From the NCBI GenBank assembly GCA_022820505.1, contig JAJEFK010000016.1, positions 1-64,000 of the forward strand: a stretch of 64,000 bases of DNA, written 5' to 3'. This document shows, one piece after another, positions 1-64,000 of this stretch. Numbering within the stretch: the first letter of the stretch is position 1; the number at the start of each line of letters is the position of its first letter. The position numbers and the translations under genes were made by a program. The notes under the pieces are model-generated. The model saw nothing but the letters and a program-made list of their open reading frames with translations. It had not been told where the DNA came from and ran no database searches. The DNA is from Acidimicrobiia bacterium (GTDB lineage Bacteria > Actinomycetota > Acidimicrobiia > Acidimicrobiales > Poriferisodalaceae).

Positions 1-864
1 GATGCGGCGCGCCGCCCGGTACTTGGCGATCTCCTCGAAGAAGTCGATGTGGGCATTGAAGAAGAAGCTCAGCCGTGGCGCGAATTCGTCGGTGGACAGC
101 CCCCGCTCTGCAGCGGCCTCGACGTACGCGAACCCGTTCGCCAAGGTGAAAGCAAGCTCCTGTGCAGCTGTCGAGCCTGCTTCTCGAATGTGATAACCGC
201 TGATCGACACCGAATTCCACCGGGGCATCTCATGGGTGGCGAACTCGATGGTGTCGGCGACGATGCGCATCGATGGCCGCGGCGGGTACACCCATTCCTT
301 CTGGGCTTGGTACTCCTTGAGAATGTCGTTCTGCAGCGTGCCGCCGAGCTTGCGGCGGTCCGCACCGTGCTCTTCGGCGTTGGCGACGAACATCGCCCAG
401 ATCGTGGCCGCAGGTGCGTTGATGGTCATCGACGTGGTGGTCGCCTCAAGGTCGATGCCGTCGTACAGCGTCGACATGTCCTCGATGGAGTCCACGGCCA
501 CGCCGCAGCGGCCGACCTCGCCCAGCGACATGACATCGTCGGAGTCGAGTCCCATGAGCGTGGGCATGTCGAATGCGGTCGACAGCCCGCCCCCGCCCGC
601 TTCGAGGATCTCGTGGAAACGCTTGTTGGTGTCCTCGGGCGTTCCGAAGCCTGCGAACATGCGCATCGTCCACAGCCGGCCGCGGTAGCCGCTGGGATGC
701 ACGCCACGCGTGTACGGGAATTGCCCCGGCCAGCCCACCTCAGGATCGGGTTCGCTCTCCACAGGCGCATAGAGCGGGTCAAGCTCGAGACCGCTCATCG
801 TCTCGAAGTCGGCGTTACGCACCGGGGTGGCTTCGAACTCTGCTTGCCAGCGCTCGCGTGTCAC
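1..864 (-). CDS. Acyl-CoA mutase large subunit, isobutyryl-CoA-mutase type (5' part only)
   Basis: The first 288 codons of a B12-dependent acyl-CoA mutase large subunit run off the left edge, so the ORF track misses it. The GTG start at 864 follows a perfect AGGAGG six bases upstream. The TIM-barrel substrate domain is clear: [15 protein letters not shown] near residue 67, [11 protein letters not shown] near 175 and SGYHIREAG further on. From the family, methylmalonyl-CoA mutase binds its substrate carboxylate with Tyr89 and Arg207. The aligned residues here are Phe70 and Gln188, the pair known from isobutyryl-CoA mutase (Phe80/Gln198, same spacing of 118). The likely reaction is isobutyryl-CoA to n-butyryl-CoA, or another non-carboxylated acyl-CoA, in valine or fatty-acid carbon flow. 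The C-terminus, including any B12 domain, lies outside the window. Confidence 0.88.
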
Positions 865-1014
865 CCGTGGCCTCCTGAGATCCGCAGTCTCGTCGCTGCC
901 GAAGTGCGTTCAATGTCGACAACACCTGCGGCGCTTGAAGTGTATGCAGGCGCCCGCGTTCGGTTCTCCGTGCCGCTCAAGAATGTGAGCCGTCCCACTG
1001 CTACGCGACTTGCC

Positions 1015-1079
1015 TCCCGCTCTTGTTCGCTGCGCTCACGGGCCGCTCGGGCCACGGCTTCGCCTAGCGGCTCAGCCTC
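1015..1079 (-). repeat. 65-bp 3'-end repeat, copy 1
   Basis: This sequence is 60 of 65 bases or better identical to 62391-62455 on the opposite strand. The core GTGAGCGCAGCGAACAAGAG is unchanged. It starts 5 bases after the thiD stop and reads in the same direction as thiD. It contains short inverted repeats (GGCTgAGCC and GGCCcgagcGGCC). Its placement suggests a mobile or regulatory 3'-UTR element. Confidence 0.75.
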
Positions 1080-1084
1080 TGGTC

Positions 1085-1927
1085 TCAGCCTGTGAGCGGG
1101 TCGACGGGTCCGCGCCCGCTGCCGAGCAGGCGATCTGCTCCTGCCGCGATAGCTCGCGCGGTCAGATCGTGGGCTCGGTCAATCGCTGAGTCCACGTCGG
1201 TGCCCTTGGCCAGCTCGGCGCAGATGGCGGCCGAGAAGACATCGCCCGACCCCCGGACGTTGCGAGTCTCGATGCGCGGCGCCGACAGCAGCCGGGCGCT
1301 GCCGTCCCGAACGACGACATCGGTGATCGTCTCACCGATCCGGAGTCGGCCGCCGGTGACGACCACGGCCTCCGGGCCAGTGGCTGCGAGCTCGTGGGCC
1401 GCCTCGACCCACGCCTCGACCTCGTCGCCGAGGTCCCTGCCCACGAGTCGGCCTGCCTCGAGGTGGTTGGGCGTCACGACCCGGGCGTTCGGCAGCAGGC
1501 GCGTCGCGACCGATCGCTCTGCCTCGGCGCTGAGCAGCGGCTCGCCGACCCCGTCGACCAGCACCGGGTCCACCACCAGCTGGGGAAGCCGGCGGGCAGC
1601 AATCGACGCCACCGCCGCGACGGTCTCCGCAGTGAGCAGCAGGCCCGTCTTGGACGCCGCAATGGGCATGTCGTCGAGCACTGCGTGGACCTGTGCGGCC
1701 ACCAGCTCGGCATCGACGGGCTGCGCGGCCCGGAACTCGGCCGTGTTCTGCGCCGAAACCAGCGTCAACGCGAATGTCCCGTGCACGCCGCATGCCGCGA
1801 ACGCCCGCAGGTCCGCCGCGAGACCGGCCCCGCCCGAAGAATCCGCCCCCGCAATGGTCAACGCCGCGGGCCACCAGGCGTGCTGCGCGGGCGGACGGGG
1901 GTTCTCGCTCGCGATCCCACCGGCCAT
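1085..1927 (-). CDS. thiD: Hydroxymethylpyrimidine/phosphomethylpyrimidine kinase
   Basis: This 280-residue ribokinase-superfamily protein phosphorylates hydroxymethylpyrimidine and its monophosphate to make the pyrimidine half of thiamine. The substrate loop TIAGADSSGGAGLAADL lies near residues 24-40, KTGLL near 93 and VVDPVLV near 117. The C-terminal anion-hole motif reads RGSGDVFSAAI, where ThiD usually has a GTGC motif, so the Asp looks like the general ribokinase form. The length is normal. The start is ATG 1927, with no good Shine-Dalgarno and only 68 bases to the divergent gene at 1996, so the transcript may be leaderless. It stands alone, without other thi genes in the window. Confidence 0.85.
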   Translation of the reverse strand: MAGGIASENPRPPAQHAWWPAALTIAGADSSGGAGLAADLRAFAACGVHGTFALTLVSAQNTAEFRAAQPVDAELVAAQVHAVLDDMPIAASKTGLLLTAETVAAVASIAARRLPQLVVDPVLVDGVGEPLLSAEAERSVATRLLPNARVVTPNHLEAGRLVGRDLGDEVEAWVEAAHELAATGPEAVVVTGGRLRIGETITDVVVRDGSARLLSAPRIETRNVRGSGDVFSAAICAELAKGTDVDSAIDRAHDLTARAIAAGADRLLGSGRGPVDPLTG

Positions 1928-1995
1928 GTCACCAGTACAACAGTTGGGCGCGCTGCGCGGCAGTCACTCCCGCCTGTGGTTAGCGTCGGCAGGCG

Positions 1996-3162
1996 ATGGC
2001 CGGATCTGCGTCGAGACTGAGCGGCTCCTGCACTCGCAGCATCTCCCCCGACGGGACCGTGGGGATCATCGCCAACCCGGTCTCGGGGCGCGACGTTCGC
2101 CGGGTGGCGGCGCGAGGCGCGGTGTCCACTACCGAGGACAAGCGCAACCGGATCGCCCGAGCAGTCATCGGCGCCGTCACCGCGGGGGCCACACGGATCG
2201 TGGCCATGGCAGAACCGTTCGGCATCGCAACCGGCGCGCTCACCGATCTGCGCATCGACGCCGAGATCGAGATCGTGGACGTGGGCGCGACCGTCTCGCC
2301 CACCGACACGATCCGCGCAGTCGAGGCCATGCGGGCCCGGGATGTCAATGTGCTGGTGACGCTGGGCGGTGACGGCACCAACCGCACGATCTGCGGGGTC
2401 TGGCCCGAGGCGACGCTGGTGCCGATGTCCACCGGCACCAACAACGTGTTTCCCAGCCTCACCGAGCCCACCGTCGCCGGTGCCGCCGCGGGACTGCTGG
2501 CGAGCGGCATGGTGGACCCTGAAGCGTGTGCGCCCCGGTCGAAGCTGATCACTGTGACATCAGGAAAGGGCACATCGGGTGACGGCCCATCGCAGACGGG
2601 GGAGCCAGCGCGCGGCTGGACCGAGATCGCACTGATCGATGCGGTCACGCTGGCCGATGACTTCGTCGGCAATCGCATGCCCGCGGACGGGGTGCGCATG
2701 CGGCAGGTGCTCGTGTCGCGCGCCCATCCGGCCAGCATCGGGCTGAGCTCGCTCGCGGGGCTGCTGCAACCCTGCTCGTTCTCCGACGACGCGGGCGTGC
2801 TGGTGAACTGCGGACCGGGCGGGCGCCCGATGCGCGTGGCGCTCGCACCCGGGCTGTACCGCACGGTGCCGGTGATCGATCACCGCAGCGTCGAGCTGGG
2901 AGAAGCCGTCGAGCTCCGGGGTCCGACAGTGCTGTCGCTCGACGGCGACCGCGAGCGCACGATCGGCCCCGATGAAGCAGCAATTGCCGATGTGCAGCGC
3001 AGCGGGCCCCGGGTGGTGGACGTGGATCGGGCACTGGAATTGGGTGCTGCCGCCGGGGTGTTCGAGACTTCTCGGGCGCCGACCGGCGACCGTGCGCTCA
3101 ACGAGGCCTCCAAGGTCCATTACCACCACGCCGACGGCAGCCCGATCCGCGATTGCTGCTGA
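1996..3162 (+). CDS. ATP-NAD kinase family protein, AcoX-like
   Basis: This 388-residue protein has the NAD-kinase/diacylglycerol-kinase core: NPVSGRDVRR near residue 27, the phosphate-binding LGGDGTNR near 120 and STGTNNVFP near 145. It resembles the AcoX-like branch of predicted ATP-NAD kinases (COG3199), which is longer than housekeeping NAD kinase and is sometimes found with acetoin or acyl dehydrogenase genes. No acetoin genes are nearby, so the substrate is unknown. The ATG at 1996 has a weak ribosome site, and a GTG at about codon 21 just before the first beta strand is possible. It is divergent from thiD. Confidence 0.7.
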   Translation: MAGSASRLSGSCTRSISPDGTVGIIANPVSGRDVRRVAARGAVSTTEDKRNRIARAVIGAVTAGATRIVAMAEPFGIATGALTDLRIDAEIEIVDVGATVSPTDTIRAVEAMRARDVNVLVTLGGDGTNRTICGVWPEATLVPMSTGTNNVFPSLTEPTVAGAAAGLLASGMVDPEACAPRSKLITVTSGKGTSGDGPSQTGEPARGWTEIALIDAVTLADDFVGNRMPADGVRMRQVLVSRAHPASIGLSSLAGLLQPCSFSDDAGVLVNCGPGGRPMRVALAPGLYRTVPVIDHRSVELGEAVELRGPTVLSLDGDRERTIGPDEAAIADVQRSGPRVVDVDRALELGAAAGVFETSRAPTGDRALNEASKVHYHHADGSPIRDCC

Positions 3163-3183
3163 GCGGCTGAGCCGCCGCCAATT

Positions 3184-3206
3184 CCCGACTAATCCGGTCG
3201 GGTTTG
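3184..3206 (+). terminator. Possible weak terminator after the AcoX-like gene
   Basis: CCCGAC and GTCGGG form a 6-bp stem around a 7-base loop, followed by TTTGT. It lies 22 bases after the stop of the AcoX-like gene and before the peroxiredoxin gene. The stem is short, so confidence is low. Confidence 0.35.
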
Positions 3207-3289
3207 TCGTCAAATGCGGCTATCCTCCGCGGCACGGGCTGCGCCGGCTCGCGCAGCCCGGCATTTGCCGCATCGCAAGGAGGACGAAC

Positions 3290-3952
3290 ATGGCACTGCG
3301 TCTCAATGACACCGCCCCCGATTTCACTGCCGACACCACCGAAGGCGAGATCAGCTTCCACGACTGGATCGGCGACGGCTGGGCGCTGCTCTTCTCCCAT
3401 CCGAAGGATTTCACCCCGGTGTGCACCACCGAGCTGGGCGCCGTTGCCGCGCTGGCCGATGAGTTCACAGCGCGCAACTGCAAGATCATCGGCATCAGCG
3501 TCGACGGCGTGAGCGACCACGTGAGCTGGAAGGCCGACATCGCTTCTGCGACCGGCCACGAGGCCAACTACCCGCTCATCGGCGATCCTGAGCTGGCGGT
3601 GGTGAAGCTCTACGACATGCTTCCCGCAGACGCCGGCGACACATCGGCGGGGCGCACCGCGGCCGACAACGCCACGGCCCGCACCGTGTTCATCATCGGC
3701 CCGGACAAGAAGATCAAGGCGTCGCTCACCTACCCGATGACGACCGGCCGCAACTTCGCCGAGATCCTGCGCCTGCTCGACTCGTGCCAGCTCACCGCCG
3801 CCGAGCAGGTCGCCACGCCGGCCAACTGGCAGCAAGGCGAGAACGTCATCATCGTGCCTGCCGTGTCGAATGAGGCGGCCGCCGAGAAGTACCCCGACGG
3901 CTGGGAATCACCGCTGCCCTACCTGCGCCTGGTGCCCCAACCCGGCAAGTAA
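3290..3952 (+). CDS. 1-Cys peroxiredoxin (Prx6/AhpC-TSA family)
   Basis: This 220-residue cytosolic thiol peroxidase reduces hydrogen peroxide and alkyl hydroperoxides. The peroxidatic cysteine sits in DFTPVCTTELG near residue 46, and the C-terminal 1-cysPrx domain (TPANWQQGENVIIVP) identifies the Prx6 branch. The ORF track extends the frame to 2972, but ATG 3290 has AAGGAGG six bases upstream and begins exactly with the family N-terminus (MALRLNDTAPDF). Reductant is not evident locally; mycothiol is a candidate because mshC is in the window. The gene appears monocistronic. Confidence 0.93.
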   Translation: MALRLNDTAPDFTADTTEGEISFHDWIGDGWALLFSHPKDFTPVCTTELGAVAALADEFTARNCKIIGISVDGVSDHVSWKADIASATGHEANYPLIGDPELAVVKLYDMLPADAGDTSAGRTAADNATARTVFIIGPDKKIKASLTYPMTTGRNFAEILRLLDSCQLTAAEQVATPANWQQGENVIIVPAVSNEAAAEKYPDGWESPLPYLRLVPQPGK

Positions 3953-4010
3953 TCGCGAACGGCGATACGAGGCTGCGGCAACCTCGACGGCACAGGCCCT
4001 AGCCGAGCGC

Positions 4011-5309
4011 TTAGCTCACGCCGGATTCGGCGACGACTTCGGCTTCGAAGGCCGGGGCACCGTCGAGGCGGCGCATCGAATCGGGCAGCTCGGCCCGGAC
4101 TCGCTGGTGGAAGACGCGGTCCTGGGCCAGCGTGTAGGGATAGGCCGCCTGACCGGATCGCAGCAGCGGAACGTGCAGCGGCCGGCTGTTGGTAGGACCG
4201 GGACGATCCTGCTCGACGAGCGTCTCCGAGGTGGCCTCGCCATCGCGCACTACCCGGTAGGGCCTCACCACGCCGCCACGGGTGGCCTTGCCCTCTGATT
4301 CCTTGTAGACGGGCACCACCGGCTCGAACGTGCCGGAGTGCCGTGCGATAGCCACCGCCTTGTACACCATGCCGGCGGTTGCATGGCCGGAACCCACCAC
4401 CAGCTGGGTGCCCACGCCATAGCCATCGACCGGCAGATGCGCCAGATCGGCGATGCGGTACTCGTCTAGATCGCCTGACACCACGATGCGGGTCTCCTCG
4501 GCGCCTGCGTCATCCAGCCACTGCCGTACCCGCGGCACCTCCACCGTGAGATCTCCCGAGTCGATGCGTACCGCGCCCGGCACCCCGCCGAGACGCTTCG
4601 CCGCTGCGAGACCCCGTTCAAGCCCTGTTCTCAGGTCGAAGGTGTCGATGAGCAGCGTGGTCTCGAGGCCGTGCGCACGCATCTGCGCCTCGAAGGCTGC
4701 TTCCTCGTCGTGGTGCGCCAGCGTGAAGGCGTGAGCAGCGGTGCCGGCCGTCGGGATCTCGAACTGCTCACCGGCGAGCAGGTTGGATGTCGCATCGAAA
4801 CCAACCAACCAGGCGGCACGCGCGGCGGCAACGGCAGCGAGTTCGTGGGTGCGGCGGCCGCCCATCTCGATGAGGTGGCGTCCTTCTGCGACATCGTGCA
4901 TCCGTGCAGCCGCAGACGCGACAGCGCAGTCGTGGTTGAGCACCGACAGCACCAGCGTTTCCACGAGCAGCGCCGTGCCTACCGAGGCATCGACACGCAG
5001 CACTGGGCTGCCGGGCACGTAGAAGTCGCCCTCGCGGTAGCTCCAGGCATCACCGTCGAATCGGAACGTCGCCAGGTGATCGAGCAGGCTGTCGCTGAAA
5101 CGGCCGAGCCCAGCCAAGTAGTCCAGATCGTCGGCCTCGAACCGGTAGTCAGCCAGCAGCCCGGCCAGCCGGCCCGGACCCGCCACCACGCCGTAGCCGC
5201 GTCCCGGCGGCAATCGCCTGGCGAACACCTCAAAGCACGAGCGCCGCGACGCGACACCTGACTGCAAGGCCGCATCGAGCATGGTGAGCTCGTACAGGTC
5301 GGTCATCAT
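4011..5309 (-). CDS. pncB: Nicotinate phosphoribosyltransferase
   Basis: The enzyme joins nicotinate to PRPP to form nicotinate mononucleotide in NAD salvage. Family landmarks are TDLYELTML at the N-terminus, LIEMGGRRTHE near residue 160, GTAAHAF, RIDSGDL, VVSGDLDEYRI and GVGTQLVVG. Length and order match actinobacterial PncB. The track starts at 5363, but the N-terminus aligns with the family only from ATG 5309; GTG 5321 (GTAMMTDLYELTM) is an equally plausible start. No clear Shine-Dalgarno precedes either. It stands between peroxiredoxin and the defence island, so it marks the left conserved flank of that island. Confidence 0.92.
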   Translation of the reverse strand: MMTDLYELTMLDAALQSGVASRRSCFEVFARRLPPGRGYGVVAGPGRLAGLLADYRFEADDLDYLAGLGRFSDSLLDHLATFRFDGDAWSYREGDFYVPGSPVLRVDASVGTALLVETLVLSVLNHDCAVASAAARMHDVAEGRHLIEMGGRRTHELAAVAAARAAWLVGFDATSNLLAGEQFEIPTAGTAAHAFTLAHHDEEAAFEAQMRAHGLETTLLIDTFDLRTGLERGLAAAKRLGGVPGAVRIDSGDLTVEVPRVRQWLDDAGAEETRIVVSGDLDEYRIADLAHLPVDGYGVGTQLVVGSGHATAGMVYKAVAIARHSGTFEPVVPVYKESEGKATRGGVVRPYRVVRDGEATSETLVEQDRPGPTNSRPLHVPLLRSGQAAYPYTLAQDRVFHQRVRAELPDSMRRLDGAPAFEAEVVAESGVS

Positions 5310-5524
5310 GGCCGTGCCCACACCACAAGTCTGCCCGCGCCGAGCACCAGTTCGCCTGCACAACCATCTCGACGCCCGTCAAGTCATGCCGCCCTGGTGA
5401 CTCTCGGACCCAGCTCTGTTGGAGAACGAAATCAGGTCGAGCACTCGGAATGAGCGGTCTCCGAATTCCCACTTGCTGCACCGTCAAGTCCCTATCATCG
5501 CGCTCTCACGGCGGAAGTATCAGC

Positions 5525-8509
5525 ATGGATGACGTGAATTCGCAAAACCAAGGTTCCCTCTGGCGGCGCTGGGATCCGCATATTCACCTTCCCGGAACGG
5601 TCTCGAACGATCAATTCGGTGCAATGAGTATCGAGGACGCGCTGAGGCAACTCTCCCGTGTTCAACCTCGGATCGAAGCCATAGGGGTTACCGATTACTA
5701 CACCACGACTAGTTTTCGCGCTGCTGCCAACGCGCTAGCAACAGGGGTTGCTCCCGGAATTCACTTCGCTTTCCCGAACGTTGAACTCCGGCTCGATAAC
5801 GCTACGTCATCAAATCACGGAGTCAATATTCACCTCCTTTGCTCTCCCAATGAAGTAGACCGACTCGACCAGTTCATCAGTGGTCTTGAATTCAGCTGGC
5901 GAGATACGACGTTCAGAGCCACACACGACGATCTAATCCGGCTTGGTCGAGAATTCTCGCAGGATGCGAGTCTCCCAGATGATGCAGCATTACGAATCGG
6001 TGTGACGCAGTTCAAAGTAAACTTCGAGCAGCTACGCCAGCAATTCCGGAACAATAACTGGGCGCTAGAGAACATCCTCATTGCGGTTGCTGGTGGTGGA
6101 CGCGATGGCACGTCAGGCCTACGTGACCAAGCCGGAGGCTTCGCTGCGAGACGACAATCCATTGAACGTCTAGCGCACATAATTTTCAGTAGCAACCCAC
6201 AGCAAGTGAGGTTTTGGTCGGGCGATGGTGACTTGAGTGAGACAGAGCTCGAACAGACATACGGCGGCATGAAGGTCTGTCTCCACGGAAGCGACGCGCA
6301 TGATCCCTCAAGACTTGGTATACCGGACGACGATAGATTCTGTTGGCTCAACGGTGATCCGACTTTCGATACACTGCGTCTTGCTTGCCTGTCGCCCAAG
6401 ACGAGGAGCTTCATCGGACAAGAATCACCTGCCGTGTCCAGTACCTATGGCAGAGTGATTAGAGTAGGCGTACCTAACGAGAGTTGGTTTGCCAATGGTA
6501 CGATTGAACTCAATCCTGGATTAGTCTCGATTATTGGACCGCGCGGTTCGGGCAAAACTGCTCTCGCCGACCTGATAGCAGCTGGCGCGGGCTCAAGGGA
6601 ACCATTCGATAATGATTCATCCTTCATTCGGCGCGCTGGACGACTGCTCAGCAGCACAGTAGTCAGAGTCGAATGGAGCCATGACGAGACGATGGAACAT
6701 CGCCTGGCCAACGACGATGCCAACGAAGCTTACCCACGACCAGTGCGATACCTGAGCCAACAGTTTGTGGAGCGACTGTGTGCTTCGGATGGCGTATCCG
6801 ATCAGCTCCTGGTAGAGATTGAGCGCGTGATATTCGAAGCCTGGCCAGGCGAAGAACGTCAGGGTGCCACCAATTTTCGCGAACTGCTAGAGATACAGTT
6901 GACGTCGGCACGAGCACGCCAATCGTCGGAGCTCCAAGAGGTGTTGGATTACAGCGATCGTATCGCAGATCTAAGGCTTCGTCGCAGACAAGTTGGGGCG
7001 CAACGATCGGAGAAAGCACAATACGAAGCGCAACTCAAGCGACTCGAGGGTCAGATAGCCGCCTTGACTACGAATTCGGACCAAAGGAGCGCGAACCGGC
7101 TTGCAGTCGTATCTGAAGTCTTTGTTGAACGGCAAGGGCTAGTTCAAGCGCTTGATCGACGTCGGACGGCTTTGAGCGGGTTGCAGAGTGCCGTTAGCTC
7201 GGCTCGATCAACCGCATTCCCTCAATACCACCGACGCCTTCGCGACGAATATTCGGCATCAGGCCTAACTGACATACAATGGGCATCCTTTACAATTGAC
7301 TTCACTCATGACGTAGATAGTCTGATAGGGCAAGCGCTTCAAGACATCTCTAATGAGCTGAACAGCTTAAGAGGGGAGCCTGTCGTCGACACCATTCCAA
7401 TTGTGCTTGACGAGTACTCTCGCGAGGAACTCTCTACCTTCTCGCTCGCTCAACTCAATAGTGACGTCATGCGGCTTCAAGAACTCGTAGGGCTCGATAC
7501 TGAACGACGCAAGCGGCTTACGAAGCTCTCTGAATCTGCCGCAGGCGTCCGCACACACATATCAAGGTTGTCGGAAGACATCGAACGCGCTTTGAGTGAG
7601 GACATTGACGAACTCATCATAAGTCGACGCGACCACTACGAATCCTATTTTCAGGCTCTAATCGAAGAAGAAGATGCGTTACGAAAGCTCTATGAGCCGC
7701 TTAGCGCTGTGCTAGAGGACATTGGCTCTTCGGTGTCGAAACTTCGATTTAGCGTTCGACGAGCAGTTGACGTCAGCTCATGGGCAAGGATGGGTGAGGA
7801 ACTGCTCGACTTGAGGAAGGAAGGTCGCTTTCGTGGAGAGGGTGCCCTAGAACGCGCTGCGATGACCGAACTCGTCCACGCCTGGGAATTCGGCGATTCT
7901 GGTGAAGCCGCCGATGCGATTGACAACTTTGCCAGAAAATATGGTGGCGATATTCGAAGCCAACAGCCGGCGCGTGTGGCAAATGACTCGCAAATTGACA
8001 ACTGGGAACGAAGTGTATCACGCTGGCTATTCAGGACTGATCACATCCAGCTTCGATACAGTTTGGACTACGATGGGTTGAACATTGAACAACTCTCACC
8101 GGGGACGCGTGGGATTGTATTGCTACTCTTGTATCTGGCGGTAGATCAACAAGAGAGCGATCCGCTGATCATCGACCAACCGGAAGAGAACCTTGACCCG
8201 GAATCCGTGCATTCGGAGCTAGTCCAGTTGTTCAGGTTGGCAAGTCAACGCCGACAGATCATCATGGTCACACACAATGCAAACTTGGTCGTCAACACCG
8301 ATGTTGACCAAGTCATCGTCGCTCACTGTGGACCGCTGGCCAAGGGACAGCTGCCCGAGATTCAATATCGATGCGGTGGTCTAGAGGACCCTGAGATACG
8401 TCGCTCAGTATGCGAGATACTCGAAGGTGGCGCAGAAGCGTTCCGACAACGCGCCCGCCGATTGGGCCTTGACATGTCTGTTGATGTGTCGGCTTTGGCT
8501 CCTCAATAG
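5525..8509 (+). CDS. PHP phosphoesterase-SMC-like ATPase fusion (TrlF-like), probable defence protein
   Basis: This 994-residue protein joins two parts. Residues 1-290 are a PHP-type metal phosphoesterase with DPHIHLPGT (HxH), IGVTDYY, PNVELRL, NIHLLC and the closing metal motif HGSDAHD. The rest is an SMC/Rad50-like ATPase: Walker A IIGPRGSGKTAL near 335, a long helical middle, signature LSPGTRGIVLLLL near 860, Walker B LIIDQPEENLDPE near 882 and switch MVTHNANLV. This matches proteins labelled TrlF-family AAA-like ATPases. Base composition is near 50% GC with AT-ending codons, far below neighbouring genes, which suggests recent transfer. The start at 5525 is chosen because a TATCAT box lies at 5493. 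It is convergent with hsdR. Function inferred: ATP-gated nuclease acting in defence. Confidence 0.8.
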   Translation: MDDVNSQNQGSLWRRWDPHIHLPGTVSNDQFGAMSIEDALRQLSRVQPRIEAIGVTDYYTTTSFRAAANALATGVAPGIHFAFPNVELRLDNATSSNHGVNIHLLCSPNEVDRLDQFISGLEFSWRDTTFRATHDDLIRLGREFSQDASLPDDAALRIGVTQFKVNFEQLRQQFRNNNWALENILIAVAGGGRDGTSGLRDQAGGFAARRQSIERLAHIIFSSNPQQVRFWSGDGDLSETELEQTYGGMKVCLHGSDAHDPSRLGIPDDDRFCWLNGDPTFDTLRLACLSPKTRSFIGQESPAVSSTYGRVIRVGVPNESWFANGTIELNPGLVSIIGPRGSGKTALADLIAAGAGSREPFDNDSSFIRRAGRLLSSTVVRVEWSHDETMEHRLANDDANEAYPRPVRYLSQQFVERLCASDGVSDQLLVEIERVIFEAWPGEERQGATNFRELLEIQLTSARARQSSELQEVLDYSDRIADLRLRRRQVGAQRSEKAQYEAQLKRLEGQIAALTTNSDQRSANRLAVVSEVFVERQGLVQALDRRRTALSGLQSAVSSARSTAFPQYHRRLRDEYSASGLTDIQWASFTIDFTHDVDSLIGQALQDISNELNSLRGEPVVDTIPIVLDEYSREELSTFSLAQLNSDVMRLQELVGLDTERRKRLTKLSESAAGVRTHISRLSEDIERALSEDIDELIISRRDHYESYFQALIEEEDALRKLYEPLSAVLEDIGSSVSKLRFSVRRAVDVSSWARMGEELLDLRKEGRFRGEGALERAAMTELVHAWEFGDSGEAADAIDNFARKYGGDIRSQQPARVANDSQIDNWERSVSRWLFRTDHIQLRYSLDYDGLNIEQLSPGTRGIVLLLLYLAVDQQESDPLIIDQPEENLDPESVHSELVQLFRLASQRRQIIMVTHNANLVVNTDVDQVIVAHCGPLAKGQLPEIQYRCGGLEDPEIRRSVCEILEGGAEAFRQRARRLGLDMSVDVSALAPQ

Positions 8510-8566
8510 AGCCATCGTGTCAGCCGTCACTGCAATTGCATAGCTCTCGAGGCGTACTGCGCGAAT

Positions 8567-11698
<3,132 letters not shown>

Positions 11699-11884
11699 GC
11701 ATTGCCCCTCGTTGTGGCCCAAGAGGTTGCCGATCCCCTCGCCGGCCCTTGCTTCAACCCCCGCAGCCCCTCGACTGCCGGGAGCCTACGCATTCCACCC
11801 CGCAAGCCTGCTTGGCCTGGCCAATGCTGCTGCTCCAGAGACCGCCTGCAAGCGGCGTGGCGCGCCGACTTGTCGAGGTGCTGG

Positions 11885-11942
11885 TATATTTTCTGGTATG
11901 AATTCGCTCGATAATGCCACCGTATCGGCAAGTTCGCGATGA
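11885..11942 (+). promoter_or_regulatory. Candidate promoter box and 14-codon leader ORF of the XRE-ImmA module
   Basis: A TATATT box at 11885-11890 stands 7 bases before an ATG at 11898, where a leaderless transcript could begin. That ATG opens a 14-codon ORF (MNSLDNATVSASSR) whose TGA overlaps the ATG of the next gene as ATGA at 11939-11942. The next gene has no Shine-Dalgarno, so coupled translation is a sensible reading. CTGGTAT occurs twice with a 12-base period (11881 and 11893) and could be an operator for the XRE protein. No convincing -35 box was found. Confidence 0.35.
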
Positions 11943-12568
11943 TCGACATCCGCGACAAGGCAAGGGTGCTCGACGAGCTCGGCGACAAGGTGCTGGAAGC
12001 GCTCGCTGCGAGCGTCACAGGCGCCCGTAGGGACTTCCTCCGCTACCAAGGCACGCTTCCAGACTTCGCTGCTCAGGCGAGTTCACGAGGATCGGCAAAC
12101 TGGATCCACGACCGGCTCTGGCACCATGTGCGGGCTCTCTTGGACGATATTGACGATGTGCTTCTCATCGATCTCGGCGTAACGCGAGAGGTCGTGCTCG
12201 GAGGCCGGTACCGGATCCGGATGAAGCGCCACCATCCGCCGGCGCAGGTCGCGACGTACCCCACGCAGACCGCAATGCACTTCATGAGCCAAGCGCCGGA
12301 GCAACTCGTCCTTGAGGGACTCGAGCAAGTCAACCTCATTGCCGGCTATGTGTGGTTCGGCGACAGCTCCGAGATCGGAGCAGCTGTTCTGTCCTTGCGT
12401 GACGGGCAGGACAACGTGCTGTGGGTCCATGAACTGCCCGAGACCGACCTTGACAGGTCCGCGGACGTCGCAACGCCACTGCCGCCCCGCGACGAGCACG
12501 AGAACACGCAGGTCCGCCTGCGGCTCGAGCGGCTGCGAAGCGACGATCCGAGGTCTCAAGAGCTGTGA
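11939..12568 (+). CDS. Conserved protein of unknown function, coupled to an XRE-ImmA gene
   Basis: This 209-residue soluble protein has no signal peptide or membrane segment and no catalytic motif that I recognise. Recurrent-looking blocks are NWIHDRLWHHVRALL near residue 50, RYRIRMKRHH near 80, TYPTQTAMHF near 95 and GLEQVNLIAGYVW near 125. I recall similar proteins beside XRE-ImmA genes, but cannot name the family. Its TGA overlaps the GTG of the next gene (GTGA at 12565), so the two are translated together. It could be the effector or substrate of the downstream metallopeptidase regulator. It faces opposite to the restriction genes around it. Confidence 0.7.
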   Translation: MIDIRDKARVLDELGDKVLEALAASVTGARRDFLRYQGTLPDFAAQASSRGSANWIHDRLWHHVRALLDDIDDVLLIDLGVTREVVLGGRYRIRMKRHHPPAQVATYPTQTAMHFMSQAPEQLVLEGLEQVNLIAGYVWFGDSSEIGAAVLSLRDGQDNVLWVHELPETDLDRSADVATPLPPRDEHENTQVRLRLERLRSDDPRSQEL

Positions 12569-13638
12569 GCTTGGGTGAGGCAATCGTCACGCTGCGGCGG
12601 GCGAATGGCCTGACGCAAGAGAAACTGGCAGAAAGCGCTGGAGTCACCCAGGCAGCGCTCTCGCGTTATGAGAACGAGCTGCGAACGCCCGATGCCGAGG
12701 CGATTACCGCGCTCGCTGGCGCCCTTGGTGTTACGACGGCCTTCCTGCAGCGCGCCGAGGGAGCGGTGGGGGCGTTCATGATCGATGCGCACATGCGACG
12801 CAGGGCCACTGCGAAGCCCACCGTGTGGCGCCGACTCGAGGCCAAGCTGAATGTGTACCGGCAACACCTCGACGCCATCACAGACGCAGTCGAGATGGTG
12901 CCGAAGCTGGCGCTTCCACGTTTCGATCCCATGGAGTATTCGCCAGATGAAGCAGCCCGGATGGTTCGCATGCAATGGCGCATGCCCGCGGGTCCCGTAC
13001 GCGATCTCGCCGGTTGGCTTGAAGCGGCTGGCTGTTTAGTCGTTGCCGAGGACTTCGAAACGGTGGCCGGCGGCAGCCGCGTCGACGGCCTCTCACAGTG
13101 GTCGCACGACTACCCAGTCATGCTCGTGAACAAGCAGGCACCTACCGATCGTCTCCGCCTGACCCTGGCCCACGAACTGGGACACATCTGTCTGCACAGC
13201 ACGGAGTTGTTCGGTGATCCCGAAGACGAAGCGAATGCCTTCGCCGCGGAATTTCTCATGCCCGCTGCAGCCATTCGGCCCGACCTGCACAACTTGGACC
13301 TGGGGCGACTGCACCTACTCAAGCGTCACTGGGGCGTCTCGATGCAAGCGCTGATCGAACGCGCCTATCGCTTGGAGACCCTTTCCGCGGCTCGTCGGAC
13401 GCACCTATACAAGGCCCTCAGCAAACGAGGCTGGCGAACTCGAGAACCCTTGAGCGACGAACTCCCGCCGGAGACGCCTCACTTGGTGACTCGTCTGGTC
13501 ACCTCGCTCCGCGACGCAGGCCTGTCGGCCGCCGAGACCGCGACGATTGCTGGCGTTGCGCCCGGCACCCCACGGCAGCCGGTATTCCTACCCTCGGAGG
13601 TAGGACCCGCGGCACATCTCAAGATCGTCGATCAGTGA
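12565..13638 (+). CDS. XRE helix-turn-helix protein with ImmA/IrrE metallopeptidase domain
   Basis: The protein has 357 residues. An N-terminal XRE helix-turn-helix (GLTQEKLAESAGVTQAALSRYE, residues 15-36) is followed by an ImmA/IrrE zinc peptidase with LAHELGHICLHS near residue 201 and the third ligand in EANAFAAEFLMP. Members of this group relieve repression by cleaving a regulator or act as antitoxins in two-gene modules. It starts at GTG 12565 inside the stop of the upstream gene. The position between hsdR and hsdS suggests control of this module or of the island. The pairing resembles ImmA-type toxin-antitoxin systems, but the toxin identity is unproven. Confidence 0.88.
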   Translation: MSLGEAIVTLRRANGLTQEKLAESAGVTQAALSRYENELRTPDAEAITALAGALGVTTAFLQRAEGAVGAFMIDAHMRRRATAKPTVWRRLEAKLNVYRQHLDAITDAVEMVPKLALPRFDPMEYSPDEAARMVRMQWRMPAGPVRDLAGWLEAAGCLVVAEDFETVAGGSRVDGLSQWSHDYPVMLVNKQAPTDRLRLTLAHELGHICLHSTELFGDPEDEANAFAAEFLMPAAAIRPDLHNLDLGRLHLLKRHWGVSMQALIERAYRLETLSAARRTHLYKALSKRGWRTREPLSDELPPETPHLVTRLVTSLRDAGLSAAETATIAGVAPGTPRQPVFLPSEVGPAAHLKIVDQ

Positions 13639-13704
13639 CCTGACGATCCACGCTGAGTGACGATGACCGACCTAGCCGTCAGGGCGCCGATCCGTCGCTC
13701 CGGT

Positions 13705-14310
13705 CTACACGACGGGGGTCAGTTCGCGTGTCTCGGCTGGGACCCCGCGAATCGGTGAGCCTTGACACAACGACTCGAGCCATTCGACGAGTTCGTCGAC
13801 CTGCCATGCCGCAAGGTCGGTTACCCGGTGACCACGAATGCCGACGAAGTACTTGTCGTCCCAGTTCATGCACTCTGCCGGAAGGCCACAAGCCGAGGAT
13901 CCGAAGTAGACGAACCGCGTGCCGATCAGTACCCGGTTCACCTTCAAATCACGGTGAATATCTTCGTCGCAATGGTGGCACGGCAGTTGTATCCAATCGC
14001 CCGATCTGTCGTCACGGCGATACACATTGTCGCCACACTCAATCCGCATATCGCTGCTGGCTCGCGGCTTCTTGCATTCGAACCGCGGATCGTCCCAATA
14101 CTCCTCGAAACTCAAGGTTTCTGAGATCTGCATCGCATAAATCAGTCGTCTGCCCAGACCTGCGCTCACACTGCCCAAGCCCATGATCCAATCCCCCACT
14201 TGAGCCGTGCGCCGAACCTGCGGCTTGCACAGCGCCAGCGTGCAATATCCGTGATACGGATTCGGAGCTAAGCCAGTATCATAGGTCATTACATACCGGT
14301 AGAGCTTCAT
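13705..14310 (-). CDS. Nmad2-like (nucleotide modification associated domain 2) protein
   Basis: This 201-residue protein opens with MKLYRYVMTYDTG, APNPYHGYCTLALCKP and RTAQVGDWIMGLG. That pattern matches my memory of the Nmad2 domain, which was described near DNA base-modification genes. A pair of cysteines in LPCHHCDED could bind metal. ATG 14310 shares its A with the hsdS stop (TGATG), so it is translated with hsdS and probably works with the restriction-modification complex. Local GC is lower than in flanking housekeeping genes. The role is unknown; recognising modified or foreign DNA is a guess. Confidence 0.6.
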   Translation of the reverse strand: MKLYRYVMTYDTGLAPNPYHGYCTLALCKPQVRRTAQVGDWIMGLGSVSAGLGRRLIYAMQISETLSFEEYWDDPRFECKKPRASSDMRIECGDNVYRRDDRSGDWIQLPCHHCDEDIHRDLKVNRVLIGTRFVYFGSSACGLPAECMNWDDKYFVGIRGHRVTDLAAWQVDELVEWLESLCQGSPIRGVPAETRELTPVV

Positions 14311-15596
14311 CAGTCCTGCCCGGCCATTGGTGCAGATACACGTAGCTCACCAGAAATCAGCTTCGGTAGCAGTGTGTCACGCAGGTTTGCCAAACCTTGC
14401 GACATGGACTGCAACTTCAGCGTCTGCCTGAGCCACGGCGCTGCAACACGTGAGAATTCTGCCAAGACCTCTGTAGACGGCATGATCAAAGTGGTTGCCG
14501 CTAACGCGTGAGGTCGAACCCGTTGATGGCTCTTGGATGTCCCGGTCACGAGTCCGACCAGCACGTTGCGGTACCGGTCAGAGCGCAACGTGCAATACAA
14601 GAACGAAGAATCGGTAGGCAGTTTGGGGCGCAGAACGGCGAACTCCGTTGACGCGACGGCTGCTTTGCCCGGCTCTGGGCCGACGAGCCAGACTCTCTCG
14701 ACATCCGGGTTCAGGCGCGAAAGCAGCACTGTGTTTGGATGCACGACACACTTGTTACTCCGTATGGCCTCACCAAGTTCAATCACGGGGCGCTTTCCCG
14801 AGTCGAATGCTGGAATGCTGTAAAGGCAGTACTCAAGCCCCGGTGATCGGCTCGGGTCAACTGTTTGTCTCAAGTGGTCTGCGGCCTCGTCAAGTCGGCA
14901 GGTCCGCCAATCTCTTGGGATCGGGCCGAGTTGGGAGTCGACCAGTTCATCGGGGAAGAGGTTGTATACCTCGGCGGGGAGGCCGAGAAAGGACTCGCCT
15001 TCACGCCACCGGCCCTCCATCTTGGCCAAGACCGGCACAAAATCCACAAACCATGCTTTGTACAGGGACTGAGCCATCTGCTCCAATGTCTCGCACATCT
15101 GCCGATTAAGCTCAATCCGATCATCCAGCGCGCTCAGAATCTCCGCGATCCGGCGCTGTTCCGCCATCGACGGAAGTAGAATCCCATGGCCTGAGACATA
15201 GTCCCACTTCGCGCGGGGCATTCTTGTGCCCTCGGCCCCACGAGTCGCCATATCAACGAAATCAGAACAAGCAAGCACATAGAACAGAAACTGGGCATTG
15301 ACGCTTTGCTTGGGCCGTATGACCCAGATATCGGTCGAGCAAATGCCGTCAAAGTTCGGTCTCACGACCTTACGAAAATACGGCCGCAGCTTGCCAAAGA
15401 GGATGTCGCCCTGACGAAACCGCGACTTGGTACTTGTGACATCGCTTGCACTACCAACGCCAATAAGGCTCAGGCTGCCCTCGCCGATGTGCTCAAGGCC
15501 GATATACGGCGAACCGTCGCAATGCTCGGGTCTTACCGAATCACGGACTAGGTGACAGCAATCAGCAATTGTGGTGCGAGCTTGGGCGCCTGACAT
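14310..15596 (-). CDS. hsdS: Type I restriction-modification specificity subunit
   Basis: The 428-residue HsdS subunit sets the DNA target of the type I complex. Two variable target-recognition domains are separated by the conserved helix EQRRIAEILSALDDRIELNRQ near residue 145 and followed by LRDTLLPKLISGEL at the C-terminus. Each target domain opens with a typical beta pattern (IGLEHIG and LYSIPAF). It ends in a one-base overlap with the Nmad2-like gene and begins four bases after the small gene at 15601-15876. It is intact. Target sequence cannot be read from the protein alone. Confidence 0.92.
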   Translation of the reverse strand: MSGAQARTTIADCCHLVRDSVRPEHCDGSPYIGLEHIGEGSLSLIGVGSASDVTSTKSRFRQGDILFGKLRPYFRKVVRPNFDGICSTDIWVIRPKQSVNAQFLFYVLACSDFVDMATRGAEGTRMPRAKWDYVSGHGILLPSMAEQRRIAEILSALDDRIELNRQMCETLEQMAQSLYKAWFVDFVPVLAKMEGRWREGESFLGLPAEVYNLFPDELVDSQLGPIPRDWRTCRLDEAADHLRQTVDPSRSPGLEYCLYSIPAFDSGKRPVIELGEAIRSNKCVVHPNTVLLSRLNPDVERVWLVGPEPGKAAVASTEFAVLRPKLPTDSSFLYCTLRSDRYRNVLVGLVTGTSKSHQRVRPHALAATTLIMPSTEVLAEFSRVAAPWLRQTLKLQSMSQGLANLRDTLLPKLISGELRVSAPMAGQD

Positions 15597-15600
15597 AGAT

Positions 15601-15876
15601 TCAATGCGACTTACGCGCTATGCATACGGCCGAGAACTCATTCGCACCGGAAATTTCGCGCGCGTCCTCATTTTCGCCTTCCCATTCCGCGTGATCGGGC
15701 TTCGGGCGGATGTTAATGGCACTCAGGCTGTTGGCATGAAGATTGTCGTAACCGTCTTCATAACCGTTGACAACGACTCTGATGTCCGAGGGGTAGTGGG
15801 CTAACGCTTCGATCAGGTCCTTGACGGTCAGAGGTCGGCACTGTTCCTCGTAACTGCCGGCAGTGTGGCTGGCCAT
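15601..15876 (-). CDS. Small protein between hsdM and hsdS
   Basis: This 91-residue acidic protein contains PLTVKDLIEALAHYPSDIRVVVNGYEDGYD, a pattern common in small phage and island proteins that I cannot assign to a function. The ORF track extends it to 16005, overlapping hsdM. ATG 15876 is preferred because GAAGGAGG sits four bases upstream. It lies inside the hsdM-hsdS transcription unit. Possible roles are an assembly or activity modulator of the methylase, but nothing in the sequence proves that. Confidence 0.7.
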   Translation of the reverse strand: MASHTAGSYEEQCRPLTVKDLIEALAHYPSDIRVVVNGYEDGYDNLHANSLSAINIRPKPDHAEWEGENEDAREISGANEFSAVCIARKSH

Positions 15877-15929
15877 GCCGCCTCCTTCGATACTCGATCC
15901 ATTCACACCAGTCGCCTCCGCTATGGGCC

Positions 15930-17912
15930 TCAGAAACCCAAGGATTGCAGGTTGGCCTCGATCTGAGTGTCTAGTTTTTCTGCTTCGGCCTGCTGCGCGC
16001 GCCATTCGACGGCGAGGCAGGTCATCTTGTCGGCGAATGGCTCGCTGTCGTCGGGCTTGGGGGCGACACCGACGTAGCGACCGGGGGTGAGCACGTAGTC
16101 GTGGCTGCGGATTTCCTCGACAGGGGTGCTCTTGCAGAAACCTGACACGTCTTCGTAGCCCGCGGAACCGCCGTCAGCACTTGGGCGGCCGTGGCCGCCG
16201 ACAGGCTCGGAGCGCCAAGCGTGGTAGGTGGCGGCGACCTTGGCGATGTCGCTGTCAGTCAACTCGCGGTGCGTGCGATCGATCATGCGGCCGAAGCTGC
16301 GAGCGTCGATGAACAGAACCTCGCCGGTGCGGTCGCGCAGACCTCCCCCGCCTGAGCGGTCCTTCGCGATGAACCACAAGCACGCTGGGATCGCTGTGGA
16401 GAAGAACAACTGGCTGGGTAGTGCCACCATGCAGTCGACCAGACCGGCCTCGACAAGGTTCCTACGGATGTCGCCCTCTCCTGACTGCTGCGACGACATC
16501 GAACCGTTCGCGAGCACGAAGCCTGCTACACCCCTCGGCGCGAGGTGGTGCACCATGTGCTGTACCCAGGCGAAGTTGGCGTTGCCGTTGGGCGGTACCC
16601 CATAGCGCCAGCGCTGGTCGCCGGCCAGGCGGTCAGCACCCCAGTCGGAGACGTTGAACGGCGGGTTTGCCAGGATGAAGTCCGCCCGCAGATCCGGATG
16701 GCGGTCGTTATGGAACGAGTCGCCGTGCTCGATCTGGCCCCCGATGCCTCGGATCGCCAGATTCATACGAGCCAAGCGCCAGGTCGTGTAGTTGGACTCC
16801 TGGCCATAGATGGAGATGTCGGTGCGTGCTCCGCGCTGCAACGCTCCGCCGTTCCCATTGCCGTCGGCGTGCGCCTCGATGAAGTCGACCGACTGCACAA
16901 ACATGCCTGCCGAGCCACAACACGGGTCGTACACCCGGCCTTCATACGGCTCGATCATCTCGACGAGCAGCCTTACAACGCAACGGGGCGTATAGAACTC
17001 GCCGCCGCGCTTGCCCTCGGCATCGGCGAACATCGACAGGAAGTACTCGTACACCCTGCCGAGCACGTCGCGAGAACGAGCGGCCGAGTCGCCCACGGTG
17101 ATGTTGCCCAGCAGGTCGATCAGCCGTCCGAGCCGTTGCTGGTCAAGCGCGGGACGGGCGTAGTCCTTGGGCAGTACGCCCCGCAGCGCTGGGTTCAGTG
17201 CCTCCAGCTCGTCCATAGCGTTGTCAACGATCGAGCCAATCGTCGGTTGCCGAGCCTGGGCGGTGAGTGTGTGCCACTGAGCCGGCGGCGGCACCCAGGC
17301 GACATTGCGCCAGCGGTACTCGTCAATGTCGTCGGGATCGGCGCCGTCGTCGATCTCATCTTCAAGCGACGCCCGAACCTCGGAGTACGCATCCGATACG
17401 TACTTCAGGAAAATCAACCCAAGCACGACGTGCTTGTACTCCGCAGCGTCCATGCTCCCACGCAGCTTGTCGGCTGCTGCCCACAGCGTCCGCTCGATGT
17501 CAGCCAGGTCGCCGCTACCCTCTGTGCTGTCGAACTTGCCTTGTCGGGCGTCATCACCCACTTTGACGGCCGTCGGACTAGGCACATCGCCGGCCTTTGC
17601 AAGACCATCTGACTCATCGTCGGTTCCGTCCAACGCCGCTACTTGGTACGAATGTCGCAGGTTCTCCAGCAGGGTCCTACCGTGGGCCTCATCGCCATCA
17701 GACCGCCACGCCACCAACCACAGGTCGGGATATTCGGCCTCTATCCGCTTCTCTCGCCACTGCGAGAGAGTCCACGTTCTCTTGGCCGCTCGCTGAAAGC
17801 GGTATGGCCCAACATCTGCGTCGTCAACGACGTTGCCGTCGTCGTCGACGAATGACACCTCGAATCCCTCGACCCTTGAGATGGTCTTGGCGACTTCGCC
17901 GCTTGCGGGCAT
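15930..17912 (-). CDS. hsdM: Type I restriction-modification DNA methylase (N6-adenine), with extra N-terminal domain
   Basis: The 660-residue HsdM methylates adenine at the target to protect host DNA. The helical N12 domain begins near residue 138 ([17 protein letters not shown]). The catalytic domain has [13 protein letters not shown] (motif I, S-adenosylmethionine binding) near residue 330 and [12 protein letters not shown] (NPPF catalytic motif) near 415. About 135 residues precede the usual start, including [12 protein letters not shown] and [10 protein letters not shown], which is longer than ordinary HsdM of about 500 residues. ATG 17912 has GGAG nearby, so this extension is probably real. 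It is the first gene of the hsdM-small-hsdS-Nmad2 unit. Confidence 0.93.
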
Positions 17913-18047
17913 TCATCATCTCCGCACTGCCCGAGGTCCCGCGAACCGGGGCCCATCCGCTGTGGCTTGTTTCTACCTGACGCTGGCTCGAAGCGACGCG
18001 ATCCGACTACCGGCGGCACATCAGGCTCGCCGATAGCGTGAGCGGCG

Positions 18048-18434
18048 ATGGCACTCGTCGGGCTGGCACGGCTCATGGCCGTGTCGCATCTGGCCTACAT
18101 CGTGTTCCTGCTGGTCGGCGGATTTGCCGCGAAGCACCGACCGAAGCTGATGAAGTGGCACCTCGCCGCATTCGGCGCAGCCGGATTGGTGAACATCACC
18201 GGTTCCGACTGCCCGCTGACGACTTGGGAGAAGTGGTTTCTCCGTCGAGCAGGGCGGGAGCCGTATGAGACAGGTTTCGCCTCCCACTATCTCGTGGAGC
18301 CCTTCTATTCGAAAGGCATCACCGGCCGGGTGAATTCGGTGATCCTGCTCGCACTCGTGATCCCGGTCTTGGTGAGCTACTGGCGACTGGCCAGAAACGC
18401 CGCTAGCCCCAAGGGCGGGTCCGCTTCGTCGTAG
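18048..18434 (+). CDS. DUF2784 family membrane protein
   Basis: This 128-residue protein has three to four membrane segments (starting with LMAVSHLAYIVFLLVGG and ending with SVILLALVIPVLVSY). The conserved DUF2784 block CPLTTWEKWFLRRAG and YLVEPFY is present. Function is unknown in the family. It is the first gene right of the defence island, divergent from hsdM across 135 bases, and marks a probable island boundary. The stop codon lies inside a 13-bp tandem repeat. Confidence 0.8.
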   Translation: MALVGLARLMAVSHLAYIVFLLVGGFAAKHRPKLMKWHLAAFGAAGLVNITGSDCPLTTWEKWFLRRAGREPYETGFASHYLVEPFYSKGITGRVNSVILLALVIPVLVSYWRLARNAASPKGGSASS

Positions 18435-18454
18435 CGCTTCGTCGTAGCGCTTCG
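18423..18454 (+). repeat. 13-bp tandem repeat spanning the DUF2784 stop
   Basis: The unit GCTTCGTCGTAGC occurs twice in direct tandem, followed by a partial third copy (GCTTCG). The TAG of the DUF2784 gene is inside the first unit. It looks like replication slippage at a gene end. Confidence 0.7.
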
Positions 18455-18469
18455 CCTCTCGGTTCTGCG

Positions 18470-18602
18470 TCATAGACTCGCGGCCGGTTGTCGTGAGCGA
18501 AGCCGGTGAGATCCCGGCGCTGTCCCGCAACGGTGATGCCCCTTCGGGGGACGAGTCCGGTCGCCTCCCGGCCGCCATCACGCGAACCGATTCCTCGAGG
18601 TA
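18470..18602 (+). ncRNA. Cobalamin riboswitch upstream of btuFCD
   Basis: The conserved core AGCCGGTGAGATCCCGGCGC, then TGTCCCGCAACGG and the later box GAGTCCGGTCGCCTCCCGG match the AdoCbl riboswitch (B12 box). It sits 67 bases before the start of the B12-binding lipoprotein gene. In the family, ligand binding represses downstream expression. The segment from the riboswitch to the ATG can form a GAGCGG/CCGCTgCTC stem that may be the expression platform. Exact ends are approximate. Confidence 0.9.
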
Positions 18603-18668
18603 AGGAGCGGCTCGTGCGGTGGGTGCTCCCGCTGCTCGGCCCTGAACTCGAGCAGAAGGGAGAACACC

Positions 18669-19565
18669 ATGAACCGCACTGCGACAAGGCGAGCGGCCCT
18701 GCCACTGCGACTGCTGTGGGCACTGCTGACGCTTGCCATTGTGGCGTCGGCCTGCACGGGCAGCGACGCCGAGCCGGCAGAAGAACACGAGTTCGGCAGG
18801 ATCGTGTCGATCTCACCGACCGGAACCGAGATCCTCTTCGCCATCGGTGCAGGCGAGCGTGTCGTGGCCGTCGACCAGTTCTCCTACTACCCGCCCGAGG
18901 CCCCCGTGACCGACCTCTACGGCTGGAACCCGAACCTCGAGGCGATCGCGTCGTACGAGCCCGACCTCGTGGTGCTGCAGACCAACGGCGAACTCATCGC
19001 CGGACTCGAGGCACTGGGGATCACCGTGCTCGCCCACGACGCACCGGTCGTGTTCGACGACGTTTACGCCCAGATTGCCCAGTTCGGCGCCGTCACCGGC
19101 CAAGCCGACGAGGCAGCCCGGCTCGCCGCTGACATGCAGGCTGACATCGCCGACCTGATCGCCGCTGCGCCCGACGCCTCGGGGCTGACCTACTACCACG
19201 AGCTTGACAACACGCTGTACAGCGTCACGAGCGGCACCTTCATCGGGCAGGTGTACGGACTGTTCGGGCTCGACAACGTCGCCGATCCCGCCGACGCCGA
19301 GGGCAATCACTTCGGTTATCCCCAGCTCAGCGACGAGTACCTGGTCGACGCCGATCCCGACCTGATCTTCCTGGCCGACACGCTGTGCTGTGGTCAGAAC
19401 GCCGAGACCGTGGCAGCGCGCCCAGGATGGGATCAGCTCGCCGCGGTGCAGGCCGGCAGGGTCGTCGAGCTCAGCGACGACATCGTGTCCAGGTGGGGAC
19501 CCCGCTTGGTGGACTTCATCGCTGCCATTTCCGACGCGCTGGTCGACGCCGGCGCTGCGAGCTGA
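18669..19565 (+). CDS. btuF: Cobalamin ABC transporter, substrate-binding lipoprotein
   Basis: This 298-residue BtuF/FecB-type periplasmic-binding protein captures corrinoid for the BtuCD transporter. A lipoprotein signal peptide ends in the lipobox VASAC near residue 30, so the mature protein is anchored to the outer face of the membrane. IVSISPTGTEILFAIGAG and YEPDLVVLQ are standard features of the family. AGAAGGGAG precedes ATG 18669. Cobalamin as substrate rather than siderophore is inferred from the riboswitch upstream and the adenosyltransferase gene downstream. A CC pair (DTLCCGQ near residue 240) is common in actinobacterial members. Confidence 0.88.
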   Translation: MNRTATRRAALPLRLLWALLTLAIVASACTGSDAEPAEEHEFGRIVSISPTGTEILFAIGAGERVVAVDQFSYYPPEAPVTDLYGWNPNLEAIASYEPDLVVLQTNGELIAGLEALGITVLAHDAPVVFDDVYAQIAQFGAVTGQADEAARLAADMQADIADLIAAAPDASGLTYYHELDNTLYSVTSGTFIGQVYGLFGLDNVADPADAEGNHFGYPQLSDEYLVDADPDLIFLADTLCCGQNAETVAARPGWDQLAAVQAGRVVELSDDIVSRWGPRLVDFIAAISDALVDAGAAS

Positions 19566-19577
19566 TCGAACGCTGCC

Positions 19578-20663
19578 GTGACCGACGCTCGCACGACCGG
19601 CTCCAGCACGTGGGCCGGCGCCGACACGGCGCTGCAGGCCGCGGATCTGAGGCTGCGGCAGCTCGGCATTGGCGCTGCTGCGGTCGTCGTCGCCGCCGTC
19701 GCGGGGCTGACCATCGGACCGGTCGGCATCAGCGCACATCGGGTGGCGCTCGAGCTCGCGGACGCGTTGCCCGGCTTGGCATTCGACTCGGGGCTCATCG
19801 ATGCACACGCCGCGATCGTGCGGGAGATCCGCTTGCCTCGCGTCGTGCTCGGGCTGCTCGTGGGAGCGACGCTGTCCATGAGCGGCGCCACCTACCAGGC
19901 CGCCTTCCGCAACCCGCTCGCGGACCCGTACCTGCTGGGCATCGCTGCGGGGGCGGGCCTCGGCGCCACTCTCGCCATCACCGCCAACCTGGGCGACGGC
20001 GCAGGCGCATTCGACCCGGTGCCTCTGGCTGCCTTCGCTGGAGGACTCGTGGCAGTGACGGTGTCCTACGTCGCGGGCCATCTCGGCGGGCGCTCGACGG
20101 CGTCGCTGATCCTCGCCGGCATCGCCGTCGCCAGCTTCCTGACGGCATGCCAGACCTACGTGCTGCAGGCCAACAGCGATGCGTTTCGCAGGATCATCGC
20201 CTGGATCCTCGGTCGGATAGCGACATCGGGCTGGTCAGAGCCTGCGCTGATGCTCCCCTACTTCGTGGTCACCGCAGCCATCGTGATGCGCTACCGCCGG
20301 GCGCTGGACGTGCTGGCGGTGGGCGACGAAGAAGCCGCGGCCCTCGGGGTGAACCCGCGGCGAGTGCGCTTGGTGGTGGTACTGGCGGCATCGCTCGCTG
20401 CGGCCGCGGCGGTCTCGGTCAGCGGGCTCATCGGCTTCGTCGGCATCATCGTGCCGCACACGGTGCGACTTGCATTCGGGGCCAGCAACCGGGTGGTGCT
20501 GCCGCTGTCGGTGCTGTTCGGGGGGGCATTCATGGTGCTCGCCGACTTGGTGGCCCGCACGGTGCTGTCGCCGGCCGAGCTGCCGATCGGCGTCGTCACC
20601 GCGTTCCTGGGAGCACCGTTCTTCGTGCTCGTGCTGCGGACCTCGCGCCGGGAGGTCTGGTGA
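19578..20663 (+). CDS. btuC: Cobalamin ABC transporter, permease
   Basis: This 361-residue FecCD/BtuC permease has nine to ten membrane helices. The family signature LPRVVLGLLVGATLSMSGA and FRNPLADPYLLGI lie near residues 90-120, and IGFVGIIVPHTVR, the coupling-loop region, is near 290. GTG 19578 is 13 bases after the btuF stop, and the stop overlaps the start of btuD as TGATG. The protein forms the membrane channel of the B12 importer. Confidence 0.9.
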   Translation: MTDARTTGSSTWAGADTALQAADLRLRQLGIGAAAVVVAAVAGLTIGPVGISAHRVALELADALPGLAFDSGLIDAHAAIVREIRLPRVVLGLLVGATLSMSGATYQAAFRNPLADPYLLGIAAGAGLGATLAITANLGDGAGAFDPVPLAAFAGGLVAVTVSYVAGHLGGRSTASLILAGIAVASFLTACQTYVLQANSDAFRRIIAWILGRIATSGWSEPALMLPYFVVTAAIVMRYRRALDVLAVGDEEAAALGVNPRRVRLVVVLAASLAAAAAVSVSGLIGFVGIIVPHTVRLAFGASNRVVLPLSVLFGGAFMVLADLVARTVLSPAELPIGVVTAFLGAPFFVLVLRTSRREVW

Positions 20664-21484
20664 TGGCGGTGCGAATCCAGTCCGTCGCAGTGCAGCTCGA
20701 CAGCACCCAGGTGCTGCGCAGCGTCGACCTGAATGTCGCGGCGGGTGAATGGGTTAACGTCATCGGGCCCAACGGCGCCGGCAAGACCACCCTGCTGCGG
20801 GCCGTGCTCGGGCTTGTGCCGTTCCGGGGAAGCATCGACATCAACGGCCTGCGCGACCGTCGGCGTTCAGCACGAGCCCGTCACGTGGCCTACGTGCCGC
20901 AGACGCCGGTGATTCCCCCGGGGATGCTCGTGGCCGACTACGTGCTGCTGGGGCGCACTCCTCACCGCGGTGTCTTCGCGGCCGAGACCGCTGGCGATCG
21001 CAGGATCGCCGCAGAAGTGCTGGAACGGCTGGATCTCGGAGGCTTCAGCGAGCGCACCGTGCAGTCGCTCTCTGGCGGCGAGCGCCAGCGCACCGTGCTG
21101 GCCCGGGCGCTCGCGCAGCAGACCGAAGTGGTGCTGCTCGACGAGCCCACCACGGCGCTCGACCTCGGGCACCAACAAGACGTGCTCGAACTCGTGGAGA
21201 CGTTGCGGCGCGAGCGCGGCCTGACCGTCATCGCGACGCTGCACGACCTGACGCTCGCGGCCCGTTACGGCGACCGCGTAGCGGTGCTCTCCGGCGGCCG
21301 GATCGCGCAGTGCGGTCGGCCTGCTGAAGTGCTTACGGTGGAGACCATCGCTCAGCATTTCGGGGCACACGTCCGCGTGATCGACGATCCGGAAGGGCCG
21401 GTCATCGTCCCCGCCTCCGCGCCCGTTCCCGAATTCGAGGCAGCGGAGTTGGCAGTGCTCGCCACCAGCAAGGAGTCCCGATGA
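20663..21484 (+). CDS. btuD: Cobalamin ABC transporter, ATPase
   Basis: This 273-residue ABC ATPase powers corrinoid import. Motifs are GPNGAGKTTLL (Walker A, near residue 38), LSGGERQRTVLARAL (signature) and VVLLDEPTTALDL (Walker B), followed by a switch His in ATLHDLTLAA. The track starts the frame at 19385, inside btuF, but ATG 20663 overlaps the btuC stop and follows GGGAGG. Its stop overlaps the next start (ATGA at 21481), so the four genes form one operon. Confidence 0.92.
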   Translation: MAVRIQSVAVQLDSTQVLRSVDLNVAAGEWVNVIGPNGAGKTTLLRAVLGLVPFRGSIDINGLRDRRRSARARHVAYVPQTPVIPPGMLVADYVLLGRTPHRGVFAAETAGDRRIAAEVLERLDLGGFSERTVQSLSGGERQRTVLARALAQQTEVVLLDEPTTALDLGHQQDVLELVETLRRERGLTVIATLHDLTLAARYGDRVAVLSGGRIAQCGRPAEVLTVETIAQHFGAHVRVIDDPEGPVIVPASAPVPEFEAAELAVLATSKESR

Positions 21485-22065
21485 ACGACATACCGTCAGA
21501 CACCGAATCGCCGCCGACCGAGGATCCGCGACCTGGTGGCTTGCGGACCGCCCGCAGCCTCGTCGTGGTGAACACCGGCGACGGCAAGGGCAAGTCGTCG
21601 GCGGCATTCGGCACCGCCATGAGGGCGCGCGCCCGAGGCTGGCCGGTCGCAGTCGTGCAGTTCCTGAAGTCCGAAGACTGGGTGACCGGCGAGCAGATGA
21701 TGGCCGAACCGCTCGGCATCGACTTCTGGTCGCTGGGAGAAGGCTTCACCTGGGACAGCGAGGACTTGACGCGTGACGAAGCCGAGGCCCGCGAGGCCTG
21801 GCGGCACGGCAAGGAGCTGGTGTCGGCGGGTGAGCACCGGCTGGTGGTGTTCGACGAGATCACCTACCCGCTCAACTGGGGCTGGATCGACGCCGCAGAC
21901 GTAGAGGCCACCTTCAGGAATCGGCCTGAGCATGTCTCCTTGGTGCTGACCGGGCGTGACGCGCCGGAGTGGATGACGGACTTCGCCGACACCGTGACCG
22001 AGATGCGCAAGGCCAAGCACGCATACGACTCGGGGATCGCGGCCAAGAAGGGCATCGACTACTGA
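21481..22065 (+). CDS. cobO: Cob(I)alamin/cobyrinate adenosyltransferase, CobA/CobO type
   Basis: This 194-residue P-loop enzyme transfers the adenosyl group of ATP to the cobalt of corrinoids, giving coenzyme B12. The P-loop TGDGKGKSSAAFGTA lies near residue 32, VVQFLKS near 56 and VFDEITYPLNWGW near 122. It closes the riboswitch-controlled btuFCD unit, so imported corrinoid is converted to the cofactor used by mutases such as the one at the left edge. No other cobalamin synthesis gene is in the window, which fits salvage. Confidence 0.92.
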   Translation: MNDIPSDTESPPTEDPRPGGLRTARSLVVVNTGDGKGKSSAAFGTAMRARARGWPVAVVQFLKSEDWVTGEQMMAEPLGIDFWSLGEGFTWDSEDLTRDEAEAREAWRHGKELVSAGEHRLVVFDEITYPLNWGWIDAADVEATFRNRPEHVSLVLTGRDAPEWMTDFADTVTEMRKAKHAYDSGIAAKKGIDY

Positions 22066-22131
22066 GCATCACTCGTTACGCAGGCGGGTGCCGCTCATAA
22101 CCTCTCTCGCGATGCCGGTACGAAGCGGACG

Positions 22132-23289
22132 ATGAGCGGCTTGAAGGTCTCCGAGCGGGCGGACATTGCGCCGTTCTTTGTGATGGAGATGATGCGGGCT
22201 GCCGCCGACCGGGAAGCTGCCGGCGGCGATGTGGTGCACATGGAGGTCGGCCAGCCATCCACTCCCGCGCCGGCCGGGGCGCGCGCTGCTGCCAAGGCGG
22301 CCATCGACAACGACGTGCTGGGTTACACGTCGGCCGTGGGTATCGAACCGTTGCGCACGAGGCTGGTCCAGCACTACGCCGACTGGTACGGCCACGACAC
22401 CGACCCGGGCCGCATCGTCGTTACCCAAGGTGCCAGCGGGGCGTTCACGCTCGCGTTCCTGGCGTGCTTCGAGGCCGGCGACCGGGTGGCGGTGACTGCG
22501 CCCGGATATCCCTGCTACCGCAACACGCTCGAAGCGCTGGATATCGAGGTCGTCGAGATTGCCGTCACACCCGAGTCCGGCTTCCGGCTGAGCGCAGACA
22601 TGGTGACGAACGCCGGCGCACTCGACGGGCTGGTCGTCGCCAGTCCCGCCAACCCCACCGGCACCATGCTCATGGCAGACGAACTGGGCCGGCTAGCTCG
22701 CTGGTGCCATGACGCCGGTGTGCGGCTGATCTCCGATGAGATCTACCACGGCATCGCCTACGGAACCGAAGCCGCCACCGCTGCGGCGCACAGCCCGAGC
22801 GCGGTCGTGGTGAACAGCTTCTCCAAGTACTTCTCGATGACCGGTTGGCGGTTGGGCTGGCTGGTGCTGCCGCCCGATCTGGTCTCACCCGTCGAGCGCC
22901 TCGCCCAGAACGCCACCATCGCCGCTGCCACGGTGAGCCAGCACGCCGCACTCGGCGCCTTCGACAGCATCGACGAGCTGGAATCCAACGTCGCCCGCTA
23001 CCGGGCGAACCGCCAGATCCTGCTCGACGGCCTGCCCGCAGCAGGCATCGATCGCATCGCCCCACCTGACGGGGCGTTCTACATCTATGCCAACGTCGAT
23101 CACCTCACCGACGACAGCGCTGAGCTGGCCGCGACCTGGCTCGCGGAACTCGGCATCGCCACCACGCCCGGCATCGACTTCGACCCTGCAGAGGGACATC
23201 GCTACATCCGGTTCTCGTTCGCAGGCAGCAACGACGACATGATCCAGACCGTCGAACGCCTCACCGCGTGGGCCAAGCGCCCGCATTGA
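22132..23289 (+). CDS. PLP-dependent aminotransferase, class I/II
   Basis: The protein has 385 residues with the fold-type I aminotransferase layout. VTQGASGAFTLAF (PLP phosphate loop) is near residue 103, SPANPTGTML near 168, ISDEIYHGIAY near 205 and the PLP lysine in NSFSKYFSMTGWRLGW near 232. The closing arginine is in YIRFSFAG. It belongs to the aspartate/aromatic/alanine-type group; the amino donor cannot be fixed from sequence. It lies 66 bases after cobO, in the same direction, but likely has its own promoter. Confidence 0.85.
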   Translation: MSGLKVSERADIAPFFVMEMMRAAADREAAGGDVVHMEVGQPSTPAPAGARAAAKAAIDNDVLGYTSAVGIEPLRTRLVQHYADWYGHDTDPGRIVVTQGASGAFTLAFLACFEAGDRVAVTAPGYPCYRNTLEALDIEVVEIAVTPESGFRLSADMVTNAGALDGLVVASPANPTGTMLMADELGRLARWCHDAGVRLISDEIYHGIAYGTEAATAAAHSPSAVVVNSFSKYFSMTGWRLGWLVLPPDLVSPVERLAQNATIAAATVSQHAALGAFDSIDELESNVARYRANRQILLDGLPAAGIDRIAPPDGAFYIYANVDHLTDDSAELAATWLAELGIATTPGIDFDPAEGHRYIRFSFAGSNDDMIQTVERLTAWAKRPH

Positions 23290-23333
23290 GCCTCTCGGGC
23301 GCAACCCAAGTCCCACCACTAGCGTCGCTGCTC

Positions 23334-24128
23334 ATGGAATCGGCAGAACTGGAAACGCTCATCATCGACGCGGCCGACAACGGCGTGGTCACGATCACGA
23401 TGAACCGGCCCAAGCGACTCAACGCCGCGAGCCCCCAGATGTTCACCGAGCTGCGCGAGACGTGGAACGAGATCGGCGGCGATCCCGCGGTGCGCTGCGT
23501 GGTGATGACCGGCGCCGGCGACGCCTTCTGCAGTGGCGCCGACCTGGCCGCCGATGACGGCGACGGCCCGCGCAGGCATGCGCTGCAGGGGCTGAACGTG
23601 ATCCACCCGACCGTGTCGGCGCTGTACTCGATCATGGTGCCGGTCATCGCCAAGGTGAACGGGGTGGCAGCCGGCGCCGGCATGAACCTCGCCCTCGCCT
23701 GCGACCTGATCGTGGCCTCCGACCAGGCTCGCTTCAGCGAGATCTTCGCCCGTCGCGGCCTGTCAGTCGACTTCGGCGGCACCTGGATCCTGCCCCGGCT
23801 CATCGGCCTGCACCGCGCCAAGGAGCTGGCGTTCTTCGCGGACGTCATCGATGCCAAGCAGGCCGAAGACTTCGGCATCGTCAACAAGGTGGTGCCCCAC
23901 GGCGAGCTCGACGCATTTGTGGACGACTGGGCCGACCGCCTCGCTGCCGGGCCGCCCATCGCCGTCGCCATGACCAAGCGCCTGCTCACCCTCAACGCCT
24001 CGGCCGACTTCGCCACCGCACTGGAGGGCGAGGGCATGGCTCAGTCGCTCAACTTCACTACCGAGGACACCAAGGAAGCCGTCCAGGCATTCCTCGAGAA
24101 GCGTCCGCCCACCTTCACCGGCCGGTAA
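23334..24128 (+). CDS. Enoyl-CoA hydratase/isomerase family protein
   Basis: This 264-residue crotonase-fold protein acts on acyl-CoA thioesters. The oxyanion-hole segments are CSGADLA near residue 65 and NGVAAGAGMNLALACD near 108. At the second catalytic position the motif is RRGLSVDFGGTWILPRL, with Asp in place of the hydratase Glu, as in isomerase-type members such as PaaG. Isomerase or other non-hydratase chemistry is therefore likely. ATG 23334 is chosen because the track start (23268) lies inside the aminotransferase gene. It is convergent with the acyl-CoA dehydrogenase gene. Confidence 0.85.
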   Translation: MESAELETLIIDAADNGVVTITMNRPKRLNAASPQMFTELRETWNEIGGDPAVRCVVMTGAGDAFCSGADLAADDGDGPRRHALQGLNVIHPTVSALYSIMVPVIAKVNGVAAGAGMNLALACDLIVASDQARFSEIFARRGLSVDFGGTWILPRLIGLHRAKELAFFADVIDAKQAEDFGIVNKVVPHGELDAFVDDWADRLAAGPPIAVAMTKRLLTLNASADFATALEGEGMAQSLNFTTEDTKEAVQAFLEKRPPTFTGR

Positions 24129-24150
24129 CTGCCGGCGGCGCAGCGGTGCG

Positions 24151-25353
24151 TCAGGCGACTGCGGCTCGGGACTCTGCCCAGGTCTTGCCGGATTCCACGT
24201 CGACGTCGTGGGGCAGGCCCAGCACCCGCTCGGCGATGATGTTGCGCTGCACCTCCGAGGTGCCGCCGCCGATGGTGAGTGCAGGGCTGAACAGGTAGCC
24301 GCCGTGCCAGCCGTTCCAGCCCTCCACCACGGCTTGGGTCTTGGGGAACTCCGGCGATGTGCCCAGCGGCCCCGTGTTCGCCAGCAGTCCATGGGCGCCT
24401 GCCAGATCCTTGGCCAGCGTCATGACGTGCTGGCCGTGATCGTCGGCCAGCGCCTTGCGCACACTGGCCTCGGGGCCGGGCTGGCGGCCGTGCAGGCGGG
24501 CGCTCAGTGTTCGCAGCCGGATGAGCCGCAGCACCTCGCCCTCGATGTGCAGGCGTGCGGCCCGGTCGCGCATCACCGGATCTGACACGCCCCCGGCAGA
24601 CCGCACCACGTCGAGCAGGTCGGCAGCGCTCGGTCCGCTGCCCCACAGCGCCCCTTCGCCCGACAGCGACACCCGCTCGTTGCCCAGCGTGATCTTGGCC
24701 AGTCGCCAACCGTCGTTCTCGTCGCCGATGCGGTTCTCCACCGGCAGCTCCATGTCGGTGAAGAACGTCTGGTTGAACGAGTAGGCCGTGGTCATGTCGA
24801 TGATCGGGCGCAACTCGAGGCCGGGTGTGTCCATCGGGCAGATGAAGTAGGACACGCCGCGGTGCTTGGGCACATCGGGATCGGTGCGGGCGATGAGAAT
24901 GCCGAACTTGCTTCGATGCGCTCCTGAGGACCAGATCTTCGAGCCGTTCACGATGTACCGCTCGCCGTCGCGCACCGCCCGGGTAGCCAGGTTGGCCAAG
25001 TCCGAGCCGCTGTCGGGCTCGGAGAACAGCTGGCACCACACCTCCTCGCCGGTGAGGATCGGCCACAAGTAGCGCTCTTTCTGGGCGTCAGTGCCGCCGG
25101 CGATGATCGTCGGGCCCGCCCAGCCCAAGCCGATGCCGCCAGCCAGCCGCTTCACGCCGGCCGCGGCCAACTCCTCGTCGATCAACAGCTGGCTGATGGG
25201 GTCGGCGTCGAGGCCGTATGGCTTCGGCCAGTGCGGTGCCACGTATCCGGCGTGTGCCAGCGCCTCCTGGCTCGGATTGCCGTCGTGGTCGTCGAGCCAG
25301 TCGCGCACGGCGACGCGGCGAGGATCGTCATGGTCCGGCCAGTCGAAATCCAT
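24151..25353 (-). CDS. Acyl-CoA dehydrogenase
   Basis: The protein has 400 residues with the FAD acyl-CoA dehydrogenase fold. It oxidises an acyl-CoA to the enoyl-CoA and passes electrons to ETF. Landmarks are WCQLFSEPDSGSDLA near residue 110, the substrate loop VNGSKIWSSGAH near 155 and the C-terminal GGGTSEVQRNIIAERVLG near 365. The start is ATG 25353. It lies downstream of an unusually structured 300-base leader (25388-25618), which suggests regulated expression. The acyl substrate is not evident. Confidence 0.9.
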   Translation of the reverse strand: MDFDWPDHDDPRRVAVRDWLDDHDGNPSQEALAHAGYVAPHWPKPYGLDADPISQLLIDEELAAAGVKRLAGGIGLGWAGPTIIAGGTDAQKERYLWPILTGEEVWCQLFSEPDSGSDLANLATRAVRDGERYIVNGSKIWSSGAHRSKFGILIARTDPDVPKHRGVSYFICPMDTPGLELRPIIDMTTAYSFNQTFFTDMELPVENRIGDENDGWRLAKITLGNERVSLSGEGALWGSGPSAADLLDVVRSAGGVSDPVMRDRAARLHIEGEVLRLIRLRTLSARLHGRQPGPEASVRKALADDHGQHVMTLAKDLAGAHGLLANTGPLGTSPEFPKTQAVVEGWNGWHGGYLFSPALTIGGGTSEVQRNIIAERVLGLPHDVDVESGKTWAESRAAVA

Positions 25354-25660
25354 GTGCGGACCCTAGTGGGGTGCCCTCAGACGCGAACAGGCCCCCGCTC
25401 GACCGAGCAGGGGCCTGCTGCTACCCGAAGATCGTGTTCGCGCATCCGCCGGTTGGCGGGGCAGCGGCCGCGTGAGGACCAGCACGCGGATCTTGTGGGG
25501 TTCGGTGGTCCGGGTTGGAGTCGCCACCTGATGGAGACGTCCCCTTCTCGGAAGCGGGTCGCCTCAGCGCCCGGCCACCTCCAGAGTCCTGTTGCGTTTC
25601 GGCATTGCTTGGACCACCCCCTTTCTCTGGTGCAACCAGATTGCCACAGTCACGGCCGGA
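25354..25660 (-). other. Structured gap upstream of the acyl-CoA dehydrogenase gene
   Basis: This 307-base gap has no long gene. On the minus strand it carries in order: a strong ribosome site (AAAGGGGGTGG) before a 13-codon ORF (25605-25564), an 8-bp long-range inverted repeat (GGACCACC 25611-25618 with GGTGGTCC 25504-25511), a 7-bp hairpin (25468-25489), a 5-bp hairpin (25446-25459) and a terminator-like hairpin (25388-25417). A 50-codon frame starting at a GTG inside it contains IRVLVL codons. This could be an attenuator leader, but no known RNA family was recognised. Confidence 0.45.
25388..25417 (-). terminator. Strong hairpin 35 bases before the acyl-CoA dehydrogenase start
   Basis: CAGGCCCC pairs with GGGGCCTG (8 bp), followed by one mismatch and a 5-bp GCTCG/CGAGC stem around a 2-base turn. 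On the minus strand it is followed by TGTTCGCGTCT, not a clean T tract. It could terminate the peptidase transcript or act as an attenuator for the next gene. Confidence 0.6.
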
Positions 25661-26581
25661 TCAGGGAACGAATTCCGATCGGATCGCTCGGGCGACGGCC
25701 GCAGCACCCAGCGTCGCCACCAGATCCGGCTGCGTGTCGACCTCGCCTGTGGCGAGCAGGAACAACGCGTCGCCGTCGAAGTTCGTGTGCGGGGGCTCGA
25801 TCGCCCTGGCGATCCCCGTGTGTGCCAGATCGACCGCTCGACAAGCCTCTGGCTTGGTGAGCCGGGCATTGGTGACCAGGCAGCCGATCGTCGTGTTGCC
25901 TCGCTCGGGCGATTCGGACTCCTCGTTGCCGCGCCCGGTAAATCCGGGAATGGCCTCGATCGCGTCATACGGGTACCGCTCTGACCCAGGCGGCGCCGAG
26001 CATCCGGCCAGCACGGTCCCGTCTGCGTCGATGACGTCGCCCAGAGCATTCACCGCCACTAGCGCGCCCACCACCACATCGCCCGAACGCTCTACCGCAG
26101 CGCCGAGCGCGCCGGGCACCGAGAAGTCCCTGCCGGCGACCTTGCCGATCGTGCAACCGCGCCCCACGCCGACCCGTCCCGTGGCGGGTTCGTCGGCACT
26201 GGCAGCCTCGCATGCAGCCCAGCCGGCAGCCGCGGTGGGGCGCTCACTGTCCGGGGACTGGATGTCGTACACGACGGCCGCTCCCACAACCGGCACGATG
26301 CTGTCGCGAATATCGAGTCCGCGGCCCTCGCTGGCGCACCAGCGCACGACTCCGTCAGCCGCAGAAAGGCCGAAGACGCTGTTGCCGCATAGCACGACCC
26401 CGTGGCACTCCACGCCCCCACCCGTCGAACTCAGCGCAGCGGCCTCGCGAGTCCCGGGTGCACCGCCGCGTACGGCGATGGCGCCCAAGGTGCCCGGCGG
26501 CGGGAGCACCACCGTCACCCCGGTAGCTGCGTCGTCGTCAGTCCACGAGCCGACCAACACCGACGGCAGTCCCAACGCCAT
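25661..26581 (-). CDS. P1 family (S58, DmpA-type) peptidase
   Basis: This 306-residue N-terminal-nucleophile hydrolase belongs to the family of L-aminopeptidase D-Ala-esterase DmpA and beta-peptidyl aminopeptidases. They are made as a precursor and cleave themselves before a Ser or Thr. The expected cleavage and nucleophile segment here is RGNTTIGCLVTNARL near residue 235. Other features are GNSVFGLSAADGV near residue 67 and GRGCTIGKVAG near 140. No signal peptide is visible, so it is likely cytoplasmic. Substrate is unknown. Confidence 0.82.
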   Translation of the reverse strand: MALGLPSVLVGSWTDDDAATGVTVVLPPPGTLGAIAVRGGAPGTREAAALSSTGGGVECHGVVLCGNSVFGLSAADGVVRWCASEGRGLDIRDSIVPVVGAAVVYDIQSPDSERPTAAAGWAACEAASADEPATGRVGVGRGCTIGKVAGRDFSVPGALGAAVERSGDVVVGALVAVNALGDVIDADGTVLAGCSAPPGSERYPYDAIEAIPGFTGRGNEESESPERGNTTIGCLVTNARLTKPEACRAVDLAHTGIARAIEPPHTNFDGDALFLLATGEVDTQPDLVATLGAAAVARAIRSEFVP

Positions 26582-26662
26582 GGCCGCGCACCCTACGCGT
26601 TGGGCTGCGCGCTGGCCGCGCCGATTCCCAGGCGCAGTCCGGCTGTGGGGAGCAACGCCGGA

Positions 26663-27616
26663 CTACTCCTCTGCGGCCCCGATCGGGGCGTCGGCGTCAC
26701 CGGAGCGCTCGCGGAACATCTCGCCCATCGCGGCAACGGCGCCGAGCACGCCGCTGGTGTCGAGCGGCAGGAAGATCTTGGTGGCCTGGCCGTTCGCAAC
26801 GCCTTGCAGCGCTTCGAGGTACTTGATGGCGATCAGGTCGTCGGTGGGATCGCCATTGTGGATCGCCAAGAACACCCGCTCGATGGCCTGGCCCTCGCCC
26901 TCGGCCACCGTGAGCTTTTGGTATTTGTCGGCATCCGCCACCCGCTTGATTGCCTCAGCCTCGCCCTCAGCCCGCAGGATCTGCGACTGCTTCACGCCCT
27001 CCGCCTGCAGGATCGCCGCACGCTTCTCGCCCTCGGCCTCGGTGACAGCAGCACGCCGGTCGCGCTCGGCCTTCATCTGGCGGTGCATGGCAGTGGTCAC
27101 ATCGGCGGGCGGCTCGATCCGCTGGATCTCCACGCGGACCACACGGGTGCCCCACTTATCGGTGGCGTCGTCGAGAATCTGCCGCAGCTTGGAGTTGATG
27201 ACCTCGCGCGACACCAGCGCGTCGTCGAGCTGCAGGTCGCCGACCACGTTTCGGAGGTTGGTCTGCGCCAGCTTCGTCACGGCGATGATGAAATTGCCGA
27301 CCGCGTACTTCAGCTTCACCGGATCGGTTGGCTCGTAGTAGATGACGGCGTCAACCGTGACCGCCACGTTGTCCTTGGTGATGACCTCCTGGGGGGGCAC
27401 GTCCACGACCTGCTCGCGCATGTCCACCTTCAAGATGCGCTGCACGAACGGGATCACGAAGCGCAGGCCCGGTTCGACCGTCATGCGGTACTTGCCCAGG
27501 AACTCGATGAGGCCCTGCTCGAACGGGCGAACAATGCGCAGGCCCTTCGCCGCGGTTACGAAAAGTGCGAGTGCGATGATTGCCAGGAGGATCACTCCGG
27601 GGCTGATGCTGTCCAT
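26663..27616 (-). CDS. SPFH/Band 7 (stomatin-like) membrane protein
   Basis: The protein has 317 residues. An N-terminal membrane anchor ([17 protein letters not shown]) is followed by the SPFH domain ([17 protein letters not shown] to [16 protein letters not shown]) and a helical region with Ala-Glu-rich repeats ([28 protein letters not shown]). Such proteins oligomerise at membrane microdomains. The ATG overlaps the stop of the NfeD gene as TGATG, the classic NfeD-stomatin pairing. Role in membrane quality control is inferred from the family. Confidence 0.9.
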
Positions 27617-28221
27617 CAGTCGCTCCTTGGGGTGGCGGTCTCGTCGTCCGGGGCGGACGGCTGGTCAGTGTCGGCGTCGTCGCTGCTGCCGTCGCCGGCG
27701 TCATGGTCGGATTGCGGCTCAGGAGCATCTGGGGTCGGTGCTGCTGTAGCCGGGTCGACATGGGGCACGTAGTCGTCAGGGGGCGCCTCGACGAATTCGA
27801 CTTGCAGCTTGGTGCCGGCGAGTGCCACAACCTGCACCAGCGATCCTTCTTCGATGCGGCCCTCTTCGCAGACCGCCCGCCACTCGTCGGATTCCACGCG
27901 CACCCGGCCCGTGTTGTTCACTGGGTCGATGACCTCGACGGCGCGCCCCGACATGCCGATGTAGCGATTCGCGCCGACGGGAAGGTCGTCGGGACGGTCC
28001 TGGCGGCCCATGAAGCGGCGCAGGATGACCATGGACACCGCCGTGCCGCCGAAGAACAGCAGCCATTGGACAGCGCCGTGGAGATCCAGCCAGGCTGCTG
28101 CCGCCGCCAGCACGGCACCCAAGGCGAACGGCAGCAGGAAGAAACCAGCGGTGAAGATCTCGCCGAGGCCCATGACCATCGCCAGCGCGACCCAGACCCA
28201 TCGCCACAGTTCGTTGTCCAC
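27616..28221 (-). CDS. NfeD family membrane protein
   Basis: This 201-residue protein has three membrane helices (starting [16 protein letters not shown]) and a C-terminal OB-fold domain ([48 protein letters not shown]) typical of NfeD. A Pro/Asp-rich tail of about 50 residues follows. The track starts at 28254, but GTG 28221 follows a GGGGG ribosome-like site and sits directly before the first helix. It works with the SPFH protein encoded next to it. Confidence 0.85.
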
Positions 28222-28285
28222 CCGAACCCCCGTGCATCGTCGGACGTGCTGCAAGTATGCCCCGCCCCAACAATCCCGTTGCCGC

Positions 28286-28379
28286 GTCAGCAGGCGCGCT
28301 GCTCTCTCAGCGGCGCTGCAGTGCTTGCTGATGTTGCCCGCGGGATGTCAGCAGGCGCGCTGCTCTCTCAGCGGCGCTG
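28286..28379. repeat. 33-bp direct repeat at the mutM 3' end
   Basis: GTCAGCAGGCGCGCTGCTCT plus CTCAGCGGCGCTG occurs identically at 28286-28318 and 28347-28379, with 28 bases between. The right copy includes the last codons and TGA of mutM, so the end of the gene is duplicated just beyond its stop. Each copy can form a CGCTG/CAGCG stem. Confidence 0.85.
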
Positions 28380-29252
28380 ACACTGGGGGCACCAGGTGCT
28401 GGAGCGTTGGTCGAGCACGCGGCGCCGTAACTCGGTGCCGCAGCGCACGCACGGCTCGCCAGCGCGGCCGTAGCAGACGAAGTACTTCTGGTTGTCGCCT
28501 GCACCTTCGAGGCTGTAGTAGTCGCGCAGCGTGCTGCCGCCCCGTTCGATGCTGGCGACCAGCACATCTCGCAGCGCTGCCAGCAACCGTTCGGCTCGCG
28601 GTTTTGAGATCGCCCGGGCCGACGGGTTGATGCAGGCCAGGAACAGCGCCTCGTCGGCATAGATGTTGCCGATGCCGGCAACCAGCCGCTGGCTCAGCAG
28701 CTGGGTTTTGATGCGCTGGCTGGACCGCCTGCTGGCACGCCAGAACGTGGCTGCGTCCAAGCCTTCCTCCAGCGGCTCGGGGCCCATGGCAGCAAGCGTG
28801 GGCAGTTCCCGGTAGTCGCCCCGGTCGCAGACGGCGATGCGGCCGAACCGGCGCACATCGTGGAAGCACAGCGTCTGACCGTTGTCGAGACGCCACCACG
28901 CCCGCACATACGGGTCGGCAGCGCCGACTGCGTCCGGCGCCATGACTTCCGCCGCTGGTCCGTCAGTCGGGTGAGCAGGCAGCACGGCGCCGCGCACTGC
29001 GTCAGCGTCGGCTGCTCCGGCGAAGCACAGCCGGCCGGTCATGCCGAGATGCACGATCAGCTCGCGCCCGCAGTCCAGTTCGCCGATCAGATACTTGCCG
29101 CGCCGACGCAGCACCTCGATCTCGCTGCCCACCGCATCCGGTCCGGACGCGAACTTGTGCGACGGGTAGGCCCATGCGTCGGTGATACGACGTCCGATCA
29201 GCGGCCCGGCCAACTGACGCCGGACCACCTCGACCTCCGGCAGCTCAGGCAT
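28368..29252 (-). CDS. mutM: Formamidopyrimidine-DNA glycosylase
   Basis: This 294-residue base-excision enzyme removes oxidised purines such as 8-oxoguanine and nicks the DNA. The start is ATG 29252, because the catalytic Pro must be residue 2 (MPELPEVE); the track adds seven residues. HLGMTGRL and the helix-two-turn-helix GIGNIYADEALF near residue 180 are present. The C-terminal zinc finger has CVRCG and CPQCQRR as its four cysteines. It is intact, and its last three codons are part of the 33-bp duplication. Confidence 0.95.
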   Translation of the reverse strand: MPELPEVEVVRRQLAGPLIGRRITDAWAYPSHKFASGPDAVGSEIEVLRRRGKYLIGELDCGRELIVHLGMTGRLCFAGAADADAVRGAVLPAHPTDGPAAEVMAPDAVGAADPYVRAWWRLDNGQTLCFHDVRRFGRIAVCDRGDYRELPTLAAMGPEPLEEGLDAATFWRASRRSSQRIKTQLLSQRLVAGIGNIYADEALFLACINPSARAISKPRAERLLAALRDVLVASIERGGSTLRDYYSLEGAGDNQKYFVCYGRAGEPCVRCGTELRRRVLDQRSSTWCPQCQRR

Positions 29253-29324
29253 CGTTGTGGCGCCAGCGACCAAGGGACACGGTGCGCATCCGCGACGGGC
29301 AGTTCCGGGCTGCGCGGATCGGGC

Positions 29325-30128
29325 CTACCGGAACTTCGGCGGGCGCTTCTCCAAGAACGCAGCCACGGCCTCGCGGTGATCGTCGGATGCACGAGCGATG
29401 TTCAGCGCCTCCAGCTCACGACGCTGCACCGCACCCAGATCGGTGTCGGATCCGTTGGCGGAAAGCAACTGCTTGGTGAGCTGCAGCATGGTGGGCGGGT
29501 TCTCGGCATAGCTGCTCGCGCGTGCGAGGGCCGCTTCGAGCACGTCGCCGTCGGTGACGTCGTCGACGAGGCCCATCTCGCCCGCTTCGTCGCCCGTGAC
29601 AATCCGGCCGGACAGCGCGAGGTCCGACGCTGCGCCCCAGCCGCAGCGCTGGATGAGGATGTGCGACGAGGCCAGCTCCGGCGTGACGCCCATCTTCACG
29701 AAGCGGCACGACAGCTTGGCCTCGCTGTGGGCAATGAGGAAGTCCATCGACAGGATCATGGTGAGGCCGACGCCGATCGAGGCGCCGTTGATGGCCGCCA
29801 CCATGGGCTTGGAGCTGCGAACGAGCTCGACCCAGTCGTCTGCGGCGGAGTCATCGTGGGCCGCCGCTTCGCCCACGCTGCTGCCCGCTTCGTCGGCGGC
29901 GTCGATGCGGGCCGCGAAGACCTCGGCAATGTCGGCGCCTGCGCAGAATCCGCGACCGGCACCAGTGATGACGAACGCCCCGATCGACGGATCGTCGTTG
30001 CCGGCCCGCACCGCGTGCGTCAGCTCCGACTGCATGCGCGGCGTCCACGCGTTCAGCTTCTCCGGCCGGTTCAGCGTCAGCACCCGCACGTCGTCGCGGT
30101 CGGTCACGGTGATCTGCTCGTACTCCAT
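29325..30128 (-). CDS. Enoyl-CoA hydratase
   Basis: This 267-residue crotonase-family protein has CAGADIAEV near residue 65, NGASIGVGLTMILSMD near 118 and MGVTPELASSHIL, which places Glu at the second catalytic position. This is the hydratase form, unlike the Asp-type paralogue at 23334. An insertion (about 20 residues of Asp/Ala) follows the first motif. It is followed by mutM in the same direction with 72 bases between. The substrate is unknown. Confidence 0.87.
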   Translation of the reverse strand: MEYEQITVTDRDDVRVLTLNRPEKLNAWTPRMQSELTHAVRAGNDDPSIGAFVITGAGRGFCAGADIAEVFAARIDAADEAGSSVGEAAAHDDSAADDWVELVRSSKPMVAAINGASIGVGLTMILSMDFLIAHSEAKLSCRFVKMGVTPELASSHILIQRCGWGAASDLALSGRIVTGDEAGEMGLVDDVTDGDVLEAALARASSYAENPPTMLQLTKQLLSANGSDTDLGAVQRRELEALNIARASDDHREAVAAFLEKRPPKFR

Positions 30129-30186
30129 CTCGATGCTCCCAAGTTCGCAGGATCGGGCTACAGCATGGCCGCTGAGCGCGCAGCAG

Positions 30187-30270
30187 TGCTCATGCGGCGA
30201 TCAGTGATCGATGCGGGCTGGCTCACGCAGCCAGCTGTGCTCAATGCGGCATCGCTCACGCAGCGATGCC
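30187..30270. repeat. Array of three short hairpins at the end of the nuclease gene
   Basis: Three inverted repeats follow one another, each preceded by ATGCGG: CGATCagtGATCG, GCTGGCTcacgcAGCCAGC (30217-30235) and GGCATCGCTcacgcAGCGATGCC (30248-30270). The last two have the same CACGC loop but different, fully paired stems. The third overlaps the stop of the RecB-like gene. On the minus strand it lies directly after that gene and before the hydratase start. Confidence 0.7.
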
Positions 30271-31131
30271 CGTTCTCCGCTGGTGCTCGAGTTGGCCTTC
30301 GGGACAGTCGTCGCGATAGGGACACCAGCTGCACAACGGGCCCGGGGTGGGATCGAAGCATCCCGTTGCAGCGGCCTCAGCGATCCGACCCCACGTGTCG
30401 CAATGTTCGCCGACCGCCGCGGAGACAGCGTCGGCGTCGAATGGGCGGGCGATCTCGGTGGGCCGGCGATCCTTGCGGCCAGCACCCGTCTCGCCCAGGT
30501 ACAGCAGCCGCACCTCGCTCACATCGTCGCCGACCGATTCCAGCGCAGCTGCATACAGCCAGACCTGCGACAGGCGGCTGTCCACAAAGCGCTGCGAGGG
30601 CGGGCGCCCGGTCTTGTAGTCGGTGACGCGCAGACCTTCGGGCACCCGGTCGACGAGATCCACGATGCCCCGGAACGGCACACCCTCCAGCGACGTGTGT
30701 ACATCTCGCTCGCGATCCACCACATCGACCTCGGCGGGATCCACCAGCTGGAAGTACCCCTCGACGTCGGTCCACGCGTTCCATCGAAAGGCCCGTTCCT
30801 GGGCTTCAGGCAACTCCAGCGCCACGAAATCGGGATTCTCCGCTAGCTGCGGCCACAGATCCCGGCAGATGGCACGGGCCCGCTCGAGCGTGCGCTGCGC
30901 GGGCGCGACCGCGAGCAGCTCCTCCAGCACGTGATGCACGAACGTGCCACGCAGCGCCGGCTCTCCGGGAGGGTCCGGCAGCTTGTCGACGTAGCGGAAC
31001 TTCCAGCGCCGCGCGCACTGCCGGAACGTGGACGCGCCCGAAGGACTCAGGCTCCGCGGAAGCTCGACCTCTAGCGCGTCGTCGACAGCGACGCTGCCGG
31101 TGCGGGGTTCCACGTTCACAGCGTGGCCCAT
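30256..31131 (-). CDS. RecB-family PD-(D/E)XK nuclease with iron-sulfur cysteines
   Basis: This 291-residue nuclease resembles Cas4/AddB-type RecB exonucleases. The nuclease motifs are RGTFVHHVLEELL near residue 74, GIVDLVDR and VTDYKTGRPP. Four cysteines (one in FRQCARRWKFRYV and three in CSWCPYRDDC) are placed as in the 4Fe-4S cage of Cas4-like enzymes. No CRISPR genes are nearby, so a general DNA repair role is likely. The track start (31218) would overlap the upstream small gene; ATG 31131 or GTG 31140 avoids that. Confidence 0.85.
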   Translation of the reverse strand: MGHAVNVEPRTGSVAVDDALEVELPRSLSPSGASTFRQCARRWKFRYVDKLPDPPGEPALRGTFVHHVLEELLAVAPAQRTLERARAICRDLWPQLAENPDFVALELPEAQERAFRWNAWTDVEGYFQLVDPAEVDVVDRERDVHTSLEGVPFRGIVDLVDRVPEGLRVTDYKTGRPPSQRFVDSRLSQVWLYAAALESVGDDVSEVRLLYLGETGAGRKDRRPTEIARPFDADAVSAAVGEHCDTWGRIAEAAATGCFDPTPGPLCSWCPYRDDCPEGQLEHQRRTGIAA

Positions 31132-31160
31132 CCGGTCACCGGGTACGTGGATGGTTTTCT

Positions 31161-31457
31161 CTAGCGACGGCGCCAGCGGCGCCACAGCCACCACGCCACG
31201 ACTGCGGCAATCAGCCATCCAACCGCGACCGCACCGCCGAACGCTGCGAGCAGGCGCCGGTCGACCGGCTCGGCTTGGCGCGGCAGGAGGTGCGATGCGG
31301 GCGCGGGCGCCGGATCGGCATCGGTGTCGGCGACCGGAGCATCTGCGGCGGACGATGCGGCTGATGTCTCAGAACCCTCAGCCGCAGGCAGATCGCCTGG
31401 AAGCGCGGCCGTGCCGTCGACGCTCGGCCGTGGTCGGTTCGGGTCGTAATCTGCCAT
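31161..31457 (-). CDS. Small single-pass membrane protein
   Basis: This 98-residue protein has a disordered Ala/Asp/Pro-rich N-terminus (residues 1-60) and one C-terminal membrane helix (LLAAFGGAVAVGWLIAAVVAWWLW), with a very basic end (RRWRRR). No family was recognised. ATG 31457 is chosen over the track start (31718) because the upstream extension lies inside parA. It sits 46 bases downstream of parA in the same direction, so it could anchor a ParA partner, although nothing else supports that. Confidence 0.6.
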   Translation of the reverse strand: MADYDPNRPRPSVDGTAALPGDLPAAEGSETSAASSAADAPVADTDADPAPAPASHLLPRQAEPVDRRLLAAFGGAVAVGWLIAAVVAWWLWRRWRRR

Positions 31458-31503
31458 GGTCACACCCTGCAGCGACAAGCAATCCGAGCGTACCGCCGAC
31501 CCG

Positions 31504-32274
31504 TCAGGCCAATCGGCTCCCCAAGTCGGCCCAGAGCTCGTCGAATGCCTGCACCGCTTCAGGTGCACCGGGCCGGCGGCCGAGCGCCCGCAGCGGCAGC
31601 GACTGCCCGGAGGCCTCGGCGATGGCAGCCCGTTGCGGGATTGGCGGCAACAACTCCGCGCCGAAACGCTCAGCGAGCTGCTGGGCCCAATAGGCGTTGT
31701 CACGGGTGCGCCCCACACGGTTCAGCACGACACCGGCGATCGTTGGCGTGCCTTGGCGTTGCGCGACTCGGCCGACGGTGGACCGCATGAGGTCGACGCC
31801 GTCGGCCGCCCAGGCAGCCGGCTCGGTCACCACCAGGGCACGGTCGGCTGCGAAGAGCCCGTTGATGCACAGCAGCCCCAACGACGGCGGGCAATCGATG
31901 AGCACCAGATCGTGGTTCACGCCGGCCAGCGCGATGCGCAGCCGATCCTGAGCACCCACCAGGTCAGCCGCCATCTGCGGTTCCCGGCTGGCCATCGCAT
32001 AGCTGCCGGGGACCAGCTGCGGGCACGGTCCATCGGGAGGCCAGCGAGCGTCGGTGACCGCCGCCAGCACCGCGCCCGGCGCGGGATCGGCGAGTGCGTC
32101 GTCGACGCTCGGCGATCCGTTCCACACACCGAGGCCAGCCGACGCATTGGATTGCGGGTCGAGATCCACAACGAGAACGCTCAGCCCGGAGGCGCAGGCT
32201 GCCTCGGCGATGCCGAGTGCGACGGTGGTTTTGCCCACGCCGCCCTTCTGGTTCACCACGGCCAGCGTCGTCAT
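31504..32274 (-). CDS. ParA/MinD family ATPase
   Basis: This 256-residue protein starts with the deviant Walker A motif NQKGGVGKTTVALGIAEA. Walker A' is VVDLDPQSNAS near residue 38 and Walker B is VLIDCPPSLGLLC near 122. Such ATPases position DNA or protein complexes. There is no parB gene beside it, so this is an orphan ParA and not obviously the chromosome partition system. It is 36 bases from mshC and 46 bases from the small membrane protein, all in the same direction. Confidence 0.85.
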   Translation of the reverse strand: MTTLAVVNQKGGVGKTTVALGIAEAACASGLSVLVVDLDPQSNASAGLGVWNGSPSVDDALADPAPGAVLAAVTDARWPPDGPCPQLVPGSYAMASREPQMAADLVGAQDRLRIALAGVNHDLVLIDCPPSLGLLCINGLFAADRALVVTEPAAWAADGVDLMRSTVGRVAQRQGTPTIAGVVLNRVGRTRDNAYWAQQLAERFGAELLPPIPQRAAIAEASGQSLPLRALGRRPGAPEAVQAFDELWADLGSRLA

Positions 32275-32310
32275 CGCGAGTGCCCTACTCCAGCGTGGGC
32301 GAGCACCGTG

Positions 32311-33513
32311 TCACGGCGCCGCTGTCGCGAGCGGTGAGGACAAGTCGATGCCGCACAGGGCCGCCGCGGCCACCAGCTCTCCTCGCAGCGTGGCACCGGC
32401 GGCCCCGCTCTCCACGGCTGCAGCGGCGTCGAGCAGCGCAGTGCGAGCCATCGGCGCATTGAGGTCGTCATCCAGCACAGCCTGCACCTCAGCGAGCAGG
32501 CCCGATGACCCTTCTCCCAGTCGGGCGGCTGCCGAAGTCCCGCCGGCGGCTGCCACCAGCGTGTCCAAGTCGCGCTGAGCAGTAAGGCCTTCCGAATCGA
32601 ACCACTCCCATTCAGTGCGGTAGTGGTGCGCCATGAGCGCCAGCCGGATGGCCCTGGGATCGATGCGGGCACGCAGATCCGAGATGAAGACCAGGTTGCC
32701 GAGCGATTTCGACATCTTGTGCCCTTGGTACGAGACCAGGGCCGCATGCACCCAGTAACGGGCCAGCGGAGCACCGTGCAGCGCCTCGCTTTGGGCGATC
32801 TCGCACTCGTGGTGCGGGAACACCAGGTCGCCGCCCCCGCCATGTATGTCGATGGTCTCGCCGAGCGCCGCGTAGCCCATGGCCGAGCACTCGATGTGCC
32901 AGCCAGGCCGTCCCGGGCCGAACGGCGACGGCCACGAAGGCTCGCCGTCTGCGCTGGCTTGCCACAGCACGAAGTCGAGCGGGTTGCGCTGGCGGGGGTC
33001 GTCGGGGGTGCCGCCGCGCTCGCTGGCGAGCTCGGTCATGCGCTCGGCGCTGTAGCCGGACAGTTTCCCGAAGTCCGGGAACGTGGTGACGTCGAAGAAG
33101 ACCCGGTCGGCCGAAACGTAGGCATGCCCGGCATCGAGCAGCCGGGAGATCATGGCGATCATGGCATCGATGGACCGGGTGGCCCGTGGCTCGTGCGCCG
33201 CAGGCCGTGTTCGAAGTGCAGCCATGTCGGCTTCGAAGCGATCGATCTCCCGCTCGGCCAGCGACAGGTAGTGCTCGCCCAGCTCGGCCGCCTTGGGCAG
33301 GATGCTGTCGTCGACGTCGGTGTAGTTGCGCACCAGCGTGACGGTGTGACCCATGTCTTCGAGCCGGCGGATCAGCAGGTCATAGGCCAGATACGTGGCG
33401 GCGTGCCCGAGGTGGGTGGCGTCGTAGGGCGTGATGCCGCACACGTACATGCCGACGTGATCGTCGAATTCCATCTCGACGATGGAGCGCTGCGCGGTGT
33501 CGTAGATGCGCAT
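32311..33513 (-). CDS. mshC: L-cysteine:1D-myo-inositol 2-amino-2-deoxy-alpha-D-glucopyranoside ligase
   Basis: This 400-residue class I synthetase-like enzyme attaches cysteine to glucosaminyl-inositol, the third step of mycothiol synthesis. It has the start [20 protein letters not shown], the zinc residues Cys (VCG), HIEC and HHECE, and KMSKS as [10 protein letters not shown]. It lacks the anticodon-binding C-terminus of cysteinyl-tRNA synthetase, and the [11 protein letters not shown] signature is the MshC form. Mycothiol is the main thiol of actinobacteria, so this gene supports that placement. The start is ATG 33513, with GTG 33519 two codons earlier. It is divergent from the gene at 33546 across about 30 bases. 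Confidence 0.9.
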
Positions 33514-33545
33514 TCCCACGGCCCGACACGGTACTGTCGGAGCGG

Positions 33546-34724
33546 GTGGACAGGCGTGGAAGCGACCGTGCGCTGCTCGAGCGGATCGCCCTGTACCGGC
33601 ATCGCCGCGAGCTGCCGCCGCTGCAACCCGCGGTCATCGATGAGCTTGCCGAATGGCTGAAAATACACGGCTCAGACCCGCTGACGTACGTGTGCGATCT
33701 CTTCGAGCGTCACCAAGTGGTCTTCGTGGGCCACCACACCCCCACACGCCGCGCTGGGCTGTTCCTGCAGGATCTCGTGGCAGCGGCATACCGGTCAGGC
33801 GTGGGCATCGTGGCCATGGAGTACGCGTGCGTCGACGACCAGGCCCGGCTTGACGCGGTGGTGACCGGCACGACGTTCGATGAGCAGCTTGCGCGAGACG
33901 CATTGCTCCGCTGGGGCATACGCCACAACTTCGTTTACCGCGAATACCTCAATGTGCTGAGCGCAGTCTGGGAGGTGAACCGTCGCTTCGCCGGTGGCGG
34001 GCCGCCGATGCGTGTCCTGGCGCTTGACTACGACCTCGACCTCGATGCCGTCACCGACACGGCCGACCTGCGCACCTCGTACGCGTGGCCGCACCTGCGC
34101 AGCCGTGGCCCGGTGTCGGCGCACATGTGCGACGTGTTGCTCGCCGAGGTCGTCGAGCCGGGGCATCGCGCACTCGTGCTGGCCCGCACCGCTCACGCGC
34201 TCACGAGGGCCAGGCGGCTGCCGCACCGGGTGTGGGACGCGATCGATGCCGAGATCGTCGGCGGTCACGTGGTGGGCGCGGCGAATCGTGTGTACGAGGT
34301 GGTGGCCGACCGAGCCGTCACCGTGCTGATCCACGAGCCGCTGCCGGCCGACGGCGAGCTGTGCGACTACGCGCTGGTCGCCGACGGTGTGCTCGATGCG
34401 GCGTTCGCCATGCACGACGACCTGGCCGTACCACTCGCCTTCGACGTGGATCAGGGGCCTGCGGCCCGGCTCGGCTGCACGACGAGCCTGGATCGCGAGC
34501 CTCTCGGCAGCCTCGCCACCGGTTGGATCTACCTCGAACCCGACTACGAGCGCCGTGCTCCGACCCCGCTGCCCGAACCGGTGCCTGCGGTGTACGTGGA
34601 ACACGCCCGGCGCTATGCCCTCGATCCGGCGCTGCGAGACGAGAAATCGACCCCAGGCGACTTCGCGGCGGCCGTGTCCGAATCAGCAGCGGCGGCAGAG
34701 CTGGCCTGGACACAGGTGCTCTAG
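33546..34724 (+). CDS. Conserved protein, tandem paralogue 1 (possible EreA/ChaN-like fold)
   Basis: This 392-residue soluble protein shows DLFERHQVVFVGHH near residue 52, GIVAMEYACVDDQARLDAV, NFVYREYLNVLSAVWEVNR and RVLALDYDLDLDAV. Later blocks are ALVLARTAHALTRAR and YVYLEPDYERR-like endings. The alternating beta strands with a GH/E pattern recall the EreA/ChaN (Tiki) superfamily, but this is weak. The next gene encodes a clear paralogue in the same order of blocks. No function can be assigned. GTG 33546 lies only about 30 bases from the divergent mshC start. Confidence 0.5.
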   Translation: MDRRGSDRALLERIALYRHRRELPPLQPAVIDELAEWLKIHGSDPLTYVCDLFERHQVVFVGHHTPTRRAGLFLQDLVAAAYRSGVGIVAMEYACVDDQARLDAVVTGTTFDEQLARDALLRWGIRHNFVYREYLNVLSAVWEVNRRFAGGGPPMRVLALDYDLDLDAVTDTADLRTSYAWPHLRSRGPVSAHMCDVLLAEVVEPGHRALVLARTAHALTRARRLPHRVWDAIDAEIVGGHVVGAANRVYEVVADRAVTVLIHEPLPADGELCDYALVADGVLDAAFAMHDDLAVPLAFDVDQGPAARLGCTTSLDREPLGSLATGWIYLEPDYERRAPTPLPEPVPAVYVEHARRYALDPALRDEKSTPGDFAAAVSESAAAAELAWTQVL

Positions 34725-34784
34725 CTCGGCTCCGGGTCGGCGCGCTGTCAGATTCCGGGCCGCCAGCGGGCAGACTCATGGGCG

Positions 34785-35936
34785 GTGCCGCCCGAAGACC
34801 CCACCGACGACGAGCGGCCCCCGTCCGCGCTCCAGTCCCCGGAGGAATACCTGGGCGACTTGTGCGGTCGCCACCAGATCGTCCTGCTCGGCGATCAGGT
34901 CGGAGTCCGACAGCACCTGGGATTCCTGGCGGGCACGCTCGCCGAGTTGGCCGACAACGGCGTGGAGAATCTCGCTTGGGAGTTCACCAACTCGCGCCGC
35001 CAAGCCGAGCTTGATGCCCTGATCGATGCCCCCGTGTGGGACAGCAGGGCCTGCGCCGACCTCTTCGTCGATCTGCTCGGTGCCGGGTTCGGCTACCGGG
35101 AATATGCCGATGTGCTGCACGCGGTCTGGAAGCACAACACCGCAGAGCGCCGCCGTGATGACGATCGGCGACCCATCCGCGTGATCGCGCTCGGCCTGCC
35201 CACCTACGTGGAAGACCCCGACCTGCTCGACGGTCGCTCTGCCGCGGAGCTCGGGCTGCGGAACTGGTCGTTGGGCGGGCACTACCGGGACATGTCCGCG
35301 TTCCACGCCGCCAGCGTCCTCACCGCCGAGGTGCTCCGCGGGGGCCAACGGGCGCTCGTGTACATGAACGTCGCCGCCACTACGACCGGCCTCATCGAGT
35401 GGGTGGACGGCTCGCCGACTACCTCTGCGGGCAACCTCCTGTGGCGGTGGATGAGCGACGGCTGCCGACGTGTCGTGTTCCACGGCGCAGTGTCCGACAC
35501 CGCCGCCGCCGAACGGGTCGAGGAGCTGATCTCACGGTCGCCGGAGGGGCGTGGCGGCACCGACATCCGCTTCGGCTTGGACTTGGCAGCGTCAACGCTC
35601 GGCAGTGTTGCGATGACGGAGGTGCAGGGCTCGGTTGACGGCGCCGATACCTCGCTGCGGCTGCGCGAGGTGGCCGACGGCTACGTCTATCTGGGGCCGC
35701 GAGCCGGCTGGGAACCGTGTTCGCTGATCGACGACCTGATCACCGACGAGAACTTCGCTAGTGCCGAAGCCCGCTACCGGGCACTCGATCCCCGACCGGA
35801 GCCCTACACACGCGACGAGCTCGACGAGGTGCGCCGTACCGGGCAGCAGGAGCTGTCGGCAGCCTGGCCGCCGCTGCCGGAACCGCCCGAGGAGCCGAAG
35901 CGGCGTTTCGCACGTTTCCGCAAGAACGACTCGTAG
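34785..35936 (+). CDS. Conserved protein, tandem paralogue 2
   Basis: This 383-residue protein repeats the plan of its neighbour: DLCGRHQIVLLGDQ near residue 30, GVENLAWEFTNSRRQAELDAL, GFGYREYADVLHAVWKHN, RVIALGLP and a C-terminal GYVYLGPRAGWEP. It differs at positions that are charged or His in paralogue 1 (VGHH becomes LGDQ; the AHALTR block becomes VAATTTG). An old duplication with divergent roles is likely. The C-terminal tail (EEPKRRFARFRK) is basic. It is followed 8 bases later by a phosphatase gene. Confidence 0.5.
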   Translation: MPPEDPTDDERPPSALQSPEEYLGDLCGRHQIVLLGDQVGVRQHLGFLAGTLAELADNGVENLAWEFTNSRRQAELDALIDAPVWDSRACADLFVDLLGAGFGYREYADVLHAVWKHNTAERRRDDDRRPIRVIALGLPTYVEDPDLLDGRSAAELGLRNWSLGGHYRDMSAFHAASVLTAEVLRGGQRALVYMNVAATTTGLIEWVDGSPTTSAGNLLWRWMSDGCRRVVFHGAVSDTAAAERVEELISRSPEGRGGTDIRFGLDLAASTLGSVAMTEVQGSVDGADTSLRLREVADGYVYLGPRAGWEPCSLIDDLITDENFASAEARYRALDPRPEPYTRDELDEVRRTGQQELSAAWPPLPEPPEEPKRRFARFRKNDS

Positions 35937-35944
35937 TTCGCGCC

Positions 35945-36466
35945 GTGCTGCACCGCATCGACGAGATCCCGCTTCGGGCTGCTGAGGTGACCGGCCGCCT
36001 GTTCGTGACCAACTTCTCCGCAGTCGGGCCCGATCCGGCGGCCGCGCTGGATCGGGTGGGCGCATCGGTGGTGGCGTGCATGCTGACGCGCCACGAGATC
36101 GATCTGCGCTATCCCGACTACGGCGAGTGGCTCACTTCCCACAGCGACGCTGCCAGCAGCCCCCATGCACTGTGGCTGCCTACGCCAGACGGAGGTGTCA
36201 CGACGGACGGGCCGGTGCTCGAACTCGTGGAGCTTGTCGTTTCAGCGCTGGATCGCGGCGACAGCGTCCTCGTGCACTGCGGTGCTGGCATGGCGCGCAC
36301 GGCGGTGATCGGGATCCTGACGATGGTTGCCTTCGGCACCGACCCGGCCGCGGCCGCTGTTGACTTCCGAGCGGCCCGTCCCGGCGGAGGTCCCGACGGT
36401 CCTCCCCAAGAACGCCAGATCGCCCGCCTCATCCCCAAGGCCAAACGGCTGCGCGCCAGCAGCTGA
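35945..36466 (+). CDS. Dual-specificity/tyrosine phosphatase family protein
   Basis: This 173-residue protein carries the cysteine phosphatase loop HCGAGMARTAVIG (HCx5R) near residue 104. The conserved general acid could be the Asp in LPTPDGGV. The start is GTG 35945, 8 bases after the stop of the second paralogue, so the three genes probably form one unit. Substrate is unknown; protein or small phosphoester are both possible. Confidence 0.75.
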   Translation: MLHRIDEIPLRAAEVTGRLFVTNFSAVGPDPAAALDRVGASVVACMLTRHEIDLRYPDYGEWLTSHSDAASSPHALWLPTPDGGVTTDGPVLELVELVVSALDRGDSVLVHCGAGMARTAVIGILTMVAFGTDPAAAAVDFRAARPGGGPDGPPQERQIARLIPKAKRLRASS

Positions 36467-36472
36467 CGCGGC

Positions 36473-37288
36473 CTAGCCCGCGTCCGCGTCGGTGCCGTCG
36501 TGTGCTTCCCAGCGCCAGCCGGAGCGGACCATGATGCAGCGGCGGCGAGGGCCCGGGGCATCGAGGTCGCCGTCAGGAAAGGCGGCATCGCCGACGTACA
36601 CGGCAATGTGACCCGGATCGGTCTCCGGCGACGGGATGATCTGAGTGTGGAAGCACGTGTGACCGTTGATCGAGGCCAGCACATCGGCAGTGCGTGTGAA
36701 GCCTGACAGCCAGGTGAGCGTCACGAACGTGGGCGTGACGAACTCGATCTCGCCTGCTGCTCGCCGCTCCAGCGCCGCCGCCGGCGACACCCAGGCATGG
36801 TCCAGGATCTCGCTGCCGTCGACACGTACCGCATCCAGATCGGCTGGTGCCTCGCAGATGAAGAAATGCGTCGAGAACCGCTTCGGCCGGATCGGCGGCG
36901 GCAGCCAGTGGGCGAAGTGGATCAGTTCGGCGCCAGAGAGGTCGATGCCGGCCTCTTCGTGCGCCTCCCGAACTGCTGCTGTGCGAAACCCGCGCCGGTG
37001 ACCGTCATGCAGGCCAGCTGCGCCAGCGGTGCGGAGGTCGCACGCGGCCACCACATCGCCGGGCGTGTCGCGATCGGGCGGGTCCACCCGACCACCGGGA
37101 AATACCCACATGCCGCCGAAGAAGCCACGCGAGTTGCGCCGGAGCATGAGCACCTCGATATGCGCTCCTGCGTCGCTCTCCGCGGCGTCGAATCCGTGAC
37201 CTGGCGCAGCCGCGGGCGTGCCGTCGCGCAGCACCACGACGGTCGCCGCGTCGATCGGCGCGGGCGGTGCTGTGGGGGAATCGTTCAT
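36473..37288 (-). CDS. Nudix hydrolase, NUDT19/NudL-like
   Basis: The protein has 271 residues. The Nudix catalytic helix AAVREAHEEAGIDL lies near residue 108. The first glycine block FPGGRVDPPD is separated from it by an insert of about 30 residues, as in NUDT19-like coenzyme A diphosphatases. VVLRDGTPAAAPGH and VLMLRRNSRGFFGGMWVFPGG match that subgroup. It may therefore act on CoA or acyl-CoA. It is convergent with the phosphatase gene, with 6 bases between stops. Confidence 0.78.
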   Translation of the reverse strand: MNDSPTAPPAPIDAATVVVLRDGTPAAAPGHGFDAAESDAGAHIEVLMLRRNSRGFFGGMWVFPGGRVDPPDRDTPGDVVAACDLRTAGAAGLHDGHRRGFRTAAVREAHEEAGIDLSGAELIHFAHWLPPPIRPKRFSTHFFICEAPADLDAVRVDGSEILDHAWVSPAAALERRAAGEIEFVTPTFVTLTWLSGFTRTADVLASINGHTCFHTQIIPSPETDPGHIAVYVGDAAFPDGDLDAPGPRRRCIMVRSGWRWEAHDGTDADAG

Positions 37289-37297
37289 AGGGCCGGC

Positions 37298-37948
37298 TTA
37301 TGCGGTATCCCGGGTTCGCAGCTCGAGGCGATCGGAGCCGGCGTCCATGCCGGGCAGCGGGCGCGAGACGTAGCCGCTGTGCTTGGCCAGCAGCTCCACC
37401 ACCATCTCCTCGGCTTCGGCCCAGTCGTGGGCCCGTGGTCCTTCCACCTGGGCGTTGTAGGGCTGGTCGAAGGTGATCGCGTACCCACCCGCGGCACGGA
37501 TGTCGATCACGTTGTGCGGAGCGTCTTCGATATAGGCGTCAGCGTTCACCATCGCCTTGTCGGCCACGAAGCAGATGTCGCGATAGGGGATGCGCTCGCG
37601 GTCGAGCCACTCGACCGTGTCGCTCACCGTCACGCGGTGGCCCCAGCTCACATACAGGCGGTGGGTCACGATCCGTATCCACACGCCGGCGTCGGACAGC
37701 CGCCAGAGCGCCTCAGAGCACCCCTCCATGGGCTCCATCTCGCGGAACATGCGGTAGTCGATGACGGCGATGCGATGGAGCTCTTCGAACTCGCCGTCGG
37801 CGAGGCCCCACTCGGTGAAGTTCCAGCCACGCACGAGCGGCAACGAGTCCTCCGGAACTCCGCGCTCGGCCGCAACCACGCGACGGAAGGCCTCGGTGTG
37901 CATGCCGCACACACCGTCGAGGTCCACTGCAAGCACGAACGCAGGCAC
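37298..37948 (-). CDS. HAD-family 5'-nucleotidase-like protein
   Basis: This 216-residue protein has the HAD start LAVDLDGVCGMHTEAF (motif I, DxDG), then IRIVTHRLYVSWGH (motif II Thr) and VADKAMVNADAYIEDAPHNV (motifs III and IV). The layout resembles the 5'(3')-deoxyribonucleotidase (NT5C) family. The start is GTG 37948. It is upstream of the Nudix gene in the same direction, with 9 bases between, which suggests a small nucleotide-cleaning unit. Confidence 0.72.
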   Translation of the reverse strand: MPAFVLAVDLDGVCGMHTEAFRRVVAAERGVPEDSLPLVRGWNFTEWGLADGEFEELHRIAVIDYRMFREMEPMEGCSEALWRLSDAGVWIRIVTHRLYVSWGHRVTVSDTVEWLDRERIPYRDICFVADKAMVNADAYIEDAPHNVIDIRAAGGYAITFDQPYNAQVEGPRAHDWAEAEEMVVELLAKHSGYVSRPLPGMDAGSDRLELRTRDTA

Positions 37949-38044
37949 TGCAGCAACCTAACAACCTGGCCGCTGCAGACTCCGGTGATTCCGGCACGGC
38001 GCCAAACTGCGGCGATCATCGCCGCAAGTGCCATGCTGGGCCCG

Positions 38045-38785
38045 ATGCAGTCCGATCCTCACAGGCGCGGCGTCCACGACTTGGGCGGCGCGGGCGGCTG
38101 GGGCCGTATTCCATACGAACCGGACGAGCCACCGTTCCACGCCGACTGGGAACGGCGAGTCTTCGGCCTGCTCGGCGCAGTCACGTCGGCGACGGCCCGG
38201 AGGCCAGGCGAGTTCCGCTATGCGCTGGAGCGCCTGCACCCCGACGACTACTTCGACAACGGCTATTTCGGTCGCTGGCTGGCGGGCTTCGAGGTGCTGC
38301 TTGCGGAATACGAGGTCGTCGACCCGGTCGACTACAGCGCACGACTGGAGGCGCACACTGGTCCGATCCCCAGCGAAGTCAGGCGCATGTCACCCGAGCG
38401 GCGGGTTGCCCCGGTCGCGGACCGCGTCCCTTCGATGCTGCCCCCCGATCGCCCGGTGCCGGTGCCCCAACGCCGGACGGTACGGCGGGATCTCGCTGAG
38501 CCGCCCCGGTTCAGCACCGGCGACCGCGTGGTTGCCCCGGCGCCGACCCAACCCGGCCACACACGGCTGCCGGGCTACGTGATGGACAAGCCGGGCACGG
38601 TCGCCAAGCTGCATCCGGCCGAAGTGCTGCCCGACAGCACCGCGCACAACAGGGGCGAACGGCCCCAGCACGTGTACTGCGTGGGCTACGACGCCCGAAC
38701 GCTGTGGGGCGACGACGCCGAGCCCAATGCAACGGTCTACGTCGACCTGTACGAGTGCTACTTGACCGCAGCCGAGAGCGACTAA
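38045..38785 (+). CDS. nthB: Nitrile hydratase, beta subunit
   Basis: This 246-residue protein is the non-metal subunit of nitrile hydratase, which hydrates nitriles to amides. GVHDLGGAGGWGRIPYEPDEPPFH at the N-terminus and RFSTGDRV, GHTRLPGYV and GTVAKLHPAEVLPDS at the C-terminus match the beta family. The track frame starts at 36797, but that is an open frame on the strand opposite the nucleotidase and Nudix genes. ATG 38045 or 38033 is the real start. The beta-before-alpha order is typical of cobalt-type enzymes. It is the first gene of a seven-gene run. Confidence 0.9.
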   Translation: MQSDPHRRGVHDLGGAGGWGRIPYEPDEPPFHADWERRVFGLLGAVTSATARRPGEFRYALERLHPDDYFDNGYFGRWLAGFEVLLAEYEVVDPVDYSARLEAHTGPIPSEVRRMSPERRVAPVADRVPSMLPPDRPVPVPQRRTVRRDLAEPPRFSTGDRVVAPAPTQPGHTRLPGYVMDKPGTVAKLHPAEVLPDSTAHNRGERPQHVYCVGYDARTLWGDDAEPNATVYVDLYECYLTAAESD

Positions 38786-38818
38786 CGCGATGGCAACAGG
38801 CTGATCACGGAGGAACGG

Positions 38819-39442
38819 ATGCACGACGAGCCCGGGCACGGCCATCACGAACACCACGACGCGTCATCGCCGGAGGTCCGCGTCGAAGCGCTCGAAGACC
38901 TGCTGGTCGAGCGAGGCCTGGCCGATCCCGAGCGGATCGACGCCACGATCCGGCGTTTCGAGCACGACATCGGCCCGATGATCGGGGCGCGGCTGGTAGC
39001 CGAGGCGTGGGCTGATGCCGGCTTGCGTCAGCGGCTGCTGACCGACGCTGACGCCGTCGTGGCCGACATGGACATCCGGGGTGCAGAGATCGAGCACATC
39101 GAGGTGAAGGCCAATGGGCCCGGCGTCCACAATGTGGTTGTCTGCACACTGTGCTCGTGCTACCCGTGGGCGCTGCTGGGCTTGCCGCCGAACTGGTACA
39201 AGAGCCCCGAGTACCGGGCCCGCGTGGTGCGCGAGCCCCGGGCCGTGCTGGTCGAGATGGGCCTCGAACTCGACCCGGGCACCGAGGTGCGCATCTGGGA
39301 TTCCAGCTCTGAGACCAGATTCCTGGTGCTGCCCGAGCGTCCTGCGGGCACCGAGGGATGGCCGGCCGAGCGCTTGGCCGAACTGGTGACCAGGGATTCG
39401 ATGATCGGCGTCGCGCATGCGGCCGATCCCGGCGGCCAGTGA
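38819..39442 (+). CDS. nthA: Nitrile hydratase, alpha subunit, cobalt type
   Basis: This 207-residue metal-binding subunit has the claw motif VCTLCSCYPW near residue 109. Thr after the first Cys marks the cobalt type (iron enzymes have Ser). Two of these cysteines are oxidised to sulfinate and sulfenate in the family. The N-terminus carries a His-rich stretch (HGHHEHHD) that could hold metal before transfer. GGAGG lies before ATG 38819. Cobalt supply is consistent with the neighbouring B12 theme, although non-corrin cobalt is used here. Confidence 0.93.
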   Translation: MHDEPGHGHHEHHDASSPEVRVEALEDLLVERGLADPERIDATIRRFEHDIGPMIGARLVAEAWADAGLRQRLLTDADAVVADMDIRGAEIEHIEVKANGPGVHNVVVCTLCSCYPWALLGLPPNWYKSPEYRARVVREPRAVLVEMGLELDPGTEVRIWDSSSETRFLVLPERPAGTEGWPAERLAELVTRDSMIGVAHAADPGGQ

Positions 39443-39452
39443 GGCGCCGCCG

Positions 39453-39794
39453 GTGAGCATTGACCTGCTGGAGGGCAGCCCGGCCGCACCGCCACGTGAC
39501 AACGGCGAGCTCGTCTTCTCCGAACCGTGGCAGGCACGTGCGTTCGGGCTGGCGGCTGACCTCGTCGGCAGCGGCCACTTCACCTGGGACGAGTTCCGCG
39601 AGCACCTCATCGAGGCCATTTCCGGGTGGGAGCACACCTCGGGCAGCGGAGATGCTGCAGAGCCGTGGGACTACTACCGGTGCTGGCTGACAGCGCTCGA
39701 GCACGCCGTTGGCGAGCGCGGCCTGCTGAGCAGCGATGCAGTTGCCGATCGGGCCGCCGCGTACGCTTCCCGTCCCGCCGGCCACGACCACTGA
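39453..39794 (+). CDS. Nitrile hydratase accessory (activator) protein
   Basis: This 113-residue protein resembles the small beta-like activator of cobalt nitrile hydratases (P14K/NhlE group), which escorts the alpha subunit during cobalt insertion. Blocks are LVFSEPWQARAFGLAADL, FTWDEFREHLIEAI and YYRCWLTALEHAV. The start is GTG 39453, 10 bases after the alpha stop. The ATG used by the track (39417) would overlap the alpha gene. Position directly after nthA supports the role. Confidence 0.85.
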   Translation: MSIDLLEGSPAAPPRDNGELVFSEPWQARAFGLAADLVGSGHFTWDEFREHLIEAISGWEHTSGSGDAAEPWDYYRCWLTALEHAVGERGLLSSDAVADRAAAYASRPAGHDH

Positions 39795-39864
39795 GCCGCA
39801 TGCTCGACGAGCCGGCGACGCCGCACAGCACGCGCGCGTGCGGCGCGGGTGTCAGACTGGACCC

Positions 39865-40404
39865 ATGAGCACCCTCACCTTCCACGATCCGCGAGGCGAG
39901 GCCAAGACTGCGCCCGAGCCCTACACGCTCAGCACGCCGCTCGACCAGCCGATCACGATCGGCCTGGTCGCCAATGGCTTCCCCGACAGTGTCCGCTTCC
40001 TCGACCACGTCGAGAAGGCACTGGCCGAGCGGCTGCCGTCGGCGTCGTTCAACCGTTACGACAAGGGCGACGCTTCGTCGGTTGTCGGCAAGGGGATGCT
40101 CGACGACATCAGCTCCGAGTGCGGTGCGGTGATCGCCGCGTACGGCCATTGAGGCAGCTGCACATCTGGCACCGTGCGTGACAGCATCACCACCGCCCGA
40201 GCGGGCATCCCGTCCATCGCACTCGTCACCGACGCGTTCTGGCCCCAAGGCGACTTTGTGGCCAACGCCACCGGCATGCCGACCGTTCCTCGCGTCCGCC
40301 TGCCGCACCCGGTAGCGGGCAGCGGCGAGGACAACATGGCCAAGGTGGCCGCCGACATCGCGCCGCAGATCATCGCGATCCTGACCGGCGCCACCTCAAA
40401 CTGA
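39865..40404 (+). CDS. UGSC-family selenoprotein (TGA read as selenocysteine)
   Basis: The ORF track shows two pieces (ending 40152 and starting 40174), but they are one 179-residue frame interrupted by a single TGA at 40150-40152. Reading through gives AAYGH-U-GSCTSGTVRDSI. The TGA falls exactly at the U of the UGSC motif that names this family (I recall UGSC proteins from marine selenoproteome surveys). The frame stays open on both sides, with normal codon use, to a TGA at 40402. The start is ATG 39865. A hairpin lies just after the TGA. The role is presumably redox or thiol chemistry. The run of nitrile hydratase genes and the partner at 40412 suggest a shared pathway. A Cys homologue is the expected alternative form. 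Confidence 0.85.
40150..40185 (+). promoter_or_regulatory. Candidate bacterial SECIS hairpin after the selenocysteine TGA
   Basis: TGCAC (40159-40163) can pair with GTGCG (40174-40178, one G-U pair) around a 10-base loop ATCTGGCACC, with GCTG/CAGC as a possible outer stem. It lies 6-35 bases after the TGA, as bacterial SECIS elements do. The pairing is modest and was found by eye. Confidence 0.5.
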
Positions 40405-40411
40405 ACTAGTC

Positions 40412-41536
40412 GTGGCACTGCTGGAGGCCCGCAGCGAGGCCGACGCGCTCGAGCAGCTTCACGCGCTCGGGCTCACCGATGGTCTGCCGGTGGTCATCCC
40501 CACGCCGGAGCGGGTGGCCATGATGGCGCTCGCCTCTGGCCTTGACCTCGATCTCGAATTGGGTGTCATGGGACCCGCGCACGGCGTGGCGAGCGTGGAG
40601 AAGGTGGCGACGGCCGCAGTGATGGCCGGCTGCCTGCCCGACTACATCCCCGTCGTTGTGGCCGCCGTGCGCGCGGTGTGCCAGCCCGAGTTCGACCTCA
40701 CCGAGATGCAGAGCACCACCCACTGCACCGCGCCGCTCATCGTGGTGTGCGGGCCAGCACGGCACCAGTGCGGCGAAGTGGCATCAGGATTCGGGGCGCT
40801 CGGGCCCGGCCATCGGGCCAATGCCACCATCGGGCGGGCGCTGCGGCTGGCGATGATGAACATCGGCGGGGCCCGGCCGGGCGTGTCCGACATGGCGCTG
40901 CACGGTCATCCCGGCAAGTTCACATACTGCCTCGCCGAGGACACCGAGAGCAGCCCGTTCGCGCCGCTGCACACCAGCTACGGCTACGCCGAAGAAGACA
41001 GCGCCGTGGTCGTGGTCGGTGCCGAGGCGCCGCACTCCACGATCTTCACCGGCGATGCGGACGACCCCGAGTCGGCCAGCCGGCTGCTGAACGTGATCGC
41101 TGCGGTCATGGCCAACCCGGGCAGCAACAACGCGCACCTGCGGCACGGCGCTGTCACCGTGATCATGAACCCCGATCACACGACAGTGCTGGCTCGCGCG
41201 GGGCTGACCCGCGAGGACATTCAGGCCGAGCTGGCTGCCCGCGCAACCAATACCGCAGCGACGCTCGCCCATGTCGGGTCGGCCTTCTACCTCGACCGGG
41301 ACGGCCCGTCCGATGAGCTGGTCCCGATCCTGAAAGACCCCAGCAGGATCGTGGTATTCCAGGCGGGCGGCTCGGGTCTGTACACGATGGTGATGCCGTC
41401 GTGGTGCGCCGGCCCTCACCAGAACCCGGTCGTCCACGCCGAGATCGATCTCGACCAAGCGTGCGAGGTGCCTTGGGCCGAGGCCCTTGGGATCGGCCAA
41501 TCAGACCCAGCCGATGTTGCAGGAGGAGCAGCCTGA
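40412..41536 (+). CDS. Conserved partner protein of the UGSC selenoprotein, function unknown
   Basis: This 374-residue protein has no family that I recognise. It starts at GTG 40412, 7 bases after the selenoprotein stop. Conserved-looking blocks include [71 protein letters not shown] and [16 protein letters not shown]. Several Cys and His residues could bind metal. No signal peptide or membrane helix is evident. Its stop overlaps the MaoC gene as TGATG, so translation is coupled. The tight spacing argues that it works with the selenoprotein. Confidence 0.65.
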
Positions 41537-42030
41537 TGAGCGATGCGCCCCGCCCGCACGGCGGACGGTGGTTCGAGGAGCTGACGCCGGGACTGGTGAT
41601 TCACCACCGGTTGCGCCGCACGATCACCGAGGCCGACAACGTCATGTTCACCACCATGACGATGAACCCCGCGGCCCTGCACCTCGACTTCGAATACGCC
41701 CGCACTGAGACCCAGTTCGGCAAGCCGCTCGTGAACTCGATGTTCACGGCCGCTGTCGTGGTCGGCATATCAGTCCACGAGACCACCCACGGCACCACCG
41801 TGGCGAACCTCGGCTTCGAGCGGATGGACTTCCCTGCGCCTGTCTTCCACGGCGACACGCTGCGCGTCGAGAGCGAAGTGGTCTCGGCACGCCCGTCCAA
41901 GAGCAAGCCCGACCAGGGCATCATCCTGTTCGAGCACCGCGCCTACAACCAGGACGACAAGCTGGTCGCCATCATGCGCCGCAACGCCCTCATGTGGCGC
42001 ACGCCGGCGGAGCCCGACACCGACGCCTGA
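41536..42030 (+). CDS. MaoC-like acyl-CoA dehydratase
   Basis: This 164-residue hot-dog-fold protein resembles mesaconyl-CoA or (R)-enoyl-CoA hydratases. [33 protein letters not shown] near residues 24-55 holds the catalytic Asp/His region of the family. AGGAGGAG precedes ATG 41536, and the start overlaps the previous stop. It implies that a CoA thioester is hydrated or dehydrated in this pathway. Confidence 0.85.
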
Positions 42031-42077
42031 ACGCCCTGGGGCGCGGCGACATCACTGCGCGTGCATCCTTGACCGCC

Positions 42078-43103
42078 GTGAGCCCCGGTCCCGCGCCCGA
42101 TGCCATCGCACTGCAGCGAGACGCGCAGCAACTCGCGGATGGCGTGCTGTTCGAGCGTGCGCTGGACGTGGACACAGCGGGCGAGGTTCCCGAGCGCAAT
42201 TTGGACCTGTTCCGTGACGCCGGCTTGTATGGGCTGTGGACGCCGACCGAGGTGGGCGGCTGCGGCTTCGACGAGCTTGAGCGGCTCCCGATTCTCGAAG
42301 CGCTGGCCGGCGGCTGCCTCACGACCGCGTTCGTGTGGGCTCAGCACGGAGGCGGCTCGGCGAACGCCGCGCGGATGCCAGCCGGGTCGCCGCTGCATGA
42401 GCGCTGGGCTCAGGCGCTCGCCACCGGCGCGCAGCGCAGCGGTGTGGCGTTCGCCCATGTGCTGCGGCCCGAGCCGTGCCTGTTCGCCGAGCGTTCCGGT
42501 GGTGGCTGGAATCTGCGTGGCGTCGCGCCGTTCGTCACCGGGTGGGGTCACATCGACGCAGTGCTGGTTGCCGCTCACGAGGCCGACCGGCTCGTGTGGA
42601 TGCTCATCCCGGCCACCGAGGCGCCCACGCTGACATCGCGCCGGCTGCGGCTTGCCGCAGTGGACTCGTCGGTGACAGCGGAACTGCACTTCGACGGTCA
42701 CGTCGTCGGCGACGACGAGGTGGTGGAGATCATCGACTACAGCGACTGGCTGTCGTTCTACCGCCAGGGCCTGCGAACCAACGGCGCCCTCATGCTGGGC
42801 GTGGCATCCCGCGCACTGAAACTGTTCGGACCCTCGCCGCTGGATGCCGAGCTGGACGCGGCTCGCAGCGCGCTCTACGCGGCCGAGGTCGACGAGATGC
42901 CCGAACGCCGTGCGCAGGTCGGTTACGTGGGCATCCGGGCGACCAGCGCGCTCGTCTCATCGGTCGGCGGCAGAGCCATCACACTCGCCCATCACGCGCA
43001 GCGCCTCGCCCGCGAGGCACTGTTCCTGCTCGTCCAGGGCCAGACCGCCGACATCCGCGCCGGCCACCTGCGCCGCCTCGGCGCCACCGACCCGGACGGT
43101 TGA
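42078..43103 (+). CDS. Acyl-CoA-dehydrogenase-like protein, short form
   Basis: This 341-residue protein has the acyl-CoA dehydrogenase N-terminal helical part (LFRDAGLYGLWTPTEVGGCGFDELERLPILEAL), the middle beta part (GVAPFVTGWGHIDAVLVAA) and a shortened C-terminal domain. The usual C-terminal GGT-SE-Q motif is missing. It could be a flavin-dependent hydroxylase-like relative or a partner of a true dehydrogenase. GTG 42078 is preferred; the track start (41994) overlaps the MaoC gene. It closes the nitrile hydratase-selenoprotein run. Confidence 0.7.
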   Translation: MSPGPAPDAIALQRDAQQLADGVLFERALDVDTAGEVPERNLDLFRDAGLYGLWTPTEVGGCGFDELERLPILEALAGGCLTTAFVWAQHGGGSANAARMPAGSPLHERWAQALATGAQRSGVAFAHVLRPEPCLFAERSGGGWNLRGVAPFVTGWGHIDAVLVAAHEADRLVWMLIPATEAPTLTSRRLRLAAVDSSVTAELHFDGHVVGDDEVVEIIDYSDWLSFYRQGLRTNGALMLGVASRALKLFGPSPLDAELDAARSALYAAEVDEMPERRAQVGYVGIRATSALVSSVGGRAITLAHHAQRLAREALFLLVQGQTADIRAGHLRRLGATDPDG

Positions 43104-43106
43104 GGG

Positions 43107-43949
43107 CTAGGGCAGGCCGGCGCCACCGATGTCGACGCGGACGGTCTCGATGCGGCCGAGGGCAGGGGCGTCGTCGGGTGGGCGCGACGTTGGTGCGGTG
43201 ACCATGTAGAGGGTGCGGCGATCGTCGTCGCCGAGCATGCAGGCGAAGCAGTTCAGCTCCAGCTCGATGACATCGGTGACCTCGCCGCCGTCGACCACAC
43301 GGAAGCAGCTCGCGTTGAGGGGGTCGGCCACCCAGATGCCGCCGGCTTCGTCGAGGCAGATGCCGTCGGGCACTCGCTCGCCCAGATCGGCAAAGGTGCG
43401 CCGGCCGCTCAGCGAGCCGTCAGGTTCGATGTCGAACGCGGTCATGCGGCGGCCGTAGCTCTCCGCGACGACCATGTGGCGCCCGCTGGGGTCGATGACG
43501 GTGCCGTTGGGGAAGTCGAACCCGTCGGGCCCAGGCCGTGCCGCGCCGTCGGGGCTCACGATGGCCAGCGTCGCCTGGGCGAACGTCTCCCCGGCACTGT
43601 CGTCGAACCCGAAGTTGCCGACGTACGCCGTGCCGTCGGCAGCAACCACCATGTCGTTGCACGGCCCGCCGGCAATGCCCGACAGGTCGGCGTGCAGCGA
43701 CTCGTTGCCGTCGGCGTCGAGACGGCGAAGCTGCCGGTCGAGCATCGAGACGAACAGCAAGTCGCCGTTGGGCAGCCAGCCCAGCCCCGACGGCTGGGTG
43801 GGCACCGTATGGATCAGCTCCTCGTTGCCGTCCGGCGTGACCGTGAAGATTCCGTGCCGGTAGAAGTCGGAGTACCAGAGCCGGCCGCCGCGCCAGCGCG
43901 GCCCCTCCCCGAATCGCAGCCCGGTCACCACCACATCAGTTGTCGTCAT
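43107..43949 (-). CDS. SMP-30/gluconolactonase family protein
   Basis: This 280-residue six-bladed propeller enzyme of the SMP-30/LRE group hydrolyses sugar lactones or related esters with a divalent metal. LRFGEGPRWRGGRLWYSDF at the N-terminus carries the Glu metal ligand, and NGTVIDPSGRHMVVAESYGRR and VPDGICLDEAGGIWVADP carry the Asn and Asp ligands. It is convergent with the seven-gene run, leaving 3 bases between stops. Confidence 0.87.
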   Translation of the reverse strand: MTTTDVVVTGLRFGEGPRWRGGRLWYSDFYRHGIFTVTPDGNEELIHTVPTQPSGLGWLPNGDLLFVSMLDRQLRRLDADGNESLHADLSGIAGGPCNDMVVAADGTAYVGNFGFDDSAGETFAQATLAIVSPDGAARPGPDGFDFPNGTVIDPSGRHMVVAESYGRRMTAFDIEPDGSLSGRRTFADLGERVPDGICLDEAGGIWVADPLNASCFRVVDGGEVTDVIELELNCFACMLGDDDRRTLYMVTAPTSRPPDDAPALGRIETVRVDIGGAGLP

Positions 43950-44027
43950 GGCCGCCGACGCTAGTCCTGCACCCAGCTCGCATTTGAGGGCACCGGTCGT
44001 GTCCAGATACCCGACGCTGTGGGCGGA

Positions 44028-45320
44028 TCAGGACCGCGGGACGACCATCTGGTGCTTGATGGGGCCGACGTGCAGGTGTCCGATCCGGGACTGCTCCCCG
44101 TCGAGCTGCAGGCCGTCGAGCAGGGGCGCCACCACCCGGAAGAACGCTCGCAGCTCCCAGCGGGCCAGGTGCACGCCCAGGCAGAAGTGAGCACCGTGCC
44201 CGAAGGCGAGGTGGTCGTTGGGGGCGCGCTGAATGTCGAAGCGGTAGGGCTCGGGGAACTGGCGTTCGTCTCGGTTGGCCGAGGGGTACCACACCCCCAC
44301 GTGCTCGCCGGCCTTGATCGTGTGGCCTCGCAGCTCGGTGTCTTTGGTGCACGTGCGGGCGAACTGGATGACCGGCGATGTCCAGCGCAGGATCTCCTCC
44401 ACGGCCGATTCAACGGCGTCCTGGTCGTCGATGCGCTCGTTGAGCAGGTCGAGTTGGTCGCGGTGCTCGAGCAGGGCGATCACCCCGCCGCTCGCTGCAT
44501 TGCGAGTGGTCTCATTGCCTGCGGCGATCATCAAGCGCAGGTAGCCGACGAGCTGCTGCGGCGTCAGCGGGCCTGATTCGATCTCGGACCGCAGCAGGAT
44601 GCTCACCAAGTCACGGCCGTCGGTGCCGTCACGTCGACGCCGGGCGATCAGCTCGCCGATCCACGTGTCGAACTCGCGGATCATGCGCGACCGCATCTCG
44701 TCACGGGGTTCGCCGGGCCGGCAGAACCGCTCCAGATCGGGATCGTCGAACAGCACCGATGTCCAGGCGTGCACCTGCTCCCAGCCGTCGGCCGACACGC
44801 CCACCATCTCGCAGATGGCTGCCAGCGGCAGCTTCACCGCCAGGTCTTCCACCACGTCGGCGGTGCCCTCGTCGGCCACCTTGGCGATGAACTCGTCCGC
44901 GAAGCGCTGGGCGTGCAGTTCGAGCGACTCGGATCTGCTGCGCATCGCCTTCGGCGTGAACTCCGGCACCACCAGCCGGCGCAGGTCCCAGTGGTCGGGA
45001 CGGTCCTTGAAGATGAAGTCCGGCGGCTCGTCGGGGTCCCAGCCGATCTCGATGGCGCGCTGGCGATACTTGGTCCAGAAGCGGGCATCCCGGTCGGCGT
45101 CAGCGAGACGCAGTCGTCCGCCCCCGTTGATGAACGTCTTGTTCTGACCCGAGATCCACTTCACGTCCTCGTAGCGGGTGATGGCCCAGAACGGGACGAT
45201 GTTGTCGCGTACATACCAGTAGACGGGCGCCTCGTCGCGCAGCAGATCCCACTCGGCCCACGGGTAGCCCTCGGCGGCGTACCGCTCGGTGTCATGGATG
45301 ACCGCCTCGTCAACCTGCAT
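44028..45320 (-). CDS. Cytochrome P450
   Basis: The protein has about 430 residues. The heme-thiolate loop FGHGAHFCLGVHLAR lies near residue 375, the I-helix oxygen-activating motif AAGNETTRN near 267 and the K-helix EEILRWTSPV near 315 (ExxR). As a soluble bacterial P450 it needs an external ferredoxin, and none is nearby. The track start (45485) would overlap the divergent gene. ATG 45320 (MQVDEAVIHD) has only a weak upstream AGGGG. It resembles steroid or fatty-acid P450s such as CYP125/142-like types, but the substrate is not assigned. Confidence 0.9.
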   Translation of the reverse strand: MQVDEAVIHDTERYAAEGYPWAEWDLLRDEAPVYWYVRDNIVPFWAITRYEDVKWISGQNKTFINGGGRLRLADADRDARFWTKYRQRAIEIGWDPDEPPDFIFKDRPDHWDLRRLVVPEFTPKAMRSRSESLELHAQRFADEFIAKVADEGTADVVEDLAVKLPLAAICEMVGVSADGWEQVHAWTSVLFDDPDLERFCRPGEPRDEMRSRMIREFDTWIGELIARRRRDGTDGRDLVSILLRSEIESGPLTPQQLVGYLRLMIAAGNETTRNAASGGVIALLEHRDQLDLLNERIDDQDAVESAVEEILRWTSPVIQFARTCTKDTELRGHTIKAGEHVGVWYPSANRDERQFPEPYRFDIQRAPNDHLAFGHGAHFCLGVHLARWELRAFFRVVAPLLDGLQLDGEQSRIGHLHVGPIKHQMVVPRS

Positions 45321-45485
45321 CAACCCGTACCCCTGCTCGCCAATGACCGCCACCGTCGGCGTCAACGGTAGCCATGCGCCCGGTGCCGGTGCCGGGGTGT
45401 TGCCGTGCCCGAATCGACAACCGGGACGCGCTCGACGCAATACTGACCGCGTGGCCGACGCAGCCACGAAAGGCTGGGGCATCAC

Positions 45486-46487
45486 ATGAGCACGAGTTCT
45501 GACGCCGCGGATGGTTCAGGCGCCTTGCCGGTTGTCTGGTTCGATCGGCCTGCCGGCCGGCTGCAGCGCGAGCTGCTGGACGGCCGGGTCGAGATCGTCG
45601 ATGTGCGAGGCGACGATCCGCTCGAAGGCATCGAACGGGCCCATGGCGCCATCGTGGGCGCTGCGATCCGCTACGACCGCACCGTGTACGAGCAAGCTCC
45701 GCGGCTGAAGGTGATCGCCCGAGCCGGCATCGGCTTCGACAATCTCGACCTCGACGACGCCACCGAATTCGGCATCGCCGCCTGCAACACGCCCGACGGC
45801 CCGACAATCTCCACCGCCGAGCAAGCCGTCGCGCTCATCTTCGCCATCACCAAGGGACTGAAGGAATCAGCCCTGCGGCTCGGCGCCGGCGAGGGCGACC
45901 TCTGGGCTCGCCACGGGCACCTCGAGCTGGCCGGCTCGACGCTCGCATTAGCAGGGCTCGGACGCATCGGCGGCTACGTGGCCCGGGTGATGTCGGCCGT
46001 CGGCATGGAGATCGTCGCGTATGACCCCTATGCGGGCGACGAGCGATTTGCGGAACTGGGGGCGCAGCGGGCGGCGACGCCCAATGACGCAGTGGCCGAC
46101 GCGCATGTCGTGTCGGTGCACGCGCCGCTCAGCGACGCAACGCACCATCTGGTGAACGCCGAGCTCCTCGCTGCGATGCGCGACGGCGTGTACCTGGTCA
46201 ACACGTCTCGTGGCGGACTCGTCGACCAAGAGGCGCTGCTCGCAGCGCTCGATGGCGGCAAGGTGCGAGGCGCAGGGTTGGACGTGACCGAGCCGGAGCC
46301 GCTGCCGCCAGGCCACCCGCTGCTGGGCCGGCCCGACGTGGTGGTGACCCCGCACGTGGCCTCCGCCACGGTCGCCGGCCGCCGCCGCATCTTCACCCAT
46401 GCAGTGTCGGAGGTCATGACCGCACTCGACGGCAACCAGCCACCCAACATGCTCAACCCCCAAGCCTGGCCCGGCCGCAACGCCTGA
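45486..46487 (+). CDS. D-2-hydroxyacid dehydrogenase family protein
   Basis: This 333-residue NAD-dependent enzyme has the dinucleotide fold ALAGLGRIGGYVARVMSAVG near residue 152. The catalytic residues are Arg in VNTSRGGLVD, Glu in GLDVTEPEPLP and His in VVVTPHVASA. It belongs to the phosphoglycerate dehydrogenase or C-terminal-binding-protein-like branch. It lacks the ACT domain of SerA, so it is probably not the serine pathway enzyme. It starts at ATG 45486. Confidence 0.87.
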   Translation: MSTSSDAADGSGALPVVWFDRPAGRLQRELLDGRVEIVDVRGDDPLEGIERAHGAIVGAAIRYDRTVYEQAPRLKVIARAGIGFDNLDLDDATEFGIAACNTPDGPTISTAEQAVALIFAITKGLKESALRLGAGEGDLWARHGHLELAGSTLALAGLGRIGGYVARVMSAVGMEIVAYDPYAGDERFAELGAQRAATPNDAVADAHVVSVHAPLSDATHHLVNAELLAAMRDGVYLVNTSRGGLVDQEALLAALDGGKVRGAGLDVTEPEPLPPGHPLLGRPDVVVTPHVASATVAGRRRIFTHAVSEVMTALDGNQPPNMLNPQAWPGRNA

Positions 46488-46500
46488 CTCCTAACCTCCG

Positions 46501-51465
<4,965 letters not shown>

Positions 51466-51660
51466 GCACACGAGCAGCGAGGCTGGCGGCGCCAAACTCT
51501 GAGATCGAAGTTCAGGCGCAGGTGCGGTGCCAAGACCGCGGATGTGCGGAGCCCGAGCGGCGTTGACCCGCGGGGTGCAGTCCGACGGCCTAGCGCCGGC
51601 TAGCGGCGCCGCTGTGAATTGCTTGGCTTCGCGCGCATCGCGAGCCGGTGATGTTCCGTA

Positions 51661-52782
51661 GTGTCGGCGGGCGTGGCTGCTGTCATTGTCGGAACAGGGA
51701 TCGCGACGCCGCCTCATGTGGTCGGCAATGACGATCTGGTTCGCATCATGGACACGAGCGACGAGTGGATCCGGTCGCGCACGGGGGTGGTGAGCAGGCG
51801 CTTCGTGGAGCCGGGCACTGGAGCGTCGGATCTGGGCGCTGAGGCGGCGACGGCGGCGATGCGCGACGCAGGGGTGGCCGCTGGAGAGGTGGATTCGGTG
51901 ATCTGCGCGACGATGACGCCGGACCGTCAGAACCCCGGCATTGCGGGAGCGGTGCAGCACAAGGCGGGCATCGAGGGTGTGGCGACGTTCGATCTGCGCC
52001 AGCAGTGCGCCGGGTTCCTGTTCGGGCTGGATCTGGCCGACATGCTGATCGGCACCGATCGTGCCGACACGGTGCTGGTAGTGGGCGCGGAGGTGCATGC
52101 GGGCTATCTGCCGTGGGGCGACGCGTGGGACATCGTGCTGGGCCGCAGCGACCGGGCAGCGACCGACGACGAGCGGGAGCTGGCCAACCGTCACCGGGCA
52201 TGGAGCGTGCTGTTCGGCGACGGCGCCGGCGCCGCGGTGGTGCAGCGCCATGACGCTGCCGACGACGGGCAGGACGGGGGGCTGCCGGTGGGGCTGCTGG
52301 CGTCGGTGCTGAGAACTGACGGCGCGAACGCCGATCTCATCGAGGTCCCGGGCCTGGGGTCGCTGCAGCGTCCTTACGCGGACGCTGCGCAGATCGAAGA
52401 AGGCATGCAGCACCCGCAGATGAACGGCGGCGGTCTGTACCGGATGGCGGTCGAAGCGATGCCCGAGGCGGTGCTGGAGGTGCTGGCGCGCACCGGGCAC
52501 GATCTGGGCGACGTGGATGTGGTAGTGGCTCATCAGGCCAACGAGCGCATCCTGGACGGCGTGCGCCGCCGGCTGGGCGTCGACGACACGGTGGCGCCCT
52601 CGAACATCGACCGCTGGGGCAACACCACTGCGGGGACGCTGCCGATCCTGTATCACGAGCTGCGCGCTGCGGGCCGCGTCGAGCCGGGTGCGCTGGTGGC
52701 GTTCACCAGCTTCGGCGCCGGCACCCACTGGGGAGCGATGCTGTACCGGGAGCCGTTCGGTCCGGTCGCGGTCGGCACGTGA
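51661..52782 (+). CDS. 3-oxoacyl-ACP synthase III family protein
   Basis: This 373-residue KASIII (FabH-like) condensing enzyme has the active Cys in LRQQCAGFLFGL near residue 117, the His in VVVAHQANERI near 280 and the Asn in RWGNTTAGTLPI near 320. Two inserts make it longer than E. coli FabH (317 residues). No acyl carrier protein or fatty acid synthase gene is nearby, so it may act in a side pathway. GTG 51661. The stop overlaps the next start (GTGA at 52779). Confidence 0.82.
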   Translation: MSAGVAAVIVGTGIATPPHVVGNDDLVRIMDTSDEWIRSRTGVVSRRFVEPGTGASDLGAEAATAAMRDAGVAAGEVDSVICATMTPDRQNPGIAGAVQHKAGIEGVATFDLRQQCAGFLFGLDLADMLIGTDRADTVLVVGAEVHAGYLPWGDAWDIVLGRSDRAATDDERELANRHRAWSVLFGDGAGAAVVQRHDAADDGQDGGLPVGLLASVLRTDGANADLIEVPGLGSLQRPYADAAQIEEGMQHPQMNGGGLYRMAVEAMPEAVLEVLARTGHDLGDVDVVVAHQANERILDGVRRRLGVDDTVAPSNIDRWGNTTAGTLPILYHELRAAGRVEPGALVAFTSFGAGTHWGAMLYREPFGPVAVGT

Positions 52783-53579
52783 CTTCGCTGGCTGTCGCGG
52801 TCGGCGTCGCGGCGGTGCTGATGGCCGGCTGCTGGCTGGTGAGCCTGCGCTTGGGCGACGCTTCGATCGTGGACCCGGTGTGGCCGATGGTCTTCGTGGC
52901 CGTCGCGTGGGGCGTATGGATCAGCTCAGGCGGCGGTGGCGGCCGCAAGCTGGCGCTGGCGGCGATGGTGACGCTGTGGGGCGCGCGGCTCGGCGTGCAT
53001 CTGGCGCTGCGCAAGCGAGGCGAGCCCGAGGACTTTCGCTATGCAGCGATGCGTGCCCGCTGGCAGCCGTTCGAGCTGTGGAGCCTGGCGGTCGTGTTCG
53101 GGCTCCAAGGCGCCCTCGCCACAGTGGTCTCGCTGCCGCTGGTGGCCATTTTGGGTGCCGCGGGCAATCCGGCTGTGACATGGCTGGACTGGATCGGCGG
53201 AGCTGTGTGGGCGGCCGGGCTGCTGTTCGAGGCAGTCGCGGACCGCCAGCTGACACGCTTCCGCGCCGAACCCGAACAACAAGGCAGGGTGCTCGACCGC
53301 GGGCTGTGGCGCTACAGCCGTCACCCCAACTACTTCGGCGACTTCTTGGTGTGGTGGGGCATCTGGCTGGTGGCAGCCGCCGCCGACGCTTGGTGGACGA
53401 TCATCGGGCCGACCGTCATGACAGTCCTGCTGTTGCGGGTGTCGGGCGTCGCCCTGCTCGAGCGCACCATCAGCGAACGGCGGCCCGGCTACGCCGACTA
53501 CATGGCGCGCACCAGCGCCTTCGTGCCGCTGCCGCCGCGCCGCCCGCGGCCGTCAGGGGCCAACGACGGATACGGCTAA
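52779..53579 (+). CDS. DUF1295 family membrane protein (steroid 5-alpha-reductase-like)
   Basis: This 266-residue integral membrane protein has about six helices. The conserved cytoplasmic block VLDRGLWRYSRHPNYFGDFLVWWG near residue 168 matches DUF1295 and isoprenylcysteine methyltransferase-like proteins. LGDASIVDPVWPM is the N-terminal family motif. Function is not proven for the family, and oxidoreductase or methyltransferase activity on lipids is possible. Translation is coupled to the KASIII-like gene. Confidence 0.85.
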   Translation: MTSLAVAVGVAAVLMAGCWLVSLRLGDASIVDPVWPMVFVAVAWGVWISSGGGGGRKLALAAMVTLWGARLGVHLALRKRGEPEDFRYAAMRARWQPFELWSLAVVFGLQGALATVVSLPLVAILGAAGNPAVTWLDWIGGAVWAAGLLFEAVADRQLTRFRAEPEQQGRVLDRGLWRYSRHPNYFGDFLVWWGIWLVAAAADAWWTIIGPTVMTVLLLRVSGVALLERTISERRPGYADYMARTSAFVPLPPRRPRPSGANDGYG

Positions 53580-53586
53580 CCCCGTC

Positions 53587-55032
53587 ATGGGCGATATCGC
53601 TGTGGCATGGTTCCGGCGCGACCTGCGGCTGGCCGACAACCCGGCGTGGGCTGCGGCAACGAGTCACGCCTTCGCTGTGCCGGTCGTGGTGCTCGAACCG
53701 CATCTGCTCGCTGCAGCCGGCCCGCACCGACTGCGGGCCTATCTCAGCGCGGTGGCCTCTTTGGAGCGGTCGCTGCAGGGCATCGGCGCTTCGCTGCGGG
53801 TGGCCGTCGGGGATGCCGCCGAGGCGATCGCGGGCGTGGCAGCCGAGCTGAACGCGTTGTCAGTGTGCGTGAACGCAGACGTGACGCCCTACGCAGCGCG
53901 ACGCGACCGGCGGGCGGCCGACGCGCTCGGCTGCCCGCTGGATGCGCACTGGGGAATGCTGGTGCATCCGCCGGGCGCTGTGCTGACCCGCAAGGGCACG
54001 CTGTCGCAGGTGTTCACGCCGTTCTGGCGCCGCTGGCAGACGCTGCACCTGCGACCTGAGGCCCAAGCCCGGCGCGGCCCGGCGACTGCGGCCGAGGTGG
54101 CGATGTCCCTGCCCGAGGCGATGGCCGCGCTGCGGCGGCTGGGCATCGACCTTCCGTCGGGGCCGACGGTGACCGCCGAGCCGACGTGGTCAGAAGCAAG
54201 CGCAGCCACCCGAGTCGACAAGTGGCTCGAAGAGGTCGACCGCTACGGCGAGATCCGTGACGACTTCGGCGCCTCGGGCACATCGCAGCTGAGCGCCTCG
54301 CTGCATCTCGGCGTGCTGTCGCCCCGGTCGGTGGTGGCCGCTGTCGGCGCCGCCACCGCGGGGCGGCAGGCGTTCGTGCGTCAGCTCGCCTGGCGCGACT
54401 GGTACGCGCACCTCACCCACCGGCATCCCGACATCGCCGACGCCGCCATCAGGGCGCCCTATGACCGGGTCGCGTGGCGCCACGGCCCCAGCGCAGACCG
54501 CGACTTCGACGCATGGACCGCAGGCCTCACCGGCTACCCGATCGTGGACGCAGCCATGCGCCAGCTCGCTGCCACCGGGGAGCTCCACAATCGCCTGCGC
54601 ATGGTCGCAGCCTCATTCCTGGTCAAGGACCTGCTCATCGACTGGCGCCGAGGCGAGCGCTGGTTCCGCTGGCTGCTGGCCGACGGCGACCTCGCACAGA
54701 ACGCCGGCAACTGGCAATGGGTCGCCGGCACCGGCCCCGACGCCGCTCCGTACTTCAGGATCTTCAACCCCGTCGCACAGAGCCGCCGCCACGACCCCGA
54801 CGGCGCCCACCTGCGGCGATGGGTCCCCGAACTGGCTCGCCTGGGTGCCGACATCGTTCATGCCCCTTGGGAAGCCTCGCCTGCCCGGCTCGCGGGCGCC
54901 GGCTTGCGACTCGGCGTGGATTACCCGACGCCCATCATCGACCACGACCACGCACGCCAGCGAACTCTCGCCGCATACCGATCCGCGCTCGGCAAAGCGC
55001 ACGACGGCCGCCCGCGGCCGTCTCCGGCCTGA
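53587..55032 (+). CDS. phr: Deoxyribodipyrimidine photolyase
   Basis: The protein has 481 residues. An N-terminal antenna-cofactor domain (AVAWFRRDLRLADNPAW) is followed by the FAD domain with WRDWYAHLTHRHPD, HNRLRMVAASFLVKDLLIDWRRGERWF and GNWQWVAGTGPDAAPYFRIFNP. Light-driven repair of cyclobutane dimers is the known role of this class I group. It lies 7 bases after the DUF1295 gene, so 51661-55032 is probably one unit. Presence of photolyase suggests exposure to sunlight. Confidence 0.93.
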   Translation: MGDIAVAWFRRDLRLADNPAWAAATSHAFAVPVVVLEPHLLAAAGPHRLRAYLSAVASLERSLQGIGASLRVAVGDAAEAIAGVAAELNALSVCVNADVTPYAARRDRRAADALGCPLDAHWGMLVHPPGAVLTRKGTLSQVFTPFWRRWQTLHLRPEAQARRGPATAAEVAMSLPEAMAALRRLGIDLPSGPTVTAEPTWSEASAATRVDKWLEEVDRYGEIRDDFGASGTSQLSASLHLGVLSPRSVVAAVGAATAGRQAFVRQLAWRDWYAHLTHRHPDIADAAIRAPYDRVAWRHGPSADRDFDAWTAGLTGYPIVDAAMRQLAATGELHNRLRMVAASFLVKDLLIDWRRGERWFRWLLADGDLAQNAGNWQWVAGTGPDAAPYFRIFNPVAQSRRHDPDGAHLRRWVPELARLGADIVHAPWEASPARLAGAGLRLGVDYPTPIIDHDHARQRTLAAYRSALGKAHDGRPRPSPA

Positions 55033-55140
55033 TGTCCGGGATCGGCGGGCGCGCAACATCGCCCGGGGGCGCGTACCGCACCGCGGAAGTCGGCGCGATA
55101 CTGCCCGTCGTCGCGGACACAGCGGGAGAAGGATGAACCG

Positions 55141-56496
55141 ATGCGCAAGGTGCTGGCGTATTCGATGCTGCTGCTGGTGGGGCTGGTGCTGTCGCAGTTC
55201 CTGCCGCAGCTGACCGGCGATCTGCATGACGGGGCGGCGACGACGATCCGGGTGCTGACCATGACCGGCCTCGCGTTCATCATGATCCACGTCGGCTTCG
55301 AGTTCCACATCGACAAGACCGATCTGCGCCAGTACGGGTGGGACTACTTCGTGGCGTTCACCGCGGCGTCGTTCCCGTGGATCTTCGTCACCGGCTACTT
55401 CGTGTTCGTGATGCTGCCGTCCGACGTGTGGGGCAACGCGGACGCGTGGAAGGAGACGCTGCTGGCGGGCAGGTTCGCCGCGCCGACCTCGGCGGGGGTG
55501 CTGTTCAGCATGCTCGCCGCAGCAGGCCTGGGCGCCACGTGGCTGTTCGGCAAGGCGCGGATACTCGCGATCTTCGACGACCTCGACACCGTGCTGCTGA
55601 TGATCCCGCTGCAGGTGCTGCTGGTCGGTCTGGCGTGGCAGCTCGGCGGCGTGGTGGTGCTCATGGCGGCGCTGCTCGTCATTGCCTATGTCTTCTTGCA
55701 CCGAGTGACGCTGCCGGTCACCTGGGGCTGGGTCGTGTTCTACGCGGCTGCGATCGTCGGCGTCAGCGAGATGCTGTACGCGCTGACGAAGGTGATCGAC
55801 CCGTCCGTCCCGATCCACATCGAGGTGCTGCTGCCGGCGTTCGTGCTGGGCTGTGTCGCCAGGCCGCGGTCGGCGGCTGCGTCGGGCGATGCCGGCACGG
55901 CCGAGGCCGATCTGCACGAGGTGCTCGAACGGCCGACCGAGCGGCGTGCCGCAGCGTGGGTCGCGGCGGTGTTCATGCTGCTCGTCGGGCTGAGCCTGCC
56001 GCAGATCTTCGAAGGCGCCGACGCGCAGCATCCCGAGCCGACCGAGGCGTCGCTGCACGCCGCCGCACCAGCCGCCTCGGTGGACGACCCGACGCTGCAC
56101 GGCGGGCAGTACGAGGGCCGCTATGTCGCGACGGTCACCGCGAGCCAGCCGCAGATGAGCTGGGGCGAGATCGCCCTGCACGTGGCGGTGCTGTCGGCGC
56201 TGAGCAATCTGGGCAAGATGTTCCCGGCGCTGTGCTACCGGCGCCAAGCGCACTGGCGAGAGCGGCTCGCGGTCGCCATCGGCATGTGGCCCAGAGGCGA
56301 GGTCGGCGCGGGCGTGCTGGTGCTGAGCCTCAGCTACGGCATCGGCGGGCCGATCGTCACCGTCGCGATGCTGTCGCTGGCGCTCAACCTGTCGCTCACC
56401 GGCGTGTTCATCTTCGTCGTCAAGAAGCTGATCGCGCCGCTGCCCCAGCCGGGCCAGCCCGAATCAGGTGCCCTCAAGCATCCCGCGCAGTATTGA
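55141..56496 (+). CDS. Cation:proton antiporter family membrane protein
   Basis: This 451-residue protein has about 11-12 membrane helices. A pore-side acidic pair is suggested by IFDDLDTVLLMIPLQVLL near residue 145. MWPRGEVGAGVLVLSLSYGIGG near 382 resembles the RGE-type C-terminal segment of CPA antiporters. A hydrophilic, His- and Ala-rich loop of about 60 residues (near 240 and 300) interrupts the helices. AGAAGGAT precedes ATG 55141. The ion is not evident from sequence. The last 33 bases overlap the convergent anti-sigma gene. Confidence 0.8.
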   Translation: MRKVLAYSMLLLVGLVLSQFLPQLTGDLHDGAATTIRVLTMTGLAFIMIHVGFEFHIDKTDLRQYGWDYFVAFTAASFPWIFVTGYFVFVMLPSDVWGNADAWKETLLAGRFAAPTSAGVLFSMLAAAGLGATWLFGKARILAIFDDLDTVLLMIPLQVLLVGLAWQLGGVVVLMAALLVIAYVFLHRVTLPVTWGWVVFYAAAIVGVSEMLYALTKVIDPSVPIHIEVLLPAFVLGCVARPRSAAASGDAGTAEADLHEVLERPTERRAAAWVAAVFMLLVGLSLPQIFEGADAQHPEPTEASLHAAAPAASVDDPTLHGGQYEGRYVATVTASQPQMSWGEIALHVAVLSALSNLGKMFPALCYRRQAHWRERLAVAIGMWPRGEVGAGVLVLSLSYGIGGPIVTVAMLSLALNLSLTGVFIFVVKKLIAPLPQPGQPESGALKHPAQY

Positions 56497-57108
56497 ACGG
56501 CCCGAGTGAGCTGGGTCTCCGTCACGAGGCTCGACGCTGATGTCCACGACCGAGTACAGGGCCGGGTCGTAGCCGGTCGGCACGGCGAGGCTGCCCGGGC
56601 CGGCGGGGTCGACCACGCCGAGCGACACGAGGTCGGCGACGTTGCCTTGGTCGTCGGGCCGGATGAGCCATGCCTCAAGGTCCGCCTCGGCTTCGACAGC
56701 CGGCAGGACCGCGTCGACGATCACGATCCGGTGACCTCCGTCTCGCTCGACGAGCTCTGCGCTGGCCCGGGCCCCGGCGCCAAGCGGATCGAAGCTGTCG
56801 GGCTCGTAAGCGAGCGTGCTGCTGGCTATGACCGCATCGGGATCGCCGGTCGTAGCGGCCCATACTGCGACGCCGGCGATCGCAAGCGCCGCAGCCGCCG
56901 CGCTCGACAGCACAATGCGCCGCGCCCTGCGCCTGCGAGGCTCGAGCGGCACCACCCGGCCGTCGGGTTCGCCGCCGGCGCGCACCGCCGACTCGATGCC
57001 CTCCCACACCTCGGGCGGGGGCTGGAGCAGCTCGAGACCCTCGGCGTCGAGCCCGCGCAGCGTCGCCTCGATCTCGGCGTCGTCTCGGCTGTCGGGTCGG
57101 TCACTCAT
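56464..57108 (-). CDS. Anti-sigma factor, RskA-like
   Basis: This 214-residue protein has a short cytoplasmic part, a membrane helix (IVLSSAAAAALAIAGVAVWAA near residue 67) and an extracytoplasmic domain with ADLEAWLIRPDDQGNVADLVSLG and ISVEPRDGDPAHSGRSILRG, as in the RskA C-terminal domain. It has no HxxxCxxC zinc motif. It begins 8 bases inside the ECF sigma gene end, so both are made together. The family holds the partner sigma factor at the membrane until proteolysis releases it. Confidence 0.85.
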   Translation of the reverse strand: MSDRPDSRDDAEIEATLRGLDAEGLELLQPPPEVWEGIESAVRAGGEPDGRVVPLEPRRRRARRIVLSSAAAAALAIAGVAVWAATTGDPDAVIASSTLAYEPDSFDPLGAGARASAELVERDGGHRIVIVDAVLPAVEAEADLEAWLIRPDDQGNVADLVSLGVVDPAGPGSLAVPTGYDPALYSVVDISVEPRDGDPAHSGRSILRGMLEGT

Positions 57109-57646
57109 CGGCCGACCCCAACTGATAGCGAATCTTGCCGAGGCCGCGATGAATGGTGCTCTTGACCGTGCCCAGCGGCAGCGAAGCCTTCTGCGCTATC
57201 TCCGAATGGGTCCAGCCCTCGAAGTAGTGCATCTCGATCACCCGGCGTGTCCGCTCGGGCAGGCGGCGCAGCGCCTCGGCGATCATCAGGCGCTCGGCGA
57301 TCTGCTCGATCTCGGCGCCGGTCGGGATCTCAGCCGGCTCCTCGCCGGAGCGTCGTTCTGAATGCCTCTTCTCGGCGCGGATGTTGTCGATGATCCGGTT
57401 CTTGGTGATCGTGACCAGCCAGCCGGCCAGGCTGCCCTTGGCAGGGTCGAACCGCTTGCGGCCCCTCCAGGCGCTGATGAACACTTCCTGGGTGACATCG
57501 TCGGCGCGGCTCTCGTCGAGCGTCCGGCAGCACAGCGTGTAGACGAGGTCTCCGTAGCGGCGGTAGACCGCCTCCAGAGCCCCCACGTCGCCCTCAACGA
57601 ACGCCTTCTCCGCGCTGTCGGTCGCCTCGTCGGCGGAACGCTGCAC
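57101..57646 (-). CDS. ECF sigma factor, SigK-like
   Basis: The sigma factor has 181 residues. Region 2 is YRRYGDLVYTLCCRTLDESRADDVTQEVFISAWRG and region 4 is GWTHSEIAQKASLPLGTVKSTIHRGLGKIR. GTG 57646 (VQRSADEATDS) is preferred to the track start 57703, as the extension lacks similarity. It is followed by the RskA-like gene and lies downstream of a fasciclin lipoprotein gene. In mycobacteria SigK-RskA controls the fasciclin antigens MPT70 and MPT83. Confidence 0.88.
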   Translation of the reverse strand: MQRSADEATDSAEKAFVEGDVGALEAVYRRYGDLVYTLCCRTLDESRADDVTQEVFISAWRGRKRFDPAKGSLAGWLVTITKNRIIDNIRAEKRHSERRSGEEPAEIPTGAEIEQIAERLMIAEALRRLPERTRRVIEMHYFEGWTHSEIAQKASLPLGTVKSTIHRGLGKIRYQLGSADE

Positions 57647-57735
57647 GACGAGAGGGTAGCGACGCGCCCCGATGCCCCAGATGCCGCTGCTCGCGCGGAC
57701 CACGGGCGCCTGAGCCGACGAGCGGCCAGGCGCCT

Positions 57736-57771
57736 CGGCGGGCGGGCATCAGCGCACATGCCCGCCCGCCG
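57736..57771 (-). terminator. Hairpin after the fasciclin gene
   Basis: CGGCGGGCGGGCAT and ATGCCCGCCCGCCG form a perfect 14-bp stem with an 8-base loop, 15 bases after the fasciclin stop on the minus strand. There is no T tract, but such GC-rich hairpins are common actinobacterial terminators. It separates the lipoprotein transcript from the sigma gene. Confidence 0.7.
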
Positions 57772-57785
57772 AAGCCGGTACCGGC

Positions 57786-58427
57786 CTACTCCGAGGGGGG
57801 CGGGAGCAGGACGGTGTCGATGACGTGGATCACGCCGTTGGAAGCGGCTATGTCGGTTGCGATCACTGTGGCGTCGTTGACCATCACCGTCGAGCCATCG
57901 ACCGAGATGGCGATCTCGGCGCCATTGACGGTGGCCACGCTCTGGCCGTCGAGCGACACCACGACCTCCGCTGGCGCCTCGACCGGCAGCACGTGATAGG
58001 TCAGCACCGCAGCAAGCAGCTCGGTGTCCGCGAGCAGATCCTCAGCGGTCACGTCCAGCGCAGCCAACGCAGCCGCGAACGCTTCCTCGGTCGGCGCCAA
58101 CACCGTGAACGGCCCGTCGCCGCTGAGCACCTCCACCAAACCCGCAGCCTGCACCACCGCCACCAGCGTCGGGAACGAACCAGATCCCACCGCAACATCC
58201 ACAACCGTGCCCAGTGCTTCTTCTTGGGCCGGCGGCACCGTTTCCTCGGCAGGTGCTTCTGCCTCGGTCGTCGGCGTTGTCTCGGCCGCAGTCGTCGGGA
58301 CTTCACTCGTCGCCGGGGCGGCGGCAGTGCCGGGGGCTGCGGTGCTGTCGCTGTCGTCACCGCACGCAGCCGCAATGAGGACCGCTGCCAGCAACACTGC
58401 CGACAATCGAATAGCTCTTCTGGACAT
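57786..58427 (-). CDS. Fasciclin-domain lipoprotein
   Basis: This 213-residue protein has a signal peptide ending in lipobox LIAAAC (near residue 22), a Thr/Glu/Pro-rich linker (residues 25-70) and one fasciclin (FAS1) domain with FTVLAPTEEAFAAALA and TYHVLPV and NGVIHVIDTVLLPP. It is anchored on the outer membrane face and may mediate adhesion or cell-envelope contact. GGAG lies 8 bases before ATG 58427. It is upstream of the SigK/RskA-like pair and is a likely target of that sigma factor. Confidence 0.92.
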   Translation of the reverse strand: MSRRAIRLSAVLLAAVLIAAACGDDSDSTAAPGTAAAPATSEVPTTAAETTPTTEAEAPAEETVPPAQEEALGTVVDVAVGSGSFPTLVAVVQAAGLVEVLSGDGPFTVLAPTEEAFAAALAALDVTAEDLLADTELLAAVLTYHVLPVEAPAEVVVSLDGQSVATVNGAEIAISVDGSTVMVNDATVIATDIAASNGVIHVIDTVLLPPPSE

Positions 58428-58463
58428 GTCGTCTGCTCCAAGTCTCGGGGAACTTGAAACTGA

Positions 58464-58491
58464 CTACGGAACGACAAGCGCGACTGGTTGC
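58464..58491 (-). promoter_or_regulatory. Candidate SigK-type promoter of the fasciclin gene
   Basis: On the minus strand GCAACC (58491-58486) and CCGTAG (58469-58464) are separated by 16 bases. The mycobacterial SigK consensus is CCATCC-N16/17-CCGAAT, so each box matches in four of six positions with the right spacing. The start site would fall near 58457, about 30 bases before the ATG. Found by eye only. Confidence 0.35.
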
Positions 58492-58504
58492 AACGAGTCG
58501 CTGC

Positions 58505-60325
58505 TCATCTCGGCAGCCGCTGTGCCGACGCGGGCTCCCGCCGCTCGGCCTCGAGGCACAGCCACATTGTCTGACCGGCTGTCAATGACGCATACGAGCC
58601 CGGCACGTACACCCGGTCATCGAGCAAGTCCAGGCAGCCTTCGTCGCTGAAGCGCGCCCCAGCACTGTCGGCGGGGCACAGCCCCGACAGCGCCTCCATG
58701 TCGATGGTGAGCTGTTCGCGGGTGACGTTGGTGACCGACACCACCGTCTGGCCCCAGTCGCGTCCCCCCCGGATCACGCCGAACACGCGGGCACCCGCCT
58801 CCAGCGACACCTGGGGGCTGTCGGGGTGGAATGCCGGCTGGGCACGACGGATGAGCATGCGGTGCACGAGCTCCACCAGGGTCCTGCGCCGGATCCCATC
58901 CTGCGCGCCGAGCAAGTCGACGGCCTCGTCCAAGGTGATCTTGCGCCGGTTGATCGTGCGCTTGTTCTGCTCCACCGGCGGCAGGCCGTGCTCGGTGACG
59001 ATGCGCGGCGGCTCGCTGATCGGCGTCCAGTAGCTGGGCGTGCCCAGCAGTGCATGCACGTAGAGGGCGGGAACGCCGGCGAGGCTCAGCATGATCGTGT
59101 GCGCCGCGAGGAATTGCGCGACGCCCAGCGGGTCGCCATCGCCGGCGAAGAGATCCCACAGCGAGACGTTCAGCTCGTAGGCCTTGGGTCCCGCAGGCGT
59201 GTCGAACTCCGAATGCGTGCCGCCCGCGCTGTGTGCCGCGGCGATGAGCCGGTTGATCTCGGCGGCGCTCAGCAGCCCCTCCACCGGGCGCAGCCCGATG
59301 CCATCGTGGCTGGCGATGAAATTGAAGAACGACGTACCCGCAGGCGGCGTCTCCAGCTTGCCCAGCCATTGCTGCATCGCCACCGACGAGCCCGACAGCA
59401 TCGTGTGGGCCACCAGCGGCGGCAGGCTGAAGTTGTAGACGAGGTGGGCTTCGTCGCCCTCGCCCCAATACGCCACGTTCTGGTCGTGCGGCACGTTGGT
59501 CTCGGTGATGATGACCGAGTCGGGACAGCGTGCGTCAAGCAGCGTCCTCAGCAGCTTCACGAACTCGTGGGTCTGCGGCAGATTGACGCAGGAAGTTCCG
59601 AGCTCCTTCCAGAGATAGGCGATGGCGTCGAGCCGGAACCACCGCACGCCCGCGTCGACCAGACGGGCCACCGTGCGCAGCAAATCAAGCAGGACCTCGG
59701 GCTCAGCGAAGTCCAGATCGATCTGGTCGAAGCTGAACGTGCACCACAGCAGCCGGGGGCCGTCAGGGGTCTCGATCTCGCGCAGCAGCGGCGTCGTGCG
59801 GGGACGCACCACGCTCGACAGGTCGTCTTCGGGTTCGGCGGTGAGCAGGCAGCGGCTGCCCGGCTCTTCCCCGCCGCAGAACTGCTCCATCCACGGGTGA
59901 TCGGCGCTGACGTGGTTCACGACCAGGTCGGCCATGACCGTGTAGGTCTCGGCGAGGTCGGTGATGTCGTCCCAGGATCCCAGACGAGGGTCCACCGCAC
60001 GGTGGTCGGTGATGGCAAAACCGCCGTCTGAAGTCGCCGGGTAGAAGGGCAGCACGTGCACGACCGACACCACGTCGCCCGTCAGGTCGTCGAGCAGTTC
60101 GTGCATCGTCTGCATCGGCACCTTGCCCGCTTCGGTGATCGAGTCGGCGTAGGTGATCACCGCCACGTCGTGCTGATCCCAACGCAGGTCGGCCGCTGCA
60201 GCGACCTCAGTGCCGTCGAGCCCGAGTGTGGAGAGCACGTCGTCGACGAGACGATCGGTACGCATCGCCGGATAGATGAACTCAAGGTGGCGCCCGACCC
60301 GGCTGCGGAGATCCCCCTCGGTCAC
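58505..60325 (-). CDS. GH13_18 sugar phosphorylase/alpha-amylase-family enzyme
   Basis: The protein has about 606 residues. VITYADSI and VVHVLPFYPATSDGGFAITD near residues 55-100, VMADLVVNHVSADHPW near 130, RWFRLDAIAYLWKE near 228 (nucleophile Asp), ITETNVPH (acid Glu) and NFIASHDGIGLRP near 345 are the GH13 motifs, with the spacing of sucrose-phosphorylase-like GH13_18. That group also includes glucosylglycerate phosphorylase. The GpgS-like gene at 50245 makes a glucosylglycerate link plausible, but specificity cannot be read here. GTG 60325 is chosen; the track uses TTG 60364. Confidence 0.82.
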   Translation of the reverse strand: MTEGDLRSRVGRHLEFIYPAMRTDRLVDDVLSTLGLDGTEVAAAADLRWDQHDVAVITYADSITEAGKVPMQTMHELLDDLTGDVVSVVHVLPFYPATSDGGFAITDHRAVDPRLGSWDDITDLAETYTVMADLVVNHVSADHPWMEQFCGGEEPGSRCLLTAEPEDDLSSVVRPRTTPLLREIETPDGPRLLWCTFSFDQIDLDFAEPEVLLDLLRTVARLVDAGVRWFRLDAIAYLWKELGTSCVNLPQTHEFVKLLRTLLDARCPDSVIITETNVPHDQNVAYWGEGDEAHLVYNFSLPPLVAHTMLSGSSVAMQQWLGKLETPPAGTSFFNFIASHDGIGLRPVEGLLSAAEINRLIAAAHSAGGTHSEFDTPAGPKAYELNVSLWDLFAGDGDPLGVAQFLAAHTIMLSLAGVPALYVHALLGTPSYWTPISEPPRIVTEHGLPPVEQNKRTINRRKITLDEAVDLLGAQDGIRRRTLVELVHRMLIRRAQPAFHPDSPQVSLEAGARVFGVIRGGRDWGQTVVSVTNVTREQLTIDMEALSGLCPADSAGARFSDEGCLDLLDDRVYVPGSYASLTAGQTMWLCLEAERREPASAQRLPR

Positions 60326-60448
60326 GACGTGCGGACCCCAGTCATCAGGCCAGCTCTGGGCCAATCGGGTGCGAAACTGTACTGAGCGAGACTAGTGACG
60401 TTCATCGCGCCGACCGCGTATGCGCGGTGCACCGCGTAGCGTGAAGCC

Positions 60449-62392
60449 ATGGCCGACACACTGCTGGAAACACCGGTCGAGGGAGCGGACACGCCCTCGG
60501 TTCACCCGCTGTCGATGATGACCGAAGCGGAGGCCCACGCTGCCATCGAGGTGCTGCGTCGCAGCGGGCGCATCGGCGCGGATGCGCGCTTTCACGGCTT
60601 CTGCATCTGGGAACCGCCCAAGGCCGAAGTGGCAGCGTGGACACCGGGCACTGCCACGGATAGGCGATTCGAGGTGGTGGTGCACGAGAACGGCGTGGTG
60701 CATATCGCCGTGGTGTCGGTGACCCGCGGCGAGGTGGACTCGTGGACGCACCATCCCGGCGTGGTGCCACGGGTGGGCATGGCGGAGCTGTTCGCCGTGA
60801 TGGACGCCTGCCGGAAGGACCCAAGGTTCGCCGCTGCGCTGACCAAGCGCGGCATCACCGATCCGTCGCAAGTACAGATCGACCCGTGGCCCACCGGCGA
60901 CTACGACTTCGACTTCGAAATCGGCCGGCGCGTGCAGCGCTGCATCGCCTTCTGGCGTCCGAACCCCGCCGACAACGGCTACGCGTACCCGCTCGACGGA
61001 TTGATGGTGCACATCGATGTCGACACCCTCGAAGTGCTGCGCGTCACCGATTTCGACCAATGGCCGGTGGCCTCTGAGCGCGGCAACTACGACGTCGACT
61101 CGGTCACCGAGGACTTCGGGCCCATGCGCACCGATCTGCGCCCGATCGAGATCACCCAGCCCGAGGGCACCAGCTTCACCCTCGAAGACAACGAGCTGTG
61201 CTGGCAGAAGTGGTCGATGCGCGTCGTCATGGACGACACCGAGGGCTTGGTCCTGCACCGCATTGCCTACGACGACGGGGGCCGGGTACGGCCCATCATC
61301 GACCGGGCGTCGCTGGCCGAGATGGTGGTGCCCTACGGCGACACCCGGCCGTCGCAGACGTTCAAGCACGCGCTCGACTCGGGCGAGTTCGGCCTCGGCC
61401 TGATGAACAACTCGTTGCAGCTCGGCTGCGACTGCCTGGGCGAGATCGTCTACCTCGACTCGACGCAGGTGTTCGACGACGGCTCGGTGGTGACCACGCC
61501 GAATGCCATCTGCATCCACGAGGAGGACTTCGGCATCGGCTGGAAGCACTTCGACTGGAACGCCGACACCACCGAGGTGCGCCGCTCCCGCCGCCTGGTG
61601 GTGAGCGCCATCCACACGGTCGGCAACTACGAGTACGGGTTCTTCTGGTACTTCTACCTCGACGGCACGATCCGCTACGAGGTGAAGCTGACCGGCATCC
61701 TCACCACGCGGTCACACCGCGACGGCGACGACCTGACATTCGCCCGCCAGGTGGCGCCGCACGTGTCGGCCCCGATCCACCAGCACATCTTCTGCGTGCG
61801 GCTGGACATGGCGGTCGACGGCAATGCCAACAGCGTCGTGGAAGTCAATACCGAGGCGCTGCCGTCGGGGCCGGACAACCCGTACGGCACTGCGTTCGCT
61901 GCGCGGGAAACCGTGCTCGAGAGCGAGCTGGCAGCCCGGCGCAACACCAACTCGGCGTCGAGCCGCTACTGGCGCATCCAGAGCACGGATCACATCAACC
62001 GGCTAGGGAATCCGACCGCCTTCCGGTTGCTGCCGCCGCCCACCGCCACGATGTTTGCTGCAAACGACAGCCCGCATTCGGAGCGTGCCACGTTTGCACG
62101 GCACAACCTGTGGGTGTCGCCCACCCGGCCCGACGAGCGCTACGGCGCCGGACGGTTCCCCACGCAGCGCAACGCCGGCGACGGCCTGGAGCGCTACACG
62201 GCGGGCGACCGATCGGTGGTCGACACCGACATCACGGTGTGGCACACGTTCGGGATCACGCACGATGCGAGGCCCGAGGACTTCCCGGTGATGCCCACCG
62301 AGTACGTCGGCTTCGGGCTGGTGCCCGACGGCTTCTTCGACCGCAACCCGATGCTGGACGTGCCCCCGTCATCCAACGGCCACTGCGCCTGA
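60449..62392 (+). CDS. Primary-amine oxidase (copper, topaquinone)
   Basis: This 647-residue homodimeric oxidase turns primary amines into aldehydes, ammonia and hydrogen peroxide. The tyrosine that becomes topaquinone is in VGNYEYGFFWYFYLDG near residue 393. Copper ligands are in HQHIFCVRLDM near 446 and the third His near 612 in FGITHDARPEDFPVMP. The N-terminus lacks a signal peptide. ATG 60449. It is divergent from the GH13 gene across about 85-125 bases. It ends inside the second copy of the 65-bp repeat. Confidence 0.93.
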   Translation: MADTLLETPVEGADTPSVHPLSMMTEAEAHAAIEVLRRSGRIGADARFHGFCIWEPPKAEVAAWTPGTATDRRFEVVVHENGVVHIAVVSVTRGEVDSWTHHPGVVPRVGMAELFAVMDACRKDPRFAAALTKRGITDPSQVQIDPWPTGDYDFDFEIGRRVQRCIAFWRPNPADNGYAYPLDGLMVHIDVDTLEVLRVTDFDQWPVASERGNYDVDSVTEDFGPMRTDLRPIEITQPEGTSFTLEDNELCWQKWSMRVVMDDTEGLVLHRIAYDDGGRVRPIIDRASLAEMVVPYGDTRPSQTFKHALDSGEFGLGLMNNSLQLGCDCLGEIVYLDSTQVFDDGSVVTTPNAICIHEEDFGIGWKHFDWNADTTEVRRSRRLVVSAIHTVGNYEYGFFWYFYLDGTIRYEVKLTGILTTRSHRDGDDLTFARQVAPHVSAPIHQHIFCVRLDMAVDGNANSVVEVNTEALPSGPDNPYGTAFAARETVLESELAARRNTNSASSRYWRIQSTDHINRLGNPTAFRLLPPPTATMFAANDSPHSERATFARHNLWVSPTRPDERYGAGRFPTQRNAGDGLERYTAGDRSVVDTDITVWHTFGITHDARPEDFPVMPTEYVGFGLVPDGFFDRNPMLDVPPSSNGHCA

Positions 62393-62455
62393 GGCTGAGC
62401 CGTCAGGCGAAGCCGGGGCCCGAGCGGCCCGTGAGCGCAGCGAACAAGAGCGGGA
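62391..62455 (+). repeat. 65-bp 3'-end repeat, copy 2
   Basis: It matches 1015-1079 (opposite strand) at all but about three positions. It begins inside the TGA of the amine oxidase gene and reads in the same direction, as copy 1 does relative to thiD. The shared position right after a stop codon argues for a selected or targeted 3'-end location. Confidence 0.75.
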
Positions 62456-62501
62456 TACAACTGATAAGCCGACAGGTCCCGCCGCGGCCTACTGTGGCCG
62501 G

Positions 62502-63815
62502 ATGGCGGGAGCACCCCAATCCGACGAGCCCAGTCCGACATCTGCAGCTGGCGAACCCGATGAACTCGCGCTGACGGGCGCTGTATCTGATGGCGCCGGT
62601 CTATCCGGCGCCGAGCTCGTCGAGCACTTTTCCCCGGCGCCAGCCGAGGGCCTGCGGATAGCACCATTCCTGGACGCGATCGAGGCGCAGGCGGAAATGG
62701 CAGACCGGACCCGGTCGGTGTCGTCGGAAGTCATCGAGGCCATCCGCGGCACCGACTTCATGCGCATGTCGGCCACGCGCAACATCGGCGGTGTCGAGGA
62801 GACCATGCTGCACATGGGCCGCGAGCTCGAAGCCGTGGCAGCCCGCTGCCCGAGCCTGGCATGGTGCCTGTGGAACCACCTGTGCGTCTTCCACCTGTTC
62901 GTCGGCTCGGTGGGCCCCGAACAGCAGGACTTTCTCACCCACGTCGTGACCAACGGCCAGTGGGTGTCGTTCCCCGGCGGTGCCCGCAGTTCCGTCTACG
63001 GCCGGGTGGAGGGCGACCAGGCCATCCTGAACGGCACCGGCCGCTGGGGCACCGGCGCCCGCTACGCCGACTACTGCGGGGTGGCCTTCGCCATCACCGG
63101 CGACGACGGCAAACCGGTGAGGCCGATGGACATCCGCTTCACCATCCTGCCCACCACCACCGAAGGCATGAAGATCGACCCGTCGTGGGACGGCGCCGGT
63201 CTGCGGGCATCGGCCACCGACGATGTCCACTACACCGACGTGCCCGTCAATCTCAGCGACTGCGTGGCCTGGTTCGGCGCCAACCGTGCAGAGTCGCTGC
63301 GCACTGTGCCGGTGGTGCATCACCGCTACCGCGAGGACTGGGTGGGCATCTCCGACCTGTGGCTCTCGTTCATGGCGGTGGGCCTCGTGCGTCGGGCGCT
63401 GGCCGAAGCTGCTGACGCGGCCGGGGGCCGGCGGGTGATCATCGGAGGCAAGATGGTCGATCGGCCCACCGTGCAGGTCAACTTCGGTCGGGCGGCATCG
63501 CTGCTGGCAGCCGCCGCCGCGGCAACCGAAGCCGCCTGCAACGACGTCGACCGTCGCATCGCCGCTGGTGTCGTTCCCGACGAAGCCGACTACCTGCGGC
63601 AGATGGCAGTCACGACGATGGCCGTGGAGCAGCTCGACGAGGCCATGTCCTTGCTGCACCGCACCCAGGGCGGCACCGCGCTGCGAGAAGGCGGCGCGTT
63701 CGACCGTCGCTATCGCGACTTCCGCGCCATGCCGGTGCACATCAACGTGCACCAAGACCGGGTCACCCACCAGCTCGGCCGACACCTCCTCGGTCTCGAA
63801 CTCAACCCGTTCTGA
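62502..63815 (+). CDS. Acyl-CoA-dehydrogenase-fold oxidoreductase (flavin monooxygenase-like)
   Basis: This 437-residue protein has the acyl-CoA dehydrogenase fold, with RMSATRNIGGVEETMLHMGRELEAVAARCPSLAWCLWNH near residues 87-125 and NGTGRWGTGARYADYCGVAFAI near 178. It lacks the dehydrogenase C-terminal catalytic Glu pattern and ends with MPVHINVHQDRVTHQLGRHLLG. This suggests a member of the HsaA/DszC-type flavin hydroxylases or acyl-CoA dehydrogenase relatives. A long acidic N-terminal tail of about 50 residues precedes the fold. ATG 62502. Confidence 0.75.
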   Translation: MAGAPQSDEPSPTSAAGEPDELALTGAVSDGAGLSGAELVEHFSPAPAEGLRIAPFLDAIEAQAEMADRTRSVSSEVIEAIRGTDFMRMSATRNIGGVEETMLHMGRELEAVAARCPSLAWCLWNHLCVFHLFVGSVGPEQQDFLTHVVTNGQWVSFPGGARSSVYGRVEGDQAILNGTGRWGTGARYADYCGVAFAITGDDGKPVRPMDIRFTILPTTTEGMKIDPSWDGAGLRASATDDVHYTDVPVNLSDCVAWFGANRAESLRTVPVVHHRYREDWVGISDLWLSFMAVGLVRRALAEAADAAGGRRVIIGGKMVDRPTVQVNFGRAASLLAAAAAATEAACNDVDRRIAAGVVPDEADYLRQMAVTTMAVEQLDEAMSLLHRTQGGTALREGGAFDRRYRDFRAMPVHINVHQDRVTHQLGRHLLGLELNPF

Positions 63816-63922
63816 ATTGGTGGGGCGCCTGCAGACGGTGGCTGCGGGCCCAGATGGGCAAGATTAGGCTCGATAGTTGCCGCTCCGAGGTTGCCTCGCG
63901 GGCGCGAACGGAGAGGGAGATC

Positions 63923-64000
63923 ATGCGTTCGAGGACTCTGACACGACTTGCCATTGCGGTGGCCGGCGTCGCTCTGCTGGGAGCGGCGTGCGGCGGCGAC
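63923..64000 (+). CDS. Start of a lipoprotein gene (first 26 codons)
   Basis: The frame begins at ATG 63923 after GGAGAGGGAGA and encodes a signal peptide MRSRTLTRLAIAVAG followed by the lipobox LLGAAC and GGD. It runs off the right edge, so the mature domain cannot be seen. Membrane-anchored binding proteins of ABC importers are the commonest type with this start. The track misses it because the frame is open at the edge. Confidence 0.8.
   Translation, partial: MRSRTLTRLAIAVAGVALLGAACGGD

Follow-up and report, generated by a model that had tools for sequence, protein, structure and literature searches.

The trlF locus and its island

The analysed window is a 64,000-nucleotide stretch of an Acidimicrobiia bacterium genome (contig JAJEFK010000016.1). 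Near its start, a TrlF-family gene lies in a 12.7-kb insertion island together with hsd genes of a type I restriction system (Table 1). The trlF gene is convergent with hsdR, their stop codons are 57 bases apart, and no TrlG gene is apparent beside trlF at the window locus. Alignment favours a start at 5525 over the in-frame ATG at 5450, because the N-terminus counted from 5525 matches homologue N-termini and GGAAG lies directly 5' of this ATG; 5525 is thus the likely translation start.

Table 1. Features of the trlF gene and the surrounding island (window coordinates).
Feature	Position	Strand	Remarks
Insertion island holding trlF	about 5350..18030	.	absent in four same-genus genomes; hsd part without trlF in two
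TrlF-family gene	5525..8509	+	994 aa, single open frame; PHP domain + SMC-like ABC ATPase
Variant PHP domain, residues 1-305	5525..6439	+	AF2 and Foldseek
PHP motif I HIH, H19 and H21, ligand positions 1 and 2	5579..5587	+	85/85 conserved
PHP motif II D57-Y58, TDY instead of TDH, position 4	5693..5698	+	Y58 in 85/85 of clade
E87, ligand position 5	5783..5785	+	86/86 conserved
N101-x-H103, H103 = position 6 by hhalign to the Ppl VHIL His	5825..5833	+	N101, H103 86/86
GSDAH, residues 255-259, D257 and H259 = positions 8 and 9	6287..6301	+	87/87 conserved
Walker A GPRGSGKT, 338-345	6536..6559	+	G338, G341, G343, K344 87/87
Mostly helical insert between Walker A and signature, helices 451-733	6875..7723	+	AF2 secondary structure
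ABC signature LSPGTR, 857-862	8093..8110	+	motif and homologue alignment
Walker B LIIDQPEE, 881-888, Gln at catalytic-Glu position	8165..8188	+	aligned with Rad50 LDEP
Switch His H917, in THNAN	8273..8275	+	87/87
hsdR, type I restriction subunit	8567..11722	-	
209-aa protein of no known family, candidate RosmerTA toxin	11939..12568	+	overlaps start of RmrA-like gene
HTH + ImmA/IrrE protease, RmrA-like (RosmerTA antitoxin)	12565..13638	+	PADLOC RmrA 3.8e-56
Nmad2-domain protein	13705..14310	-	PF18753 1.2e-57
hsdS	14310..15596	-	
hsdM with about 138 extra N-terminal residues	15930..17912	-	

The island occupies an integration hotspot between an NAPRTase gene and a DUF2784 gene. The hotspot is empty in four congeners, where the NAPRTase gene abuts sequence matching 18027-18034 with some 60-90 bases between. 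Two further congeners, G405 (locus L141) and G398 (L142), hold differing versions of the hsd island at the same hotspot, with exchangeable ATPase cargo. Both have the hsd part without trlF, and in G398 the trlF slot is occupied by an AAA_21 ATPase. The island of G398 (L142, 8067-13179) runs on into a 1492-aa protein with weak AAA matches only, and it also carries a divergent 214-aa gene without a Pfam match. The Nmad2 gene overlaps the end of hsdS, and its slot in G405 is taken by an AAA_15/AAA_21 ATPase. The added segment of hsdM (17515-17899), which precedes HsdM_N, has no blastn match in hsdM of G405. A RosmerTA-like pair (11939-13638) is embedded in the hsd island and is conserved in L141 at 7908-9601; RmrA-like HTH-ImmA genes are of the RosmerTA antitoxin type (PMC10440598).

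Base composition sets trlF apart from its surroundings. Its GC content is 0.533 and its GC3 is 0.53, compared with GC3 of 0.64-0.87 in neighbouring genes, which makes it the most foreign portion of the island and argues that it entered the island separately. Matches at 80% coverage or more occur in 76 plasmid records, the clade is also found in 10 IMG/VR contigs, and differing TrlF-family types are present in eight of the 11 genomes of the window genus. The trlF gene is horizontally acquired.

Varied defence genes lie around trlF homologues. Type III RM, Hachiman, Qat, PglZ, Lamassu, Dsr2 and AbiE genes each occur once as neighbours, and a homologue on a Klebsiella plasmid adjoins an ATP-binding/UvrD-helicase gene pair and an Abi gene. 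For 37 homologues, PADLOC was run on the closest ORFs (148) and on more distant ones (148); 200 families were matched in the near set and 147 in the far set, each family matching one ORF. As both sets are rich, the result indicates defence surroundings with a weak distance effect and no partner, and a fixed partner gene was rejected.

Domain architecture and the ATPase head

Members of the TrlF family, which already has a name, occur widely on both plasmids and chromosomes. The named TrlF, from Photorhabdus, comes from a temperature-restriction locus, with no role shown for TrlF itself (PMC7554251), and no TrlF biochemistry was found in the literature searched. By profile search, the product of 5525-8509 is a full-length member of this known family, scoring 601.8 bits against NCBIfam NF045780 (cutoff 350) over model positions 2-944 of 944. 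The next-best NCBIfam profiles were Ppl (NF042955; 114.1 bits against a cutoff of 1000) and Spaf_1101 (103 bits). Most other sampled TrlF members are only about 16-28% identical to the window protein.

Pfam profiles matched only the ATPase part (AAA_21, SMC_N, AAA_23 and AAA_15). No Pfam PHP domain was detected in residues 1-305 even at E<=10, and a sequence search of this region against PDB gave no match even at E 10. The N-terminal domain is identified as PHP from its structural matches and from its profile match to the PHP domains of Ppl-type proteins (probability 98.8, E 8e-17). AF2 modelled the full chain from 52 sequences with a pLDDT of 87, and residues 1-305 alone with a pLDDT of 93.4 and a pTM of 0.91. 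Foldseek searches of PDB matched the full chain to SMC, JetABC, MukBEF, Rad50 and RecN heads and to RNase AM. With residues 1-305, the top 27 matches were PHP phosphoesterases, RNase AM and PolC/PolIII-type polymerases with PHP domains (E 1.3e-6 to 7e-3). In the predicted layout, a PHP fold forms the N-terminal part, and behind it comes an SMC/Rad50-like ABC head whose coiled coils are short.

The initial annotation of this DNA had proposed a PHP phosphoesterase fused to an SMC-like ATPase on a TrlF-like plan, with both motif sets in one chain and AT-rich codons, and had suggested structure prediction as a check. This outline is confirmed over the full length by NF045780, AF2 and Foldseek, and the codon composition given above agrees with it. 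HIH, HGSDAHD (residues 254-260), Walker A, LSPG, Walker B and H917 all lie in a single ORF, and none of 20,000 protein shuffles contained Walker A, a DQPE-type Walker B and GSDAH together. The PHP-ATPase fusion is real, and it is of a kind already known.

The head has the features of an SMC/Rad50-type ABC ATPase, namely Walker A, the signature, the Walker B Asp and the switch His, with a helical insertion between. The full ATPase set claimed by the initial annotation thus stands for these four motifs and fails at one residue, as Gln885 follows the Walker B Asp where Rad50 has Glu (LDEP). The motif DQPEENLD (884-891) is invariant in 87 of 87 clade members, so that none of them has the catalytic Glu at this position; Ppl lacks it as well, and Gln is found there in every TrlF/Ppl protein of the broad set. 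PoxtA (7p7q) and ExpZ/VmlR (6ha8), among the best PDB sequence matches, likewise have DQP at Walker B; we take both structures to be E-to-Q trapped mutants. The substitution suggests a slow, ATP-locked ABC head, but E887 or E888 could compensate and restore hydrolysis. No CxxC, and hence no CxxC zinc hook, occurs anywhere in the 994-aa protein.

The PHP metal site

Active PHP domains have nine ligands with the consensus H, H, D/H, H, E, H, C/H, D/N, H (PMC3666897), and these serve three metals (PMC3666897, PMC5636811). The window protein was compared with a set of 86 full-length homologues (its own copy included; 38-53% identity, one at 26%) taken from genome contigs, plasmids and the window's phylum. 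These belong to Pseudomonadota, Actinomycetota, Dormibacterota, Bacteroidota, Planctomycetota and other phyla; outside the window's phylum, sampling consisted of one genome-contig scan with clade-specific patterns, which favours close relatives.

The PHP fold is present, and the nine-ligand set of metal-active PHP phosphoesterases is incomplete. Six ligands are retained (H19, H21, E87, H103, D257 and H259, at positions 1, 2, 5, 6, 8 and 9), and they are invariant in about 85 homologues, wherever the region is present. The His of position 4 is replaced by Tyr58 in all 85 clade members having that region, the His of the motif III "AH" (position 7) is without a counterpart in the clade, and position 3 is N28 or D/N29. 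Profile alignment to Ppl-type PHP domains paired HIH with HxH, TDY with TDH, NVE with GVE, H103 with the VHIL His, and GSDAH with GSDAH. In the YcdX/Pol III site scheme, the four-ligand HxH/E/D site is complete here, and the other two sites are each short of one or two ligands. Because about 85 homologues spread over many phyla all keep this altered set, the site of the window clade looks rebuilt rather than decayed. The Y. ruckeri plasmid pYR4 encodes a TrlF that shows these substitutions too (NY at motif II, N-x-H).

These results correct the initial annotation, which had read a full set of PHP metal motifs and had proposed an alignment of the metal residues; the alignment kept six ligands, lost positions 4 and 7, and left N or D at position 3. 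The annotation had also named ligand loss in the family, or a housekeeping role for a homologue, as evidence against its reading. Ligand loss was found in part: the window clade has lost two or three of the nine, and other TrlF/Ppl-type proteins of the genus have lost different ligands or nearly all. A housekeeping role is not indicated, as the gene is mobile, patchy and located among defence genes. Because of the losses, catalysis is not to be assumed from motifs, and HxH plus GSDAH alone are no proof of an active PHP enzyme.

PHP sites vary widely across TrlF/Ppl-type proteins, and the TrlF family falls into types whose PHP sites are complete, rebuilt or dead. In the broad sample, Tyr58 pairs with N/Q101 and H103 in every case, whereas proteins with His58 have a hydrophobic residue at 103 and, with few exceptions, His in the 101 column. 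Ppl and the other TrlF group have His at position 4; this second NF045780 group keeps TDH and AH and has often lost HxH or DxH. Within the window genus, two other TrlF/Ppl-type proteins (L143, L144) have a complete ligand set, and two (L145, L146) have lost HxH and DxH and retained the ATPase motifs. Four TrlF-family proteins of the genus (L147, L148, L149 and L150) have lost nearly all PHP ligands with ATPase motifs intact, and are natural pseudo-PHP versions. The losses in these relatives indicate that the PHP-ATPase combination tolerates lost PHP chemistry, so activity has to be argued clade by clade.

A quick IQ-TREE result and FastTree domain trees were used. The PHP-only tree unites all Tyr-type proteins in a single clade (0.94) adjoining two His-type proteins, while in the ATPase tree the same two sit within the Tyr group. 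These two (L006 and L115) have His-type PHP sites and ATPase domains that group with Tyr-type proteins. The disagreement between the trees, which are quick and have long branches, suggests exchange of PHP domains.

Proposed mechanism and competing explanations

Ppl, an anti-phage protein of E. coli, is a reported ssDNA exonuclease and the nearest characterised relative of the window protein (PMC12904381). Membership in Ppl would entail the activity of an anti-phage ssDNA 3'-5' exonuclease regulated by NTPs. The two proteins share their architecture, the DQPE Walker B and a C-terminal EGG motif, and are 25% identical over 772 residues. Ppl keeps HxH, SDH, GVE, VHIL, AH and SDAH, whereas the window protein has TDY and no AH; membership in Ppl was rejected on the profile score given above and the incomplete PHP ligand set.

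A role of trlF in anti-phage defence is probable. The window protein shares with Ppl its overall plan, the DQPE motif and a mobile, stand-alone existence, and this points to a defence gene of Ppl-like type whose PHP site has been rebuilt. The reading we prefer, to which we give a probability of about 0.5, is that of a horizontally acquired, stand-alone TrlF-family defence gene whose product would have a variant PHP domain that acts on nucleic acid and is gated by ATP binding. The proposed gating is based on the Ppl mechanism as reviewed (PMC12904381). Two ABC heads would close on ATP and keep the PHP domain off, and Gln at the catalytic-Glu position would give a long-lived ATP-bound dimer, so that the head would serve as an ATP gauge and not as a motor. 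Infection would lower nucleotide pools and expose nucleic-acid ends, the head would open, and the PHP domain would then attack nucleic acid, most likely DNA. Against the Ppl-like model, the sequence lacks two or three of the nine PHP ligands, E887 or E888 could restore hydrolysis, and the model is carried over from a relative of 25% identity with a complete PHP set.

More tentatively, TDY/N-x-H proteins may form a distinct PHP enzyme class. In that case His58 would have given way to Tyr58 and His101 to Asn101, with His103 newly gained and the motif III His dropped, all in concert, leaving a rebuilt, working one- or two-metal centre; together with a natural E-to-Q ABC clamp that senses the ATP level by remaining shut until it falls, this would make a single-protein ATP-gauge phage-defence nuclease. 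With the PHP types and the universal Gln, two questions become testable: which clades are able to cut, and whether the head works as an ATP gauge or as a motor.

In the E. coli Pol III variant PHP domain, five ligands are replaced, no metal is bound, and the domain is thought to be inactive and structural (PMC3666897). The strongest rival to the preferred reading is a sensor without catalysis, in which the PHP domain would be a pseudo-enzyme binding nucleotides or nucleic-acid ends and harm would come from the ATPase clamp or a recruited partner. Such a sensor is a real if minority prospect, in keeping with the loss of ligands 4 and 7, an unreliable ligand 3, the structural Pol III example, and the genus relatives (L145, L146, L147-L150) that lost ligands yet keep their ATPase motifs, in which the architecture persists without a metal site. 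However, within the window clade neither the remaining ligands nor their replacements vary across about 85 proteins, a constancy that decay alone would not maintain.

The PHP domain might also be active on another substrate, as a ribonuclease or nucleotide phosphohydrolase (RNase AM-like or tRNA-cleaving) and not a DNA exonuclease. RNase AM (9etk, 7ug9) is among the best structural matches of the domain, as is 2yb1, crystallised with AMP and phosphate, and ABC-ATPase tRNases such as RloC are known (PMC2610378). Nevertheless, polymerase PHP exonuclease domains match nearly as well in Foldseek and Ppl is reported to degrade ssDNA (PMC12904381), which leaves this alternative somewhat doubtful. 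The fold of residues 1-305 is common to RNase AM and Pol III/PolC PHP domains by Foldseek, and likeness to PolX comes from the literature; active PHP domains of all these enzymes have nine ligands, while the window protein keeps six.

A role in DNA repair or stress, for example temperature restriction, is improbable. The RecN/Rad50/SMC-like head (Foldseek) and the family name taken from a temperature-restriction locus would fit it, but trlF is patchy in the genus, borne on plasmids and viruses and surrounded by defence genes, and no temperature-tolerant mutation fell in trlF in the name-giving study (PMC7554251).

RloC and PrrC resemble the window protein in joining an SMC/ABC-type ATPase to a nucleic-acid-cleaving domain and in occurring with type I RM systems. 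Their nuclease is of HEPN type and RloC has a zinc hook; neither is seen in the window protein, and membership was rejected for want of an AAA_13 match (Pfam) and a CxxC zinc hook. A PrrC-like guard of the type I restriction enzyme, silenced by HsdRMS and released by anti-restriction, would suit the position of trlF beside hsdR in the hsd island and the accessory ATPases in other slots of this island in congeners, but it is very unlikely, weakened by the hsd islands of G405 and G398 that lack trlF, the convergent orientation, the foreign codon usage, the missing RloC/PrrC features, and a census in which only two of 80 genome homologues, many with short flanks, had an hsd homologue nearby (L042 and L074 of L033-L112; one further case, L016, lies outside this set).

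Other defence systems share parts of the plan. Wadjet JetABC subunits are among the best structural matches of the ATPase head, and Lamassu LmuB and PARIS AriA gave weak PADLOC matches to the window protein. Wadjet (JetABCD), Lamassu and PARIS AriA are multi-gene systems with other nucleases, whereas TrlF consists of one gene and carries a PHP domain of its own.
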